This document shows, in pieces, positions 1 to 64,000 of a DNA stretch of 64,000 bases; positions within the stretch are counted from its first letter, which is position 1; every line of letters starts with the position of its first letter. The notes beneath the pieces were generated by a model. That model was not told where the DNA came from. It saw only the letters and a program-made list of their open reading frames with translations, and searched no databases. The DNA is from Desulfomicrobium escambiense DSM 10707. Lineage in GTDB: Bacteria > Desulfobacterota > Desulfovibrionia > Desulfovibrionales > Desulfomicrobiaceae. Made by a program: the position numbers and the translations under genes. Where the stretch lies: the NCBI RefSeq assembly GCF_000428825.1, contig NZ_AUAR01000005.1, positions 62,001 through 126,000 of the forward strand. The letters run 5' to 3'.

Positions 1-3
1 TCA

Positions 4-420
4 TTATCCCACCAGTTCCAGAGCGTTGAAGAAGTACGCGATCTCGACGGCCGCGGTGTCCTGACCATCGGAACCGTGGCAGGAGTTCTTTTCGATGTCC
101 AGCGCGTACTTGCGGCGGATGGTGCCTTCGGCGGCGTTGTCCTTGTTGGTGGCGCCCATCAGGTCGCGGTACTTCTGCACGGCGTTTTCGCCTTCAAGGC
201 ACATGACCACGCAGGGGCCGGAGCACATGTAGTCGGTCAGGCTGCCGAAGAAGGGGCGTTCCCTGTGCACGGCGTAGAAGCCTTCGGCCTGGGCCTTGGT
301 CATGTGGATCATCTTCATGCCGACGACGCGCAGGCCGGCGTTCTGGATCATGGCGATGATTTCGCCCTGCAGGTTGCGGGCGACGGCGTCGGGCTTGATG
401 ATGGAGAAAGTGCGTTCCAT
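4..420 (-). CDS. ndk: Nucleoside diphosphate kinase
   Basis: Transfers the gamma-phosphate of ATP to NDPs through a phosphohistidine and so balances cytoplasmic NTP/dNTP pools. The 138-residue product has the family's usual length, begins [13 protein letters not shown], and carries the active-site motif NSCHGSD near residue 115, whose His is the phosphorylated residue. The ATG at 420 is preceded by GAGGAGC and was chosen over longer in-frame starts because the family begins exactly here. It is divergent from the GAF gene. The reverse complement of 445-475 contains a TATAGG about 16 bases after CTTGTA, a weak promoter candidate. Identification is certain. Confidence 0.97.
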
Positions 421-610
421 AAATGCTCCTCGATGTGATTTTTTGCGGCGTCCTATACTCTGTAACGGGAAAATACAAGGAGCGGCTTTTTTCTCTGCGT
501 TGTTTGGTCGCTCAAATTGCATGTTTGTGTCATGGGGAAAATGTGTTGGTCTCCCGGGCCGTCCTGGTGTATCCCCTCCGGGGAAGCCTTTGAATACAGC
601 GGAGGAAATC

Positions 611-1171
611 ATGAGCACAAAACGTCTTTACGAGATTTTTTATGAAGTGAGCCGCACCGTGAACTCCAGCCTCGACCCGGGCGAGGTCCTGAACCGCATT
701 GCGGAGCAGGTCACCCGCGCCATGGGCGTGAAAGGATGCTTCATCCGCCTGCTGGACCGCGGCGGCAAGGTTCTCAAGCCGGCGGCCCAGTACGGCCTGA
801 GCGAGCGCTACACCAGAAAGGGCGTGGTCGAGGTGGCCAAGAGCGGCCTGGACCGCGAGGCCTTCACCGGCAAGGTGGTGCAGATCGCCGATGCCGGCAC
901 GGACCCGCGTTTCCAGTACGGCCAGGAGGCCGCGGCCGAGGGTCTGGCCTCGGTCCTGGTGGCGCCCATGTTCGTGGAGGGCAGCCGGCCCATCGGCGTG
1001 CTGCGCGTCTACACCGGGGAGCGCAGGGAGTTCGGGCCCGAGGAGACCGACTTCCTGCAGGCCATCGCCAACATCTCGGCCATCGCCATCGAGAACGCGC
1101 GCATGCACCAGACTCTGAAGCGCCAGATGGAACTGATCAACGCCTACGATTACCAGGTTTTCGAGGACTAG
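611..1171 (+). CDS. GAF domain protein
   Basis: A 186-residue protein made almost entirely of one GAF domain (about residues 15-165), a cytoplasmic fold that binds small ligands or senses redox state. It has no output domain (no kinase, GGDEF or HTH), so a role as a stand-alone sensor subunit is inference. The ATG at 611 follows GGAGG with good spacing; an in-frame extension upstream to 296 would cover the divergent promoter region and ndk and was discarded. The gap gene starts only 9 bases after its stop, so the two are probably one transcript. The ligand and partner cannot be read from the sequence. Confidence 0.85.
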
Positions 1172-1180
1172 GGGGAGCAT

Positions 1181-2200
1181 ATGGGAAAGACACGCATCGG
1201 CATCAACGGCTTCGGGCGCATCGGCCGCCAGGTCCTGAAAACCATCTGGCAGCGCCACCGCGACACCCTGGAAGTCGTGGCCATCAACGATCTCTTCGAC
1301 ACCCGGACCAACGCCCACCTGCTGCGGCACGACACGTCGTACGGACGCTTCGCCCCCGAGGTCGAGGCCGACGACGCGACCATCCGCGTCGGCGGGGAGT
1401 GGGAGATCAAGAGCTTCGCCCAGCGGGACCCCAAGCTCATCCCCTGGAAGGCCTGCGGGGTGGACATCGTCATCGAGTCCACGGGCATCTTCCGCACCGG
1501 GCCCACGGCGGCCCAGCACCTGGAGGCCGGGGCCAAAAAGGTCATCATCACCGCGCCGTCCAAGGATGAGGACCTGACCGTGGTCATCGGCGTCAACGAG
1601 GGGCAGTACGACCCGGCCAAGCACCACATCGTCTCCAACGCCTCCTGCACCACCAACTGCCTGGCCCCGGCGGTCAAGGTCATGCACGCGACGTTCGGCG
1701 TGGCCAAGGGCGTGCTGACCACGGTCCACGCCTACACCAACGACCAGCGTATCCTCGACCTGCCGCACAAGGACCTGCGCCGGGCCCGGGCCGCGGCCTG
1801 CAACATGATCCCGACCTCCACGGGCGCGGCCAAGGCCGTGGCCAAGGTTCTGCCGGAGATGGCCGGCCGCTTCGACGGCTACTCCGTGCGCGTGCCCGTG
1901 CCGGCCGTGTCCCTGGTGGACTTTGTGGCCGTGCTGGAGCGCGACACCACGGCCGAGGAGCTGAAAGCCGCCTTCAAAGCGGCCGCCGAAGGGGAGCTGA
2001 AGGGAATCCTCGGCTTCAGCGAGGAGGCGCTGGTGTCCTCGGATTTCATCGCCGACCCGCATTCGGGTGTGGTCGAGGCCGACTTCACCACCGTGCAGTG
2101 CGGCAACCTGGCCAAGGTGCTCATCTGGTACGACAACGAATGGGGCTATTCCAGCCGCGTGGCCGACCTGGCCCATCTCATGGGGCAGAAGGGCTTCTAG
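1181..2200 (+). CDS. gap: Glyceraldehyde-3-phosphate dehydrogenase, type I
   Basis: Catalyses NAD(P)-dependent phosphorylating oxidation of glyceraldehyde 3-phosphate in glycolysis/gluconeogenesis. The 339 residues match the family length. A Rossmann motif GINGFGRIGR lies at residues 7-16. The catalytic motif NASCTTNC places the nucleophilic Cys at residue 156, and the C-terminal YDNEWGYS is intact. The ATG at 1181 follows a GGGGAG ribosome site. It is probably co-transcribed with the upstream GAF gene and closed by the hairpin at 2231. Confidence 0.97.
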   Translation: MGKTRIGINGFGRIGRQVLKTIWQRHRDTLEVVAINDLFDTRTNAHLLRHDTSYGRFAPEVEADDATIRVGGEWEIKSFAQRDPKLIPWKACGVDIVIESTGIFRTGPTAAQHLEAGAKKVIITAPSKDEDLTVVIGVNEGQYDPAKHHIVSNASCTTNCLAPAVKVMHATFGVAKGVLTTVHAYTNDQRILDLPHKDLRRARAAACNMIPTSTGAAKAVAKVLPEMAGRFDGYSVRVPVPAVSLVDFVAVLERDTTAEELKAAFKAAAEGELKGILGFSEEALVSSDFIADPHSGVVEADFTTVQCGNLAKVLIWYDNEWGYSSRVADLAHLMGQKGF

Positions 2201-2230
2201 GCATCCGCATCGGCCTCTCTTCTCAGCAAT

Positions 2231-2260
2231 CCCCCCTGCCGGCGAAGCCCGGCAGGGGGG
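2231..2260 (+). terminator. Hairpin terminator after gap
   Basis: A perfect 10-bp stem, CCCCCCTGCC/GGCAGGGGGG, encloses a 10-base loop 30 bases after the gap stop. The following bases (ATTCTCGTTG) are only mildly T-rich, so termination strength is uncertain. Confidence 0.65.
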
Positions 2261-2475
2261 ATTCTCGTTGGCCCCGGGCGCGGCATGCGTTCGAGCACCG
2301 TCTCGGGGGCGCCATCCGAATGCCCCCGCGGGAGGCCTTGTTCCGGTTTTGCACCGGTCGGGACCGTTTTTTTGTGCAGAAAAATGTCGGCCTGCCCTTT
2401 ACAACCGGTTTTTAGGCTTTAATTTGAGCCCGATTTTTACGTGAACTTTTCGAATTCAAGCCACAGGAGACCACA

Positions 2476-4380
<1,905 letters not shown>

Positions 4381-4394
4381 CGGCAAGCATCGGC

Positions 4395-4424
4395 TTGACA
4401 CGGCAAATTGCCGGTCCCTATACT
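4395..4424 (+). promoter_or_regulatory. Sigma-70-type promoter overlapping the dnaK terminator
   Basis: TTGACA (4395-4400), an 18-base spacer, and TATACT (4419-4424). The predicted start, near 4431, falls inside the 5' arm of the dnaK terminator hairpin. The promoter would serve the lipoprotein gene at 4510 and then gatC/gatA. The spacer contains the palindrome CGGCAAATTGCCG. Confidence 0.6.
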
Positions 4425-4428
4425 TCGC

Positions 4429-4460
4429 GCCTGGCCCTTGAGGGGGCCAGGCTTTTTTTT
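4429..4460 (+). terminator. Rho-independent terminator of dnaK
   Basis: Stem GCCTGGCCC/GGGCCAGGC (9 bp) with a 6-base loop, followed by eight T residues. A textbook intrinsic terminator, 48 bases after the dnaK stop. Confidence 0.9.
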
Positions 4461-4509
4461 ACCCAATACCAACGTCCATCCCGGGCTGGCCGCCGCCCAT
4501 CTCATCCTT

Positions 4510-6450
4510 ATGAAACTCGGTTCCCTTTCCCTGTGCCTGCTTGTCCTCGTCCTGGGTCTGGCCTCGTGCGTACCCAAGACGGTCATCCGCTCCACCCCCG
4601 GTCCCGCGACCTCGACCGGGCTGCCCGGCTACCGGGCCGAAGACCCGAAGAAGGCTCTGGAGAAATACTCCAGGCACCTGCAGACGACCAAGCCCGGCGA
4701 CGCCGGGCGGCAGGAGGCCTGGAGCAAGACCGTGGGCAGCGCCGTGCAACTCGGCGAGTTCGACCTGGCCGAGCGCAACCTCCAGGCCTGGAAGGCCGAG
4801 AGCCGCAACGCCACCGCCTCCTGGGAATGGAACCAGGCCAATGCGCAGCTCCTGCTGGCCCGCAAGGGTCAGGACGCCTATTCCTCGTACCTCATCGACA
4901 TGGTCGGCCGTAAGGACATGGACTGGACCACGCGCGAGGCGGCGGGCATGGAGCTGGTGGACTACTTCTGGAACAAACCGGAGTACGGTCTGGCCTTCGA
5001 TGCGCTGGGGCTGGTCTACGGGGCGGCCCCGGACAACGACGCCAAGGGAGCCTTGGAGTCCACGGCCCTGACGCGGGCCGAGTCCCTTTCATCCGAAGAG
5101 CTGCAGAAGGTGCTCGACGGGGCGCTGGGCGCGGACCGCAACGCCTACCCCTGGTCCATGGTCGTCTGGGCCCAGAGCATGAAGCTCCTGGCCCGGGACA
5201 AGGCCAACTGGGCAGCGGTGTGGCCGAGCCTGTCGACCATCGTGCGCACCGGGGGGCTGGCCAACCGGGACTTTTTCGCGGGCAACCTGCGCTCCCTGGA
5301 GCAGCAGTTCGGCACGGTCAGCCAGAGTCTCGTTCTGCTACTGCCCCTGTCGGGCCCGTATTCCCAGGTCGGATGGAAGATCGCCAAGGGCGCGGACACC
5401 GCCTGGCGGGAGAGCCGGGCCCAGACCGCAGCTCCGGCCATCAAGCTCATCAACACCGAATCGCCGACTTTCCTCGACGAACTGCGGGCCCTGGAAGGGT
5501 CGCCCGTCGTAGGCGGTCCGTTGCGTAAGGAGATCTGGGAGAAAATCCGGGTCGCGGGGCTGCACCGCAACATGCGTTTCCTGACCTTCATGCCCAGCGT
5601 CGAGGACGAGGGCGTCGAGGCCTGGCGCTTCTTCAGCAGCCCCGAGGATCAGGTCCGGGCGCTCATCCGTTGGTGCGAACGGCTCGGGGTCACGTCCTAT
5701 GCCGTTCTCTACCCGCAGGACCGCTTCGGCACGGCCATGTCCCAGGTCTTCCAGGACCAGGCCCGGATGCTCGGGGCCAGCGTGCCCGTGGTCAGAGGCT
5801 ACGAGGTCGAGAACCCTCCCGGCTGGACCAAGGCCGTGGCATCGGTCCTGGGCGCCAGCGGGGACAAGAACACCATGAACCCCGAACCGCCCTTCCAGGC
5901 GGTCTTCCTGCCCGACTCCCTTTTCCGGGTGCAGCAGCTGGCCCCGCTCTTCCATTACTTCGAGGAGACGCGGCTCATCTTTCTGGGGCCGCAGCTCTGG
6001 AGCCAGGGGCTGCCCGACGCCAAGCTCGAGATGCAGTATTTCGGCCTGACGGTCTTTCCAGGTGCCTGGAGCCCGGACCTGGGTTCGCAGAGCGCCCAGA
6101 ACCTCAAGCGCGGCATGCAGGAGGGCGGCGGCGAGGAGCCGGACCTGTGGGCGGCCATCGGGTATGACTTCGTGCGCTTCTGCGCACTGGTCGGCGGCGC
6201 CCAGAGTTCCCCCGACGCCTTCAACCGCGCCCTGGCCGAGGCGGCGACCCGCATGCCGTGGTCCATCGCGCCCATGCATTGGGACGGCGGCAAGCTCAGC
6301 CAGGACATGTTCCTTTTCCAGCCGACGCAGACCGGCATGATTCAGGCCGATCTGGCGAAGATCCAGCAGACCCGCGAGATGCGGCAGATCCGCCGCGAGG
6401 AGCGTCGGGCCCAACTTGACGAAAAGAGAAAAAAAGAGGCCAAGCAATGA
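4510..6450 (+). CDS. LpoA/LppC-like lipoprotein with type 1 periplasmic binding fold
   Basis: A 646-residue predicted outer-membrane lipoprotein. The signal peptide ends in the lipobox LASC (lipidated Cys 20). The N-terminal half is helical and TPR-like. From about residue 275 the sequence (beginning VLLLPLSGPYSQVG) resembles the periplasmic-binding-protein fold of LpoA/LppC 'penicillin-binding protein activators'; the C-terminal 30 residues are highly charged. In LpoA this architecture stimulates class A PBPs; that role here is inference from architecture. The ATG at 4510 was chosen because only it gives a signal peptide; an upstream start at 4408 would lie before the terminator hairpin. The stop overlaps the gatC start (ATGA). 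Confidence 0.75.
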   Translation: MKLGSLSLCLLVLVLGLASCVPKTVIRSTPGPATSTGLPGYRAEDPKKALEKYSRHLQTTKPGDAGRQEAWSKTVGSAVQLGEFDLAERNLQAWKAESRNATASWEWNQANAQLLLARKGQDAYSSYLIDMVGRKDMDWTTREAAGMELVDYFWNKPEYGLAFDALGLVYGAAPDNDAKGALESTALTRAESLSSEELQKVLDGALGADRNAYPWSMVVWAQSMKLLARDKANWAAVWPSLSTIVRTGGLANRDFFAGNLRSLEQQFGTVSQSLVLLLPLSGPYSQVGWKIAKGADTAWRESRAQTAAPAIKLINTESPTFLDELRALEGSPVVGGPLRKEIWEKIRVAGLHRNMRFLTFMPSVEDEGVEAWRFFSSPEDQVRALIRWCERLGVTSYAVLYPQDRFGTAMSQVFQDQARMLGASVPVVRGYEVENPPGWTKAVASVLGASGDKNTMNPEPPFQAVFLPDSLFRVQQLAPLFHYFEETRLIFLGPQLWSQGLPDAKLEMQYFGLTVFPGAWSPDLGSQSAQNLKRGMQEGGGEEPDLWAAIGYDFVRFCALVGGAQSSPDAFNRALAEAATRMPWSIAPMHWDGGKLSQDMFLFQPTQTGMIQADLAKIQQTREMRQIRREERRAQLDEKRKKEAKQ

Positions 6451-6731
6451 AGATAAGCCCCGAGAAGGCCCTGGCCATCGCCACCCTGGCCAGGCTGGAG
6501 ATCAGTCCCGAGCAGGCGGTCACGCTGGGCTCCCAGATGGATGACATCCTCGGCTACATGGACAAGCTGAACGAACTCGACACGGCCGACGTCGAGCCCA
6601 TGTACACTCCCGTGGACCAGCCCGGCGCACTGCGCGTCGACGAAGTCTCCAAGGAGTTCTCCCGCGCCCAGATCCTGAAGAACGCCCCCGAGACCGACGG
6701 ACAGTACTTCATCGTCCCGCGCATCGTGTGA
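6447..6731 (+). CDS. gatC: Asp-tRNA(Asn)/Glu-tRNA(Gln) amidotransferase subunit C
   Basis: Small (94 aa) GatC subunit that stabilises GatA on GatB in the GatCAB amidotransferase, which converts mischarged Glu-tRNA(Gln) or Asp-tRNA(Asn) to the correct amidated form. The family pattern is visible: [14 protein letters not shown] at the N terminus, [15 protein letters not shown] in the middle and the C-terminal QYFIVPRIV. The start codon overlaps the preceding lipoprotein stop, and gatA follows after 37 bases. gatB is not in the window and must be elsewhere. Confidence 0.94.
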
Positions 6732-6768
6732 CCACGGGTTTCATCCATCAGCCCCGAGAGGATTGTTC

Positions 6769-8232
6769 ATGTCACAGCTTTTCGATCTTTCCCTGACCCG
6801 TGTCCGCGACCTCCTGCGCTCGGGCGAAGTCACGGCCGAGGCGGCCACGGCCGCCTGCCTGGAGCGCATCGCCGCCACGGAACCGGCCATCGACGCCCTG
6901 CTGCACGTGGCGGGCGAAGCGGCCCTGGACCAGGCCCGCGCCATGGACCAGGCCGGCCCCGACGCCGGGAGACCCCTGTGGGGCGTGCCCGTGACCGTCA
7001 AGGACGTCCTGGCCACGGAGGGCCTGCCCACCACCTGCGGCTCGCGCATCCTGGAGAATTTCGTCCCGGTCTACGACGCCCACTGCGTGTCCAGGCTGAA
7101 GGAGGCCGGCGCCATCATCATCGGCAAGGCCAACATGGACGAGTTCGCCATGGGCTCGTCCACGGAGAACTCGGCCTACAAGGTCACGAAGAATCCCTGG
7201 AACACGGGACGGGTGCCCGGAGGTTCCAGCGGCGGGTCGGCGGCCAGCGTGGCGGCGGGGCAGTGCTTCGCGTCCATCGGCACGGACACGGGCGGCTCCA
7301 TCCGCCAGCCGGCCAGCTTTTGCGGCATCGTCGGCCTCAAGCCGGGCTACGGGCGGGTTTCCCGCCGCGGCCTCGTCGCCTACGGCTCGTCCCTGGACCA
7401 GGCCGGGCCCATGACCCGCACCGTGGCCGACGCCGCCCTGATCCTGCAGGTCATCGCCGGCCACGACCCCAAGGATTCCACCAGCCTCGACGCCCCGGTG
7501 CCCAACTACCTCGAAGCCATCCGGGGCGCCTCCCTCAAGGGCCTGCGCCTGGGCCTGCCCGAGCAGTACTGGGGCGAGGGCCTGTCGGCCGAGGTGGACG
7601 CGGCCTGCCGCGGGGCCGTGGACCTGGCGGCGTCCCTTGGTGCCGAGATCGTGCCCGTGTCGCTTCCGCACACCGAATACGCCATCGCCACCTACTACAT
7701 CCTGGCCATGGCCGAAGCCAGTTCCAACCTGGCCCGCTTCGACGGCGTGCGCTACGGGCTGCGCAGCACGAAGTCCGTCGACTTGGCCACCATGTACACC
7801 CGTTCGCGCTGCGAGGGGTTCGGCGAGGAGGTCATGCGCCGCATCATGCTCGGCACCTACGTGCTCTCGGCCGGCTACTACGACGCCTACTACAAAAAGG
7901 CCGCCCAGGTGCGCCGCCTCATCCGCCAGGACTTCCTGAACGCCCTGGGCAAATGCGACCTGATCTGCGGCCCGGCCTGCCCGACCACGGCCTTCGCCAT
8001 CGGCGAGAACACGGCGGACCCGCTGCAGATGTACCTGACGGACATCTTCACCATTTCCCTGAACCTGAGCGGCCTGCCGGGCATGTCGCTGCCGGTGGGG
8101 CTGGGTCGGGACACGGGCATGCCCGTGGGCCTGCAGCTCTTCGCCGGCAATCTGCAGGAGGCGCCCCTGCTGGCCGCGGCCGCGGTCCTGGAGGCGAACC
8201 TGCCGGCCATGCCCGCGCCCCCCATTGCCTGA
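6769..8232 (+). CDS. gatA: Asp-tRNA(Asn)/Glu-tRNA(Gln) amidotransferase subunit A
   Basis: Glutaminase subunit of GatCAB. It releases ammonia from glutamine for transamidation on tRNA. The 487-residue protein carries the amidase signature [14 protein letters not shown] with the Ser-cisSer-Lys triad (Lys in VPVTVKDVL; Ser residues in [15 protein letters not shown]). ATG 6769 follows GAGAGGA with better spacing than the in-frame TTG at 6763. It ends just before an intrinsic terminator at 8238. Confidence 0.96.
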
Positions 8233-8237
8233 CACAC

Positions 8238-8259
8238 GGCCGGACCTTCCGGCCTTTTT
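8238..8259 (+). terminator. Terminator between gatA and mnmA
   Basis: Stem GGCCGGA/TCCGGCC with a 3-base loop followed by TTTTTC. It begins 5 bases after the gatA stop and ends 3 bases before the mnmA ATG, so it lies where the mnmA ribosome-binding site would be expected. Confidence 0.75.
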
Positions 8260-8262
8260 CTT

Positions 8263-9306
8263 ATGGACAAGATCGCGATCGCATTGAGCGGAGGGGCTGA
8301 TTCCCTCATGAGCCTGCTGCTGCTCCGGGAAGCCGGGGCGGAGGTCATGGCCGTGCACGCCCTTTTTCTGCCTTCGTCCGAAGAAGCCCTGATCAAGGGC
8401 CTCGGCGCGACGTGTTCGGCGTTGGGCGTGCCCTTCGACGTCATCGACCTGCGGGCCGAGTTCGAGGAACTGGTCGTCACCCCCTTCGTGCGGGCTTACC
8501 TGGACGGGTTGACGCCCAACCCGTGCGCGGCCTGCAACCCGGCCATCAAGTTCGGCCTGCTCCTGGACCGCGTGCGGTCGCTCGGCGCCGAGCGCCTGGC
8601 CACGGGCCATTACGCCCGCCTGGAGGCCAGGCCTTGGGGCCAGGCCCTCTTCCGAGGACTCGACCCGGCCAAGGACCAGAGCTATTTCCTGTCCAGGGTG
8701 CCGCGGGAGCGGTTTAGTCGCGTCGTCTTCCCCCTTGCGGATTGGACCAAGGACCGGGTGCGTCTGGCCCTGGCCGAGCGCGGGCTTACGCCCCCGGCCG
8801 GTCGGGAGAGCCAGGAGGTCTGCTTCATTCCTACGGACTACCGGGATTTCCTGCGCGACCGCGGCGTGCGGCTGGGCGGGCCCGGGCCCATCGCCCTGGC
8901 CGACGGGCGGGTCGTGGGGCGCCACGAGGGCCTGTGGAACCACACCCTGGGTCAGCGCAAGGGGCTGGGCGTGGCCTGGAGCGAGCCTCTCTACGTCACG
9001 GGCAAGGATTTCGCGGGCAACCGGCTCCTCGTCGGCCCCAGGCCCGAGGCCATGGCCCGTGGGTGCCGCACCGAGCGGCCGAACCTGCTCTGCCCGCCGG
9101 AGGCGTGGCCGGACGAGGTGCTGGTGCAGACCATCTACCGCCAGCGTCCCGAAGCAGCGCGGGTGAGCGTGGACGAGGGCGGCATGACGGTCGTCTTCCC
9201 CGCGCCCAGGCCCATCCCCACGCCGGGCCAGGTGGCGGCGGTTTATTCGGCCGACGGCCAGGTCCTGGCCGGGGCCGTCATCCGGGAGGCGCTCCATGAA
9301 GCGTAG
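8263..9306 (+). CDS. mnmA: tRNA-specific 2-thiouridylase MnmA-like
   Basis: Adenylates and thiolates U34 of Lys, Glu and Gln tRNAs. The 347-residue protein has the PP-loop ATP motif ALSGGADS at residues 7-14, the first catalytic Cys in NPCAACNPAIKF, DQSYFLSRV, and the second catalytic Cys in GRESQEVCFIP, all in family order. It is slightly shorter than enterobacterial MnmA and the PP-loop differs from the usual SGGVDSS. The ATG sits immediately after a terminator hairpin and no Shine-Dalgarno sequence is visible, but the PP-loop position fixes the N terminus. Its 3' end overlaps the next gene by 11 bases, linking two tRNA modification enzymes. Confidence 0.88.
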   Translation: MDKIAIALSGGADSLMSLLLLREAGAEVMAVHALFLPSSEEALIKGLGATCSALGVPFDVIDLRAEFEELVVTPFVRAYLDGLTPNPCAACNPAIKFGLLLDRVRSLGAERLATGHYARLEARPWGQALFRGLDPAKDQSYFLSRVPRERFSRVVFPLADWTKDRVRLALAERGLTPPAGRESQEVCFIPTDYRDFLRDRGVRLGGPGPIALADGRVVGRHEGLWNHTLGQRKGLGVAWSEPLYVTGKDFAGNRLLVGPRPEAMARGCRTERPNLLCPPEAWPDEVLVQTIYRQRPEAARVSVDEGGMTVVFPAPRPIPTPGQVAAVYSADGQVLAGAVIREALHEA

Positions 9307-10588
9307 GCCGGGGCAGCTTTTTTTCCTGGCCACGCAGGGCTGCAAGGTCAACCAGTACGAGTCCCAGGCCATCCGCGAGGCCTGGCTGGACGAGGGCCTG
9401 ATGGAAACCCACGACCCGGCCCTGGCCGACATCGTGCTCGTCAACAGCTGCGCCGTGACCGAGCGGGCGGTGCTGGACCTGGCCAAGCTGGTACGGGGCT
9501 TCGCGGCCGTCTCGCCCAGGCCGCGCATCATCGTGGCGGGCTGCGCCGTTGAGGCCGACCGAGAGCGCATCCTGGCGCTTGACGCCGTGGACGAGGTCGT
9601 CTCCCAGCAGGGCAAGGCGGATTTGGGGCATGCCGCGACGCAGGGCGGACCGTTCCCGTCCCTGAGTATTTCCGACTACAACCGCGCCCGGGCCGTGATC
9701 AAGGTCCAGGACGGCTGCTCCCACGGCTGCACCTACTGCATCATCCCCTCCACCAGAGGCCGTTCCGTCAGCCGCGATCCGCTCGACGTCGTGGTCGAGG
9801 CCGAGCGTCTTCTGGACGCCGGCATCCGGGAACTGTCCCTGTGCGGCATCAACCTGCGCCACTACGGCCGCGACCTCTCCCCGCGCATCGATTTCTGGGA
9901 CCTTCTGGCCGCCGTGGACCGGGCCCTGGCCCCGCGCTGGGCCGGACGGGCCAGGCTGCGGATCGGTTCCCTGGAACCCGCCGACCTGCACGACAAGGCT
10001 CTGGAGACCCTGGCCGGATGCCGTCTCATGAGTCCGCACCTGCACCTGTCCCTGCAGAGCGGCAGCCCCGAGGTACTGCGTCGCATGGGGCGCGGGCACT
10101 ACGGGCCGGAACAGATCTTCGGCTTTCTGGAGGGCCTGCGTCGCGTCTGGCCGGTCTTCGGGCTGGGCGCGGACCTCATCGCCGGCTTCCCGGGCGAGAC
10201 GCAGGAGCACGTGCGTCAGACCATGGACGTGGTGGAGCGCCTGCCCCTGTCCTATGCCCACGTCTTTCCCTATTCCGAGCGGCCCGGCACCCCGGCGGCG
10301 GCGTTTCCGGGCAGCGTGCCAGCCCATGTGCGCAGGGAGAGGGCCAAGGCCCTACGGCAACTCGTAGCCGGCAAGCGGGCCGCCTTCCTGCGGGGACTGC
10401 TGGTCCTGCCGCACATGGACGTGGTGCCGGAAGACGGCGGGACGGGCATGAACGAATTCTACGTCGAATGCCTGCTGGAAGGCGACGCGCCCCTGACGGT
10501 CCGAGAACTGCTCCGGGTCGCGCCGGTCGGGGTCGCCGCAGCGGGCCTGGTCGTCAGGCCTTTTGCCGGGACGGGGGACGCGTCGTGA
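9296..10588 (+). CDS. MtaB/MiaB-type tRNA methylthiotransferase (radical SAM)
   Basis: Radical SAM methylthiotransferase of 430 aa. The N-terminal UPF0004 domain has its three cluster cysteines in TQGCKVNQYES, NSCAVTE and AGCAVEAD. The radical SAM cluster motif CSHGCTYC follows near residues 141-148. The GCKVNQYES form points to the MtaB branch (2-methylthio-N6-threonylcarbamoyladenosine, A37) rather than MiaB, which is inference. The C-terminal TRAM domain appears short. Overlap with mnmA and a GTGA overlap with the next gene indicate translational coupling. The start at 9296 lies inside mnmA; it leads directly into the family N terminus. Confidence 0.85.
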   Translation: MKRRPGQLFFLATQGCKVNQYESQAIREAWLDEGLMETHDPALADIVLVNSCAVTERAVLDLAKLVRGFAAVSPRPRIIVAGCAVEADRERILALDAVDEVVSQQGKADLGHAATQGGPFPSLSISDYNRARAVIKVQDGCSHGCTYCIIPSTRGRSVSRDPLDVVVEAERLLDAGIRELSLCGINLRHYGRDLSPRIDFWDLLAAVDRALAPRWAGRARLRIGSLEPADLHDKALETLAGCRLMSPHLHLSLQSGSPEVLRRMGRGHYGPEQIFGFLEGLRRVWPVFGLGADLIAGFPGETQEHVRQTMDVVERLPLSYAHVFPYSERPGTPAAAFPGSVPAHVRRERAKALRQLVAGKRAAFLRGLLVLPHMDVVPEDGGTGMNEFYVECLLEGDAPLTVRELLRVAPVGVAAAGLVVRPFAGTGDAS

Positions 10589-11148
10589 GCACGCCCGTCA
10601 TCCCCCTGCCGGCCCGCGCCTTCCTGTCGGTCCTGAGCGCGCGCTGGGACGAGTTCTGGGACGACCTGCGGCCCCGTCTCGAAGCGCTGCTCGGCCCCGT
10701 GGACTACGAGTCCGGCCCCATCCCTTTCAACGTGACCGGCTACTACGACGGGGAGCTTGGCACGCCCATCACGCGGCGCATTCTGTCCTTCGGCCGGCCG
10801 TTGGCCATGGACGCCCTGGCCGAGGTCAAGCTCGCCACCAACGCCATGGAGCGGCAGTGGGAACGGGACGGGCGGCGCATCTTCAACCTCGACCCCGGCT
10901 ACATCAACCAGGAGCGGCTCGTGCTGGCCACGGGCAAGAATTTCACGCACCGCGTCTACCTGTCCCGGGGCATCTGGGCCGACCTGACCCTCATCTTCCA
11001 AAAGGGCGACTGGATCGACCTGCCCTGGACCTTCCCGGACTACGCCGAACCCGAAATCAAGGGCCACTTGACCCGACTCCGGGAGATGTACAGAGCCTCC
11101 CTCAAGAACATGCAACCCCACGAGGAAACCATATGCCACGAAGCATGA
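10585..11148 (+). CDS. DUF4416 family protein
   Basis: A 187-residue cytoplasmic protein of the DUF4416 type, common in sulfate-reducing deltaproteobacteria. Recognisable features are GPVDYESGPIPFNVTGYY, FNLDPGYI and a C-terminal WTFPDYA. No catalytic motif is assignable and the function is unknown. The GTG start overlaps the upstream stop as GTGA. The 3' end overlaps yicC by 16 bases, so it is embedded in a coupled run with yicC, remA-like, gmk and pyrF. Confidence 0.75.
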   Translation: MSTPVIPLPARAFLSVLSARWDEFWDDLRPRLEALLGPVDYESGPIPFNVTGYYDGELGTPITRRILSFGRPLAMDALAEVKLATNAMERQWERDGRRIFNLDPGYINQERLVLATGKNFTHRVYLSRGIWADLTLIFQKGDWIDLPWTFPDYAEPEIKGHLTRLREMYRASLKNMQPHEETICHEA

Positions 11149-12014
11149 CCGGCTACGGCCGCGCAAGCGCCCAGGAAGAGAACTGGGCCCTGACCTGGGA
11201 AATCCGCAGTCTCAACAACCGTCACCTGGACCTCAAGTGGAAGATTCCCCCGACCCTGTACGCCCACCAGAAGGAGTGGGAGAACGAGGTCAAGGCCGTG
11301 GCCAGCCGCGGCGGGGTCGAACTCTTCCTCGGCCTCAAGATCATGAACCCCGAGCTGCAGAGCCTGAGCCTCGACACGACCATGGCCGCCTCCATGCTGC
11401 GTGAACTTGATCTGCTGGCCGCGTCCATGGGTGTGCCGCACGCGCCCGACCTGAACCGCCTCCTGGGCATCTCCGCCCTGTGGAAGGACTCCGGCAGCAT
11501 CGAGAACCCGGAACTGGTCCAGAGCCTGACCGGGACCCTCAGGCAGGCCCTGGCGGACTGGGACGCGGCCCGCGTGCGCGAGGGACTGGCCCTGGAGGAG
11601 GACCTGCGCGCCCGCTTCACGCGGCTGGGCGAACTGGTGGAGGAGATCCGCGGCCTGGCGTCACATACGGCGGCGGACCGCTTCGCCCTGCTGCAGGAAC
11701 GCGTGGGCAAGCTGCTGGCCGAGAGCGGCGTGCAGGCGGACCCGGACCGGATGCTGCAGGAGCTGGCCGTCATCTCCGACCGCATCGACGTGTCCGAGGA
11801 GCTGACGCGGCTCGACATCCATCTCAAGGGCATCGACGGCTACTTCAGCCAGACCGAGCCCGTGGGCCGCAAGCTCGACTTCATGGTCCAGGAGTGTTTC
11901 CGGGAGATCAACACCTGTGGCAACAAGAGCCAGAACACGGCCATCAGCCAGCTTGTGGTCGCCTTCAAGGCCGAACTGGAGAAGTGCCGCGAGCAGATCC
12001 AGAACCTGGAGTAG
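11133..12014 (+). CDS. yicC: YicC family endoribonuclease
   Basis: A 293-residue YicC protein. It has the N-terminal signature [20 protein letters not shown], and the C-terminal DUF1732 region ending [12 protein letters not shown]. coli YicC is reported to have endoribonuclease activity; the substrate here is unknown. The start lies inside the DUF4416 gene but matches the conserved N terminus exactly. The order yicC-DUF370-gmk is a conserved bacterial arrangement, which supports the call. Confidence 0.92.
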
Positions 12015-12016
12015 GC

Positions 12017-12274
12017 ATGGAAAAGAAGAAGCTCCTCAACATCGGCTTCGGCAACGCCGTGGTCATGAACCGGGTGGTGGCCATCGTCGGCCCGACGTCG
12101 TCGCCCATGCGCAGGCTGAGAGAGGAGGCCAAACAGGCCGGGAGGCTCATCGACGCGACCCAGGGCCGCAAGACGCGCTCCCTGATCATCACGGACTCGA
12201 ACCACTGCATCCTCTCGGCCATCCAGCCCGAAACCATCAGCCAACGATTCACCGCGGGAGGCAGCGATGAATAG
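12017..12274 (+). CDS. RemA-like DUF370 regulator
   Basis: Small 85-residue DUF370 protein. The core [19 protein letters not shown] followed by [24 protein letters not shown] is the family's nucleic-acid-binding fold. In Bacillus RemA activates matrix genes; in proteobacteria the role is not established and here only the family can be stated. It starts 2 bases after yicC and overlaps gmk by 8 bases. The conserved location between yicC and gmk supports it. Confidence 0.88.
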
Positions 12275-12908
12275 TCCCGAAGGGACCGCTTCCAACACGG
12301 GGATGATGCTCGTCATCAGCGCCCCATCGGGCACGGGCAAGAGCACCCTCATCCGCCGCCTGACGGCGGAGTTCAAGGCCTTCGCCTTCTCCGTGTCTTG
12401 CACTACCCGCGCTCCCAGGCCCGGCGAGGTCGACGGGCGGGAATACCATTTCCTGACCCGCGAGGAGTTCGAGGAGCGCCGCGAAAACGCGTTTTTCGCC
12501 GAGTGGGCCGAGGTTCACGGCAATCTCTATGGCACGCCCCGGCAGGCCACCCTGGACCTGCTCGGCGCTGGGCGGGACGTCATCTTCGACATCGACGTGC
12601 AGGGCGCGCGGCAGCTCAAGGCGAGCATGGGGCAGGGCTGCTACGTATTCATTTTCCCACCCTCGCGGGAGGTGCTGGAGCGCAGGCTCACCGGGCGCGG
12701 CACCGACAGCGCGGAGGTCGTGGCCAGGCGGCTGGCCGCGGCCCGGGGGGAGATCATGGACAGCCACTGGTTCGACCACTGGATCGTCAACGACGACCTG
12801 CAGCTGGCGTACGATCAGCTTCGCGCCGTCTATGTGGCCGAAAAGACTCGGCCTGAGTACCAGCAGGCCTGGCGCGAAGGTCTCGGCCGGCAGTGGGGTG
12901 GACGATGA
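12267..12908 (+). CDS. gmk: Guanylate kinase
   Basis: Phosphorylates GMP to GDP with ATP. The 213-residue protein has the P-loop [11 protein letters not shown] near residues 16-26, the GMP-binding segment [19 protein letters not shown], and [12 protein letters not shown]. The start at 12267 overlaps the DUF370 gene; an internal ATG at 12303 (MMLVIS) is a possible alternative that would trim 12 residues. The stop overlaps pyrF as ATGA. Confidence 0.95.
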
Positions 12909-13615
12909 AGGCGCCCGCGCTGGTCGTAGCCCTCGATTTTGTCGAGGCCGCCCCCGCACTCGATCTGGCCTCGCGCCTGCGGGGCATCGTCCCTTGGGTC
13001 AAGGTCGGGCTCGAACTCTTTCTCGCCGCGGGCAAAGAACTTCCGGCCCGGCTCAAGGACATGGGCTTCCACGTCTTTTTGGATCTCAAGTTCATGGACA
13101 TCCCTAACACCGTGCGGGCCGCCGTGGCGCAGGGCACGCGCATGGGCGCGGACATGCTGACCATCCACGCCCTGGGTGGCCGCGTCATGTGCGAGGCCGC
13201 CGTGGCCGGCCGGGACCAGGCCCTCTCTCCCGGTCAGCCTTCGCCGCTCATTCTCGGCGTGACGGTCCTGACCAGCATGGGGGCGGGCGATCTGGCCTGG
13301 AACCCCGGCGGCGTCGACCAGGACGTGCGCGATCTGGCCGTTGACCTGGCCAGGTCCGCCAAAAACTGGAAACTGGATGGCGTGGTCTGTTCAGGCCGGG
13401 AAGTTTCTGTTATTCGTCAGGCATGTGGAGCGGATTTTCGGCTCCTGACCCCGGGCATTCGACTTCCCGATGCCGACGCGGGTGACCAGACACGGGTCTG
13501 CACTCCGGCCCAGGCTGCCCGCGACGGCAGCGATTTTCTCGTGGTGGGCCGGCCCATCACCAGGGCGGCCGACCCGGTGAACGCCGCGCGCATGTATCTG
13601 GAGGCGACCGGGTAA
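12905..13615 (+). CDS. pyrF: Orotidine 5'-phosphate decarboxylase
   Basis: Last step of de novo UMP synthesis. The 236-residue TIM barrel shows LVVALDF at the N terminus, the catalytic Lys-Asp array in VFLDLKFMDIPNTV, TPGIRLPDADAGDQ, and the phosphate-binding end FLVVGRPITRAADP. The ATG at 12905 overlaps the gmk stop; an in-frame GTG at 12893 was rejected because the 4-base overlap matches neighbouring coupling and the family length. Confidence 0.95.
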   Translation: MKAPALVVALDFVEAAPALDLASRLRGIVPWVKVGLELFLAAGKELPARLKDMGFHVFLDLKFMDIPNTVRAAVAQGTRMGADMLTIHALGGRVMCEAAVAGRDQALSPGQPSPLILGVTVLTSMGAGDLAWNPGGVDQDVRDLAVDLARSAKNWKLDGVVCSGREVSVIRQACGADFRLLTPGIRLPDADAGDQTRVCTPAQAARDGSDFLVVGRPITRAADPVNAARMYLEATG

Positions 13616-13636
13616 ATCCTGCTTGGAGGGGAACCC

Positions 13637-14422
13637 ATGGCGGAAGCCGAATCTCAACGATCCCGCATCAAAGGGGTCTTTTCTTCCGAAAGAATCGCCA
13701 AGGTCGGCGCTGGAGCGACGGTCCGCAAGACCACGCAGACCATGTACTGGTTTGCCGAGGAGGATGAGGAGGAGCGGATCTGGATACAGCCCCTCAACCC
13801 CAATTACGTGCCTTCGGGCCCCAAGCAGGAAATCCCCAAGGACGAGTTCCTGGAAAGCTATGCGCCCGAGCCCGAATTCTACTCGACCAAGGTCTACCCG
13901 AGCATCCGCAAGCTGAATCAGACCATCGCCAAGGCCGAGCGCCATCGCGCCAACGGCGAGACGTACAGCGCGGAGATGGAATACGGCAACGCCCTGAGGG
14001 TGGACGAGGAGAACATCCGCGCCAATTTCGGCCTTGGGCTGACCTACCTGGAGCGCGGGGAGACGGGCAAGGCGGACAACATCTTTCAGCGCCTGATCAA
14101 GATCGAGGCGGCCTTCGAGGCCGAGCACAAGCACCTTTTCAACGATTTCGGCATCAGTCTGCGCAAGAACGAGATGTACGACCAGGCCATCGAGTACTAC
14201 GCCAAGGCCCTGGAACTGTCTCCCAATGACGAAAATCTCCACTACAACATGGCGCGCGCCTGCTTCGCCAAGGCCGACATCACGAGAACCGTCGAGCATC
14301 TGCGCAGGGCACTGACGTTGAACAAGGACCTGGAAATCGCGCAGAAGTTTCTTTTGTATCTGAAAAAGAACAACCTGTTGCCGCAAAAACTATCCAGCGC
14401 GGAATCTTCGACCCCCGAATGA
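13637..14422 (+). CDS. TPR repeat protein
   Basis: A 261-residue soluble protein. The N-terminal 90 residues contain a conserved stretch around TMYWFAEEDEEERIWIQPL, and from about residue 95 to 250 there are several tetratricopeptide repeats (for example YDQAIEYYAKALELSPND). TPRs are protein-binding scaffolds; no enzyme motif is seen and the partner is unknown. It has a good GGAGG ribosome site and lies 21 bases after pyrF, followed closely by the PilZ-LuxR gene, so it may share its transcript. Confidence 0.8.
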   Translation: MAEAESQRSRIKGVFSSERIAKVGAGATVRKTTQTMYWFAEEDEEERIWIQPLNPNYVPSGPKQEIPKDEFLESYAPEPEFYSTKVYPSIRKLNQTIAKAERHRANGETYSAEMEYGNALRVDEENIRANFGLGLTYLERGETGKADNIFQRLIKIEAAFEAEHKHLFNDFGISLRKNEMYDQAIEYYAKALELSPNDENLHYNMARACFAKADITRTVEHLRRALTLNKDLEIAQKFLLYLKKNNLLPQKLSSAESSTPE

Positions 14423-14447
14423 ACCCGTGTGCGCGACGGAGGCAGGC

Positions 14448-15458
14448 ATGAATCGAGGCGGCGATGCGTCCAGAAGTGACAACAGAAGAAGAATTGAACG
14501 CTTTTCCATGAGCATCCCCTCGAAGGTACGTTCGATCATGCACGATTACTCCGACCAGACATTGGCCACAACGAACATTTCCGCCGGAGGGGTCTTTTTC
14601 GAAACGGGCCAGACCTACCCGGTGGGCACATCCGTGACGCTCAACATTTCCCTGGATTTCGGCAGCCGCAAGCCGGGGATGTTCCAGTCGAGATTCCAGG
14701 TCGAGGGGACGGTCATCCGCAGCGAGTCCAACGGCATGGCCATCGCCTTCGATCCGGAGAGGGTGACGGCCATCCGCGTCAACGCCGCAGGCAAGGCCGG
14801 GCAGGCCGGCCCGGTCATGATCGGGGTCGTCGGGGAGGACCCGCTCCTGAACGACCTGCTCGCCGCACGCCTCAGCCAGGAGACCGGCGCCAACTGCAGC
14901 CACTCATCGTCCCTGCCCAAGATTCTGGAGACGGCGCGACCGGACCTGACCCTCCTCGACTGCACGGGCCTGTCCATGGACGAACTGCTGCAAGAGGCAG
15001 GCGGGGAGGATTCGCCGTTCATGACCACGTCTGTGGCCCTCTTCAACGTGCCCGAAGACAGGTCGCTGGAACTGGAGGCCCTGAACACGGGCATCCGGGG
15101 CGTCTTCTACCGCAACGCGCCCTTCAAGATCATGGTCAAGGGCGTCAATGCCATGCTGGACAACGAGCTCTGGTTCTCCCGGGAAGCCATGTCCGCCTTT
15201 CTGTTGGGCCGGCAGAACCGCCCCGCGGAAGCCGTTCCAGCGGAAGAGGACCTGGGCGAACTGAGCCAGCGCGAGCGCGAGATCCTGCTCATGCTGGCCG
15301 AGGGTGCCACCAACAAGGACATCGCGGCCAAGCTTTTTCTGAGCCTCAACACCATCAAGTCCCACATCTACAACATCTACAGGAAGATCGACGTCCCCAA
15401 CCGGCTGCAGGCCTCCCTCTGGGCCGCCAAGCACCTGCGGGGCACGGATAACTCTTGA
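14448..15458 (+). CDS. PilZ / pseudo-receiver / LuxR-type HTH regulator
   Basis: A 336-residue regulator with three parts. Residues 10-115 form a PilZ domain with both c-di-GMP motifs: RRIER (R14 and R18) and NISAGG (N43, S45, G48). Residues about 120-255 look like a receiver fold (VMIGVVGEDPLLNDLL, then DLTLLDCTG) but without the full acidic pocket, so phosphorylation is doubtful. The C terminus is a GerE/LuxR helix-turn-helix (LSQREREILLMLAEG, SLNTIKSHIYNIYRKI). Direct c-di-GMP control of transcription, as in CsgD/VpsT-like logic, is inferred. ATG 14448 follows GGAGG; the upstream GTG at 14427 has none. A terminator follows at 15494. Confidence 0.85.
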   Translation: MNRGGDASRSDNRRRIERFSMSIPSKVRSIMHDYSDQTLATTNISAGGVFFETGQTYPVGTSVTLNISLDFGSRKPGMFQSRFQVEGTVIRSESNGMAIAFDPERVTAIRVNAAGKAGQAGPVMIGVVGEDPLLNDLLAARLSQETGANCSHSSSLPKILETARPDLTLLDCTGLSMDELLQEAGGEDSPFMTTSVALFNVPEDRSLELEALNTGIRGVFYRNAPFKIMVKGVNAMLDNELWFSREAMSAFLLGRQNRPAEAVPAEEDLGELSQREREILLMLAEGATNKDIAAKLFLSLNTIKSHIYNIYRKIDVPNRLQASLWAAKHLRGTDNS

Positions 15459-15493
15459 ATTTGCGCCGCAAGTATATCAAGAAGCATCGCACG

Positions 15494-15515
15494 CCGGGCA
15501 GGTCCCGGTTTTTTT
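15494..15515 (+). terminator. Short intrinsic terminator
   Basis: Stem CCGGG/CCCGG with a 5-base loop followed by seven T residues, 36 bases after the PilZ-LuxR stop. Confidence 0.65.
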
Positions 15516-15543
15516 CGTTCATCACACCCACAGGATGCCGTTC

Positions 15544-16083
15544 ATGAAGATATTGTCCATCTCCGAGCTGGATATTCAGCCTGAGTTCGATTTTTCCACA
15601 TTCCTTTTTCTGGCCCAGGTCGACGAGGTCGGACCGCAGGAGATGCTTTCGGTGCTCGGCACCTGGGAGAAATGGCTGCCGAGCCTGAAGGTCTACCAGC
15701 TCGGGGAGCGCAAGGGGCACGTGCTCGTGTATCTCGAAAAGAAGGTGGAGGACGAGGTGGACGACATCTGGAAGGCGTCGCCCTCGGAGGGGTTCAAGCA
15801 TGAGGCCATCGCCCAGACCATGATCATGGGCACCTTGAAGGTCCTCATGCCGGAACTGGGGGAAAAGGAATGCGCGCCCGTGCCCGAGCCGACCAAGCCC
15901 CTGCGTCGCACGCTGGAGAAGCTCGGCCTGGACCTGCAGGAGTCCGGGGCCATGAACCGCAAGTACGCGACCCTCACCCCGTATCCCCACCGCTACGGCT
16001 GCGACCGTTGCCACCTCAAGGACAGTTGCATCAAGAACATGAACTTGGATCTGGGTGGCATCATGAAGGGCACAGGCCAATAG
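15544..16083 (+). CDS. Conserved protein with C-terminal CxxC-x5-C motif
   Basis: A 179-residue protein I do not recognise by name. The first 120 residues are an acidic alpha/beta region without motifs. The C-terminal 45 residues hold a cysteine knot CDRCHLKDSC preceded by YPHRYGCD-type residues, which could bind zinc or an Fe-S cluster. ATG 15544 was preferred to ATG 15535 because AGGA at 15531-15534 is 9 bases upstream of the former but directly abuts the latter. It is monocistronic, between terminators at 15494 and 16106. Confidence 0.6.
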   Translation: MKILSISELDIQPEFDFSTFLFLAQVDEVGPQEMLSVLGTWEKWLPSLKVYQLGERKGHVLVYLEKKVEDEVDDIWKASPSEGFKHEAIAQTMIMGTLKVLMPELGEKECAPVPEPTKPLRRTLEKLGLDLQESGAMNRKYATLTPYPHRYGCDRCHLKDSCIKNMNLDLGGIMKGTGQ

Positions 16084-16105
16084 CGCAGATTTTTCGCCTT
16101 CACGA

Positions 16106-16142
16106 CGCAGGGCGGGTCCGGCATTGCCGGGCCCGCCCTGCG
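16106..16142. terminator. Bidirectional terminator hairpin
   Basis: A 17-bp stem with one G-U pair: CGCAGGGCGGG-T-CCGGC against GCCGG-G-CCCGCCCTGCG, with a 3-base ATT loop. It lies between convergent genes ending at 16083 (+) and 16212 (-). Confidence 0.8.
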
Positions 16143-16211
16143 TGTTTCTTCTGCCCGGATCCGTCCTGGTGGTGAAGTACAGGCGGCGTCGCCGCCGCGT
16201 TCGAAACGAGG

Positions 16212-17306
16212 TCAGTCCCCGAAGGCCTGGGCCATGAGGTGCCGGTACAGCCCGCCCAGGTCGTCTGGCGTGCGGCCGAGCACGGCCCGCCAGACTTCGT
16301 CCGACTCCATGCACAGGTAGAGCTGCCGGTCCAGGCCGCCCCCTTTGAGCCTGTCAGCCAGGAAACGCAGCTGTTGCACGCGCAGGGGCCGCAGCAGGCG
16401 CTGCTTGCCGTCGATGCCCGTCACGAACTCGCCGTAGATATAGGACGACTGCGGAAAATTTTCGCTGATGCAGCGTTTAAGGTCGGGCATGTGCCGGAAG
16501 GACCCCATGCTGACGTAGGCGATATTTTCGGGCCGCAAATGGTCGAAGATCATCTCCACGGTGCGGGTGTACCCGTCCTGCCACCCCGGAAAATGGATGA
16601 CGGGGTCGAAGTGCAGGCAGACCCGGAAGCCCGCCTCGGCGCAGCGCTTGGCCGCGGCCAGACGCTCCTCCAGGCTGGCGCATTCTCCCTGTTCTTCCCT
16701 CTCCGCGATGAGGGGCGCGTTCATGGACCAGGCCGGCAGGACGCGGGACGGGTCCCGGACGGCGTCCATCCAGGACAGGTCGACGACCTTGGACTTGAGT
16801 TCGAGGCAGATCTGCGGGAATCGCCCGAGAAATTCCACCAAGTCCCGGCTGTAGCCCGTCAGGGCCTCCAGCACCAGGGAGTCGGTGAACTCGCCGGTGC
16901 CGACCCGGTAGCGGCGGCCCGGGACGGATTCGAACGCCCGCTCCAGCTCGGCCCAGAGGTCGTCCTGGTTGGCCCAGACCTTGAGCACGCGGTCTTGGAA
17001 ATAGGCCTGCAGGATGCAGTATGAGCAGCGCAGGGGGCAGTTTTCGCCGATGTGGATGATCTGGTATCCGCAGCAGCGGTAGTGGCTGGTGCCGGGGCAG
17101 TGGCGCAGGAAGCGTCCCTTGTAGCGCTTGAGGTAGAGGATGTCCTCGCGGTCCAGCCCCGGGGTCAGACTCTCGCCCTCGGCCAGGGTTTCGGGCGTCA
17201 GGTGGGGGAGTTTGTCCCTGACGCGGCGTGCGATGGGCGAATTGACCACGGCCTCGTCCATGACGATGCGGCTGATGCCCTGCAGATGCGCTGGAAGGGC
17301 GGTCAT
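16212..17306 (-). CDS. Spore photoproduct lyase-like radical SAM protein
   Basis: A 364-residue radical SAM protein of the SPL family. The cluster cysteines are C90, C94 and C97 in ENCPLRCSYC, the same spacing as spore photoproduct lyase. The region where SPL has its catalytic hydrogen-donor Cys (residue 141 in Bacillus) reads GTGEFTDS with no Cys, so true thymine-dimer repair by the SPL mechanism is unlikely. Extra cysteines occur upstream (C70, C78, C79). This lineage does not sporulate as far as known, so the substrate is open. The start overlaps the upstream ParB-like gene by 4 bases, which indicates a two-gene operon. Confidence 0.8.
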   Translation of the reverse strand: MTALPAHLQGISRIVMDEAVVNSPIARRVRDKLPHLTPETLAEGESLTPGLDREDILYLKRYKGRFLRHCPGTSHYRCCGYQIIHIGENCPLRCSYCILQAYFQDRVLKVWANQDDLWAELERAFESVPGRRYRVGTGEFTDSLVLEALTGYSRDLVEFLGRFPQICLELKSKVVDLSWMDAVRDPSRVLPAWSMNAPLIAEREEQGECASLEERLAAAKRCAEAGFRVCLHFDPVIHFPGWQDGYTRTVEMIFDHLRPENIAYVSMGSFRHMPDLKRCISENFPQSSYIYGEFVTGIDGKQRLLRPLRVQQLRFLADRLKGGGLDRQLYLCMESDEVWRAVLGRTPDDLGGLYRHLMAQAFGD

Positions 17307-18274
17307 GCGTCCTCCGCAGGGAAGAGGGCGGTCAGGTCTTCGCGGGCCGCCATGCGGGCCAGTTCGGCGCCGGCCGCGCGGATTTCGTCGATGCTTCGCG
17401 CGCGGATGGTCATTTCCACCGCGTCGCTCTCGAACTGGTCCGGCTGGACGATGCGCCAGCGCGTCCCGCTTGCCACCCTGCGGGCAGCCTCGGCGAAATC
17501 CCTCTCCAGGGTGCTGAGGCGAGGGAATCGGCTTTGCCGGATCTGCTGGGAGATGCGGGCCATGGCGTCCTTGGGGGAGAGGCCTTCGGCCAGGATGTCG
17601 TCCACGCCGCAATCCCGCAGCAGCTCGGCTGCGCCCGTGCCGTCCCGCAGGCACGTCTCCCGCAGCCAGGTCAGCAGGTTCACGGCGTTGCCTCGCGACC
17701 AGGACAAGCCGTCGAAGAGCGGTTCCAACGCGGCGAGGTCCCGGGCGGAAAACCCGGCCAGCAGTTCGGCGCAGGCCAGGGGAACTCCGTCGAGGAGGCG
17801 GTCCCAGTGCGCGGGCAGGCCGAGCCAGGCTTCGACCAGGCGCAGGCGCTTGGAGCGCGGCTCCATTTCCAGAAGCTCGAAGACGGGTGCCATGTCGGTC
17901 GACGGGATGGCGCGGAAATAGCGCATGGCCGCCACGACCCGCTGGTCGGTCAGTTCGCGTCCGATGTTGGACTGCATGTACGCCAGGCCTCGTCCGGCCA
18001 TGTCCAGGGGGCCCATGTCGAGGCACAGGACATCACGGCCCGCCTCGGCCAGAACGGCCACCCGCGCCGCGCCCGCCACCAGCAGCGGAGAAGCTCCGCT
18101 GCGGTCCACCAGCACGGGAACCAACTGTCCGTGGCGCTCCAGGCTGCGGCGCAGGGCCGGGGCGGGCTCTGCGGGCCAGAAAAGCCACGGTCCGGATACA
18201 TCGATGCTCGCGGCCGGATGGAGCGAGATGCGTGCGTCTTCAGGTGCTTTCGGCGGGATGGCGGCTGTGCTCAT
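17303..18274 (-). CDS. ParB-like N-terminal domain protein
   Basis: A 323-residue protein. Residues 40-90 (LRRSLERHGQLVPVLVD, then LLVAGAARVAVL) resemble the ParB/Srx N-terminal fold. The middle has a helical region, and the C terminus is basic-helical (RISQQIRQSRFPRLSTLERD). No partner ParA is nearby and this is not the chromosomal parB context. It overlaps the SPL-like radical SAM gene, so the two probably act together, but the task is unknown. It is divergent from the EF-G-like gene across a 267-base gap. Confidence 0.6.
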   Translation of the reverse strand: MSTAAIPPKAPEDARISLHPAASIDVSGPWLFWPAEPAPALRRSLERHGQLVPVLVDRSGASPLLVAGAARVAVLAEAGRDVLCLDMGPLDMAGRGLAYMQSNIGRELTDQRVVAAMRYFRAIPSTDMAPVFELLEMEPRSKRLRLVEAWLGLPAHWDRLLDGVPLACAELLAGFSARDLAALEPLFDGLSWSRGNAVNLLTWLRETCLRDGTGAAELLRDCGVDDILAEGLSPKDAMARISQQIRQSRFPRLSTLERDFAEAARRVASGTRWRIVQPDQFESDAVEMTIRARSIDEIRAAGAELARMAAREDLTALFPAEDA

Positions 18275-18328
18275 GATTTTCTCTCAACGATTTTGCAGAA
18301 TTATGCGTGGCTGAAAAATCCGCTGCTC

Positions 18329-18358
18329 TTGACAACTTCCAAGCCACCTCCCTATAGG
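18329..18358 (+). promoter_or_regulatory. Candidate sigma-70 promoter for the EF-G-like gene
   Basis: TTGACA (18329-18334), an 18-base spacer, and TATAGG (18353-18358). It would leave a leader of about 175 bases before the ATG at 18542. No other structure was recognised in the rest of the 18275-18541 gap. Confidence 0.45.
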
Positions 18359-18541
18359 GGTATTTCTTGAAAAAAGTTCAGGATAGCAGGAGGTTTGCAA
18401 GGTCGCCGGACAATGGAGCATGGGACCTTCATCCAATTTCTTCTCTTTTGCAAGCGATTTCCCGCCCTTCGTTCAGGAAGCCGGGAAGGTTTTATACCCT
18501 GTAGCCGTATGGTTGCGTAATACTTTGCATAAGGGGGCTGT

Positions 18542-20602
18542 ATGCAGGATCAACTTCAAAAACAGAGGACTTTCGCCCTGATAGGGCATGGCGGAACCGG
18601 GAAGACGTCGGTGGCCGAGATGCTGCTGTTCAATTCCGGTTCCATCACTCGGTTGGGAAAGATCGACGAAGGGACCACCGCCCTTGACTACGAGCCCGAA
18701 GAAATCAAGCGTCGGGGCAGCATCCAGCCTGCCTTCGCCCAGTTCGCCTGGAAGAAGAATCTGAATTTCCTCATCGATACGCCCGGTGACAACAACTTCA
18801 TCGGCGACCTTCCCTACCTCCTGCAGGGCGCGGACAATGTCGTCCTGGTCATTGACGCCATCGACGGGGTCAAGCCCCTGACCAAGAAGATCTGGTCCGA
18901 GGCCTCCAAGGCAGGCCTGCCGGCCATGGTGTTCGTCAACAAGATGGACCGGGAGCGCGCGAATTTCCAGATGGCCTACCAGGGCCTGTCCGACGTCCTC
19001 GGCATCAAGCCGGTCCTGCTGTTCATGCCCATCGGCAGCGAGACGAATTTCAGCGGCGTGGTCGATGTCCTGGCCGGGAAGGCGTACGCCTTCGACGACA
19101 AGGGTGAGCTGAAGCCCATCGACATGCCCGCGGACCTCGCCGACGAGGTCACCGCCGCGCGCGAGATCGCCGTCGAGAACATCGCCGAGAGCAGCGAAGA
19201 GCTCATGGAGAAGTATCTCGAGGAAGGCGCCCTGACCGAAGAGGAGATGACCGTCGGGCTGCGCGCCGGAGTGCTGAGCCGCGCCCTCGTCCCGGTCTGC
19301 GCCGGCGCCGCCATGCTGAACAAGGGCGGCGTGCCGCTGCTGGACATCGTGCAGAACTACATGGCCTCGCCTCTCGAACACACCGCCTGGCTCGACGCTG
19401 ACGGCAACGAGCGTGCGTCCAGCCCCGACGCCCCCTTCGCCGCCTTCGTCTTCAAGACCATCGCCGACCCCTTTGCCGGCCAGCTTTCGGTCATGCGCGT
19501 GCTCTCGGGCGTCCTGGCCCCGGACGCCTCGGTGCTGAACGCATCCAAGGACGAAAAGGAGAAGATCGGCCAGATCCTGTTCCTCGAAGGCAAGAAGCAG
19601 AACCCCTGCAAGCAGGAAGTCGGCCCCGGCGCCGTGGTGGCCGTGGCCAAGCTCAAGAACACGACCACCGGTGACACCCTGTGCGCTGAAAAATTCCCCT
19701 TCATTCTGCCCAAGCCCAAACTCAGCCCCGGCATCATTTCCTACGCCCTGGCAGCGGCGGAGAAAGGCGACGAGGACAAGGTCTTCGCCGCGGTCCAGAA
19801 GCTCCTGGAAGAGGACATCAACCTGCGCTTGGAGCGCAACGACGAGACCGGCGACATGCTTCTGACCGGCATGGGCCAGCTGCACATCGAACTGGCCGTG
19901 GAGAAGGTCAAGCGCCGCTACAAGACCAACATCGTGCTGAAGACGCCCAAGATCCCCTACCGCGAGACCATCAAGGGCAAGGCCCAGGTCCAGGGGCGCC
20001 ACAAGAAGCAGTCCGGCGGCCGCGGCCAGTTCGGCGACTGCTGGATCCGCATGGAACCCAACAAGCGCGGTGGCGGCTACGAGTTCCTGGACGAGATCGT
20101 CGGCGGCTCCATCCCGCGCAACTACATCCCCGCCGTGGACAAGGGCGTTCAGGAGGCGGCCGCGCGCGGTTTCCTGGCCGGCTATCCCCTGGTCGACTTC
20201 AAGGTCGCGGTCTACGACGGTTCCTTCCATACCGTCGACTCCTCGGAAATGGCCTTCAAGATCGCCGGCTCCCTGGCCTTCAAGAAAGCCGTGGAGATGT
20301 GCAACCCCATCCTCCTCGAACCCATCATGCTCGCCGCGGTCTTCATCCCCGACGAGTTCATGGGCGACGTCATCGGCGACCTCTCCAGCCGCCGCGGCAG
20401 GGTCCTGGGCTCCGACTCCATCGGCGGCATCACTGAGGTCAAGGCCCACGTGCCCATGGCCGAAATGATGAAGTACGCCCCGGACCTGCGCTCCATGACG
20501 GGCGGCCAGGGCACCTTCACCATGGAGTTCGCCCACTACGAGGAATGCCCGCCCAACGTGACCGAGCAGGTCATCGCGGACAGCAAGAAGGAAGAGGAAT
20601 AA
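18542..20602 (+). CDS. Elongation factor G-like GTPase (EF-G2 type)
   Basis: A 686-residue paralogue of EF-G with all five domains in order: GTPase, beta barrel, domains III-V (for example MGQLHIELAVEKVKRRY, GRGQFGD, GYPLVDFKV). The P-loop is GHGGTGKT (15-22), the switch II motif is DTPGDNNF (79-86) and NKMD is present. Canonical EF-G has DTPGHVDF, where the His activates GTP hydrolysis; here that position is Asp83. The switch I motif ERGITI is replaced by RRGSIQ. These changes mark the EF-G2/EF-G-like subfamily, whose role (translocation, recycling or other) is not settled. It stands alone, without rpsL/rpsG/tuf, so it is unlikely to be the main EF-G. Confidence 0.85.
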   Translation: MQDQLQKQRTFALIGHGGTGKTSVAEMLLFNSGSITRLGKIDEGTTALDYEPEEIKRRGSIQPAFAQFAWKKNLNFLIDTPGDNNFIGDLPYLLQGADNVVLVIDAIDGVKPLTKKIWSEASKAGLPAMVFVNKMDRERANFQMAYQGLSDVLGIKPVLLFMPIGSETNFSGVVDVLAGKAYAFDDKGELKPIDMPADLADEVTAAREIAVENIAESSEELMEKYLEEGALTEEEMTVGLRAGVLSRALVPVCAGAAMLNKGGVPLLDIVQNYMASPLEHTAWLDADGNERASSPDAPFAAFVFKTIADPFAGQLSVMRVLSGVLAPDASVLNASKDEKEKIGQILFLEGKKQNPCKQEVGPGAVVAVAKLKNTTTGDTLCAEKFPFILPKPKLSPGIISYALAAAEKGDEDKVFAAVQKLLEEDINLRLERNDETGDMLLTGMGQLHIELAVEKVKRRYKTNIVLKTPKIPYRETIKGKAQVQGRHKKQSGGRGQFGDCWIRMEPNKRGGGYEFLDEIVGGSIPRNYIPAVDKGVQEAAARGFLAGYPLVDFKVAVYDGSFHTVDSSEMAFKIAGSLAFKKAVEMCNPILLEPIMLAAVFIPDEFMGDVIGDLSSRRGRVLGSDSIGGITEVKAHVPMAEMMKYAPDLRSMTGGQGTFTMEFAHYEECPPNVTEQVIADSKKEEE

Positions 20603-20642
20603 TCCGGCTCTCAGCTGCGCGGGCCGCACCGGTCCGCGCCGT

Positions 20643-20687
20643 AAAAGCGCAAAACCCCCGCCGCGAGGTCGGGGGTTTTGCGCTTTT
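20643..20687. terminator. Strong bidirectional terminator
   Basis: An 18-bp perfect stem: an A4 run, GCGC, A4, C5 and G pair with CG5, T4, GCGC and T4. It encloses a 9-base loop, 40 bases after the EF-G-like stop and facing the convergent gene that ends at 20761. Confidence 0.9.
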
Positions 20688-20760
20688 CTGGTTTGTGCTT
20701 GGCAGCCTGCCGTATGAGGTCGCCTGCCAAGCGTTGTAAATTCTGATGTGAGCCTGGGGA

Positions 20761-21429
20761 TCAGGGCGCCTGCTCAATGAACGCCTTTTCCGGCCGTACA
20801 TCGACGGGGTTGCCGGCGTTGTCGGTGCCGGCCATGGCGAAGCGGTACGATCCGAAAGGCAGCGGACGAGAGTTCCATGACCGTCCGCCGGGATATACGC
20901 CGAAATATTGGTCTGCGACCCGCCCGTCTGTATCGAATACGACGATGAGCAGCCTCGATGCATCCGAGCGGGGTAGATGGAATGAGGCGATGCCGCGACC
21001 CGGGTCCATGTTTTCGGCCGTGACACCGCGGGTTGCTGGACCTTTTGCCCAGGGCAGGGCGGGTGTCTGTGCCGCGGCGATCTTCCTGGCCAGGCGTTGT
21101 GTGCAGACACGGAATGGCGATTCATCGTCCGCGAAGGTGATTTTGTACGCGGCGAAGGGCGCAAAAAGACTCAATGAGCAGCTCGTGCGCTTTCCGGGCG
21201 TCTCCTGAAACGCAATGCGGCGGGTCGCCGTGAAGGTCCGTTCGTCGTTTTGGATCAGCAGCTCCACGCTGCCCCTGGATCGGGGCGCGGATATGATGAC
21301 CGTGAAATCCGTCATAAGGTTTGTGACGTCCGCATCGACTTCGACAGCGAGTATTTCCTGGCTTCGTGCCGTTGCAGGCAGGAGGAGTCCCAACCCCAGG
21401 CACGCGAGATATGCGGTGAGCAATCTCAT
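20761..21429 (-). CDS. Secreted protein of unknown function
   Basis: A 222-residue protein with a Sec signal peptide (cleavage after about TARSQ, residue 24). The mature part is beta-rich, and the C terminus (FGSYRFAMAGTDNAGN) resembles an Ig-like or FlgD-type fold. Two cysteines in the mature region could form a disulfide. I do not recognise the family. It overlaps the preceding membrane-protein gene by 4 bases (ATGA), so the two are a unit. They lie just downstream of the broken vgrG on the same strand, a usual place for secretion-linked cargo or accessory genes, but there is no direct evidence of such a role. Confidence 0.55.
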   Translation of the reverse strand: MRLLTAYLACLGLGLLLPATARSQEILAVEVDADVTNLMTDFTVIISAPRSRGSVELLIQNDERTFTATRRIAFQETPGKRTSCSLSLFAPFAAYKITFADDESPFRVCTQRLARKIAAAQTPALPWAKGPATRGVTAENMDPGRGIASFHLPRSDASRLLIVVFDTDGRVADQYFGVYPGGRSWNSRPLPFGSYRFAMAGTDNAGNPVDVRPEKAFIEQAP

Positions 21430-22577
21430 AGGTTGCTCACCTGCCCGTTTCTCACGCCCGCGGCTTCGCCGGGAGTGAATTCACCCAGGGTATGGCTGCG
21501 GTTTCTGAACGGGGTTTCCTCAAAGAGCGCGCCCATGGATACGAGGCGCGTCTTTGGCACGTGTTTGATCTGGAAGAAGTTCAGCCTGTCGTAGATGATC
21601 AGTTGGCGCTCGTCCTCGGCCAGCAGAAAAACGGGGTGTGTCGGGGTCGACTCCGGAGTGTCGAGGCGGAGGGTGACCACGGGGAAGACGTGGATTCGGC
21701 CCAGCTTGCCGTACAGCGCCGAAAGCATGAATGTCTGACTGGCAATGGCGATGATCAAAACGGTCCTGCCTAGACGCCAGAGACAGCCGTTGTCGTCCTT
21801 GCGGCAGGCGCACGCCAGTCGGTGGATGACGAAGATGGCTCCGACGACCATCGCAATCAGCAGGAAGGTCAGGGTGAAAACCTGTGCCCTGGGGCCTTCC
21901 TGGTCCCTGTCGGCGTCTGACTTGAACCACGGGCGGTGCGTCATGTGTTCGGCTATGTTCGATGGGTTGGCCAGAAGACGTTGGAGAAGGTAGACTCGGT
22001 TTTCCATCTTTCTGGAATCTCCCGCCCTACTTTGCATGGACTCGGCGAGGATTTCCCCCTTTATGGGTTGTAGCACAGCCCTGATCTCGAAAACCTCCAC
22101 TTCGAAGCTCATGAGGCAGAAATAGGCGGTGAGCACGCAGGCCGCACCGGCGACCAGTAGCAGGTCCAGAACGTGGAAGTACGTCCTGCTCAGAACTCTG
22201 TGACGATATCCCCAGATCAGCACGCACAGGACGCCGATGGCCGACAGACCAGTCAGGCATGCCGCTAGGCACCACATCAGCGCAGGCTCATGCCGCAGGG
22301 ATTCCAGCACGCCGTTACGAAAGCCCCCATCGTTCATCAGTCTGGCTAGGTTGACGCATACGGCCGTCAACGCGTCCAGGGCGAATTGGATGTCCTCTCC
22401 GAACGAGGTTACGGGGTCGTGACCCAAGAGGAGCTTGTCATGCTCCGCCCGCGCCCAGCGGCCGAGGGCGTAAAAGGCAATGGCGACAAGAGCGGATGTT
22501 TTCAGGAGCTTGGCGAGGCGCTGGGCCAGCGTGCCGAAAGCATCCTGTCGCGACGTGAGAAGGGAGTCGATGTGCAT
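21426..22577 (-). CDS. Multi-pass membrane protein of unknown function
   Basis: A 383-residue protein with about five hydrophobic segments: near residues 25-45, two between 100 and 165 (LTGLSAIGVLCVLIWGY; LDLLLVAGAACVLTAYF), then near 235-255 and 270-290. A soluble C-terminal domain follows (about 100 residues), and there is a large loop between TM3 and TM4. No family recognised. ATG 22577 was chosen because GAGGA lies 9 bases upstream; an in-frame ATG at 22592 has no ribosome site. It is coupled to the secreted protein gene downstream. The base composition is less GC-rich than region 1, consistent with island DNA. Confidence 0.6.
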   Translation of the reverse strand: MHIDSLLTSRQDAFGTLAQRLAKLLKTSALVAIAFYALGRWARAEHDKLLLGHDPVTSFGEDIQFALDALTAVCVNLARLMNDGGFRNGVLESLRHEPALMWCLAACLTGLSAIGVLCVLIWGYRHRVLSRTYFHVLDLLLVAGAACVLTAYFCLMSFEVEVFEIRAVLQPIKGEILAESMQSRAGDSRKMENRVYLLQRLLANPSNIAEHMTHRPWFKSDADRDQEGPRAQVFTLTFLLIAMVVGAIFVIHRLACACRKDDNGCLWRLGRTVLIIAIASQTFMLSALYGKLGRIHVFPVVTLRLDTPESTPTHPVFLLAEDERQLIIYDRLNFFQIKHVPKTRLVSMGALFEETPFRNRSHTLGEFTPGEAAGVRNGQVSNL

Positions 22578-23188
22578 AGTTGGGTTCCTCATCCGGCGTG
22601 AACTCGAAATTCATGAGATATGAGGGCGATGATGTCGAAGCATTTCGGAAAATCTGAAGGCAACCAATGGTTGAATGCAGAATTGGAGGTGCTGTGTGTG
22701 TTAAATTTCCAAAGTTGTGCAATACATGGTGATAATCTTAAATAAAAATGTTTATATATGATTATAAAAATGTAAATATCCACAGATTAGTGTCGTTCAG
22801 CGCGTGTTAATTGGAAAATATACAATGCGATAATTCATGTTGAATGGAGATCTTGCGCTGTAAAGATTTGCGCTGGAGTTCACACCGCTCTACGATTCTG
22901 AGCTAGATCCATTCAGGCGAGCTAAGAGTGTCACGAAGCGAAAATCTACTCATGCCGAAACTTTCCCGAGTTGGAGCCTGTGATCAATGCAGTTGAAGTC
23001 GTGTTCGAATTTTGGCTTTATATCCGCGAGATTTTCCGGAATTTATGCGCAGTAAATTATATTGTCACGTATAGATATAGTTTATGAACCTACGAGAATC
23101 CAAAATGGAAACTAAAATTTTGAGTATTCACGGTATGCGCTTTGCAAGTACATTGACATTCATTAGTTTTTTCGGATTTCTTACTCCG
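22578..23188. other. AT-rich non-coding stretch beside the broken vgrG
   Basis: About 600 bases, clearly poorer in GC than the surroundings, especially 22720-23160. No credible gene is seen; short open frames here have no ribosome site and no recognisable protein. It replaces the expected 3' two-thirds of vgrG and may be the scar of an insertion or deletion. Confidence 0.6.
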
Positions 23189-23785
23189 GAATTCGTTTTC
23201 GGTGTCCGAGAAGTAGAGCACATGGCGGTCCTCAAAATACTCAGAGTAGAAATAAATGCCTTTTTACTCGCATAACCTGGAGATGAAGTGCAGGGCTGTC
23301 TCGCCGTACTGCACGCAGTATTCGCGTGGCGCGTAGTCGTAAAAGCATTTGAAGGCGTAGGAGTCTCCCGTAAAGTTCTGCTCCTTGAGAACCTGCTCGA
23401 TGATCTGAAGCACGGTCATGTTCTGGAATATGCGGTGGTCCGTGACCAGGCGCGGAAACCACAGGCGGGGGACCAGGACGCAGCGGTAGTGGGTGCGCAG
23501 GTTGGCGGTGTGCCGTTGCTTGAGGTGGCGGATGACGGCGTGGACATGGCGGCCGCTTCCGCGCTTGTCGGAAACGCTCAGGCAGGCGGGCTGCCCCAAG
23601 AGCTCTGAAAAATCCACGGCAGGATTTTCGTCCACCAGTTCGATCTCGAATTCGTAGGGTCGATGCGCCTCGTCTTCGGATCCCGAAAAGGCATAGACCC
23701 GGAGGGCATGACCGGACAGCGCCTCGAAGGTGAACGAGGCGCTGTCTGTCCCGTGGTTCCCTAACTTCTGGTGGTTGTTCAGCAT
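23189..23785 (-). pseudogene. tssI: Truncated vgrG (T6SS spike) with an in-frame nonsense codon
   Basis: The reading frame from ATG 23785 gives 173 residues of the VgrG N-terminal (gp27-like) part: FTFEALSGHALRVYAFSG, then YEFEIELVDENPAVDFSELLGQ and CVQYGETALHFISRLCE. A TAA at 23264-23266 stops it exactly where VgrG proteins read RL-E-E-GIYY. The same frame then continues with KGIYFYSEYFEDRHVLYFSD to about 23189 before similarity fades into AT-rich DNA. VgrGs are usually 600 residues or more, so the OB-fold and needle are missing. This looks like a nonsense mutation plus loss of the 3' part. The stump cannot form a working spike. Confidence 0.82.
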
Positions 23786-23814
23786 GTCATTATTTTTTTG
23801 GTGATGGAGTTGGC

Positions 23815-24132
23815 CTATCCGATGTCCACGTCCGAACTGGCTTCGATCATTCGCCCCGTGCCGCCGCAGTGCTTTGTGGTGTCGCCGAGTCGCACCAAGG
23901 GTTTGCCGTTGACGAGGACGTCCTCGCTGCCCATGGCGGCCGTCCACGTGTTGGGGCCGCAACACGTGGAGTGCTTTCCCTGGTCGCCAAGACGCAACAC
24001 GGGACGCCCGTTGATGACGACATCGGGCGAACCGCTGACCGCAGGGCCGCTGACCGCGTGGGCGCAACAGCTTCCGCCGTGCGCGTCGTGCGGACAGAAG
24101 GCCTTGTCACCCACTCTACAGGCTGGGGGCAT
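23815..24132 (-). CDS. PAAR-domain T6SS spike tip protein
   Basis: A 105-residue PAAR protein that would sharpen the VgrG spike and carry a zinc ion. It begins MPPACRVGDKAFCPHDAHGG and contains a twofold repeat, VVINGRPVLRLGD and VLVNGKPLVRLGD, each followed by His/Cys residues (KHSTCCGP; KHCGG). There is no C-terminal toxin extension, so it is a plain tip. ATG 24132 follows GGAG 8 bases away; an earlier in-frame start at 24204 lacks one. It lies between hcp and the broken vgrG on the same strand. Confidence 0.88.
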   Translation of the reverse strand: MPPACRVGDKAFCPHDAHGGSCCAHAVSGPAVSGSPDVVINGRPVLRLGDQGKHSTCCGPNTWTAAMGSEDVLVNGKPLVRLGDTTKHCGGTGRMIEASSDVDIG

Positions 24133-24371
24133 GAAATCTCCGTTCTCGATGTTGTTGTCCAAAATGCCGTCGTCACCGGAGAAGACGATCTCGGTCAGCG
24201 GCATGCACGGATGCGGAGTGCTTCGACGGGAGCACGCAGACAGCCTCAGCCCTCGGCCGCGGCGTCTGGAATCGCGTGAATTCCTCTTTCGGTGCGTTTC
24301 GCGGTGCCGTGAAGCCTCTTCCTCGGCGGCGGAGAGCCGGGGCCCGCACGGCGGCGAGCCCCTTTTCCGCC

Positions 24372-24893
24372 CTACGCCTGGTTGGACATGGTTCTCCAGT
24401 CGTCGCTTTCCGACGTGCTGGCGATCTCATGCGTTTTGATGATCTTGCGGTATGTCATGTAGACGTCCTCCAGGTGCGTGAAGTGCGCCTTCCCGGGGTC
24501 CTGGCAGTTGGGCATGTAGGCCTGGATGTCGACGATGATGGCGTCCTCGAGTTGGATGGTGAAGTAGTGCTCCATGGTCCCGGAGGCCGAGGTGCGGTAG
24601 AACTTCATTTCCACCTTGGGGAGCTTTTCACCGCTGGCCAGAGCTCTGAAGAGCAGGGGAGAGGCTTTGTCCATGACCTTGGTGATCTTCAGCGGCTTGT
24701 GCACGCGCTGACCAGTGGGCTGGCCGGACTGAGGGTCCCGCGGCAGGATGATCTGGTGTTCGAATGCCTCCACCAGGCACTCGTCCTCATGTCCCTCCTG
24801 GAAGATGTTGCCCACCGAGGCTTCGGTGAAGTTTCCGGCCGTAATGAGTCCCTGGCGCTCTCCGGTGATGCTGATATAGGCGGGAACCGGCAT
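24372..24893 (-). CDS. hcp: Hcp, T6SS tube protein
   Basis: A 173-residue Hcp (TssD) that forms hexameric rings of the inner tube. Family features: MPVPAYISITGERQGLI at the N terminus, FQEGHEDECLVEAFEHQI, VHKPLKITKVMDKASPLLF, and the C-terminal EDVYMTYRKIIKTHE. AAGGAG lies just upstream of ATG 24893. A sigma-54 promoter is positioned 47-60 bases upstream of the start. It is first of the leftward hcp-PAAR-vgrG set and divergent from the main tss operon. Confidence 0.96.
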   Translation of the reverse strand: MPVPAYISITGERQGLITAGNFTEASVGNIFQEGHEDECLVEAFEHQIILPRDPQSGQPTGQRVHKPLKITKVMDKASPLLFRALASGEKLPKVEMKFYRTSASGTMEHYFTIQLEDAIIVDIQAYMPNCQDPGKAHFTHLEDVYMTYRKIIKTHEIASTSESDDWRTMSNQA

Positions 24894-24939
24894 AATGCTC
24901 TCCTTGGGGAAAAGGTTGTTGATGATGTCTTCGCATAAG

Positions 24940-24953
24940 GCAACATCCGTGCC
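24940..24953 (-). promoter_or_regulatory. Sigma-54 promoter of hcp
   Basis: On the minus strand the sequence reads AGGCACGGATGTTGCC. The invariant GG (-24) and GC (-12) are separated by exactly 10 bases, and it matches TGGCACG-N4-TTGC at all but the first base. The predicted start is near 24928, leaving a leader of about 35 bases with the hcp ribosome site. Confidence 0.82.
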
Positions 24954-25008
24954 TCTGTTTTATGGTTAACTATATTGGTTGGTTATGTGGTGATATGCGC
25001 GGCGAGGC

Positions 25009-25025
25009 TGGCAAGATGTTGCCCG
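25009..25025. repeat. Inverted repeat, candidate activator site (copy 1)
   Basis: TGGCAAGATGTTGCCCG, a dyad of GGCAA-N4-TTGCC. It differs at one of 17 positions from copy 2 at 25161. It lies about 90 bases upstream of the predicted hcp start, a typical place for a sigma-54 activator's enhancer. Confidence 0.6.
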
Positions 25026-25160
25026 GTTTGCAGGACGGCAGGAAAGTTGGATGGGAATGAGTAAAAAAATCAGTTTGTTGTGTTTGGTAATAACTTGCTT
25101 GAATGTGCGTCGGGCATTTGTGGTCTGCGTTCAATAGTTTGAAATAACGAAACAAAATCC

Positions 25161-25177
25161 TGGCAAGTTGTTGCCCG
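25161..25177. repeat. Inverted repeat, candidate activator site (copy 2)
   Basis: TGGCAAGTTGTTGCCCG, 16 of 17 bases identical to copy 1, 152 bases away. It lies about 240 bases from the hcp start and about 170 bases from the predicted tssA start, so it could serve both divergent promoters. Confidence 0.6.
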
Positions 25178-25315
25178 ATATGGATGCTGTGAGCCTTTCC
25201 GGGAAAGAGTGTAGGTCTCGGATTGGCTTCGTTGATCCTCTATGGTTCCACCATGTGTGAGTTGAGTACGGAGAGCATTGTCGGGTTGCACGCGGGTAAT
25301 ACGCTTCAGTCGATA

Positions 25316-25329
25316 GGCGTCACGGATGC
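25316..25329 (+). promoter_or_regulatory. Weak sigma-54-like promoter facing tssA
   Basis: AGGCGTCACGGATGCA has GG and GC with the required 10-base spacing but matches the rest of the consensus poorly. It would give a leader of about 240 bases before tssA. The remaining bases of 24954-25583 are AT-rich and hold no gene that I can see. Confidence 0.4.
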
Positions 25330-25583
25330 AGTTTGTTTCAGGAGATTTTTTCTTGCTGACGGGTTGGGCGAAAACGCCATGTCTGTCTGTTCAATATTGT
25401 AAATTATTTTAGATAATTATTTGATAGAATATTTATGTTTAATGACTAGGATGTATTCGGCAATATACTTATGCGTATTTATGCATAGTTGTCATTTATA
25501 CACTTTGTTTTGTAGTTTTTTAAGTGTATTTTCAACATTATTTGTGGATTGTTTTTATTGTATATCCGCTGTTAGTGGACGCC

Positions 25584-27191
25584 ATGGTCGATACACTACA
25601 TACAGCTGGTGTGCAGCGCGTACGCCCTTCTCTTCCAGATCCCATTTTTTACATGTGGCTTACCCCCTTGAGTGGAGATTCGCCGTGCGGTGAGGATATC
25701 GGCTTCTCCGACGAGTTCGAGTCGCTCAGGGCGGAAGTGGAGAAAGGGATGTCAGTGCACGGGAGGGAGAGAACGGACTGGCCCCTTGTCCTGCGCGTGG
25801 CCACCCAGATTCTCGGCGGACGCAGCAAGGATCTGTGGGTATTGTGCTACGGCGTCATGGCGGCGCAGGAGGCCCAGGGGATCGTGTGTTGCACGGCCGC
25901 CCTTTCAGCGCTTGCATCTCTTCTTGAGTCATATTGGAGCGAGCTGCATCCCGGAATTTCCCGTGTTCAGCGACGAGTTGCTCCGGTTAAATGGCTCGCG
26001 GCACGCCTTGAGTCCAAATTTGCGGCCGAGGTGAAGGCCGAGGAGAAAGGGGCGGTCGTCATCCTGAAAAACGAAGTGGCCCGGTTGCAAGCCATCCTCA
26101 ACGACAGGTTCGGTGCCACGGCGCCTTCCTTTGACGGTCTGTCGCGGCTGCTGGGCGATTATGAACGCGAAGGTGCCGGCAACAGCCCTTCCCGGCCGCA
26201 CCGTGCCGAGATCGCTCCGCCGGTTTTACCCCCGCCCCCAGACACGTCACTGCCAGACGACGATTTTCTCACCGCCATCGACGGCCATGGCCGCGTGCCG
26301 GCCGCAGTGCTGCCGCGTCTCCTCAGATCTGCTCAGGACCAGTGCCGGCAGCTGGCCGCGCATTTTTCCTCGTTCGACATCTTGGACTGGAGGGTGGTTC
26401 TGCTGCACCGCGCGGCTCTATGGTGCACGGTCGATCAACTTCCCCAGGCCGATGGCGCCGGTGTGACACAGTTGCGTCCCGTACCGCCGGAAAGGGCGCA
26501 GTCGTATGCTGCGGCGGTGGAAGCCAGACGATTTCTGGAGGTCCTGCCTCGGCTGGAACGGTCCGCCAGCAAGGCGCCTTTTTGGCTGGATGGGCACCAT
26601 CTTGTCGCCCGTTGTCTCGAAGGGCTCGACGCCTTCGGGTCCCTGGCCATTCTGCGGGCCGTGCTCGCCCAGTTCCTGCGCCGTTTCCCAGAGTTGGTCC
26701 GCTGCAAGTTTCTGGACGGCACTCCCTTTGCCTCGCCGCGAACTGCGCAGTGGCTCGACGCCATCGAATTGCCGCCATCCGGTCAAGCCTCTCCGCGCCT
26801 AACCATACGTTCGGGAGAGGCCGTCCGTGAGCAGGAATTGCTGGATGAGAGCCTGGCCATCCGGGCGGAGAGGGGCTTCCCGGCCGGCCTGTCCCATCTG
26901 GAGAGAGTGCCTGCCGGACGCAGTCGCGCAGCCGTGCGGCAAGGGCTTCTGCTGGCGCGATACTGCATCGCAGCAGGCAACAAGAAGGCGGCCGTGCGGC
27001 TCTTGCAGTCTCTCTACGAACAACTGGAAAAATGGGAGCTGTTGGACTGGGAGCCCGAACTCAGCGCCAACATAATCTCTCTGCTGCTTTCCTTGCAGCC
27101 CAAGGACAGGGGTAACGGGGCTGAGACGATGCTCAGCCGTTTGCACTGGCTGCATCTCGGAACGGCGGTGGGCAGTTTCAAAGAAGTGTAA
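25584..27191 (+). CDS. tssA: T6SS protein TssA
   Basis: A 535-residue TssA (ImpA/VasJ), the cap protein that primes baseplate and sheath-tube assembly. The ImpA_N domain starts LTPLSGDSPCGEDIGFSDEF, followed by a proline-rich linker (PPVLPPPPDTSLPDD) and a long C-terminal helical domain (LLLARYCIAAGNKKAAVRLLQSLYEQLEKW). ATG 25584 was taken; it has only a weak ribosome site. A GTG at 25524 would add a hydrophobic AT-rich stretch unlike the family, and ATG 25653 begins at the conserved core. It is first gene of the rightward operon. Confidence 0.88.
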   Translation: MVDTLHTAGVQRVRPSLPDPIFYMWLTPLSGDSPCGEDIGFSDEFESLRAEVEKGMSVHGRERTDWPLVLRVATQILGGRSKDLWVLCYGVMAAQEAQGIVCCTAALSALASLLESYWSELHPGISRVQRRVAPVKWLAARLESKFAAEVKAEEKGAVVILKNEVARLQAILNDRFGATAPSFDGLSRLLGDYEREGAGNSPSRPHRAEIAPPVLPPPPDTSLPDDDFLTAIDGHGRVPAAVLPRLLRSAQDQCRQLAAHFSSFDILDWRVVLLHRAALWCTVDQLPQADGAGVTQLRPVPPERAQSYAAAVEARRFLEVLPRLERSASKAPFWLDGHHLVARCLEGLDAFGSLAILRAVLAQFLRRFPELVRCKFLDGTPFASPRTAQWLDAIELPPSGQASPRLTIRSGEAVREQELLDESLAIRAERGFPAGLSHLERVPAGRSRAAVRQGLLLARYCIAAGNKKAAVRLLQSLYEQLEKWELLDWEPELSANIISLLLSLQPKDRGNGAETMLSRLHWLHLGTAVGSFKEV

Positions 27192-27215
27192 ATTCCATCA
27201 GTAACGGAGGCATTA

Positions 27216-27788
27216 ATGGCCAAAGATTCGTCAATCGCACCTAAGGAGCGCATCAACGTTACGTTCAAGCCCGCCACGGGCGGGGCCCAGGAGGAGATCG
27301 AACTGCCCATGAAGGTCATGGTCGTGGGCGATTTCCTGCAAAGGCACGATCCTCGCAATCTCATCGACCGCAAGCCCGTGTCGATCAACAAGAACAATTT
27401 CGAGGAAGTCCTGTCCAAACAGGAGCTCTCTCTTCAGATCGCCGTCCCCGACAGACTGCGGGACAAGGCGTCGGACTCGGACATTCCGGTCACCCTGAAC
27501 TTCAAGGGCATGAGGGACTTCGAGCCTGCCGGCATCGCCGAACAGGTCCCGGAAATGCGCAAGCTTCTGCAGCTTCGCGACGCTCTCGTCTCCCTGAAGG
27601 GTCCGATGGGTAACATTCCAGCCTTTCGCAAGGCCATCGAGGACGTTCTCGCCGATGACCGTCAGCGCGAGATGATCATGAAGGAGTTGGGTATGGGGAA
27701 GACCGAGGCGAAGAACGTTCTGAAGGCGAAAGGCCTCGGTGGCGAGAACGCCGAAGCCGAGGCCAAAGGATCCCAGAAGAAGAATTGA
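27216..27788 (+). CDS. tssB: T6SS sheath small subunit TssB
   Basis: A 190-residue TssB (VipA), the small component of the contractile sheath. The family pattern is clear: APKERINVTFKPATGGAQEE, ELPMKVMVVGDF, VSINKNNFEEVL, LNFKGMRDFEPAGIAEQVPE. The C-terminal tail (AEAEAKGSQKKN) is charged and short. A GGAGG site precedes ATG 27216. tssC follows after 27 bases, the invariable pair. Confidence 0.96.
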   Translation: MAKDSSIAPKERINVTFKPATGGAQEEIELPMKVMVVGDFLQRHDPRNLIDRKPVSINKNNFEEVLSKQELSLQIAVPDRLRDKASDSDIPVTLNFKGMRDFEPAGIAEQVPEMRKLLQLRDALVSLKGPMGNIPAFRKAIEDVLADDRQREMIMKELGMGKTEAKNVLKAKGLGGENAEAEAKGSQKKN

Positions 27789-27815
27789 CACACCCATCCA
27801 GCGAGGACATCCACA

Positions 27816-29288
27816 ATGAACCAGACCCAAGACGCCGCCTTGGAGCGGCAGAGCACGGGCTCGCTTCTTGAGCAGATCATCCGGGAGACGAATCTCGATT
27901 CACAGGACGAAGGCTACGAGGCGGCGCGCCTGGGCATCAGTGCCTTCATCCAGGAGATGCTCAAGCCTTCCTACGCGGACGAACAGGTCAAGAAGATCAC
28001 GGTCGATCGCATGATCGCCGAACTGGACCGTCGCCTGAGCGTCCAGACGGACGAAATCCTTCACGACAAGCAGTTCCAGGAGTTGGAATCCGCGTGGCGG
28101 GGTCTCAAGCTCCTCGTGGACCGAACCGATTTTCGGGAGAGCATCTTCGTGGAGATGCTGCATGTCAGCAAGGATGAACTGCTTGACGACTTTCTCGACG
28201 CCTCGGAGATCACCCAGTCGAGCCTCTACAAGCTCGCCTACACCGCGGAGTACGGCCAGTTCGGGGGCAAGCCCTTGGGGGCCCTCATCGGAAACTACTA
28301 TTTTGAACCTACGGCTATGGACATGCGCCTGCTGCAGAGCCTAGCCAGCGTTGCGGCCATGGCCCACGCGCCGTTCATCGCCTCGGCCGGGCCATCTTTC
28401 TTCGGGCTGACCAGTTTCGACCGCCTGCCGGTCCTGAAGGATCTGCAGGATATCTTCAGCGGGCCGCGTTACGCCAAGTGGCAGGCCTTTCGGGAATCGG
28501 AGGACTCTCGCTATGTCGGTCTGACCGTGCCGCGCTTTCTCCTGCGCCAGCCCTACGATCCTGAAGACAATCCCGTCAGAGCCTTTGTCTACAAGGAAAG
28601 CGTCGACGACGACCACGAGAATTTTCTCTGGGGCAACGCCGCATTCGCCTTTGCATCCCGCATCACGGACAGCTTCGCTAAATACCGCTGGGCGGCGAAC
28701 ATCATTGGCCCCCGTTCGGGCGGAGCGGTGGAGGATCTGCCCGTGCATCTTTACGAGAGTCTGGGCGATATCGAGATGAAAATCCCCACCGAAATTCTCA
28801 TCTCCGACCGTCGCGAATACGAACTGGCCGAACAGGGCTTCATCGCCCTGACCATGCGCAAGGGCTCGGACAACGCGGCCTTCTTCTCTGCCAACTCCTG
28901 TCAGAAGCCCAAATTCTTCGGCATCTCCGCCGAAGGCAAGGCCGCTGAGCTCAACTACCGCCTGGGCGCCCAGCTCCCCTATCTTTTTATCGTCAGCCGT
29001 CTGGCCCACTACATCAAGGTGCTGCAGCGCGAACATATCGGTTCCTGGAAGGAACGGACCGACCTTGAACGCGAGCTGAACACCTGGATTCGACAGTATG
29101 TGGCCGACCAGGAGAATCCGAGTTCCGACACGAGAAGCCGCCGTCCCTTGCGTGATGCGCGGGTGGTGGTGGAGGACGTCGAGGGCGATCCGGGCTGGTA
29201 CCGGGTTTCGCTCAGTGTCAGGCCGCACTTCAAGTACATGGGCGCGTACTTCACCCTGTCCTTGGTCGGAAAGCTGGACAAGGAATAA
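27816..29288 (+). CDS. tssC: T6SS sheath large subunit TssC
   Basis: A 490-residue TssC (VipB), the main sheath component contacting TssB. Recognisable blocks: ELESAWRGLKLLVDRTDF, YKLAYTAEYGQFGGKP, PFIASAGPSFFGL, LRQPYDPEDNPVRAF, WGNAAFAFASRI, and the C-terminal KPFF-like KPKFFG and RPHFKYMGAYFTLSLVGKL. Length is normal for the family. The tssE start lies 5 bases after its stop. Confidence 0.97.
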   Translation: MNQTQDAALERQSTGSLLEQIIRETNLDSQDEGYEAARLGISAFIQEMLKPSYADEQVKKITVDRMIAELDRRLSVQTDEILHDKQFQELESAWRGLKLLVDRTDFRESIFVEMLHVSKDELLDDFLDASEITQSSLYKLAYTAEYGQFGGKPLGALIGNYYFEPTAMDMRLLQSLASVAAMAHAPFIASAGPSFFGLTSFDRLPVLKDLQDIFSGPRYAKWQAFRESEDSRYVGLTVPRFLLRQPYDPEDNPVRAFVYKESVDDDHENFLWGNAAFAFASRITDSFAKYRWAANIIGPRSGGAVEDLPVHLYESLGDIEMKIPTEILISDRREYELAEQGFIALTMRKGSDNAAFFSANSCQKPKFFGISAEGKAAELNYRLGAQLPYLFIVSRLAHYIKVLQREHIGSWKERTDLERELNTWIRQYVADQENPSSDTRSRRPLRDARVVVEDVEGDPGWYRVSLSVRPHFKYMGAYFTLSLVGKLDKE

Positions 29289-29292
29289 TGCC

Positions 29293-29682
29293 GTGGCGGG
29301 GAGTCTGTTCGAGCGATTGACCCATGGCGAGGCGGGGGGACGCATGGATGAGGACGAGTCGATCCGCCTCCATCTCCTGCGCATGCTGACTACGCGTCAA
29401 GGCGCGGTCCAGGCGCTGCCGGACTACGGACTCCCCGACCTCAACGACCTGAGCCTGTCCCGGGCCGAGGTTGTCCGGCAATGCTGCCTGGCCATCGAGA
29501 AGTGCATCGCCAAGTTCGAACCGAGGCTTCGCGGCGCGACGGTTGCGCATGTATCCATCGATGAAGGTCAGTTCAATATGGGCTTTCGCATTGAGGCCAT
29601 GCGGGAGGATTCAGACGGGACGCAGGTCCCGTGGCGTTGGTCTGTAGTCATGGACGGGGATCAGGTCAGGGGGGCGGCGTGA
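29293..29682 (+). CDS. tssE: T6SS baseplate protein TssE (gp25-like)
   Basis: A 129-residue gp25-like baseplate wedge protein. The N terminus AGSLFERLTHGEAGG and the conserved LPDYGLPDLNDLSLS and SIDEGQFNMGFRIEA regions identify it. Start GTG 29293 follows AAGGA 8 bases upstream and gives the conserved SLFERL beginning; the ATG at 29344 would lose it. The stop overlaps the tssF GTG (GTGA). Confidence 0.9.
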   Translation: MAGSLFERLTHGEAGGRMDEDESIRLHLLRMLTTRQGAVQALPDYGLPDLNDLSLSRAEVVRQCCLAIEKCIAKFEPRLRGATVAHVSIDEGQFNMGFRIEAMREDSDGTQVPWRWSVVMDGDQVRGAA

Positions 29683-31454
29683 ACACCTTCAATCGCTATT
29701 ATCTGGATGAGCTCGTCTCGTTGCGGGAACTCGGCCGCGAGTATTCCAGAAACAACCCCTCACTGGCCCCCTTTTTCGATACGCCCCGGCGCGATCCGGA
29801 CGTGGAGCGGATTCTGGAGGGGGTGGCATTTCTTTGCGGACGTCTTCGCCAAAAGTTGGACGATGAATTGCCCGAAATCACGCACGCCCTGTTCAGCCTG
29901 CTGTGGCCCAACTATCTGCGCACCATCCCGTCCTGCAGCATCGTCCGCTACCGTCCTGCTCCCAATCTCACCTGGGCCGTGACCGTCCCTCGCGGGACCA
30001 CGGTGGAGTCCGTGGAGGTGGAAGGCACCAAGTGCCGTTTCCGCACGGTCTACGAAACCCAGATTCTGCCCATCCGACTCGAGGACCAGACCATTTTCGA
30101 GCACGACGGGCAGATTGTTCTCGCCATGCGGTTCGGCCTCATCGGCGCCACCCTGGAGAATATTCCTCTTTCCAGGCTGCGCCTTTTTTTCACGGGGGAA
30201 CCGGCCATCGCACATTCCCTCTACTATACCATGACGCGCGGAGTGCGGGAGATTCGGTTCCTGTTGCGGGGAGAACAGGGACTTTTTGCGCCCGTTCGTG
30301 TTCTGTCCTCCGGCATGGTGCGCCCAATCGGCTTCAGCGAGGACGAGGGGCTGTATCCGTACCCTGCCAACACGTTTCCCGGATACCGTATCATTCAGGA
30401 ATACTTCTGCTTTAGCGAGAAATTCCTGTTTACTGAAATATCGGGCCTCGACGTCTGCGTCGCGGCCGCAGGAGAGGCCGCTGCTGGCGCCGCGGAATTT
30501 GTGCTGCATTTCGTGCTGACGGAGTTCCCTGAGCAGTACGAATCCTGGAGGCGGGAGAACATTCAGCTGTTCTGCACGCCCGTTGTCAATCTCTTCTCCA
30601 TGGACTCCACTCCGCTGACAGTAGATCGCCGCCAGGCCGAATACCGCATCGTTCCCGATCCGAGACTTCCGGACCATTATGCCGTGTACAGCGTCGAGCG
30701 GGTGCGGAGTTGGGGAGGGGATGGCAAGCTCCGGCGAGAGTACAGGCCCTTCGAGTCCTTCGAGCACGGAAGCGGCCAGAATGTCGACGCGGCCTACTAC
30801 CGTCTCCGCCTCAAACCCTCCCTCAACGACGAGAGCACGGAGACCTATATTTCCGTCGTTCATTCCCAGGCTTCGTCGTCCGCGCACGGCGAGGAGATTC
30901 TCTCCCTGGAACTCACGTGCACGAACCGCCTCCTCCCGGTTCGCCTGTCCGTGGGCGACATCAACACGCATGCCGACGACACGCCGGACAGCGTGACTCT
31001 CGGCAACATCACCCCCGTCACGCCGCCCTACACGCCTCCCCTGGATGGAGATCTGCTCTGGCGGCTCATTTCCAACATGTCCCTCAACTATCTGCCCCTG
31101 AGCAACGTGCACGCGATGCGGGCGCTCCTCGCGAGCTACGACTTCCGCGCGCTCCATGACCGTCACAGGGCGCGGGTCCTGGACAAGACGTTGGGAGGTA
31201 TGACGGGCATCGCCTCGGAGGAGACGGATCGGATTTACCGGGGGCTTCCCGTGCGCGGGTCGGTCACGCGACTTGTGCTGGATCGCGGCGGATTCAGCAG
31301 CGAGGGGGAAATGTATCTTTTCGCATCGGTCATCAACGAGTTTCTGGCCCTGTACGCGACGGTCAACAGCTTCCATCAGCTTGTGGTTGTCGATGCGAGG
31401 AGGGGTGAGGAATACCAGTGGCCGGCCAGGCTGGGGAGGACGCTGATCCCGTGA
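29679..31454 (+). CDS. tssF: T6SS baseplate protein TssF
   Basis: A 591-residue TssF (VasA). The N terminus NTFNRYYLDELVSLRELGRE and DPDVERILEGVAFLCGRLRQKL, then ALFSLLWPNYLRTIPS, are characteristic. With TssG, E and K it forms the baseplate wedge. The GTG start overlaps the tssE stop, as in the next gene pair; the earlier in-frame ATG at 29631 lies wholly within tssE. The same GTGA overlap joins it to tssG, so coupled translation is likely. Confidence 0.94.
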   Translation: MNTFNRYYLDELVSLRELGREYSRNNPSLAPFFDTPRRDPDVERILEGVAFLCGRLRQKLDDELPEITHALFSLLWPNYLRTIPSCSIVRYRPAPNLTWAVTVPRGTTVESVEVEGTKCRFRTVYETQILPIRLEDQTIFEHDGQIVLAMRFGLIGATLENIPLSRLRLFFTGEPAIAHSLYYTMTRGVREIRFLLRGEQGLFAPVRVLSSGMVRPIGFSEDEGLYPYPANTFPGYRIIQEYFCFSEKFLFTEISGLDVCVAAAGEAAAGAAEFVLHFVLTEFPEQYESWRRENIQLFCTPVVNLFSMDSTPLTVDRRQAEYRIVPDPRLPDHYAVYSVERVRSWGGDGKLRREYRPFESFEHGSGQNVDAAYYRLRLKPSLNDESTETYISVVHSQASSSAHGEEILSLELTCTNRLLPVRLSVGDINTHADDTPDSVTLGNITPVTPPYTPPLDGDLLWRLISNMSLNYLPLSNVHAMRALLASYDFRALHDRHRARVLDKTLGGMTGIASEETDRIYRGLPVRGSVTRLVLDRGGFSSEGEMYLFASVINEFLALYATVNSFHQLVVVDARRGEEYQWPARLGRTLIP

Positions 31455-32452
31455 GCCTCCCCCGGAAATCCGAAGCATGCGGCGTGTCTGAAGCGCTGGC
31501 GTGCATCTCAGGAGGCTACGCCTTTTCGCGGGCGGTGGAGCATGTGCTGCGCGTCGGCGGAAAGGGGCGTCGGGTGGAGGATTGGCTGCGCTTCAAGGTC
31601 AATCCCAATCTGTCCTTTCCGCCGGGCGACATCCGCGGCGTGGAGCGCGTCGACGACGAGAGCGGAGAGGGGCGCGTCTGGTTCGTGCTCAACCTGATGG
31701 GGCTGCACGGGGCCGCCTCCCCGCTCCCGGCTTATTTCACCGAACACGTGGCCCAGCATCAGGATGAGCCTGACGCTCTCCGCGACTTTCTGGACGTCAT
31801 CAACCATCATCTCATTTCAATTTTTTACGGAATCTGGAACAAGTACCGATACTACCTTCAATTCCGCGACCACGGGACGGACATCAATTCCAGACGGTTC
31901 TTCAGCTTCATCGGCCTGGGCCACAAGGAACTGCAGGGCACCAGCGGCCTGCGCCGCGAACGCCTGCTGTCGTACATGGGCCTCATCGCCTTCAGCGGCG
32001 AGGCGTCCGGCTCCCTTGAGAGTATTCTGCGCCACTATTTCGGACACGCCTTCGTCCACATCATCCCATGCATCCGACGTCAGGTGCCAATCCCCGCGGA
32101 TCAGCAGTGTGCCCTGGGGGTGGTCAACTGCAGGCTGTCCAAGGACTTTCTGCTTGGCGGCGAGGTTCTCGACCAGACCGGAAAGTTTCGGGTGCTTTTC
32201 GACGTTCTTTCCTGGAAGCGTTTCACGGACTTTCTTCCTGGAGGCAGCCTGTTTTCGGAATTGCGGATTCTCGTACGGTTCGTGCTGCGTTCGCGCCTCG
32301 GCTTTGATGTGGAGCTGAGGCTCAACCCTGCGGAGATCCCGGCGTTCACCGTCGGCAAGACCAGCCCCTGCCGACTCGGATGGACGACATGGGCGGGGGA
32401 AGGCGGGGATGGCGTCATAATTCTTGAAACAGACAGCAGATACGTGGATTAG
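31451..32452 (+). CDS. tssG: T6SS baseplate protein TssG
   Basis: A 333-residue TssG (VasB). Typical features: FSRAVEHVLR, VRFKVNPNLSFP-like RFKVNPNLSFPPGDI, NLMGLHGAASPLPAYFTEHV, FLDVINHHLISIFYGIWNKYRYY and the C-terminal RLGWTTWAG. GTG 31451 overlaps the tssF stop; a GTG at 31418 is possible but lacks support. tssH begins 3 bases after the stop. Confidence 0.94.
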   Translation: MSLPRKSEACGVSEALACISGGYAFSRAVEHVLRVGGKGRRVEDWLRFKVNPNLSFPPGDIRGVERVDDESGEGRVWFVLNLMGLHGAASPLPAYFTEHVAQHQDEPDALRDFLDVINHHLISIFYGIWNKYRYYLQFRDHGTDINSRRFFSFIGLGHKELQGTSGLRRERLLSYMGLIAFSGEASGSLESILRHYFGHAFVHIIPCIRRQVPIPADQQCALGVVNCRLSKDFLLGGEVLDQTGKFRVLFDVLSWKRFTDFLPGGSLFSELRILVRFVLRSRLGFDVELRLNPAEIPAFTVGKTSPCRLGWTTWAGEGGDGVIILETDSRYVD

Positions 32453-32455
32453 CCA

Positions 32456-35041
32456 ATGATTGCGATGAATTTGTCTTCGCTCGTCACTGCCCTGGACGAT
32501 ACCTGCCGCCAGGCGCTGGAGGAGGCAGCCGGAGCCTGTGTGAGCAGGGGCGGCTGCGAGATAGGCATCGAGGACTTCGTGGAGAGGCTGTTGCCGACGT
32601 GTGAGATGCGGGACATTCTCACACAGTTCGAGCGCAACCCGGAGGAGATGCGCCGACTTCTGGCCGCGGCGAAACGGCAGGAGAAATCTGCGTCCCGTCC
32701 CGTGATCTCGCCGCTGCTCATAGGATTCCTGCAGGAGGCCTACCTGCTTGCGAGCCTGGAGCTCCGCCAGGAGAAAGTGGGTGTCGGAGAGCTGGTGCTG
32801 GCCATGCTGCTCAATCCCGCCCGCTATGGAGTCATGCCGTTTTACCAGGAGCTCGGAAAGATTCCTGCCGATGCCCTGCGCCGTCTTCTGCTGGGGCTGC
32901 AGGAAGGGCGGTGCGCATCCTCCGGGGGCGCGGTGCATGCCGGACAGCCGGGGCTCCTCGACAGATACGCCACGGACTTCACCGCCGCCGCCAGGGCCGG
33001 CCGTATTGACCAGGTTTTCGCGCGGGGAGCGGAAATCCGTCAGATGGTGGATATTCTGACGCGTCGCCGCAAGAACAACGCCATTCTCGTGGGTGATCCG
33101 GGCGTGGGCAAAACAGCCGTGGTGGAGGGCCTGGCCCTGCGCGTGGTTGAGGGGCTGGTGCCGAACGCCCTCAAGGGCGTGCGCATCGTGGGGCTGGACA
33201 TGGGACTGCTGCAGGCCGGAGCCAGCGTCAAGGGGGAATTCGAAAAGCGTCTTAAGGGCGTCATCGACGAGGTCAAAGCTTCGCCCGTACCGACGATCCT
33301 TTTCATCGACGAGGCGCACACCCTAGTGGGCGCGGGCAATACCCCAGGGGCGGGTGACGGGGCAAATCTCCTGAAACCGGCCCTGGCGAGGGGCGAGATG
33401 CGGACCATCGCGGCCACTACCTGGAGCGAATACAAGAAATATTTCGAGAAGGATGCGGCCCTGGCCCGTCGTTTCCAGATGGTCAAGCTTGACGAGCCGT
33501 CTCTGGAGGAAACGGTGACCATCCTGCGGGGCATCGTCCCGCATTACGAGAAGACCCATAATGTCTACATCCGCGATGACGCGGTCCTGTGCACGGCGGA
33601 ACTTTCCTGCCGGTACATCAATGGCCGCCAGTTGCCCGACAAGGCCATTGACGTCCTGGACACGGCCTGCGCCCGAGTGCGGGTGAACCTGGGGGCCAAG
33701 CCTGCCGCTCTCGAAGCCATGGAAGAGGAACTGGCCGCGGTACGCAGGGAACTCGACGCGCTGGAGCGGGATCGCGAGACCTGCAGCCTGGGCGACTCCG
33801 ATCCGTCAGGCGTCGAAAGGCATGAGGCCCTGTGCGGACACTTCGACAAACTTTCCCGGGACATGGAGACTCTTGCCGGACGTTGGCGCAGAGAAAGGGA
33901 CCTGGTCGAGGCCATCCTGGAGTTTCGGAATCGGGAAGGTGAACGGGACGAGACAACAACGAGGCAGCTGCTGGCGGACCTGCGTGCAGCGCAGGTCGAG
34001 CGGCCCCTCGTCTTTCACGAAGTCACGCCCGACCTGGTGCGCGGCATCGTTTCCGAGTGGACGGGCATCCCCGTGTCCAAGCTGGGCGGCAACGGATCCG
34101 GCGTGCTCGGCAGTCTGGGGCCCGATCTGCGCCGAAGGGTCCGCGGTCAGGATCATGCGCTGGAGACCATCGAACGCGCGGTGCTTGCTGCCCAGGTCGG
34201 GCTGAACAGCGCTTCGAAGCCCACGGGTATTTTTTTGCTTGTGGGCCCCTCGGGGGTCGGCAAAACCGAGACGGCCCTGGCCGTTGCGGACGCGCTGTTC
34301 GGGGGTGAGCGCATGCTTGTGTGCATCAATATGTCGGAATTTCAGGAAAAGCATACGGTTTCGCGACTCATTGGGGCGCCTCCGGGTTACGTAGGCTTTG
34401 GCGAAGGCGGTCGGCTGACCGAGGCCGTTCGCAGGCAGCCATACAGCGCCGTCCTCTTCGACGAGGTGGAAAAGGCGCATCCCGAGGTGCTGAACCTCTT
34501 TTACCAGATTTTCGACAAGGGCGTTCTCGCCGATGGCGAGGGACGGGAAGTGGATTTCCGCAACTGCGTCATCTTCATGACCTCGAATATCGGCGGCGAC
34601 ATTGTTTCCGCCCTGTGCGAGGGGGATGAAATTCCCGATCCCGAGGTGCTGAAGGGCGCCCTGCGCCCGGCCCTGCTCCGGCATTTCCCGCCAGCCCTGC
34701 TCGGACGCATGACCGTCGTGCCATTCACGACCATCCGCGGCGAGACCCTGCAGGAACTCGTGGAGATGAAGTTGGCCAGAGTGGGGGCGCGCCTGTCCGG
34801 CAGACATCGGCTCCGCCTGTGCTGGGAAGAAGACGTCATATCCTCCATCATGACGAGTTGCACTGCGGTGGAGACCGGAGCGCGCAACATCGACCACATT
34901 ATCGGCTCCTCACTGTTGCCGGGCATCGCGACCGCTCTCCTTGGCGCTCTGGACGGCGGCGGGAAGGCGTGCGGAGAACTTCGCGTGGGGCTGAACCGGG
35001 CTGACGGAACCTTCACCTTCATCCTGGGGACGCTGTCATGA
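32456..35041 (+). CDS. tssH: T6SS sheath-recycling ATPase TssH (ClpV)
   Basis: An 861-residue ClpV AAA+ disassemblase that recycles the contracted sheath. The Clp_N domain occupies about residues 1-150. The first ATPase has Walker [10 protein letters not shown] (about 212-220) and Walker [15 protein letters not shown]; the second has GPSGVGKTE (about 597) and [14 protein letters not shown] coiled-coil M domain lies between (about 415-500). Length fits ClpV rather than ClpB. ATG 32456 or 32465 may be used. The stop overlaps the activator gene as ATGA. Confidence 0.96.
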
Positions 35042-36615
35042 CCGAGGTTCGGGCCCTCAAGGAATGGATGGGGCGTTTGCGGGCCTGTTTCGGGGCCACG
35101 GCCGTGGCGCAGTGTCTGGCCAGGGCCGTGGCCGGGATGTCCGGGACGAGGGCCTGTGCGGTGGGCGTCTTTCTTCTGGACCAGGGCGGGGGGGCGTTGC
35201 TTCTTGAGGGACGTCATCCCTGCGGCGCAGATGCGCTGGCCGAACCGGCTGCCGTTCCCGCCTGGGAACTGGACGACCCCTTGGCCTTCAGCGTTCACGG
35301 CGGCAAGCCCTGTCGTGTCGGGTCTGAATTGTACGCAGGGCTGCCCGCATCCTTGGAGGCGCTCTGCCCAGACTTGGCAGGGGATATCCGCAGCGCGGCC
35401 GTTGAGCCTTTAGTGGCTCCGGGGGATGTCGTCATGGGGGGGGTCGTGCTGGCTTCCCGAGGCCGGCCGGCCGTCGTCTCCGAACATGTTCGGATCGTGC
35501 TCGACTATGCGGCGGCAATTCTGGACGGGGCTGTGTTCAAGTCGCGGCATCGTCCCCTCGTGGACGGGCTGAGCCAGGATTGCGTCCGTTTCGAGCGCGA
35601 AGCCAGGGATGCCCGAGAGCGGCCTGAGAACATCATCGTCGGCACGAGCGAGTCCATTGAGGCCATCCGGTCGATGGTCGTAAATATCTCGGCCAGCGAC
35701 GTGCCGGTTCTCATCACCGGAGAGACGGGTACGGGCAAGGAGGTCGTGGCCACGGCGATCCACAACGCAAGCTCCCGCCGTCACGGTCCCTTTGTGCAGA
35801 TCAACTGCGCGGCCCTACCGTCCAATCTTCTGGAGAGCGAACTGTTCGGACACCGCAAGGGTGCTTTCAGCGGGGCTGAAGCCGAACATCAGGGGCTGTT
35901 GCGCAGCGCCAACGGAGGCACGGTCCTGCTCGACGAGATAGGAGACATGCCGCCAGAGATGCAGGCCAAGCTGCTTCGGACGCTTCAGGAGCACACCGTG
36001 CGTCCGGTGGGCGATGTTCGCTCGCATGCCGTCAACATCCGTATCCTTGCTGCTACCAACATGGACATGCGCGCGGCCGTGGAAGAGGGAATGTTTCGCC
36101 GTGACCTGTATCATCGCCTGGCGCTCGTTCATTTGAAGCTTCCACCCCTTCGGGAGCGCCTCGAAGACCTACCGGTTCTGGCCCGGCATCATCTGGCGCA
36201 CTTGGCTGTCCGCTACCGCCGGCCCGGCCTGCGCATCGCTCCCGAGGCCTGGGCCGCGTTGTCCTCGCTTCCGTACATGGGAAACGTCCGCGAATTTTTT
36301 TCCATGCTCGAAAGGGCGGTCATCCTGACGGGCAAGGAATCCGCGGCGCTTTCCTCCCGGGATCTTCTGGAGGGCGAGTCTGAGCGGAAGTACGGGGCAT
36401 TGAAGCTGAACGATCTCGTGAGAACATATGAATCCTCAGTAATCCTCGAAGTCATGAAATTCTACGACAACCGAACAAGGGAGGCCGCCAGCGCGCTCGG
36501 CGTCCCCATAAGGACGCTGAATCACAAATTGAGCCGGATCGGCGGAACGCAGGTTTCAATGGCCGGATTATCGGACGACAGCCACTGCAGGAGCCGACGT
36601 GGAACTCATGTTTGA
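35038..36615 (+). CDS. Sigma-54-dependent activator of the T6SS cluster (VasH-like)
   Basis: A 525-residue enhancer-binding protein. The N-terminal ~170 residues are GAF-like; the AAA+ domain has Walker [10 protein letters not shown] (about residue 228), the sigma-54 contact loop GAFSGA (275-280, Ser in place of the usual Thr), Walker B VLLDEIGD, and the DLYHRL segment. The C-terminal Fis-type HTH is around [15 protein letters not shown]. No receiver domain is present, so control is probably through the GAF region or abundance. Its location in the tss operon and the -24/-12 promoter of hcp make hcp the likely target (inference). Confidence 0.9.
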
Positions 36616-37900
36616 AGTCATCAGCAGACAGAAATTTTCGACCGGCTTCTCCGTTACCCATGTTTTCAGCGAAGCTGGCGGCTTCATCGGGCGGTCCGGT
36701 GAATGCGAGTGGATTCTCCCTGACAAGGGGAAGCGCATCTCGCGCAAGCACGCCGCCATCAGTTGCGACGGGAACTCGTTTTTCATTGAGGACGTTAGCC
36801 GTAACGGAATCCACATCGAGCCAGGCAGGACCGCACTGGAGAGGGGAGCGCAGCACAAGGTCGAACACGGCGACAGCTATACGATCGGCATCTACACCAT
36901 CCAGGCGCGCCTGCTGCGTCGGCCCGATGCGTACATCCCTCCCCGAACCGGCGAGGACTGGCTGGTCACTGCCGACAACGTGCTGTCCACGGACCCTCTT
37001 GCAGCCATGGACCAGCAGGAGGATTTCGAGGCCAAGCGGCGTCTGGGGTATTATGATGACCTGCTTGGCGAAACCGTGCCCGGCAAGATCGATGCGCCCT
37101 CGGACCACAACAGCGCCGCCACGGACTGCCTGCCTCGCGTCTCCATGACTCCGCAGTCCAAGAGCTTCGATCTGCCTGAGGACTGGGACAGCGATGACAA
37201 TGAACTCTTGTTTCCGGAGGCCGGCCCTTTGGAGGCGATCCCGAGTCCTCCAATTTCCGGGGAGCGTCCTGCGTTTGAGGCGGAGGAGCGCCTTCAGGTT
37301 TCCGAGATGGAGGCCTTTTTCAAGGCCTTGGGGTATTCGCGTGCTCCAGATTCATCCGAAGAGCGCGAGCGGATATTTTGCCAAGCTGCTGAAATCGTGA
37401 TCGCTGCGGTGGATGGCTTGCACCACTGCCTGCGCAATCAGGCGGAATGCAAGAATGATCTGCGTCTTCCCGTGACCACGATGCGCCTGGCCGGCAACAA
37501 TCCCCTGAAATTCACCCCCACCCCCGGGGTGGCTCTCGAGCAGCTTCTCGGCCCGGCGCGCGAGGGCATGATGCCGGCAGGGGAAGCCATGCGCGCAGGG
37601 TTCAGCGACCTGCACGGCCATCATCTGGGGATTTTGACGGGCGCCAGAGCCTCCATCCGGGCGGTGCTCGAAAAGATATCGCCAGCGGCGATCGAGGTCC
37701 GGCTTGATGGGAACGGAACGGCGAATTTTTTGCGCACCGCCAGGCTATGGCACCTTTTCCGGAAAACGCATCAGGCGCTTCTGGATGACCATGAGGGATT
37801 CGCGGCGTTTTTTCTTCATGATTTCGCCCGCGCGTACGAGTTGCAGGCCCGGACCCTCGGGGCATTGCCGGGGCGGTCCGCCTTCAAAGGAGACTCATGA
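36599..37900 (+). CDS. FHA domain protein, T6SS-associated (TagH/Fha)
   Basis: A 433-residue protein. The N-terminal FHA domain binds phosphothreonine ([34 protein letters not shown]; residues about 10-105). An acidic, low-complexity linker follows (about 110-230). The C-terminal domain matches the TagH type ([18 protein letters not shown]). In Pseudomonas, Fha1 is phosphorylated by PpkA and dephosphorylated by PppA; relatives of both are encoded 8-10 kb downstream in this cluster. GTG 36599 has AGGAG 5 bases upstream and was preferred to ATG 36608. The stop overlaps tssJ. Confidence 0.88.
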
Positions 37901-38523
37901 TGCGTTTGTTTCTTCATGCATTCATGTCGGTCGTGCTGATTTCGTTGGGTTCGCTGTGCGGCTGCGCCAAACCGAGCATAGATCTGGCGGTGGCGAGCCA
38001 GTCCAATGTCAATCCTGACCATACCGGCCGGCCATCTCCGGTCATCGTCAAGATTTATGAGATGCGTTCGGATCTGGCTTTCAGCCAATCGGATTTCGGG
38101 CCCCTTTTTGAATCCCCGGTGCAGGTTCTGGGCGCCGATCTTCTCGCGGCGGACGAACGGCTGCTCGTCCCAGGAGAGGCACTGCGGATAACGTATGAGC
38201 CGGTCCTGGGGACGAGGTTCATGGGCGTCCTGGCCGGTTTCAGGCAGATGGACCGGGCCACGTGGAAAGCTGTCGTGCCCGTAGACTGCGAAGCGTCGAA
38301 CACAGTGGGGATCGAGCTTTGCGACGTGACGGTTTCTCTCATTGCCGACGACGATGTCTCGAACTGGGATCCTGTGGAGGCGGTGAGGAATTTTCACAAC
38401 CCCACGGGTGAACCCTCTCCCGCGGGCGAGGAGGTGGAGCGGGCGGCCCCGCCATTGGTGCAGCAGGGGCCGAAAGACGCGAAGCGTAGCATCCTTCCGT
38501 CGAAGCAGCTGAAAGAGAGATAG
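37897..38523 (+). CDS. tssJ: T6SS outer-membrane lipoprotein TssJ
   Basis: A 208-residue TssJ lipoprotein that anchors the membrane complex through TssM. The signal peptide ends in a lipobox of the LCGC kind (Cys 23 lipidated). The mature domain shows PVIVKIYEMRSDLAFSQSDF, VLGADLLAADERLLVPGE and YEPVLGTRFMGVLAGFR, typical of TssJ. The C-terminal ~45 residues are charged and disordered, longer than usual. The ATG overlaps the FHA gene stop. Confidence 0.9.
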   Translation: MMRLFLHAFMSVVLISLGSLCGCAKPSIDLAVASQSNVNPDHTGRPSPVIVKIYEMRSDLAFSQSDFGPLFESPVQVLGADLLAADERLLVPGEALRITYEPVLGTRFMGVLAGFRQMDRATWKAVVPVDCEASNTVGIELCDVTVSLIADDDVSNWDPVEAVRNFHNPTGEPSPAGEEVERAAPPLVQQGPKDAKRSILPSKQLKER

Positions 38524-38539
38524 GAGACAGGAGATCGCG

Positions 38540-39871
38540 ATGCTTCCCGAGAAGATTTTCTGGTTTGAGGGCATGGCCGTGGGGCCGCAACATTTTCAGC
38601 AGCAGGACCGCTACGTGGACTCCCAGGTACGCATGAGGACCCTGGCCCATGTGCATCATGGTTGGGGCTTCATGGAATTCTCCATCGACGAGCAGTATCT
38701 CCCTCTGGGCAAAGTTGTGCTGAATCGTGCCAGGGGCTTTCTGCCGGACGGCACGTTGTTCGAGGTGGGGCAGGGTCGGGAGGTCCTCTCGTTGGATATA
38801 CCCCCCGGAATCACCAACCGTCGGGTCGCGATCGCCCTGCCTCTGTCGCCGGAGGGGGCTTCGGAGGTGCGACAGGACGGACTCCACGGCATTTCGACCC
38901 CCTATGTCGCTCACAGAATCCTTATCCGGGACAGTGTGGCCGGCAGCCGCAAGGAGGTCGAAGCGACCTGCTGCCGGCTGGATCTGCGGCTCATGCTCGA
39001 GGAGGAGACCGAGGTCAAAGGGTTCATCAGCATGCCCGTGGTGCAGATTCTGGAGTGCAAACCCGACAGGACGATTCTTTTGGACAAGGACTTCATGCCG
39101 ACTTTCCTGCACCTTTCGGCGTCACACGCGTTGTCGGGCTATCTGAGGGAAATAGTCGGCCTTCTTTCCCATCGCGGGGACCAACTAGCCATGAGGGTCA
39201 GCAGCGCGGGACAGACGGGCACGGCCGAAGCGGCGGATTTCTGGCTTTTGCAGTGCATCAACCGCGCGGAACCTGTCTTTCGTCATCTCGGGAACACCGC
39301 CTGCGTGCATCCCGAAGAGTTTTACGTCCACCTCCTGGGCCTTGTGGGCGAGCTGTCGACGTTTGCCGAGTCCGGCAAGCGTCCGGCCGAGCTCGCGCCC
39401 TACGACCACAGCGCTCAGGACGCCGTGTTCGAGGGTCTGATGAGTCACGCCCGACAGGCCTTGAGCATGGTCCTGGAGCAGCACGCCGTGGAGTTGCCGT
39501 TGCAGCAGCGCAAATATGGCATCCTCGTCTCGCCCATCCACGACCGCAACCTCCTCGCCACGGCGACCTTCGTTCTGGCCGTTCGCGCGGACGTCGACTC
39601 CGAGACCCTGCGCACCACCATCCCGAGGCAGCTCAAGATCAGCTCCGTGGAGCGCATCCGCGACATGGTCCGGCTGCAACTGCCCGGCATCAAGGTCCGC
39701 GTTCTGCCCGTGGCTCCTCGTCAGATACCTTTTCACGCCGGCAAGACCTACTTCAAACTGGAGATATCCTCAGAGGAGCTGGCCCAGCTCGAACTCTCGG
39801 GAGGTTTCGCCCTTCACGTCTCCGGGACATTTCCAGGCATCCAGCTGCAATTTTGGGCCATCAAGGAGTAA
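38540..39871 (+). CDS. tssK: T6SS baseplate adaptor TssK
   Basis: A 443-residue TssK (VasE), the receptor-binding-like adaptor joining the baseplate to TssL/TssM. The signature N terminus KIFWFEGMAVGPQHFQQQDR, then SIDEQYLPLGKVVL and the C-terminal FKLEISSEELAQLELSGGFA identify it. An AGGAG site precedes ATG 38540. tssL begins 3 bases after its stop. Confidence 0.95.
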   Translation: MLPEKIFWFEGMAVGPQHFQQQDRYVDSQVRMRTLAHVHHGWGFMEFSIDEQYLPLGKVVLNRARGFLPDGTLFEVGQGREVLSLDIPPGITNRRVAIALPLSPEGASEVRQDGLHGISTPYVAHRILIRDSVAGSRKEVEATCCRLDLRLMLEEETEVKGFISMPVVQILECKPDRTILLDKDFMPTFLHLSASHALSGYLREIVGLLSHRGDQLAMRVSSAGQTGTAEAADFWLLQCINRAEPVFRHLGNTACVHPEEFYVHLLGLVGELSTFAESGKRPAELAPYDHSAQDAVFEGLMSHARQALSMVLEQHAVELPLQQRKYGILVSPIHDRNLLATATFVLAVRADVDSETLRTTIPRQLKISSVERIRDMVRLQLPGIKVRVLPVAPRQIPFHAGKTYFKLEISSEELAQLELSGGFALHVSGTFPGIQLQFWAIKE

Positions 39872-39874
39872 CGC

Positions 39875-40765
39875 ATGCAGGTCGATGACAACGACAAGAC
39901 GTATTTTGAAGGACAGGAACCGCCAACGGCAGAGTCTCTGTCGCCCGGAGAGGCCGTCCACGTCATTCCGGGCAAAGGTCTCCGGTCCGCGGTGTACGTC
40001 GCCCAACAGGTCTCTCTGGACGACTACACTCCGGGCCTCAATCCGTTGGTCAATTGCGCGTCGCATCTGCTGCTTGAAATGGTCTACCTGCGGACGCCCG
40101 GCGCCGAGGGCCTGGATCCCAAGGGAGGGGTGCGCCGGGGAGGCGGACAGGGACTGGAAGACCTGCGCCGGCGCCTCGAGGCGGAGATACGCGGTTTCGA
40201 AAACATTGCACTGGGATGCGAGATCGACCACGCCCAAGTGCTCGCCGCCAAATACGTCCTGTGCTCGGCCCTTGACGAGAGCGTGAGCACCTCTCCTCTG
40301 GGTGCGGGGGGGGACTGGTCGAACCAGGCGCTTCTCGCCACTTTTCACAACGAGACGTGGGGCGGGGAGAAATTCTTCCAGATCACCGAAAGATGCATGC
40401 AGCAGCCGGCAAGGAATCTCTATCTGCTTGAGCTCATATATCTTTTGTTGAGTCTCGGTTTCGAGGGACGGTACAAGCTTCAGTCCAGGGGGTCCATCGA
40501 ATTGGAACTGCTGCGGGAACGGATATACAGGCAGGTCAGGATGTTGCGAGGGGAGCCTGGACAGGATTTATGCAAAAAACTGCCTGAAGGAAAATACAGG
40601 AACAAAATATACACGTACGTTCCCATTTCCGTGCTGATCACGCTTGTGATGTCCTGTCTTGCCGTTTCGTATCTGGGGTTTGCGCACGTCCTCGCGAACC
40701 GGGCCGAGCCGATTCTGCAGCAGTTCGCCGTTCATGCCGACAAGAACGGGGGCGTTGCGCAATGA
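39875..40765 (+). CDS. tssL: T6SS inner-membrane protein TssL (DotU family)
   Basis: A 296-residue DotU-type TssL. The cytoplasmic hook domain has NPLVNCASHLLLEMVYLR, VLCSALDESV, WSNQALLATFHNETWGGEKFF and LELIYLLLSLGFEGRY; a single C-terminal TM helix lies near residues 248-272. There is no OmpA/peptidoglycan-binding extension, so peptidoglycan anchoring must come from another component. The stop overlaps tssM (ATGA). Confidence 0.95.
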   Translation: MQVDDNDKTYFEGQEPPTAESLSPGEAVHVIPGKGLRSAVYVAQQVSLDDYTPGLNPLVNCASHLLLEMVYLRTPGAEGLDPKGGVRRGGGQGLEDLRRRLEAEIRGFENIALGCEIDHAQVLAAKYVLCSALDESVSTSPLGAGGDWSNQALLATFHNETWGGEKFFQITERCMQQPARNLYLLELIYLLLSLGFEGRYKLQSRGSIELELLRERIYRQVRMLRGEPGQDLCKKLPEGKYRNKIYTYVPISVLITLVMSCLAVSYLGFAHVLANRAEPILQQFAVHADKNGGVAQ

Positions 40766-43700
40766 TCCGCCGTTTTCTTCACGCCCTGCGCGAAGCGTTG
40801 GGGACATCTTGGGTGCAGGGGCTGCTTCTCGCCGTGCTCCTGCTGCTGGTCCTGTGGACTCTTGGCCCCCTGGTGGCGGTGGCGGGACACGTCGTGTTCG
40901 AGAGCGTCACGGCCAGACTTGTCGGCAGCCTCGCCATCGTGTTCATGTGGGGGCTTCTGGTGGCGGTTATGTCCTCAAGGCAAAAGAGACGCGAGGCCGT
41001 GAATCCGGAGATCGCGGCCCGGAAGGATCGGGATGCCGTCGCGCGCGGCAGGTTTCGCGAGGAACTGGAGCATATTCGGCATGTCCTCAAGTCCGCCATC
41101 AGAATCGTCACGACCTCGAATTTCTACGGGCCGACAAGCCGTTCGCGTTATGCCTTGCCGTGGTATCTGGTCCTCGGTCCCGCGAACTGCGGGAAGACCT
41201 CTCTGCTCCTCAATTCCGGGTTGCAGTTTCCTCTGAACGAGCAGGCGGACAGACACCTCTACAAGGTCAAGGGGACCGACAGAGCCGAGATTCTTTTCGC
41301 CAACCAGGCTGTTTTCATCGACACTCCCGGGGCCTACGCAGAAGGCGCCCCCGAATCCGAAGCGCATGGTTTGTGGACGGCTTTTCTGCGCCGTCTGTTC
41401 CGGGTCCGGCCGGCAAAGGCGCTGAACGGTGTCGTGGTCTGCGTCAGCATGAGGGAGATGCTCGACGGTGATTCCTCGCGTCGGGAACATCTGGCCAGGA
41501 CGGTTCGCGCACGCCTGAGCGAGGTGCTGAAGCATCTGAGGTCCTATGTTCCGGTATACCTCGTATTCACCAAATGCGATGCGGTTCCCGGGTTTGCCCA
41601 GTTTTTTTCGCATCTGTCCCGGAGCGAGCGCGAGCAGATTTTCGGATGTCTCGCGGGCACCACGGCCTTGGCGGGCGACGGGACGCGCAACGAACTCAGG
41701 GCATTGATACAGACTCTTAACGCGCAGATCATCACCAAAATTCACCAGGAGAGAGATTCCCTCGCCCGTGCCGCCATGTTTCGGTTTCCGCAGGAGTTGG
41801 CGGCGCTTGCGCCCCGGATTCAGGACTTTGTCTTCGAGGCGTTCGGTCCTTCCCGCTATCACCGGCCGGTACTGTTCCGCGGCTTCTTTTTTTCCAGCGC
41901 GCTGTCCTCGTCGGACATCATGGGCGGAGCGGCCCTTGGCGGGGAGTTGAGCTATCAGAGCGGTTTCCAGGCGTCGCTTGGCGATTATGCCAGGGGCTTT
42001 TTCCTGCTGCGGCTGTTCGAAAATTTCATCATTCCCGAGGCCGGACTGGCGGACGTCGACCGGGATCGTATCTGGCTGCTTCGCCTTCGCCGTTTCGGCC
42101 TGCAGCTGATGGCGGGCCTGCTGCTTGTGGGCGGTGTGTCCCTGCTGGCCCTGAGCTTCAGGGAGAATTTCAACCGCATGGCCGTGTTGGAGACCATTGC
42201 GCGGAATTACGAGCAGAAGCGCCAGGGGCATCTGCAGGCCGCGGACGCCGTGGAGATGCTGCCGGAACTTGCGCTTCTGGAGCAGGCTTTGACGGTTTTT
42301 TGCCGCGGTTCGGACCCGCCTCTGACACGGGGGCTGGGATTGTACCAGGGCGCTTCGTTCGAGGACGCATCCAGACGGGCTTATCTGGGCGCCTTGAACA
42401 CGCGTTTTCTGCCGCTTGTGCGTCAGGCCGCAGTGACCGCCGTTGCGAGTTCCCTCGGCGACTTGGGGCCCTTGAAGACGGCCTTGAGAGCCTATCTCAT
42501 GTTGTGTCAGCCTGCAAAGCTGAACGAAACGTTCTTGATGGCTTGGCTGGAGCGGCAGTGGTCTGCATCATATTCCGGACGGGCCGACGTCCAGCGGGCG
42601 CTCATGCGTCACATGGCGTATCTCATTGACCACGGCATTTCTCCCGTGCTCCCGGATGAGCGCCTTTTGGCCAAGGCCAGAGAGTCCATGTTGAAGACGC
42701 CCCTGTCGCAACTCGCGTACCAGCAGATGAAGGACGAGGCCGCCGACGGCGACCACACCGCGTTCACCTTCCGCGGTGCTCTTGGCGGACTTGTGTCGCC
42801 ATTCTCGGGAGATACGCATCCAATCCCCCATCTGTACACGGCTGCGGGCTTTCAGGAGTACGTCGTCCAGCGTTGCCCGCAAATCATTCAGGGCTTGGGC
42901 GAGGACAACTGGATGTTCGGCCCCAATCCCCCTCTGTTCAGCTCCCTCGATATGGACAAGATCGCCAAAGATGTGCGGGTCATGTATTTCCGCGATTATA
43001 TCCGCCATTGGGGCCAGGCCTTGGACGCACTTGGCGTCGTCAGACCGGGGAACATGGCCGGCGCCGCCGCCCTGGCGGAGCAGCTTTCCGCCGGTGTCTC
43101 GCCTGTGGTTCTTCTTCTGCGGGAACTGCGCAAGAACATTGCGTTCACTCTCGAAGAACAGGAGTCGGGAGGTCTGGAAGTCGCCGTCGAGGAGCAGGCT
43201 GCCAGGAAAGGTATGCAGAAGCTGACGGGCGTGGCCGGAGCGAAACTCGCCAGGGCGGCGACGGAAACGGCCATCGATGCCGTTGCCCTGGCCCATGCTA
43301 AAGCCACCCGGGAGGCATTGAAAGACGCTCAGATGGTCAGAACGTCCTTCAAGTCCCTGGACGGCTTACTCGATGCGGAAGGCATGCCGACGCAGACCCT
43401 CAAGGAGGTCCATGACGGCATGGCTCGCGCGGGTGATTTCTTCCGCAGGATTCGCGAGAGCGACGACAGGGGACGCAAGGTTCTGGAAGCTCTGGAGGGT
43501 GTTGCCGACGAGCGGGATGAAACGTTGCGCCAGGTCGCCCGCGCTACGGAAAAGCTTCCAGCGCCTGTCCGCCAATGGTATGAGGCCGTGCTCCATGGCG
43601 GCCTGGGGGACATGTTTGCCATTGGCGCGTCAGCCATTGACGCGGCCTATCGGGCGACTGTCCTCAATGAGTACAACGTCAATCTCAGGTCGCGCTATCC

Positions 43701-44319
43701 CTTCGACATGGACAGCGAAAGCGACGCGAGCCTCGCGGATTTTGCCAATTTTTTCCGGAAAAACGGGGTGCTCGATTCGTTTTATGACACGTACGTCAGA
43801 CCTTTTGTGGGCGACAACGGCGGGCTGCGTCCCATCATGGGCCGGACCCTTCCCATTTCGGTCGAGGCCATCAGGCGCTTGAATTTCGCAGAGAGGGTGC
43901 AGGAAGCCTTTTTCGTTTCGGACAAGGATCTGGGAGTACACTTTCTCATGGAGCCCTACGCCCTCGACGTCACGCTCAAGCAGGCCGACCTGAGTCATGG
44001 GGACAAGGCGCTGAGCTACTGGCATGGGCCCGTGCAGGGTGGGAGTTTTTCCTGGCCGCTCGGCGAGGGACGTCCTTCCGAGGCTTCCTTCGCCATATCC
44101 GATATCCATGAAGTCAAGGCGCATAGAGTCATGCGCGGGGACTGGGCGTTATTTCGCCTCCTGCGGCGGGGAAAGATCAGTCAGTTGGCGGAAAATCGTT
44201 GCCTAGTCGAGTTGCGCGAAAACGGCAAGTGGGCCCAGTTCCTCATCCAGTTTCGAAACAAGGCCAATCCGTTCGATCCCGAGACATGCACCTTTTCGCT
44301 GCCGGAGTCGCTGCTTTGA
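40762..44319 (+). CDS. tssM: T6SS membrane complex protein TssM (IcmF family)
   Basis: An 1185-residue IcmF/TssM. Two N-terminal TM helices (about 20-42 and 53-72), a cytoplasmic NTPase-like domain with a Walker A LGPANCGKTS (about 138-147), a third TM helix near 438-460, then a large periplasmic region that spans the envelope and binds TssJ. The C terminus is LIQFRNKANPFDPETCTF. It keeps the Walker A, which some TssM proteins lose. ATG 40762 overlaps tssL. A lytic transglycosylase gene follows immediately. Confidence 0.95.
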   Translation: MIRRFLHALREALGTSWVQGLLLAVLLLLVLWTLGPLVAVAGHVVFESVTARLVGSLAIVFMWGLLVAVMSSRQKRREAVNPEIAARKDRDAVARGRFREELEHIRHVLKSAIRIVTTSNFYGPTSRSRYALPWYLVLGPANCGKTSLLLNSGLQFPLNEQADRHLYKVKGTDRAEILFANQAVFIDTPGAYAEGAPESEAHGLWTAFLRRLFRVRPAKALNGVVVCVSMREMLDGDSSRREHLARTVRARLSEVLKHLRSYVPVYLVFTKCDAVPGFAQFFSHLSRSEREQIFGCLAGTTALAGDGTRNELRALIQTLNAQIITKIHQERDSLARAAMFRFPQELAALAPRIQDFVFEAFGPSRYHRPVLFRGFFFSSALSSSDIMGGAALGGELSYQSGFQASLGDYARGFFLLRLFENFIIPEAGLADVDRDRIWLLRLRRFGLQLMAGLLLVGGVSLLALSFRENFNRMAVLETIARNYEQKRQGHLQAADAVEMLPELALLEQALTVFCRGSDPPLTRGLGLYQGASFEDASRRAYLGALNTRFLPLVRQAAVTAVASSLGDLGPLKTALRAYLMLCQPAKLNETFLMAWLERQWSASYSGRADVQRALMRHMAYLIDHGISPVLPDERLLAKARESMLKTPLSQLAYQQMKDEAADGDHTAFTFRGALGGLVSPFSGDTHPIPHLYTAAGFQEYVVQRCPQIIQGLGEDNWMFGPNPPLFSSLDMDKIAKDVRVMYFRDYIRHWGQALDALGVVRPGNMAGAAALAEQLSAGVSPVVLLLRELRKNIAFTLEEQESGGLEVAVEEQAARKGMQKLTGVAGAKLARAATETAIDAVALAHAKATREALKDAQMVRTSFKSLDGLLDAEGMPTQTLKEVHDGMARAGDFFRRIRESDDRGRKVLEALEGVADERDETLRQVARATEKLPAPVRQWYEAVLHGGLGDMFAIGASAIDAAYRATVLNEYNVNLRSRYPFDMDSESDASLADFANFFRKNGVLDSFYDTYVRPFVGDNGGLRPIMGRTLPISVEAIRRLNFAERVQEAFFVSDKDLGVHFLMEPYALDVTLKQADLSHGDKALSYWHGPVQGGSFSWPLGEGRPSEASFAISDIHEVKAHRVMRGDWALFRLLRRGKISQLAENRCLVELRENGKWAQFLIQFRNKANPFDPETCTFSLPESLL

Positions 44320-44333
44320 ATTGCCGAGGTGGC

Positions 44334-45332
44334 ATGCGCATAGGCGGGAGGGGTGAGGGGTGGCTGGGCTTAATCCTGGCGTGCCTGGTCTTGCTCGGCA
44401 TGGGGTGCTCGTGGAAAGGGCGCAGAGGTCTCGATGGGGTCGGGCCTGTCTCCTCAATGGTTGTTTCGATGCGCAGCGAGGTGCTGGTCTTCCCCCCGAT
44501 GTCCAGCCTCCCGTATCCGCACCCCTCCTGGGAGCCTGAGGCGCAGAGGAAGCCCCGCGGGCCTGTGCTCCGTTGGGATGCTGAGGGCGAATCAGGAGTG
44601 ATCGTTTCGAAAGAGTTCGTGTCCCGATGGCTCCCGACAGACGAGACGGGCACCATGCGGCGGGCCATGCATTTGCCGATCGCGGCCAAGGGGCCGCCGC
44701 TGCCAATGATGAACCGGATGCGCAGGAATATGCCCACGATACGCAAGGTTTTCATGAGTTACGCTCTTCCTCCGGAACTGGCATTCCTGCCGATGATCGA
44801 AAGCCGTTTCGAGTCATGGGCGGTGTCTCCGGCGGGTGCGGCCGGGTTGTGGCAGCTCATGCCAGAAGTGGCGCGACGTTTCGGACTCAGGGTTTCCGAC
44901 GGTGAGGATGAGCGGTTCGACGTGCACAGAGCAACGGAGGCCGCAGCGGCATATCTGGTCGAACTGCATCGTCTCTTCCGTGACTGGCCCTTGGCGCTGG
45001 CCGCTTATAATTGCGGCGAGGGCGCCATGGCTCGGGCGTTGGAGCGCACGGGTGCGGGCACGCTCTCGGAATTGACCGCCGTCTGCCGCGAAAATCGTGA
45101 TTTTCGTGGTCTGCTGCCCGGTGAAACGCTTGATTTCGTCCCGAGGTTCGTTGGTGCGTTGCACGTCATGTCCGGAGTGGAGGGTTTCGAGGAATTGATG
45201 CGTTCAAAGGCCAGCGGCGGGCGGGAGGGTGTCCCGAACGAATCCTTCCCGGATGTTGCGCAGGTCGGTCCACATCACGACGGAGAAGCGATGCGGAGGG
45301 GCGGCGCCATCCTTGAGTGTGAGTTGCGATGA
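44334..45332 (+). CDS. Lytic transglycosylase lipoprotein (SLT/MltD-like)
   Basis: A 332-residue lipoprotein: the signal peptide ends in LGMGC (lipidated Cys 25). The SLT domain holds the catalytic Glu in PMIESRFESWAVSPAGAAG and the LWQLM and LALAAYNCGEGAM motifs, i.e. goose-type lysozyme fold that cuts glycan strands. No LysM repeat was seen. Position right after tssM suggests it opens peptidoglycan for the membrane complex, as MltE does with TssM in enteroaggregative E. coli; the role here is inferred. ATG 44334 follows GAGGT and gives the signal peptide; the longer frame upstream overlaps tssM. Confidence 0.82.
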   Translation: MRIGGRGEGWLGLILACLVLLGMGCSWKGRRGLDGVGPVSSMVVSMRSEVLVFPPMSSLPYPHPSWEPEAQRKPRGPVLRWDAEGESGVIVSKEFVSRWLPTDETGTMRRAMHLPIAAKGPPLPMMNRMRRNMPTIRKVFMSYALPPELAFLPMIESRFESWAVSPAGAAGLWQLMPEVARRFGLRVSDGEDERFDVHRATEAAAAYLVELHRLFRDWPLALAAYNCGEGAMARALERTGAGTLSELTAVCRENRDFRGLLPGETLDFVPRFVGALHVMSGVEGFEELMRSKASGGREGVPNESFPDVAQVGPHHDGEAMRRGGAILECELR

Positions 45333-45345
45333 CGCGGAGGGCTTC

Positions 45346-46077
45346 ATGATGCCGGCTTCACGGGGGGGCGTCGTTACGGTGGAATCCTGGGGGGTCACCA
45401 GGCAGGGCGTTGCCCGCGCGGAGAACCAAGATGCGTTTCTGAACTGGCCCGAGCGTCTTCTCTGGAGCGTGGCGGACGGAGTTGGGGGCGTATGCCAGGG
45501 CCGGGAAGCGAGCCAGCTTCTGGTGAGGAATCTCATGCGGACGCCCGCGCCGTCGTCTCTCGACGCGCACATCGGCAATGTCAGGCATCTTCTGCAACGA
45601 TCCAACCGTGAAATGCGCCAGGGCGCCAATGGATTCTCGGCCAGCACGATCGTGGTTCTGCTGATTCATCGTGACCGTGCCGCCTGCCTCTGGTCGGGAG
45701 ATAGCCGCTGTTACTTGCGGCGCGGCAATGTTCTGTACCAGTGCACGCGAGATCATACCGTGCGGCAACGCACGATCGATCGCAAGGAACTCACGGTTCA
45801 CGAAGCGGGGCGCATGGTGCGTGGCAATGTCGTGACCAACGCAGTGGGTATCTGGGATGTCCTGAGGCTGGACTCGGCATCTTTTTCCCTGCTCCGGGGG
45901 GACAGGTTTCTGCTTTGCTCGGACGGCCTTTCGAACTGTATTTCCCCGGAAGTACTGTCCGCCCATCTTGGCAGGCCAAGGGCCAGGGATGCCGCCTTGG
46001 GCATAGTCGATGCTCTGCATGGGTGCGGGCATCCCGACGACGCCACCGTGGTTACGGTCTTCCTTTCCGGAGGCTGA
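45346..46077 (+). CDS. PP2C-type protein phosphatase (PppA-like)
   Basis: A 243-residue PPM/PP2C Ser/Thr phosphatase. Metal-binding motifs: ENQDAF, VADGVGG, WSGDSRCYL, CSDGLSN and a final DDATVV. In T6SS clusters such a phosphatase (PppA/TagG) removes phosphate from the FHA protein and so switches assembly off. A GCGGAGG site precedes ATG 45346. The kinase gene begins 2 bases after its stop. Confidence 0.9.
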   Translation: MMPASRGGVVTVESWGVTRQGVARAENQDAFLNWPERLLWSVADGVGGVCQGREASQLLVRNLMRTPAPSSLDAHIGNVRHLLQRSNREMRQGANGFSASTIVVLLIHRDRAACLWSGDSRCYLRRGNVLYQCTRDHTVRQRTIDRKELTVHEAGRMVRGNVVTNAVGIWDVLRLDSASFSLLRGDRFLLCSDGLSNCISPEVLSAHLGRPRARDAALGIVDALHGCGHPDDATVVTVFLSGG

Positions 46078-46079
46078 CC

Positions 46080-47036
46080 ATGACGAGGAAAAGACGGCAT
46101 CGGTCCAGGGCTTTCGAGAGTCCTTCCTGTCAGGCGCTGCCGGCTTCGACCGGGGTGTCGGCCGTTGGCGGCGACAGGTTTGTCCTGCGGTCCCGGCTCG
46201 GCACGGGAGGCATATGCGAGGTTTTCTCCGCAATTGATCTGCGGCGGGTTGAATGCGGTGATTCCCGGCCCGTGGTGGCCGTCAAGAGACTTCTGCCCGA
46301 GGTCATTCAGAACCGTCAGGCTCAGGCGACCCTGGCCGCGGAGTACTTCACCTTGCGTCATCTCGTGCATCCTGGGGTTGTGCGCGTTTTCGATCTGCAC
46401 CGCGAAGGATGGGGACTGTGCTTCAGCATGGAACTGCTGGAGGGGGCCTCTGCCCATGCGGCGCTCGGGAGCCATCCGGCCGGTCTGGGCTGCGAAGGCG
46501 TCGTCTTGGGCGCCAGTATTTTTGAATCACTGGCCTATCTGCATGCCCAGGGTGTGGTTCACGGGGACGTCAAGCCCGCCAATGTGTTTCTGGAACAGGA
46601 TGGAAGGACGGTCCTTCTTGATTTCAATGTCGCGCAGGTTCTGGGGCGTTCGGGGGCTACCGGCGCCAATGTGGTGCAGGGGCTGCCGGGCCGAGCGCGT
46701 GTCCCGGGCTTGAGCCTGCTGCATGCCAGTCCCGAGTGCCTGCGAGGAGCGCATCCGTGCCCGCGGGGCGATGTCTTTTCAGCCAGTTGCACTGTCTATG
46801 AGCTGATCACAGGCTTGCATCCCTTCAAGATGCTGCCCGCTAACGAGGCCGCGGCAAGGGGCCTTGAGCCAGAAAAGCCGTCTGTCTTGGCCGGAGGACA
46901 GTGGAGAGAACTCCGTAAGGGTCTTTCCTTTGCCCCCCAAGTGCGACCGACGGCGCAACGGCTCCGGGCAGTCCTTGAAGATCGCGGGTGGTTTACGGGT
47001 TTCCGAAGGATGCGTTCATCAATCTGCGGGCGATGA
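46080..47036 (+). CDS. Hanks-type Ser/Thr kinase (PpkA-like)
   Basis: A 318-residue kinase domain with little else. Glycine loop LGTGGICEVF, ATP-anchoring Lys in VAVKRLLPE, catalytic loop HGDVKPANVF (H161-D163, HGD rather than HRD), and DFN (181-183) where DFG is usual. The segment SPECLRG stands in for APE. There is no TM or periplasmic sensor domain, unlike Pseudomonas PpkA, so it is cytoplasmic. Its likely substrate is the FHA protein or another Tss component. It is the last gene of the T6SS operon and the kinase/phosphatase/FHA trio is complete. Confidence 0.86.
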   Translation: MTRKRRHRSRAFESPSCQALPASTGVSAVGGDRFVLRSRLGTGGICEVFSAIDLRRVECGDSRPVVAVKRLLPEVIQNRQAQATLAAEYFTLRHLVHPGVVRVFDLHREGWGLCFSMELLEGASAHAALGSHPAGLGCEGVVLGASIFESLAYLHAQGVVHGDVKPANVFLEQDGRTVLLDFNVAQVLGRSGATGANVVQGLPGRARVPGLSLLHASPECLRGAHPCPRGDVFSASCTVYELITGLHPFKMLPANEAAARGLEPEKPSVLAGGQWRELRKGLSFAPQVRPTAQRLRAVLEDRGWFTGFRRMRSSICGR

Positions 47037-47206
47037 ATTCTTTACGTGTTTTTGCGGGACACGCGTTGAATTCCGGAGGATGGTCGAGGTCGGGCCGGAC
47101 GTGGAGGGCTGTTGACGTCGCTCTTTCTCCCGATGCTTCGCAATAGGGGGCGGGGACGTCGGTCGATGCTCCGCTTCATGTCCGACTGGGGGAAAATCAA
47201 AGGCGA

Positions 47207-47246
47207 TGCGCCCTTCTTCGGGCCGGTCGGTCAGAAGAAGGGCGCA
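47207..47246. repeat. 13-bp perfect inverted repeat
   Basis: TGCGCCCTTCTTC (47207-47219) pairs exactly with GAAGAAGGGCGCA (47234-47246) around a 14-base loop. There is no T tract on the plus side and only a modest T-rich tail on the minus side, so it could be a weak leftward terminator or a stabilising hairpin. Confidence 0.5.
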
Positions 47247-47303
47247 CCGCGTGAGGGAAACCTTGGCAGGCCGTCCCAAAACAGCGATCTGCTGCGTCAG
47301 TGG

Positions 47304-47356
47304 AAAAAGCCAGCCCGCTTTGTATGCGAATGTACACTGTGCGGCCTGGCTTTTTT
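47304..47356. terminator. Bidirectional terminator between ppkA-like and cstA
   Basis: AAAAAGCCAG pairs with CTGGCTTTTT. An inner CCGC/GCGG extends the stem past one mismatch, and the loop is about 22 bases. T runs lie on both strands. Confidence 0.65.
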
Positions 47357-47404
47357 CACTTCATTTTTGAACGGCTTGGGAATTTTGAGTTTTTCAACAG
47401 TCAG

Positions 47405-48865
47405 CTAGCCGATGACTCCGGGGGAGTCGACGGCGTCGGCTTCGACAGGCGTGTTGCGCGCCTTGAGTATGAAGAGGACGAAGCAGATTGCGGCCACGGC
47501 GATGCCGATGGGGTAACCGATGTCGGAGCTCACCGCGATGGGGAATTCCGGGGCCACGCAGAGGTAGGTGGCGCATACGGCGGTCATGAAGGTGGCCGGG
47601 ATCGTCGCGATCCAGTGCAGTTTGCCGTGGCGGACCAGGTACATGGCCGAGGCCCACAGGACGATGGTGGCCAGGGTCTGGTTGGCGAAGCCGAAGTAGC
47701 GCCAGATGACGTTGAAGTCAGTCTTGGTGATGATGAAGCCGACCACGAACAGGGGCACGGCGATCATCAGGCGCTTGGCGATGGACTTCTGCTCGATCTT
47801 GCCGAAGTCGGCGATGATCAGTCGGGCGGCGCGGAAGGCGGTGTCACCCGAAGTGATGGGCAGGATGATGACGCCGATGATGGCCAGGAAATCGCCGATG
47901 GGGCCCATGAGGGTGGTGGCGACCTGATCGACCACGGCGGCCGGGCCGCCGGCTGCCAGGGCGGCCTGCAGGGCGTCGGGGGTCTGGTAGAAAGTCATGC
48001 CCAGGGTGGCCCAGATCAGGGCGATGATGCCCTCGCCGATCATGGCGCCGTAGAAGATGGGGCGTCCGCACTTCTCGTCAGGCAGGCAGCGCGCCATCAT
48101 GGGCGACTGGGTGGCATGGAAGCCGGAGATGGCGCCGCAGGCGATGGTGATGAACATGAGCGGCCATATCGGCAGGCCCTTGGGGTGCACGTTGGCCAGA
48201 CCCACGCCGTTGGGGAAGAAGGTGTAGCCGTCGACGATGAGCATGCCGGACAGGCCGAAGGCCATGATCAGCAGGCAGACCGTGAAGAGCGGGTAGAGCC
48301 GGCCGATGATCTTGTCGATGGGCATCATGGTGGCCAGGAAGTAGTAGGCGAAGATGATGGCGGTCCAGATCACCACGGCAACGTTCTTGTCCAGGTCGAA
48401 GCCGATCTTGTTGGCCAGGAGCTTGGCCGGTCCGAGAATGAAGACCACGCCGACCAAGAGCAGCAGGATGACCGAGAAGACGTTCATGAACTGCTTGGCG
48501 AAGGCGCCCAGGTTGTAGCCCACGGCGTCGGGGATGGACTTGCCGTCGTAGCGCACGGACATCATGCCCGAGAAGTAGTCGTGCACCGCTCCGGCGAAGA
48601 TGCTGCCCAGAACGATCCAGACCAGGGCGGCCGGGCCGTAGAGTGCGCCGAGGATGGGCCCGAAGATGGGGCCGAGGCCCGCGATGTTGAGCAACTGGAT
48701 CATGTAGATGGTTTTGGGGTTCATCTTGACGAAGTCGACCCCGTCCTCGAGCCGGCAGGCCGGAGTGGCCCGGCATGTGTCTGCGCCGAACTGCGCCTCC
48801 ACGAACTTGCCGTAGACGAAATACCCGGCGATGAGCGCCGCGCAGGCAAGAAAGAAATAGAACAT
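47405..48865 (-). CDS. cstA: CstA-family carbon starvation / pyruvate-type transporter
   Basis: A 486-residue CstA family permease with about 13 predicted TM helices. Key motifs: GLGPIFGPILGALYGP near residue 65, GAVHDYFSGM, and FHATQSPMMARC in the middle. It is shorter than E. coli CstA (about 700 aa), as usual for the deltaproteobacterial/firmicute form. Family members import peptides or pyruvate. A strong AAGGAG precedes the ATG. Immediately upstream on the same strand lie a LytS-type kinase and a LytTR regulator, as with the E. coli BtsS/BtsR-BtsT pyruvate system; pyruvate as substrate is inferred. Confidence 0.9.
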   Translation of the reverse strand: MFYFFLACAALIAGYFVYGKFVEAQFGADTCRATPACRLEDGVDFVKMNPKTIYMIQLLNIAGLGPIFGPILGALYGPAALVWIVLGSIFAGAVHDYFSGMMSVRYDGKSIPDAVGYNLGAFAKQFMNVFSVILLLLVGVVFILGPAKLLANKIGFDLDKNVAVVIWTAIIFAYYFLATMMPIDKIIGRLYPLFTVCLLIMAFGLSGMLIVDGYTFFPNGVGLANVHPKGLPIWPLMFITIACGAISGFHATQSPMMARCLPDEKCGRPIFYGAMIGEGIIALIWATLGMTFYQTPDALQAALAAGGPAAVVDQVATTLMGPIGDFLAIIGVIILPITSGDTAFRAARLIIADFGKIEQKSIAKRLMIAVPLFVVGFIITKTDFNVIWRYFGFANQTLATIVLWASAMYLVRHGKLHWIATIPATFMTAVCATYLCVAPEFPIAVSSDIGYPIGIAVAAICFVLFILKARNTPVEADAVDSPGVIG

Positions 48866-49030
48866 GTCTCACTCCTTTGGAAAAATTGGTCGTAAGGTGG
48901 GCGGCCCCCGCATCGGGGCTGCCACGGGAGCCTGGACGACCATTACCTCAGCAGTGAATAGGCGGGCAACACCCCTCGCGCCAATTGCCGCAAATGGTGT
49001 TTGAATGTTCCGTATGGGGTGATGAACGGC

Positions 49031-50737
49031 TCAGATCTGCGCAGGCATGGGCAGCAGAAAATCCACCTTCGTGCCCTGTCCCGGGGCGCTGACCACCGAC
49101 GGGAGATACGAGGGCCCGAAAATCTGCTCCAGGCGCTGGAAGCAGTTGCGCACCCCTATGCCTCCGGATCGGGAGTCGAGACGCGTCTTGTCGAAAAGCT
49201 TGTCCACCTGGTCCGGGACCATGCCCACGCCGTCGTCGCGCACTTCGACGTGCAGGTGTTCTTCCTTGCGGCGGATCTGGACGCTGATTTCGCCCCCGTC
49301 CTCACGGGTCAGGATGCCGTGCCGCACGCTGTTCTCAACCAGCGGCTGGATGATGAGCGGCGGGATGGGCCATGATTCGCAGCCTTCCTCCACATCGAAG
49401 TTGACCCGGACCCTTTCGCCGAAGCGGGCCTGCTCGATGGCCAGGTAGCAGCGGATCTGGTCCAGCTCTTCGGAGAGAGGAATGAACCCTTTGCTCGCGT
49501 CCAGGCTTTTGCGCAGGTAGCTGGACAAATCCTGGAGGAGGCTGCGCGCCTTTTCCGGGCTGGTCCGGCAGAAGGAGGCGATGGTGTTCAGGGAGTTGAA
49601 GAGGAAGTGCGGGTTGATCTGGGCCTGCAGGCGGCGAATTTCGGCGTGGGCCAGCATGCGCTCGGTGATCTGGATGTTTTCGAGCTCCAGCTGGGTCGAG
49701 AAGAGGTTGCCCAAACCTTTGGCCAGCTCGAACAGCATGAGGTCCAGGGTTCGGCCGGCCGTGCCGTAGAACTTGAGGGTGCCCACGACGTTGCCGCCCT
49801 TGTGCAGGGGGATGATGACGGCGGAGGCGAAGGGGCAGCCAGGATGGGCGCAGCCGATGTTGTCCTTGTGGCTGACGTACATGGGTTCGCCGGTTTCGAG
49901 CACTTCCCGCGTGGCGCTGGTGACCACCGGACGCCCGGCGAGGTGGTGGTCGCTGCCTTGGCCGACGTGGGCCAGGACGTTGACCCGGTCCGTGATGGCC
50001 ACGGCGCCGACCGCGACGCGCGAATGGATGATGCGGGCCGTGGCGGAGGCGCTTTCCAGGGTCAGGCCGGCCCGCAGATGGCTGACCGTGGCATTGGCGA
50101 TGTCGAGGAGTTCCTGGGCCTGGATCGAGTCCTGCCGGGCCCGGAAGCGGAAAACCACATTGATGACCTGCACGAAGGCCGCGGCGCCCAAGGTGTTCAG
50201 GATGATCATGGATGGGGCGATAATGCGGACCAGTTCCAGGGCCTGGGTGAACGAGTGGGACAGGGCCAGGACCATGCCCATGTGCATGGTTTCGCCGACC
50301 AGGGCCAGCCCGGCTGCCCAGCGCCAGTCGACGCTGCGCTCCTTGAGGTACAGGGTCAGAAGGCCGGCCACGGCGCCCTCGATCATAGTCGACAGCCCGC
50401 ACGGCACGGCGCTGAACCCGCCGATGTCGATGAGGATGCGATGCCCGCCGGCGATGAGCCCCGATGCGATGCCGACCAACGGCCCGCCGAAGAGGCCGCC
50501 CGTGATCACGGCCATGGCCCTCAGGTTGGCCACGGACTGGAAGACGAGGTTGCCGCCGTACGTGCCGAGAATGCCGGCGGTGCCGAAGAATGCGATCTGC
50601 AGCAGCGTCGTGCGCCACTGCGGCCCCTGCTGGAGACGGAGCTTGTGGATGGGCGTCACGGTCAGGAGCAGGAAAGCTCCGGCCACGATAAGCCCGAGCC
50701 GTTCGGCCAGGGCGAGTACGAGGGCGTCTGGGTTCAT
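49031..50737 (-). CDS. LytS-type sensor histidine kinase
   Basis: A 568-residue kinase. The N-terminal 5TM-LYT sensor (residues about 10-205; GGNLVFQSVANLRAMAVI, GGLFGGPLVGIASGLIAGGHR) is followed by a GAF domain (about 225-355), the His_kinase box with the phospho-His in INPHFLFNSLNTI, and a GHKL ATPase (QPLVENSVRHGI, VRDDGVGM). The BtsS/YpdA family senses extracellular pyruvate or related ligands through this sensor. It lies 11 bases after the response regulator gene, in the same direction. A 165-base gap, with a 9-bp stem at 48902-48922, separates it from cstA. Confidence 0.93.
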   Translation of the reverse strand: MNPDALVLALAERLGLIVAGAFLLLTVTPIHKLRLQQGPQWRTTLLQIAFFGTAGILGTYGGNLVFQSVANLRAMAVITGGLFGGPLVGIASGLIAGGHRILIDIGGFSAVPCGLSTMIEGAVAGLLTLYLKERSVDWRWAAGLALVGETMHMGMVLALSHSFTQALELVRIIAPSMIILNTLGAAAFVQVINVVFRFRARQDSIQAQELLDIANATVSHLRAGLTLESASATARIIHSRVAVGAVAITDRVNVLAHVGQGSDHHLAGRPVVTSATREVLETGEPMYVSHKDNIGCAHPGCPFASAVIIPLHKGGNVVGTLKFYGTAGRTLDLMLFELAKGLGNLFSTQLELENIQITERMLAHAEIRRLQAQINPHFLFNSLNTIASFCRTSPEKARSLLQDLSSYLRKSLDASKGFIPLSEELDQIRCYLAIEQARFGERVRVNFDVEEGCESWPIPPLIIQPLVENSVRHGILTREDGGEISVQIRRKEEHLHVEVRDDGVGMVPDQVDKLFDKTRLDSRSGGIGVRNCFQRLEQIFGPSYLPSVVSAPGQGTKVDFLLPMPAQI

Positions 50738-50748
50738 GTCGGTGTTTT

Positions 50749-51534
50749 TCAGCCCAGGCCCAGGCGGTCGCGGAAGTCGCGCACCCGGCCCTTGCTGACG
50801 GTGATTTCGGTTGAAGCGCAGTCACGCATGGTCAGAACGTATTTCCCGTTGAACCAGGGTGCGAAGTCGCGGACCTGGGCCAGGTTGACGAGTTCGGCTC
50901 TGTTGGCGCGGAAAAAGGACAGTGGTTCGAGGCGCTGTTCGAGGCGGTCCAGGGTGCATGGTCCGTGGAGCGGAAACCGCCCGTCGCGGGTGTGGACCAT
51001 GGTCCGGCGTTCCTCGGTGCGGATGAAGACCACTTCCCCGTGATCCAGGAGCAGGACGCGTCCCCCGCTTTCCACGGACAGGCGGGTCAGCGCCGGTCCG
51101 AGGCCCATGCCCCGCAGCATGGATCGGAAATCGGGCTGTGGGCCGGCCTGGGGCGCGGCCCGGCTGGTCAGGGCGCGCAGACGGTTCAGGCATTTGGCCA
51201 GCCGTTCCATGGACACGGGCTTGAGCAGGTAGTCCACGGCGTTGTCCTCGAAGGCGCGGATGGCGTACTGGTCGTAGGCCGTGGCGAAGACGAAAAGCGG
51301 TGCCTCGGGCATCAGCATGGCCCGCTCCAGCACCGAGAACCCCGTGCCCCCCGGCATCTGGATGTCCTGAAAGACGACGTCGGGTCTGAGCCGCGCGATT
51401 TCCTCCAGGGCCTGTCCTGCGGACCTGGCCGTACCCGCGATCTCGACGTCGTCGAACCCGGACAGGAGGAAGGACAGCTCGTCCAGGGCGGGAAGTTCGT
51501 CGTCAACCAGAAGGCATCGCAATGGCTTGGTCAT
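50749..51534 (-). CDS. LytTR-family response regulator
   Basis: A 261-residue regulator. The receiver domain has DDELPAL at the N terminus and the phospho-acceptor Asp in VVFQDIQMPG. The conserved Lys is in YLLKPVSMERL. The LytTR DNA-binding domain is at the C terminus (about 165-258; FFRANRAELVNLAQVRDF, ...FNGKYVLTM). It is transcribed just before the LytS kinase. The target is probably cstA (inference from the Bts/Ypd paradigm); I could not find a convincing LytTR direct repeat upstream of cstA. Confidence 0.92.
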   Translation of the reverse strand: MTKPLRCLLVDDELPALDELSFLLSGFDDVEIAGTARSAGQALEEIARLRPDVVFQDIQMPGGTGFSVLERAMLMPEAPLFVFATAYDQYAIRAFEDNAVDYLLKPVSMERLAKCLNRLRALTSRAAPQAGPQPDFRSMLRGMGLGPALTRLSVESGGRVLLLDHGEVVFIRTEERRTMVHTRDGRFPLHGPCTLDRLEQRLEPLSFFRANRAELVNLAQVRDFAPWFNGKYVLTMRDCASTEITVSKGRVRDFRDRLGLG

Positions 51535-51618
51535 GGGTTCATCTCGCGTTTCGGACGCCTCGTAGCAGAATTCCAGGCAAAGTATACAGGCGGCTAACGG
51601 TCCGTTTCCCTTGGGGAA

Positions 51619-52380
51619 TCAGACGGTTCTCAGCCCGCGCATGGAAATTGAGCCCAGGGTGACCCGGTCGTTGAAGAAGCTCGTCCCCTCTCCCGGGTCC
51701 ATGGCCCCCAGAATGTACAGCAGTGGCAGGTAATGCTCCTCCGTGGGGATGGCAAGGCGGGCGTGGGGCAACCCTTCGTACTCGACCAGGGCGTCGTGGT
51801 CCCCGGACGCGATGAGGCCGGCCATGGCCGCGTCGCTTTCTACGGCCCATTCAAACCCTTCATCCTGCCAGGCCATGACCCCGAGGTTGTGGACCATGTT
51901 GCCGCTGCCCATGATGAGCACGCCCTGCTTGCGCAGGGGGGCGAGTTCCCGGCCCAGTTCGTAGTGGAAATACGGCGGCGCCCCGGCGTCGATGCTCAGC
52001 TGGACCACGGGGATGTCGGCCCGCGGGTACATGCGGCACAGCACCGACCAGGCGCCGTGATCCAGGCCCCAGGAACGGTCGTGCCGGATGCGAGCGTAGC
52101 GCGTGGAGTCCATGACCTTGCGGGCCAGGGCTGGGGAGCCGGGGGCCGGGTACTCCATATGGTTCAGTTCCGCCGGGAATCCCGAAAAATCATGAATGGT
52201 CTCGGGCATCTGGGCCGATGTCACGCAGGTGCCGTCAGTCTCCCAGTGGGCCGAGACGCACAGGATCGCCCGCGGGCGGGGCAACTCGCGGCCGAGCTGC
52301 GTCCAGGCGCGGCTGAATTCGTTGTCCTCGATGGCGTTCATGGGGTTGCCGTGGCCGACGAAAACAAGGGGCATCTTCAT
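51619..52380 (-). CDS. DODA-type extradiol aromatic ring-opening dioxygenase
   Basis: A 253-residue class III (LigB-superfamily) dioxygenase of the 4,5-DOPA dioxygenase/YgiD type. Metal and catalytic histidines are seen in FVGHGNPMNA, CVSAHWET, HDFSGFP, LDHGAWSVL and MGSGNMVHNLG. The natural substrate of the bacterial enzymes is uncertain. AAAGGA precedes ATG 52380. A membrane protein gene ends 3 bases upstream on the same strand, so these two are probably co-transcribed. Confidence 0.9.
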   Translation of the reverse strand: MKMPLVFVGHGNPMNAIEDNEFSRAWTQLGRELPRPRAILCVSAHWETDGTCVTSAQMPETIHDFSGFPAELNHMEYPAPGSPALARKVMDSTRYARIRHDRSWGLDHGAWSVLCRMYPRADIPVVQLSIDAGAPPYFHYELGRELAPLRKQGVLIMGSGNMVHNLGVMAWQDEGFEWAVESDAAMAGLIASGDHDALVEYEGLPHARLAIPTEEHYLPLLYILGAMDPGEGTSFFNDRVTLGSISMRGLRTV

Positions 52381-52382
52381 GT

Positions 52383-53234
52383 TTATCCTTTGGTGGTGAA
52401 AACCCTGGTCCAGGCCAGGGTCAGGGCGATGGAATAGAGGGCGGCGACGATGCCCAGGGCCACGTCGTACATGGCCGGGGCGGCCAGAGCCAGCCGGATG
52501 AAGAGGGTCGAGAGGGCGTAGCCCGAATTGCGGAACACAGCGTGGAACGAGGGCCGAAAGCACTGCGAGATGAGCACCACCAGGATGTCGGTGAAGATCA
52601 GCAGCGTATAGAAGACGGGAAAGAAGTCGATGTGCGGCAGACCCGCGAACTTGTTGTAGAGATTGTTCAGGCCCAGGGTGACGAAGGTGCCCAGGAGCAG
52701 CAAGGCGATGCCCTTCTTGGCCGCCACGAACCGGAACAGGTCGTGGGGCAGGCCCATGTCCTGCTTCTTGGCGGGCTGGATGCGGTAGTAGACGCCCAGC
52801 AGGGCGAAGACCGCCAGGGCCCCGAAGCCGTAGCCCAGGATATGGTAGACTTTGGTCAGTTCTGTCCCGATGGTGATGGGCTCGGCGAAATGGGAGAGTT
52901 CCTTGAAGGCGTCCCGCAGGAGGATGAGGGACAGGATCTCGAACTGCTTGCCCACGGATCTGGAAAAGGAGCACGGCAGGGTGAAGATGAGGCTCACGAC
53001 CTCAAGAATCAGCACCAGAGTGAAGGCCAGGTTCACGGCGTGAAAATGGTTGGTTGGGGTGTGCGCGGCCAGGGCTGCCGGCAGCAGGCCGTTTCTGTTG
53101 AGCTCGATCCCCGCCATGGCGCCCAGGAAGACGACGATGAGCCCCAGGGCGAAGCGGCGGTGCATGCGCTCGTGCTCCCAGAAATGGTGCAGCGGGTCGA
53201 AGATGTAGGTCAGGCGTTCGAATATCGGGTCCAT
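52383..53234 (-). CDS. Multi-pass membrane protein of unknown function
   Basis: A 283-residue inner-membrane protein with about seven TM segments (first near FALGLIVVFLGAMAGIE; others near VNLAFTLVLILEVVSLIF, GFGALAVFALLGVYY, IALLLLGTFVTLGL, FYTLLIFTDILVVLI, and the C-terminal pair). I do not recognise a transporter family. ATG 53234 has AGAGGA 9 bases upstream; the longer form from a TTG at 53255 adds seven residues but no ribosome site. It sits in a leftward run with a flavodoxin-fold reductase upstream and the dioxygenase downstream. Confidence 0.65.
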   Translation of the reverse strand: MDPIFERLTYIFDPLHHFWEHERMHRRFALGLIVVFLGAMAGIELNRNGLLPAALAAHTPTNHFHAVNLAFTLVLILEVVSLIFTLPCSFSRSVGKQFEILSLILLRDAFKELSHFAEPITIGTELTKVYHILGYGFGALAVFALLGVYYRIQPAKKQDMGLPHDLFRFVAAKKGIALLLLGTFVTLGLNNLYNKFAGLPHIDFFPVFYTLLIFTDILVVLISQCFRPSFHAVFRNSGYALSTLFIRLALAAPAMYDVALGIVAALYSIALTLAWTRVFTTKG

Positions 53235-53260
53235 TGGCGTAATCCTCTGGGACAAAAGCG

Positions 53261-53839
53261 TTAGAGATGCCTTGAGACGATGGCCACGACCTCGCTCAGG
53301 TAGGATTTGCGGACCTCCTCCGACACGGATGCCACGCTGCCGAAAAAGGCGTGATGGAGCACCTCGATGCCGCAGAGTTCGAAAATCCCGGTGTCCGTGG
53401 TCATGGCCATGGCCTCGTGCATGCCCCGCGAGTCACAGACGGTGCTGGGCAGCCCCGTGGTGCTGAAGATGAGGGCCTTCCTGCCGCTCAAAAGGCCCGT
53501 CATCATGTTGTCGTGGAGCGCGTAGGCGAAGTCCTGGCAGAAGACCCGGTCGAAATAGCCCTTGAGCATGGCCGGCATGCCCGTCCACCACACCGGGTAC
53601 ACGAAGGTCAGGATGTCGGCCCAGGAGACGAACTCCTGTTCCTGTCGGACGTCCTGGGCCCGCATGTGCGGCGGCGCTTCAAGTTCGACCCTTCCGAGCA
53701 CCGGGTTGAAGCCGATGCCGTAAAGGTCGCGGCGGAGGATGTCATGCCCCATGGCCGAGGAGACCGCCTCCACGGAATCGGCTATGGCCGCGTTGAAACT
53801 CGTGGGGTTCGGGTGGCAGAAGATGATGAGATGGTTCAT
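53261..53839 (-). CDS. NAD(P)H dehydrogenase (quinone)-like flavoprotein
   Basis: A 192-residue flavodoxin-fold (Flavodoxin_2) protein related to KefF/MdaB/NQO1-type reductases. The N terminus LIIFCHPNPTSFNAAIAD is the FMN phosphate loop. YPVWWTGMPAMLKGYFDRVF is the quinone reductase signature, and STTGLPS follows. It reduces quinones or similar acceptors with two electrons, using FMN or FAD. It lies 26 bases upstream of the membrane protein gene on the same strand. Exact substrate is unknown. Confidence 0.85.
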   Translation of the reverse strand: MNHLIIFCHPNPTSFNAAIADSVEAVSSAMGHDILRRDLYGIGFNPVLGRVELEAPPHMRAQDVRQEQEFVSWADILTFVYPVWWTGMPAMLKGYFDRVFCQDFAYALHDNMMTGLLSGRKALIFSTTGLPSTVCDSRGMHEAMAMTTDTGIFELCGIEVLHHAFFGSVASVSEEVRKSYLSEVVAIVSRHL

Positions 53840-53992
53840 GGCGTCCCCTTGTATGCGCTGAGCTTCACGGGATTCTTCCGTGCGTCCCCGGCCGATGCGC
53901 CGGAGAACAGGGAATGGGATTATGATGAACCATACGCCACGTGAAAAATTCTGGAAAGGTTTTTTTGGTTCGCGCGGTGAAGTTGCAGCAAT

Positions 53993-54229
53993 TCAGGGCT
54001 GTTGACAGGAAGTCCGCAGGATTTGGGCAATCCGCTCGTCTTTCGGGATGAGGCCTGTTTCAAGCTTGGAATGGACCAGGCGGTCATCGACGAAGACCTC
54101 AAAGGAGCCTCTGCTTCCTTGGCTCAGGCTCACCGATGCGCCGCACTCGACGCGCAGTCTGTCCGCAAGACCTGCGGCGCGCTTGGCATAGCCAGCTCAC
54201 ACGCCGCAATAGAGAATTCGTACCTGCAT
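53993..54229 (-). CDS. SelW-like selenoprotein (Rdx family), UGA-decoded
   Basis: Reading from ATG 54229 through the TGA at 54197-54199 as selenocysteine gives 78 residues. They begin MQVRILYCGVUAGYAKRAAG, with Sec at position 11 in a CxxU redox motif. The rest reads SLSQGSRGSFEVFVDDRLV followed by HSKLETGLIPKDERI, which is the Rdx/SelW/SelT fold (GxFEVxVDGxLIxSKxxTGxFP). Known Rdx proteins are small thioredoxin-like redox partners, some with Sec. A SECIS-like stem-loop lies just after the TGA. ORF callers miss it because the TGA looks like a stop. It begins 17 bases after the DUF2845 gene, in the same direction. Its precise partner is unknown. Confidence 0.88.
54163..54199 (-). promoter_or_regulatory. 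Bacterial SECIS-like element
   Basis: After the UGA at 54197-54199 there are 24 bases and then the apical loop GGUCU on the 5-bp stem CCGCA/TGCGG (54163-54177). E. coli fdhF uses the same GCAGGUCU-GC type of apex for SelB. The distance of the loop from the UGA is longer than in fdhF but in the range seen in other bacteria. Confidence 0.75.
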
Positions 54230-54246
54230 GACGCACTCCGGGCGTT

Positions 54247-54540
54247 TCAGTTCTGGAAATATTCCGTCTTCCTGAGTTCCCCGCCTTCGAAGGTCAGGAC
54301 GTAGTAGCCCCCGCTCACTTCGTAGGTCATTTCCGTGACGTAGAGCAGGACCTCCTGGCCTGCGCGCCTGACCGTGATCTCGCCCACGCGCTCCTCCCAG
54401 AGAGGGTCGCCGCATTTCTTGCGCACCTTGGCGATGATGGTGCCGGGGGTCATGAGGTCGCCCTGGCAGCGCAGATCTGCGGACCATGACGGGCCGGCCA
54501 GAAATGTCAGGGTCGCCAGAATGAAAAAGGTCTTTCGCAT
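54247..54540 (-). CDS. DUF2845 family secreted protein
   Basis: A 97-residue protein with a Sec signal peptide (cleavage near SWSA, residue 21). The mature part is of DUF2845 type: DLRCQGDLMTPGTIIAKV, KKCGDPLWEE and VLLYVTEMTYEVSGG. Function is unknown; the two mature cysteines probably form a disulfide. ATG 54540 follows GGAG; upstream extensions have no ribosome site. It is divergent from aspA and precedes the selenoprotein by 17 bases, so they may share a transcript. Confidence 0.75.
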   Translation of the reverse strand: MRKTFFILATLTFLAGPSWSADLRCQGDLMTPGTIIAKVRKKCGDPLWEERVGEITVRRAGQEVLLYVTEMTYEVSGGYYVLTFEGGELRKTEYFQN

Positions 54541-54614
54541 CGGGCTGTCTCCGGTTAGGGGGAATTTCAGCGCCACACTAGGACGCAAGACAATGGCGCG
54601 TAAAGGGGGGAGAT

Positions 54615-56027
54615 ATGGAATACCGGATCGAAAAGGATTCCCTCGGCGATAGGAAGGTCCCGGCACACGCCTACTACGGGGTGCAGACCGTGCGGGCCAT
54701 GGAGAATTTCCAGGTCACGGGGATTCACATCTCCCATTATCCGCTGCACATCGAGGCGTTGGCGTGCATTAAGCAGGCCGCGGCTCTGGCCAACCTGGAA
54801 CTGGGCATTTTGGACCCGGTCATCGCCGAGGCCGTCATGGCCGCCTGCCGGGAAGTGCGGGAAGGGAAGTTCAACGACCAGTTCGTGGTCGACGTCATCC
54901 AGGGCGGGGCCGGCACGTCGGTCAACATGAACGCCAACGAGGTCATCGCCAACCGCGCCCTGGAACTCATGGGCCACGACAAGGGGCAGTACGCCTTCTG
55001 CCATCCCAACAACCACGTCAACCTCTCCCAGTCCACCAACGACGTCTACCCGACGTCCCTGCGCATCACGGCCATCTGGAAGATCAGGGAGGTCATGCGC
55101 AGCATGGAGGATCTGGTGGAGGCCCTGGCCGCCAAGGGCGCGGAGTTCGCCGACGTGCTGAAGATGGGCCGCACCCAGCTCCAGGACGCGGTGCCCATGA
55201 CGCTCGGCCAGGAGTTCGCGGCCTGGGCCGTGACCGTGGGCGAGGACATGGAGCGCATCCAGGAATGCCGCAAGCTCCTGATGGAGATCAACATGGGCGC
55301 CACGGCCATCGGCACGGGCATCAACACCGTGCCGGCCTACGCAGCCTTCGTCTGCGAGAAGCTCGCGCACATCACGGGACTGCCCCTGACCAAGTCGCCC
55401 AATCTCGTGGAGGCCACCTCGGACACGGGCGCCTTCGTGCAGCTCTCGGGGGTGTTCAAGCGCGTGGCCGTCAAGCTCTCCAAGATCTGCAACGACCTGC
55501 GCCTGCTGTCCTCGGGCCCCTTCTGCGGCCTGGGCGAGATCAATCTCCCCCCCCGCCAGCCGGGCTCGTCCATCATGCCGGGCAAGGTCAATCCGGTCAT
55601 CCCCGAGATGGTCAACCAGGTCTGCTTCCAGGCCATCGGCAACGACCTGACCGTGACCATGGCCGCCGAGGCCGGCCAGCTTGAACTCAACGTCTTCGAG
55701 CCCATCATCGCCTTCAACCTCTTCCAGACCATGGACATGCTCGTGCGGGCCATGCGCATCCTCAAGGACCGCTGCATCGTCGGCATCACGGCCAACCGCG
55801 AGCGCTGCGCCCAACTGGTGCGGGCCTCGGCCGGCATCGTGACGATCCTCGTGCCCTATCTGGGCTACGACGAAGCCGCGGCCATCGCCAAGGAGGCGGC
55901 CTCGACGGGCAAGGCGGTCTACGACCTGGTGCTGGAAAAGGGGCTCATGACCCAGGAGGAGCTGGAGGACGCCCTCGATCCCATGAAGATGACCCACCCG
56001 CGCATGGTGCGCAGCGGCCGCTTCTAG
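54615..56027 (+). CDS. aspA: Aspartate ammonia-lyase
   Basis: Converts L-aspartate to fumarate and ammonia. The 470-residue enzyme has the fumarase/aspartase signature GSSIMPGKVNPVIPE, the GGAGTSVNMNANEVIANRA block and the FCHPNNHVNLSQSTNDVYPT region. KMGRTQLQDAVPMTLGQE distinguishes aspartase from fumarase C. A GGGGGAG site precedes ATG 54615. The gene ends in a 4-base convergent overlap with lysR. In a sulfate reducer it may feed fumarate respiration or nitrogen metabolism (inference). Confidence 0.94.
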   Translation: MEYRIEKDSLGDRKVPAHAYYGVQTVRAMENFQVTGIHISHYPLHIEALACIKQAAALANLELGILDPVIAEAVMAACREVREGKFNDQFVVDVIQGGAGTSVNMNANEVIANRALELMGHDKGQYAFCHPNNHVNLSQSTNDVYPTSLRITAIWKIREVMRSMEDLVEALAAKGAEFADVLKMGRTQLQDAVPMTLGQEFAAWAVTVGEDMERIQECRKLLMEINMGATAIGTGINTVPAYAAFVCEKLAHITGLPLTKSPNLVEATSDTGAFVQLSGVFKRVAVKLSKICNDLRLLSSGPFCGLGEINLPPRQPGSSIMPGKVNPVIPEMVNQVCFQAIGNDLTVTMAAEAGQLELNVFEPIIAFNLFQTMDMLVRAMRILKDRCIVGITANRERCAQLVRASAGIVTILVPYLGYDEAAAIAKEAASTGKAVYDLVLEKGLMTQEELEDALDPMKMTHPRMVRSGRF

Positions 56028-56920
56028 CCCGCATCCTCTCCGTTTTCCCGCCAGATGGCGGCGATCTGTGCGGCCGCGCTCGCGATGAGCCGGTCGCCGT
56101 CCCGCCTGGCGAGCCACGTCAGGCTCAAGGGGACCTGCAGTTCGCCAGGCTCCCAGATGACGCCGGCCCCCTGCCGGACCACGTCCAGGGCCTCGGACTT
56201 GCGCAGGAGCGTCACGCCCAGGCCGCCTAGGGCCAGCTCCTTGACGATGTTCTCGTCCACGGCTTCGGTCACGGTGTTGGGGCGCACCCCGGCCTCGTCC
56301 ATGCGCTCTTGGCAGAGCAGGTGGAAGGGGCATTGGCAGGTGGTCCAGACCCAGGGCATGGCCGCGATGCGGCGCCAGTCGAGGTTCGAGGGGTCTTGGG
56401 CCAGATGCGTCGGCACGACCACGCTGACCGGCGTGGTCGCCAGCTCCACGACCGTCACGTCGGCCGGGAAGCCGGTGCCGAAGGCGAAGCCCATGTCCAT
56501 TTCGCCGCGCCGCAGCATCCCCTCCGTGGTCAGGGTCTGGCTGATGCAGAAGGTCAGGGACACCCGCGGCAGGGCCGTGGTCACGGCGCGGATGACGCGG
56601 TTCAGGCGCAGGAACGTCGGGTCGGTGTTGAGGCCGATGTTCAGGCTGCCTCCGATTTCCCCCCGCAGGTGCAGGGCCGCCCGGCCCATCTCCGCAGACT
56701 TCTCCAGAATGTCCCCGGCATGGGGCAGCAGGGCCTCTCCGGCCGGGGTCAGCCGCATGCCCTTGGCCTGCCTCGCAAACAGCTCCACCCCGAGTTCGTC
56801 CTCGAGGTTTCTGATCTGTACGGACAGGGCCGACTGGCTCAGGTGCAGGGCTTCGGCCGCCCTGGTCAGGTTCCCGGTCTGGGCCACGGCCTGGAAGGAC
56901 CGCAGTTGAAACAGCTCCAT
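56024..56920 (-). CDS. LysR family transcriptional regulator
   Basis: A 298-residue LysR protein: winged HTH at the N terminus (FQLRSFQAVAQTGNLTRAAE, LHLSQSALSVQIRNLEDELG), then a substrate-binding domain of the CysB/LysR type. The effector is unknown. It is divergent from an APC-type permease across a 100-base gap that carries two dyads, so control of that permease is the simplest idea; aspA, whose tail it overlaps, is a second possible target. Confidence 0.92.
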   Translation of the reverse strand: MELFQLRSFQAVAQTGNLTRAAEALHLSQSALSVQIRNLEDELGVELFARQAKGMRLTPAGEALLPHAGDILEKSAEMGRAALHLRGEIGGSLNIGLNTDPTFLRLNRVIRAVTTALPRVSLTFCISQTLTTEGMLRRGEMDMGFAFGTGFPADVTVVELATTPVSVVVPTHLAQDPSNLDWRRIAAMPWVWTTCQCPFHLLCQERMDEAGVRPNTVTEAVDENIVKELALGGLGVTLLRKSEALDVVRQGAGVIWEPGELQVPLSLTWLARRDGDRLIASAAAQIAAIWRENGEDAG

Positions 56921-56928
56921 TTTCGCTC

Positions 56929-56947
56929 CGTTCGGTTTTGTCGAACG
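56929..56947. promoter_or_regulatory. Dyad in lysR/permease intergenic region (1)
   Basis: CGTTCG-N7-CGAACG, perfect 6-bp arms, next to the lysR start. Could be a LysR autoregulatory site; it does not show a clear T-N11-A. Confidence 0.4.
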
Positions 56948-56955
56948 CCGATTTC

Positions 56956-56976
56956 ACAAATGAGCATTGGATTTGT
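56956..56976. promoter_or_regulatory. Dyad in lysR/permease intergenic region (2)
   Basis: ACAAAT-N9-ATTTGT, perfect 6-bp arms, midway between the divergent genes. It is AT-rich like a LysR-type site with T and A at the inner ends of the arms. Confidence 0.45.
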
Positions 56977-57020
56977 CAAATCCCTGCGGGTAGCCGTGCT
57001 GTCAGAGACAAGGAGGGTAC

Positions 57021-58238
57021 ATGTCCGCGCGAAAACTCGGCCCGGTCCTGCTGACGGGCTTCATCATCGGCCCCATCCTGGGGTCCGGCATCATCATCCT
57101 GCCGCCCCTGGCCTACGAGCTGCTGGGGAACTGGGCTCTGCCTGCCTGGGTGGTCATCACGGTCGTGGGGGCGCTCTTCGCGTCCGTGTTCGGCAGCATG
57201 AGCATCCTCTTTCCCGGCGACAGCGGCGTGAGCCAGTGCGTGGCCGAGGCCTTCGGCTCCCGGGCCAGGACCCTGACCTCGTTCTTCCTCCTGGGCGCGG
57301 TCTGCGTCGGACCCGTGGCCGTGGCCCTGACGGCCGCCAAATACATGGGGCTGGGCGGATTCGTCCGCGACGGCTTCGTGGCCGCCGGGCTGGTCGTGGT
57401 CATCTGGGCGCTCCTGCTGCGCCGGATCACCTCCCTGGGCGGAGCGGCCTTCATCCTGTCCACGGGAGCCGCGGTCCTGCTTCTCGTCGGCGGCATCGGG
57501 AGCCTCGCATCCGGGGCGTCGGTGCCCCTGCCCGCGACGCCCTTCGAGCCGGCGCGGTTCGGCTACGGCCTGCTGCTGCTTTTCTGGACGGTGGTGGGCT
57601 GGGAGATCATCGGCAACTACTCGGCCGAAATCCGCGACCCGCAGCGTACCATCCCGCGTTCCGTGGTGCTGAGCGTGGCGGTCATCGCCGGAGTGACCCT
57701 GGTCGTGGCCGCGGCCATGCAGGGCGTGGGCGGCCGCAGCATGACGGATATCCTCGTGCCGGTCTTCGGGCCGGGCAGCGCGCTGCTTCTTTCGGTGCTG
57801 GCCGTGGCGTTGTGTCTCGTCACCGAACTGGCCTTCACCGGCGCCGTGGCCCGGCTTGTCTCGGCCATGGCGACCGACGGGGTGCTGCCCGCCATGCTTG
57901 GGCTGCGCAACAGCGCCGGAGCCCCGGCCTCCGCGGCCACGGCCCTTACGGCTATCCATCTGGCGGTGCTGGGGCTGAACCTGTCCGGCGTGCTCGGCCT
58001 GGAAGACCTCGTGGCCATGGCCAACGCCTTTTTCCTGTCCAACGCCATCATGGCGCTGCTGGCCGGGACGCGCGTCCTTGCCTCCGGGACCATGCGGGTG
58101 CTCTCGGGCCTCCTGGCCTGCGCGCTCGGTGTGATGCTGGCCATGTCCGCCTGGCCCGTGCTGGCGGTCCTGGCCGTCATGACGGGGTGGGCCTTCCGTC
58201 GTGGGCGGTCGCGTCTGCCCGAGTGCGGCCGGGCTTGA
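57021..58238 (+). CDS. APC family amino acid transporter
   Basis: A 405-residue permease with about 11-12 TM helices, of the amino acid-polyamine-organocation type. It begins with GFIIGPILGSGIIILPPLAYE (the GxGxxxLP substrate loop of TM1) and has WTVVGWEIIGNYSAEIRDPQRTIP in the middle. Its size and sequence are closest to YjeH-like amino acid exporters; the substrate is not certain. It is divergent from a LysR gene. A terminator follows at 58241. Confidence 0.85.
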   Translation: MSARKLGPVLLTGFIIGPILGSGIIILPPLAYELLGNWALPAWVVITVVGALFASVFGSMSILFPGDSGVSQCVAEAFGSRARTLTSFFLLGAVCVGPVAVALTAAKYMGLGGFVRDGFVAAGLVVVIWALLLRRITSLGGAAFILSTGAAVLLLVGGIGSLASGASVPLPATPFEPARFGYGLLLLFWTVVGWEIIGNYSAEIRDPQRTIPRSVVLSVAVIAGVTLVVAAAMQGVGGRSMTDILVPVFGPGSALLLSVLAVALCLVTELAFTGAVARLVSAMATDGVLPAMLGLRNSAGAPASAATALTAIHLAVLGLNLSGVLGLEDLVAMANAFFLSNAIMALLAGTRVLASGTMRVLSGLLACALGVMLAMSAWPVLAVLAVMTGWAFRRGRSRLPECGRA

Positions 58239-58240
58239 CG

Positions 58241-58264
58241 AAATCGCCGGAAGCGGCGATTTTT
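58241..58264 (+). terminator. Terminator after APC permease
   Basis: AAATCGCC pairs with GGCGATTT around a 6-base loop, followed by two more T residues, two bases after the permease stop. The next ATG (58270) is only 6 bases away. Confidence 0.65.
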
Positions 58265-58269
58265 CGTCC

Positions 58270-58761
58270 ATGTTTCGGACCATCGCGTACGAGTTGCTGC
58301 GCTACCTGCAGGCGGCGCCCTTCCCACACCTGACCACCCTCAAGGTTTCAGCCCTGTCCGTGGTCACGGGCCTCGAGGCGCGTCTTGTCCTGGCCGGGCC
58401 CGAACCGTCCTGGCTGGCCTGGGGCTGGGCGGCGCTGAGCGGGCTGTTCGCCTGGGGCGTGGTCCTGTGCCAGGCCGACGCCCTGTCCCGCTACCGCGAG
58501 TTCAAGCGCTTGTGCGGTCTTCTGTCCCGCTACGGCTTCCGCCCCAGGGTCTTCCGGCTGGTGGCCTCGTCGCGCTGCCAACGGGACGCAGCCCTGCTGG
58601 CGGCGCGCCAGGCCGGTTGCCGTGACCAGGCCCGGCGCGTCTTTCGGGACCTGGGCTACCGCTGGTACCACATCCTGCCCGACGCCATCGTGGCCAACCC
58701 GCTGTATTTCTTCCACCCCAGATTCCTGCGCTCCACCTTCGTGCCGGGCAAGCGCCCCTGA
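58270..58761 (+). CDS. Small hypothetical membrane-associated protein
   Basis: A 163-residue protein, not recognised. A hydrophobic pair of segments lies in residues about 20-70 (the second WLAWGWAALSGLFAWGVVL), followed by a basic, arginine-rich region. The ATG sits directly after the terminator hairpin of the permease gene without a Shine-Dalgarno sequence, as with mnmA; a start further upstream in the same frame (58201) would overlap the permease end. Its coding status is less certain than its neighbours. It ends 9 bases from the convergent rubrerythrin gene. Confidence 0.5.
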   Translation: MFRTIAYELLRYLQAAPFPHLTTLKVSALSVVTGLEARLVLAGPEPSWLAWGWAALSGLFAWGVVLCQADALSRYREFKRLCGLLSRYGFRPRVFRLVASSRCQRDAALLAARQAGCRDQARRVFRDLGYRWYHILPDAIVANPLYFFHPRFLRSTFVPGKRP

Positions 58762-58770
58762 CCCCCGGCG

Positions 58771-59349
58771 CTACCAGTTCTCGGCCAGTTCCTCGAAATG
58801 GGCCTGGGGATGGTCGCAGGCAGGGCAGCGCTCGGCGGCCCTGGCGCCCTGGTGCACGTAGCCGCAGTTGCGGCAGCGCCAGCTGATCTTTTCCTCCCGC
58901 TGGAAGACCCTTCCCTCCTCGACGTTCCTGGCCAGGGCCCGGTAGCGGCGCTCGTGGTGCTTTTCGGCCACGGAGACGGCCTGGAACAGAGAGGCGATCT
59001 CGGGAAACCCCTCCTCGCGGGCGACCTTGGCGAAGTCCGGGTACATGTGCCCCCACTCGTGCTGCTCGCCGTCGGCGGACTCCAGCAGGTTCTCGAGCGT
59101 CGTGCCGATGCGTCCCGCCGGAAAGGTCGCGGTGATCTCGGCCTCGCCGCCTTCGAGGAGCTTGAAGAAGGATTTGGCGTGCACCATCTCCTGGTCCGCC
59201 GTCTCGGCGAAGATGTCGGCTATCTGCACGTAGCCCTCCTTGCGGGCCTGCTTGGCGAAGAAGGAGTAGCGGTTGCGTGCCTGGGACTCGCCGGCGAAGG
59301 CGGTCAGGAGGTTCTTTTCGGTCCGTGTGCCCTTGATTGATTTCGACAT
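58771..59349 (-). CDS. rbr: Rubrerythrin
   Basis: A 192-residue rubrerythrin, an NADH-dependent peroxidase of anaerobes. The N-terminal ferritin-like diiron domain has [29 protein letters not shown] and [12 protein letters not shown]. The C-terminal rubredoxin-like site has [10 protein letters not shown] and CPACDHPQ for Fe(SCys)4. ATG 59349 has GGAGAA upstream; a tract of nine G residues (59373-59381) lies in its leader. It is a typical oxidative-stress gene for this kind of organism. Confidence 0.96.
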
Positions 59350-59482
59350 GCTTTCTCCGTGTATGGGTTGAAGGGGGGGGGCGCCTTTCCGGGGCCTGGG
59401 CCATGTCCGCACACCGCGTCCGGCTTGACGCCCCGGGGATCGTGGTTAGTTATGTGCCATCAAAAGCCAGGAGGTGTCACCC

Positions 59483-59896
59483 ATGGTTATCGATTTCAGC
59501 TCATATTACGATCTGCCCCGCAACATGGACAGCTTCTTCGAGGAACTCTGGAAGCCGAGCTCTCTGAGCCAGCGCCGGGTCGCCTATCCTCCCGTCAACA
59601 TCAGCGAGAGCGACGGCGAGATCATCGTGACGTCCGAGATACCCGGCATGGATACAGGCGACATCGAGCTGACCCTGAACGAGAAGAGCCTCATCATCAG
59701 GGGCGCCAAGAAGAACGAGGTCGGCAACTACTATCGCCAGGAGCGCCCCACGGGCAGCTTCCAGCGGATCGTCAACCTGAACGTCCCTGTCCAGGCCGAC
59801 GGCATCAAGGCGACCATGAAGGACGGGCTGTTGCGGGTGGTTATGCCCAAGGCCAGGGAAAGCCGTCCGCTGACCATTTCCATCGACGCGCAGTGA
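59483..59896 (+). CDS. Hsp20/alpha-crystallin small heat shock protein (1)
   Basis: A 137-residue small heat shock protein. The alpha-crystallin domain (about residues 38-130) has VNISESDGEIIVTSEIPGM, SLIIRGAKK and GLLRVVMPK. It holds unfolding proteins for refolding by chaperones such as DnaK. ATG 59483 follows AGGAGGTG with 6-7 bases spacing; an upstream GTG lies inside that site. A second hsp20 follows 25 bases later. Confidence 0.93.
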   Translation: MVIDFSSYYDLPRNMDSFFEELWKPSSLSQRRVAYPPVNISESDGEIIVTSEIPGMDTGDIELTLNEKSLIIRGAKKNEVGNYYRQERPTGSFQRIVNLNVPVQADGIKATMKDGLLRVVMPKARESRPLTISIDAQ

Positions 59897-59921
59897 GCGT
59901 CCGGCAAGAGGAGACGACGCC

Positions 59922-60290
59922 ATGACCAACGATCTTGAAAAAAAGACGACCCCGGCCCTGCCCCGCTTTCGCCCCAACACCGACGTGCTGGAACGCGAGG
60001 ACGGCTTCCACATCTTCGTCGACATGCCCGGAGTGGGCAAGGACGGCCTGTCCATAGACCTGAGGGAGAATGAACTCGAGGTGCGAGGCAGGGCGGTCTA
60101 CCCGCGCGAGGAGAACGCCAAGGCCCTGCACGTAGAGTTCGGGGACGGCGAATACGTCCGCACCTTCACCATCTCCGACGGCGTTGACCGCGAGGGCATC
60201 CGCGCCTCCCTGAAGAAGGGGTTGCTGGAGCTCTTCCTGCCCAAGGCGGCCCGGTTCAAGCCGAGGCGCATCGAGATTCTGGCGGGCTAG
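59922..60290 (+). CDS. Hsp20/alpha-crystallin small heat shock protein (2)
   Basis: A 122-residue second Hsp20 in the same operon. It shares the domain (VLEREDGFHIFVDMPGVG, ELEVRGRA, GLLELFLPKAA) but differs enough to be an old paralogue rather than a recent copy. The pair probably forms hetero-oligomers or handles different clients (inference). A good ribosome site (GAGGAG) precedes ATG 59922. The operon ends in the terminator at 60305. Confidence 0.93.
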   Translation: MTNDLEKKTTPALPRFRPNTDVLEREDGFHIFVDMPGVGKDGLSIDLRENELEVRGRAVYPREENAKALHVEFGDGEYVRTFTISDGVDREGIRASLKKGLLELFLPKAARFKPRRIEILAG

Positions 60291-60304
60291 ACCGCCGGCT
60301 GAAC

Positions 60305-60332
60305 GGCCCGGATTTCCGGGCCTTTCTTTTTT
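60305..60332 (+). terminator. Terminator of the hsp20 operon
   Basis: GGCCCGG pairs with CCGGGCC around a 4-base loop, followed by a T-rich tail (TTTCTTTTTT). Confidence 0.85.
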
Positions 60333-60343
60333 CGGGGGATCGG

Positions 60344-61033
60344 TCAGGCCCAGCCCAGTTTGGAGAAGAGGGCTCGCATTTCCTCGTCCGGGGGGCACTG
60401 CAGGTGGATGTCCCCCCCGTCCGAGGGATGGCGGAAGCTCAGCTCGACGCTGGCCAGGAGGAGGCGGTACACGCCGAACTGCTCGCGGAAGAAGCGGTTC
60501 TGGCGGCCGTCGCCGCGCAGCACGTCGCCGACGAGGGGGTGGCGGATATGGGCGAAGTGGCGGCGGATCTGGTGGGTGCGGCCCGTGCGGGGTTCGACCC
60601 GGACCAGGCTGTAACGGGCCGTGGGGTGCGGGCCGACGGGATGGGGGAGTTCCGCGATGCCCAGACGCGTGAATTCGGTACGGGCCAGGACTTCGGCTCC
60701 GGACTCGCTCTTCAGGGGCCACTCGATGACGCCCTCTTCGTCCGTGAAGCCGCGGACCACGGCCAGATAGGCCTTGCGGACTTCCTGGGCCGCGAACTGC
60801 CGGGCCAGGATTGCCGCCGCGCCGGGGGACAGGGCCATGATCATCAGGCCCGAGGTGGGCCGGTCCAGGCGGTGGACGGGGTAGAGCCGCGTCCCCAACA
60901 TGTCGCGCAGCGTCTGCAGCAGGAACGGTTCGCGACCGGCGTGGGCGTTGCGATGGACCAGGAGCCCGGCCGGCTTGTGCACGGCCACCAGGTCGTCGTC
61001 GCGGTACAGGATTTCGATCTCAGCTCCGGGCAT
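60344..61033 (-). CDS. RluA-family pseudouridine synthase (TruC/RluA-like)
   Basis: A 229-residue pseudouridine synthase. The catalytic Asp is in HRLDRPTSG. Other motifs are LVAVHKPAGLLVH at the N terminus and EPRTGRTHQIRRHFAHIRHPL. There is no S4 domain, and the short size is like TruC (tRNA U65) or RluA, so the exact RNA target is unsettled. Its 5' end overlaps the asparaginase gene by 14 bases, so it is part of a leftward three-gene run. Confidence 0.88.
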   Translation of the reverse strand: MPGAEIEILYRDDDLVAVHKPAGLLVHRNAHAGREPFLLQTLRDMLGTRLYPVHRLDRPTSGLMIMALSPGAAAILARQFAAQEVRKAYLAVVRGFTDEEGVIEWPLKSESGAEVLARTEFTRLGIAELPHPVGPHPTARYSLVRVEPRTGRTHQIRRHFAHIRHPLVGDVLRGDGRQNRFFREQFGVYRLLLASVELSFRHPSDGGDIHLQCPPDEEMRALFSKLGWA

Positions 61034-62048
61034 GGCTTTCGGTCAGCTCGCCGCGCAGGTTCCGCGGCATCTGCGCCCGGATGTCCCTGGGCGGGAGGCC
61101 GAGGCTGAAAAGGTAGATCATCTTGGTCAGGGCCGCCTCGGCCGTCATGTCCGCGCCCGAGACCACCCCGGCCCGGGCCAGGGCCGACCCGGCCGCGTAC
61201 CCGCCCTGGTCCACGGTGCCGCGCAGGCACTGGGTGCAGTTGACGATGACGACGCCGCGCTCGTAGGCCTCTGCCAGGACGGCCATGAGGCCCGCGTCGT
61301 CGGAGGGGCCGTTGCCCATGCCGTAGGTTTCGAGGACCAGCCCCTGCAGGGGGGAGCGCAGCACGTTGGCCACGAGGTCTGCGGAGATGCCCGGGAAGAG
61401 GCGCAGGGCGCCGACCCTGGCGTCGGACAGCGGGTGGACGGTCAGGCCGTTCACGGGCCGCGCGGGCAGGATGTGCTCGGGGTGCGGCCGGATGGTCACG
61501 CCGATGTGCCCCAGGTCCGGATAGTTGGGCGAGTCGAAGGCCTGGAAGCCCGCCGCGTCGACCTTGGTCGCGCGGCAGCCGCGCAGCAGGCGGTTGCCGA
61601 AGCACAGGCAGACCTCGGGGATGTGCGTCTGGGCCACGACCATGAGCGCGGTCACGAGATTCTCGCGGCCGTCGCTGCGGACCCGGCACAAGGGAATCTG
61701 CGACCCGGTCAGGACTACGGGCTTGGCCAGCCCCTCGAGCATGAAGGGCAGGGCCGAGGCCGTGTAGGCCATGGTGTCCGTGCCGTGGATGATCACGAAC
61801 CCGTCGAAGTCACGGTACAGGTCGGCGATGTCCCGGGCGATGGCCAGCCAGTGTCTGGGGCCCATGTTGGAGGAATCCAGGAGTGGCGAGTATTCGCGGA
61901 TGACGTACTCCGGCATCTCGGGGCTCGAAAAGTCGGGCATGGAGGCCATGACCAGCCCCAGGTACCCCGCCTCGGGGGCGTAGCCCTGGGGGGTGGGCTT
62001 CATGCCGATGGTGCCGCCCGTGTAGAGGATGCAGACTTTTTTCTTCAT
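61020..62048 (-). CDS. ansA: L-asparaginase (type I, cytoplasmic)
   Basis: Hydrolyses asparagine to aspartate and ammonia. The 342-residue enzyme has catalytic Thr in ILYTGGTIGM and the second site in IIHGTDTMAYTA, plus VLTGSQIPL. No signal peptide, so it is cytoplasmic. The start overlaps the acyltransferase gene by 4 bases (ATGA). Aspartate could go to aspA, encoded 5 kb away; that is a metabolic, not a genetic, link. Confidence 0.93.
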   Translation of the reverse strand: MKKKVCILYTGGTIGMKPTPQGYAPEAGYLGLVMASMPDFSSPEMPEYVIREYSPLLDSSNMGPRHWLAIARDIADLYRDFDGFVIIHGTDTMAYTASALPFMLEGLAKPVVLTGSQIPLCRVRSDGRENLVTALMVVAQTHIPEVCLCFGNRLLRGCRATKVDAAGFQAFDSPNYPDLGHIGVTIRPHPEHILPARPVNGLTVHPLSDARVGALRLFPGISADLVANVLRSPLQGLVLETYGMGNGPSDDAGLMAVLAEAYERGVVIVNCTQCLRGTVDQGGYAAGSALARAGVVSGADMTAEAALTKMIYLFSLGLPPRDIRAQMPRNLRGELTESHARS

Positions 62049-62821
62049 GCCGTTTTCCAGGCTTCAAGCTTCCAGTGGATGAACTCCATGACCTCCTCGT
62101 GCTCGTTCTTGCCCGCGCCGCCGACGCGGATGGGCTCGCCAAAGCAGAACCGCACCGGCAGCTCCGGGCGGATGAAGCCGTAGTCCTTGATGAGGGAGCC
62201 CACGCCCCAGGCATCGGTCTTCAGGGCCAGGGGCAGCACCGGCACGCCGGCCTTCTTGGCCAGCTTGATGCCGATGGTGTTGAAGGCCGATCGGTCCAGG
62301 CCCGGCGTGCGCGTGGTCTGGGGGAAGACGATGACCGAGATGCCGCGCGCCAGGCGTTCCTGCCCCTCGTCCATGACGGTCTTGAAGTCCTCGCGCGGGT
62401 TGACGCGGTCCACGGCGATGGGCTCGATGGCGTTTACCACCCGGTTGAAGACGGGGTACCTGGTCAGGCTGCGCTTGAGCACGTAGGCCACGGGCTTGTG
62501 GGGGGCGAGAATGCCCGGCAGGCAGAAGGTCTCCATGGTCGACATGTGGTTGGCCACGACCACGCACGGACCGTCCAGCTTTGCGTAGGCCGAGGTGTTC
62601 TCGATGTGGAAGCGCACTCCGGCGGCCTCGGCCCGGCGCATGAAGGTCATGCTGTCGGCGGCCCACTGCGCCATGGAGTAGCCGCCGCGGGTCCGCCAGG
62701 CCGCCTCGCAGACGATGGCCAGGGTGCGGGCGTAGAAGGCGAGGCTCGGGAAGAGCCTGGAGACGGGGCCGACCTGGATTTCGGGGGAGGTGTAGGGATC
62801 GTCGAAGGGCGCGATGTTCAT
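62045..62821 (-). CDS. PlsC-like 1-acylglycerol-3-phosphate acyltransferase
   Basis: A 258-residue LPLAT-superfamily acyltransferase. Motif I reads NHMSTME (H92-x4-E97) instead of the usual Hx4D. Motif III is IVFPQTTR (usually FPEGTR), and VPVLPLALKTDAWG follows. It probably acylates a lysophospholipid or related acceptor, but both altered motifs make activity or substrate uncertain. ATG 62821 follows GGTGGA at 7 bases; a GTG at 62833 is an alternative. It is the first gene of the leftward run with ansA and the pseudouridine synthase. Confidence 0.8.
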   Translation of the reverse strand: MNIAPFDDPYTSPEIQVGPVSRLFPSLAFYARTLAIVCEAAWRTRGGYSMAQWAADSMTFMRRAEAAGVRFHIENTSAYAKLDGPCVVVANHMSTMETFCLPGILAPHKPVAYVLKRSLTRYPVFNRVVNAIEPIAVDRVNPREDFKTVMDEGQERLARGISVIVFPQTTRTPGLDRSAFNTIGIKLAKKAGVPVLPLALKTDAWGVGSLIKDYGFIRPELPVRFCFGEPIRVGGAGKNEHEEVMEFIHWKLEAWKTA

Positions 62822-62941
62822 GCTGGATTCCACCGGTTGGTTTTGGCGGGCCGGGAGCCCGCCGTTGTCTCGTGCCGGGGAAGGTAGCCCAAGTGGCTCC
62901 GGGCTTCCAGCGCTTTTTGCCGCCTGCGCGTGCCGGAGCGC

Positions 62942-63358
62942 CTAGAGCGCTTGGGTCAGTTTGGCCAGGATGGAGGCGAACTGCTCCGTCTCCTCCGGGC
63001 TCAGGGCGGCCTGCAGTTCGCGGGTCAGGTGCAGGTGATGGTCGTGGTGCTCGCGGAAGAGTTCCGCTCCGGCAGGGGTCAGTCCCACGAGGATGGAACG
63101 CCTGTCGGTCTCGTGGGGGATGCGCGCCACGAGCCCCTGCTTTTCCAGGCGGTCCACGTTGACCGTCAGCGTGCCCGTGGTCACGCCCATCTTTGCCGCC
63201 AACTCCTTCATGCGCAGCGGGGACTGCTGGCCCAGGATCTCCAGGGTGTGCATCTGGGGCAGGGTGATGGACGTGTCCCTGACCACTGCCTGCTCCCAGG
63301 ACGACAGCTTTTCGTAGAATTCGATGAGCAGATCGCTCAGGCGCTCCAGGTCATGCAT
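62942..63358 (-). CDS. MarR family transcriptional regulator
   Basis: A 138-residue MarR protein with a winged helix: LPQMHTLEILGQQSPLRMKE, KMGVTTGTLTVNVDRLEKQG and the wing HETDRRSILVGLTPAG. The start at 63358 was selected because it begins the conserved helix 1 (MHDLERLSDLLIEF) and overlaps the upstream gene stop by 8 bases. It is co-transcribed after a cation efflux gene, whose expression it may control by metal or another ligand (inference). Confidence 0.9.
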   Translation of the reverse strand: MHDLERLSDLLIEFYEKLSSWEQAVVRDTSITLPQMHTLEILGQQSPLRMKELAAKMGVTTGTLTVNVDRLEKQGLVARIPHETDRRSILVGLTPAGAELFREHHDHHLHLTRELQAALSPEETEQFASILAKLTQAL

Positions 63359-64000
63359 GGCCGCCCCCCGGACATTCGCCGGTCTGCGCTTCGGCCGGGC
63401 AGGGGCAGGCGTGGACCTCGACCGTGACGCGCTCCAGGTCCGGGACCTCGGCGATGAGTTCCTTGTAGAACTCCGGCGGACGCGGGGCCGCGTCTTCGAC
63501 CGTGACGTGGGCGGCCAGGCGCCTGGGGCCCACGTTCCAGACATAGAGGTCGCGGACCTTGACCGCGCCGCCGTTTTCAAGGCGGCGCACGATGTCGTCG
63601 TGCAGAACCGGGTCGGCGCGGTGGTCGAGGAGGACCCGGGCGGTCTGGCGCAGCAGGCCCAGAGCCCAGCGGCCCACGACCAGCGCCCCGACGATGCCCA
63701 TGACCGGGTCCAGCCAGGCCAGGCCCCAGAACCTGCCGCCCAGCAGGGCGAAGATGGCCAGGACCGAGGTCAGGGCGTCGGCCAGAACGTGCATGTAGGC
63801 GGCCTTCAGGTTGTGGTCGTGGGCGTGGGAGTGGTCTTCGTCGCGCAGCCACCAGGCGCTGACCAGATTGACCGCCAGGCCGACCACGGCCACCAGGGTG
63901 GCTGGGCCGAAGGAGATGGTCACGGGCGACACGAGGCGCATGATCGACTCCGCGCCCATGAAGGCCGCCACGAGGAACAGGCCCACGGCCGAGGCGAACC
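63351..64000 (-). CDS. Cation diffusion facilitator transporter (partial)
   Basis: C-terminal part (about 216 residues) of a CDF family metal/H+ antiporter. The 5' end is beyond the window. Features: TM segment AVVGLAVNLVSAWWL, a His-rich loop DEDHSHAHDHN, the metal site HVLADALTSVLA (HxxxD), then TM helices and a cytoplasmic C-terminal domain ending in a Cys-rich tail (HACPCPAEAQTGECPGGGHA). This resembles DmeF/ZitB-type zinc, cobalt or nickel exporters; the metal cannot be determined. It is followed by an overlapping MarR gene. Confidence 0.88.
   Translation of the reverse strand, partial: FASAVGLFLVAAFMGAESIMRLVSPVTISFGPATLVAVVGLAVNLVSAWWLRDEDHSHAHDHNLKAAYMHVLADALTSVLAIFALLGGRFWGLAWLDPVMGIVGALVVGRWALGLLRQTARVLLDHRADPVLHDDIVRRLENGGAVKVRDLYVWNVGPRRLAAHVTVEDAAPRPPEFYKELIAEVPDLERVTVEVHACPCPAEAQTGECPGGGHA

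Follow-up and report, generated by a model that had tools for sequence, protein, structure and literature searches.

Genes and features at the locus

The window, that is, the whole stretch of 64,000 nucleotides of Desulfomicrobium escambiense DSM 10707 DNA that was analysed, contains a small SelW-like gene with an in-frame TGA between a DUF2845 gene and a flavodoxin-like gene. The features are as follows.

54615-56027, divergent: a lyase gene, which we take to encode an aspartase or fumarase
54247-54540, minus strand: DUF2845 gene, separated by 17 bases from the SelW start codon downstream of it; its product has a signal-peptide-like start
53993-54229, minus strand: SelW-like (Rdx family) gene, very probably of a selenoprotein, 78 codons plus a TGA stop, CxxU at residues 8-11
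54197-54199, minus strand: in-frame TGA at codon 11, probable selenocysteine (Sec) codon in view of the conserved TGA, its CxxU position and Cys in forms without TGA
54163-54177, minus strand: putative apical hairpin of a bacterial SECIS element (CCGCA, loop GGTCT, TGCGG), supported by covariation and frozen synonymous codons
53993-53995, minus strand: terminating TGA, codon 79
53261-53839, minus strand: Flavodoxin_2 gene, coding for a flavodoxin-like NAD(P)H oxidoreductase and located 153 bases past the end of SelW

Translation of the minus strand from 54229 to 53993 with TGA as Sec gave a protein of 78 residues, MQVRILYCGV-U-AGYAKRAAGLADRL...SCQQP-stop, in which C8-G-V-U11 forms the CxxU motif. 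The initial annotation had placed the gene at this position, exactly to the base, and had described it as escaping standard ORF calling. The mechanical ORF list (minimum 50 aa) indeed breaks the frame: one ORF stops at 54197 in ...YCGV, the remainder is unlisted, and the sole ORF overlapping this remainder (53920-54102) is in a different frame.

The end of the gene differs among relatives. In 9 of 15 aligned SelW sequences (14 from the genus and one from a sister genus) codon 75 is a TGA stop, where the window has TGT and continues for four codons more (Cys-Gln-Gln-Pro) to its TGA. A second Sec at codon 75 was considered and rejected. Since the Pfam match already ends at residue 72 and other members finish near codon 75 with TAA or TAG, the TGA at this codon in the nine relatives is probably an ordinary stop.

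Family membership and fold

The initial annotation had assigned the product to the Rdx/SelW family, an assignment to be checked by a search of the 78-residue translation with Rdx profiles and to be dropped if no Rdx similarity appeared. The similarity is present. With Cys in place of Sec, the window SelW matched the Pfam Rdx model PF10262 (5e-15, 55.9 bits, cut-off 22.6) and the NCBIfam SelT/SelW/SelH model TIGR02174 (1.6e-14, 53.9 bits, cut-off 34.2), both over the curated cut-offs, and it was the only Rdx match in the host genome. The Campylobacter SelW equivalog NF041051 gave 52.6 bits, which is under its cut-off of 88.

An AlphaFold model of SelW built from 3 sequences (pLDDT 84.5, pTM 0.73) has a strand (E2-7) followed by a helix (H14-29), so that the CxxU motif is predicted to follow the first strand of a thioredoxin-like fold. 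Foldseek with this model returned 23 PDB chains at E ≤0.001 from 8 entries, and thioredoxins came after; the top matches were 2p0g, 2obk, 3dex, 2ojl, 2fa8 and mouse SelW (2npb). By their titles, 2p0g and 2fa8 are selenoprotein W-related, 2npb is mouse SelW, 2obk is a putative Se binding protein and 2ljk is MIEN1, and the other three (3dex, 2ojl, 2oka) are titled by protein name only. A sequence profile search recovered the identical set of 8 entries. The solved SelW-related structures (2p0g, 2obk, 3dex, 2ojl, 2oka, 2fa8 and mouse 2npb) are similar to the window SelW in fold (TMq 0.73-0.82 for chains at E ≤0.001), although the identity in the Foldseek alignments is only 23-33%. In 2oka, unlike in the window SelW, the Sec position is occupied by Cys, and presumably this is also the case for the remaining bacterial SelW-related entries.

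Conservation of the TGA and selection downstream of it

Genomes were searched with a profile of 15 SelW sequences (14 genus members and one from the sister genus). SelW was detected in 14 of the 16 genus genomes, and precisely one internal TGA was present in all 14. The profile found no match in the other two, although both have selB, which indicates that SelW can be absent while Sec coding is retained. We also drew a sample of 394 genomes of the phylum, with 90% completeness requested and the window's own genome included. SelW was found in 59 of them (about 1 in 7), 55 with an internal TGA (one of these plus a TAG) and four without TGA. Of the 55 TGA-bearing matches, we read 29 in addition to that of the window, and the other 25 are known from the search table only. 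All the 29 non-own loci encode YCxxU, and in each of the 44 sequences that were read (the 15-sequence set plus the 29 phylum loci) the TGA stands at the U of CxxU. In all four phylum forms without TGA, this position is Cys (CxxC). The homologues read carry either TGA or Cys at the position of codon 11.

In one phylum locus, L047 (G157:C32), an extra in-frame TAG lies 14 codons past the Sec codon. The locus may be a copy in decay, or the TAG may stem from a sequencing error; the locus was kept in the counts.

Downstream of the TGA, dN ranged from 0.04 to 0.23 against a dS of 0.14-0.78, and dN was lower than dS in 8 of 8 genus pairs, which indicates that the region beyond the TGA is under purifying selection as protein. 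SelW nevertheless diverges faster than its neighbours: in L021 and L022 the identity is 51% for SelW, whereas it is 70% for the flavodoxin gene and 89-91% for the lyase gene, and the TGA and the hairpin are kept. A contig scan found SelW 88% and 85% identical to that of the window in two Desulfomicrobium records.

A candidate SECIS hairpin downstream of the UGA

The initial annotation had described a CCGCA/TGCGG hairpin with a GGUCU loop, and this was confirmed at 54177-54163, with 24 bases between the UGA and the first base of the loop. The loop reads AGTCT in 24 of the 44 sequences (14 from the genus, one from the sister genus and 29 phylum loci), GGTCT in nine, AGTTT in five, AGGCT in five and AGGTT in one, so that G stands at loop position 2 in 44 of 44. 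By comparison, therefore, the UGA is followed at a short distance by a hairpin whose small apical loop has a conserved G, as expected of a SECIS element.

The pairing covaries. Among 43 distinct aligned rows, 96.7% of the hairpin cells pair versus 77.3% in shuffles, and 31 cells are changed on both sides in a compensatory manner versus 6.3 in shuffles; none of 500 shuffles reached either value. Controls in which the partner was slid gave at most nine both-side-changed cells; the shuffles ignore relatedness, and the slid controls allow for it but favour structure from one of their own sequences, chiefly on cells paired. The number of hairpin pairs with both-side changes in the 43-row set (three) was not above the shuffles, 222 of 500 of which reached it. 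In the 15-sequence set by itself covariation was weak, with one compensatory pair that was reached by 33 of 500 shuffles; it is the larger set with the phylum sequences that is decisive. The same set showed a constraint on codon choice: at codons 18-22 the same synonymous codon was used in 461 of 489 same-residue pairs (0.94) versus 963 of 2099 (0.46) elsewhere. No other five-codon stretch that had 60 or more pairs reached so high a fraction.

For the RNA of the window itself, energy folding gave ambiguous results on the hairpin. In the minimum free energy (MFE) fold of 86 nt (54130-54215) the hairpin was absent, its 5' arm pairing instead with sequence upstream of the UGA to form a longer stem; the stability of this fold equalled that of shuffles (z -0.01), and forcing the hairpin into it cost 5.6 kcal/mol. 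When six segments were folded, the hairpin appeared in five, including the 15-nt hairpin alone and 54140-54199, which starts at the UGA, and was absent from 54150-54199. When the first 12 nt were omitted and 46 nt were folded, another fold won in the window (mean pair probability of the hairpin 0.06), and at least 4 of the 5 hairpin pairs were in the MFE fold of 31 of the 44 sequences. A ribosome at the UGA would be expected to cover the upstream arm that competes with the hairpin. We consider that the comparative evidence outweighs the energy folding, and the case for the putative SECIS hairpin rests on comparison.

Rfam at the gathering threshold gave zero matches in the whole window. Both strands of the window were also scanned for sites where a 5-pair hairpin with a similar loop lies 11-32 nt past a TGA, in a frame open for 8 codons upstream and 45 downstream. 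There were two such sites, one of them that of SelW. The second, at 26464 (+), has a translation with nothing familiar by eye and is probably due to chance.

The distance from the UGA to the loop varies among the sequences. In 13 of the 14 genus sequences (L014-L025, L027) an extra codon lies directly after the Sec codon, between the UGA and a conserved Tyr, and as a result the loop begins 24 nt past the UGA, whereas it begins at 21 nt in the other 31 sequences (L026, L028, L033-L061). Two Cys forms, L063 and L064, also have an extra residue after the position of codon 11.

Selenocysteine machinery of the host genome

The presence of selA, selB, selC and selD had been named as a check, and the absence of selB or selC as a finding that would contradict the Sec reading. 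All four genes are present in the host genome (3.78 Mb, 38 contigs). A single selB passed the cut-off, scoring 361 bits and covering positions 1-580 of 581; selA scored 621 bits and selD 325 bits, and a tRNA-Sec was found with 86 bits, for which ARAGORN gave the anticodon TCA. A second tRNA-Sec match, barely over the gathering score, is a tRNA-Trp according to ARAGORN.

The host selD (L010, G000:C3:238834-239754) has one in-frame TGA near its start, in the context ...TAAG-U-ASK, and is likely to be a selenoprotein gene itself. The host genome thus probably contains at least one further selenoprotein gene.

Gene neighbourhood

In 12 of the 14 genus genomes with SelW, this gene sits directly between DUF2845 and the flavodoxin gene, and all three share one orientation; the contig of L017 ends within DUF2845. 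DUF2845 is present in 12 of the 16 genus genomes and adjoins SelW in all 12, with two further partial matches in G003. Of the four genomes without a DUF2845 match, two carry SelW at another place and the remaining two lack a SelW match as well. A BLAST search is insensitive at phylum distance, where the window SelW as a query recovered SelW in only 13 of 29 loci, and the search for neighbours was therefore repeated with profiles of the 12 genus neighbours. By neither method was DUF2845 or the flavodoxin gene found at the other two genus loci, in the family relative or at the 29 phylum loci, within flanks of ~1.5 kb on each side (less in L026 and L046).

We considered whether the three genes form one functional redox module. 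The conserved order, the invariable adjacency of SelW to DUF2845 in the genus genomes with DUF2845, the gap of 17 bases between these two genes and the lack of a terminator-like site among the three (the sole one in 53200-54700 lies upstream of DUF2845) are consistent with such a module. However, the genus genomes are closely related, so that the order may be simply inherited, and neither neighbour accompanies SelW at the other loci within the flanks examined. The DUF2845 protein, which has two cysteines, appears from its sequence to be exported, whereas SelW has no signal-peptide-like start and hence appears to be cytosolic. In addition, the stretch from SelW to the flavodoxin gene contains a promoter-like site at 53947-53919 (9 of 12 positions, 0.3 expected), which would permit separate transcription of the flavodoxin gene. 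A common module is thus unlikely. The initial annotation had proposed a small redox unit of SelW and the DUF2845 protein, and this proposal found no support beyond gene order, in view of the two SelW-bearing genus genomes without DUF2845 and the export signal apparent in DUF2845 only. The link between SelW and DUF2845 remains a gene-order lead.

A more specific version is a genus-specific operon of Desulfomicrobium, DUF2845-SelW-flavodoxin-type NAD(P)H oxidoreductase. Its last gene product would reduce SelW, and the distance between the UGA and the SECIS would exceed by one codon that in the other members of the phylum compared. We hold this to be slightly less probable still. If it were true, it would name a reductant for a bacterial SelW.

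Discussion

The initial annotation had interpreted the gene as an Rdx/SelW selenoprotein gene with a UGA read through by means of a SECIS element. The family models, the conservation of the TGA, the selection downstream of it, the covariation of the hairpin and the Sec machinery all support this interpretation, and we conclude with high confidence that the window gene encodes a SelW-like selenoprotein whose codon-11 UGA is read as Sec with the help of the downstream hairpin. When the ribosome arrives at this UGA, SelB with Sec-tRNA(Sec), bound to the hairpin 24 nt downstream, would bring in Sec in place of a release factor, and translation would continue to the TGA at codon 79. The machinery, the UGA and the hairpin are seen in the DNA itself, and from them we infer the actual insertion of Sec. 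The product would be a small thioredoxin-fold protein with a CxxU active site, probably cytosolic. As judged from the family, Sec11 and Cys8 probably cycle between selenol-thiol and selenylsulfide, and the protein most likely serves in thiol or peroxide redox reactions when the anaerobe meets oxygen or sulfur stress.

Two other explanations of the in-frame TGA were considered. Near-cognate readthrough, in which a tRNA such as tRNA-Trp reads the UGA to give Trp or Cys instead of Sec insertion, could draw on the ambiguous energy folding of the window hairpin. It is nevertheless highly improbable, because the residue is Cys and not Trp in all four forms without TGA, the Sec machinery is complete and a covarying hairpin follows the UGA. 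Equally improbable is a pseudogene that arose from an Rdx gene of the Cys type through a premature TGA: a stop codon does interrupt the frame and Cys forms of the family do occur in the phylum, but the single internal TGA, present in all 14 genus carriers and in 55 of the 59 carriers of the phylum sample, speaks strongly against decay, as do its place in CxxU in the sequences read, dN below dS downstream, the covarying hairpin and the full Sec machinery. Both explanations were rejected on the conservation of the TGA, its replacement by Cys and the covariation.

The window SelW adds a member to a long-described family. SelW-like proteins have long been known as bacterial selenoproteins (PMC1088965, PMC1794560) and, with 48 genes, outnumbered every other selenoprotein family in the Sargasso Sea data (PMC1088965). 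The accessible text of these papers by Zhang and Gladyshev's group describes proteins similar to the window SelW in CxxU, in a SECIS just past the UGA and in their occurrence in deltaproteobacteria. A small apical loop with a guanosine is given as common to bacterial SECIS elements (PMC1088965). SelW-like is given for Desulfotalea psychrophila and Geobacter sulfurreducens, and the table entries of two Desulfovibrio species are without SelW (PMC1794560). The loop at 24 nt in 13 of 14 Desulfomicrobium members, as opposed to 21 nt in the other 31 sequences compared, is a point of difference. The four CxxC versus 55 TGA forms in the phylum agree with the few Cys forms of SelW-like described for Sec-using organisms in the part of PMC1794560 consulted.

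The closest parallel in annotation is SelW of Campylobacter jejuni (CJnc60). This protein of 80-81 residues (PMC11955535, PMC4607533) was, as far as the consulted portions of these papers go, unannotated, with translation past the UGA shown by Ribo-seq and proteomics (PMC11955535), and SelW genes are described as wholly missed by annotation (PMC4607533). It is comparable to the window SelW in these respects but belongs to the Epsilonproteobacteria, and the window protein falls under the cut-off of the Campylobacter model. For Desulfomicrobium, the table of deep-Sep (PMC12013277) gives six selenoproteins for D. orale, and its main text, as available, is without SelW. The word Desulfomicrobium is absent from the available text of PMC1794560, and the genus is named once, in a reference, in that of PMC13188914. 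A Desulfomicrobium SelW was not met in the literature searched, where papers mentioning both concern dental plaque, calculus or oral microbiota by the titles listed. The literature search for DUF2845 found no paper.

The present analysis thus provides a well-supported SelW selenoprotein for Desulfomicrobium, a genus without one in the literature searched, as far as its accessible text goes. It leaves the current understanding of selenocysteine coding unchanged and is another case in which ordinary ORF calling breaks a selenoprotein gene. A small, easily overlooked gene in a sulfate-reducing bacterium codes for a selenium-containing redox protein across an in-frame stop that is most likely read as Sec, and its genus-conserved neighbours provide a testable lead on the partners of a bacterial SelW.
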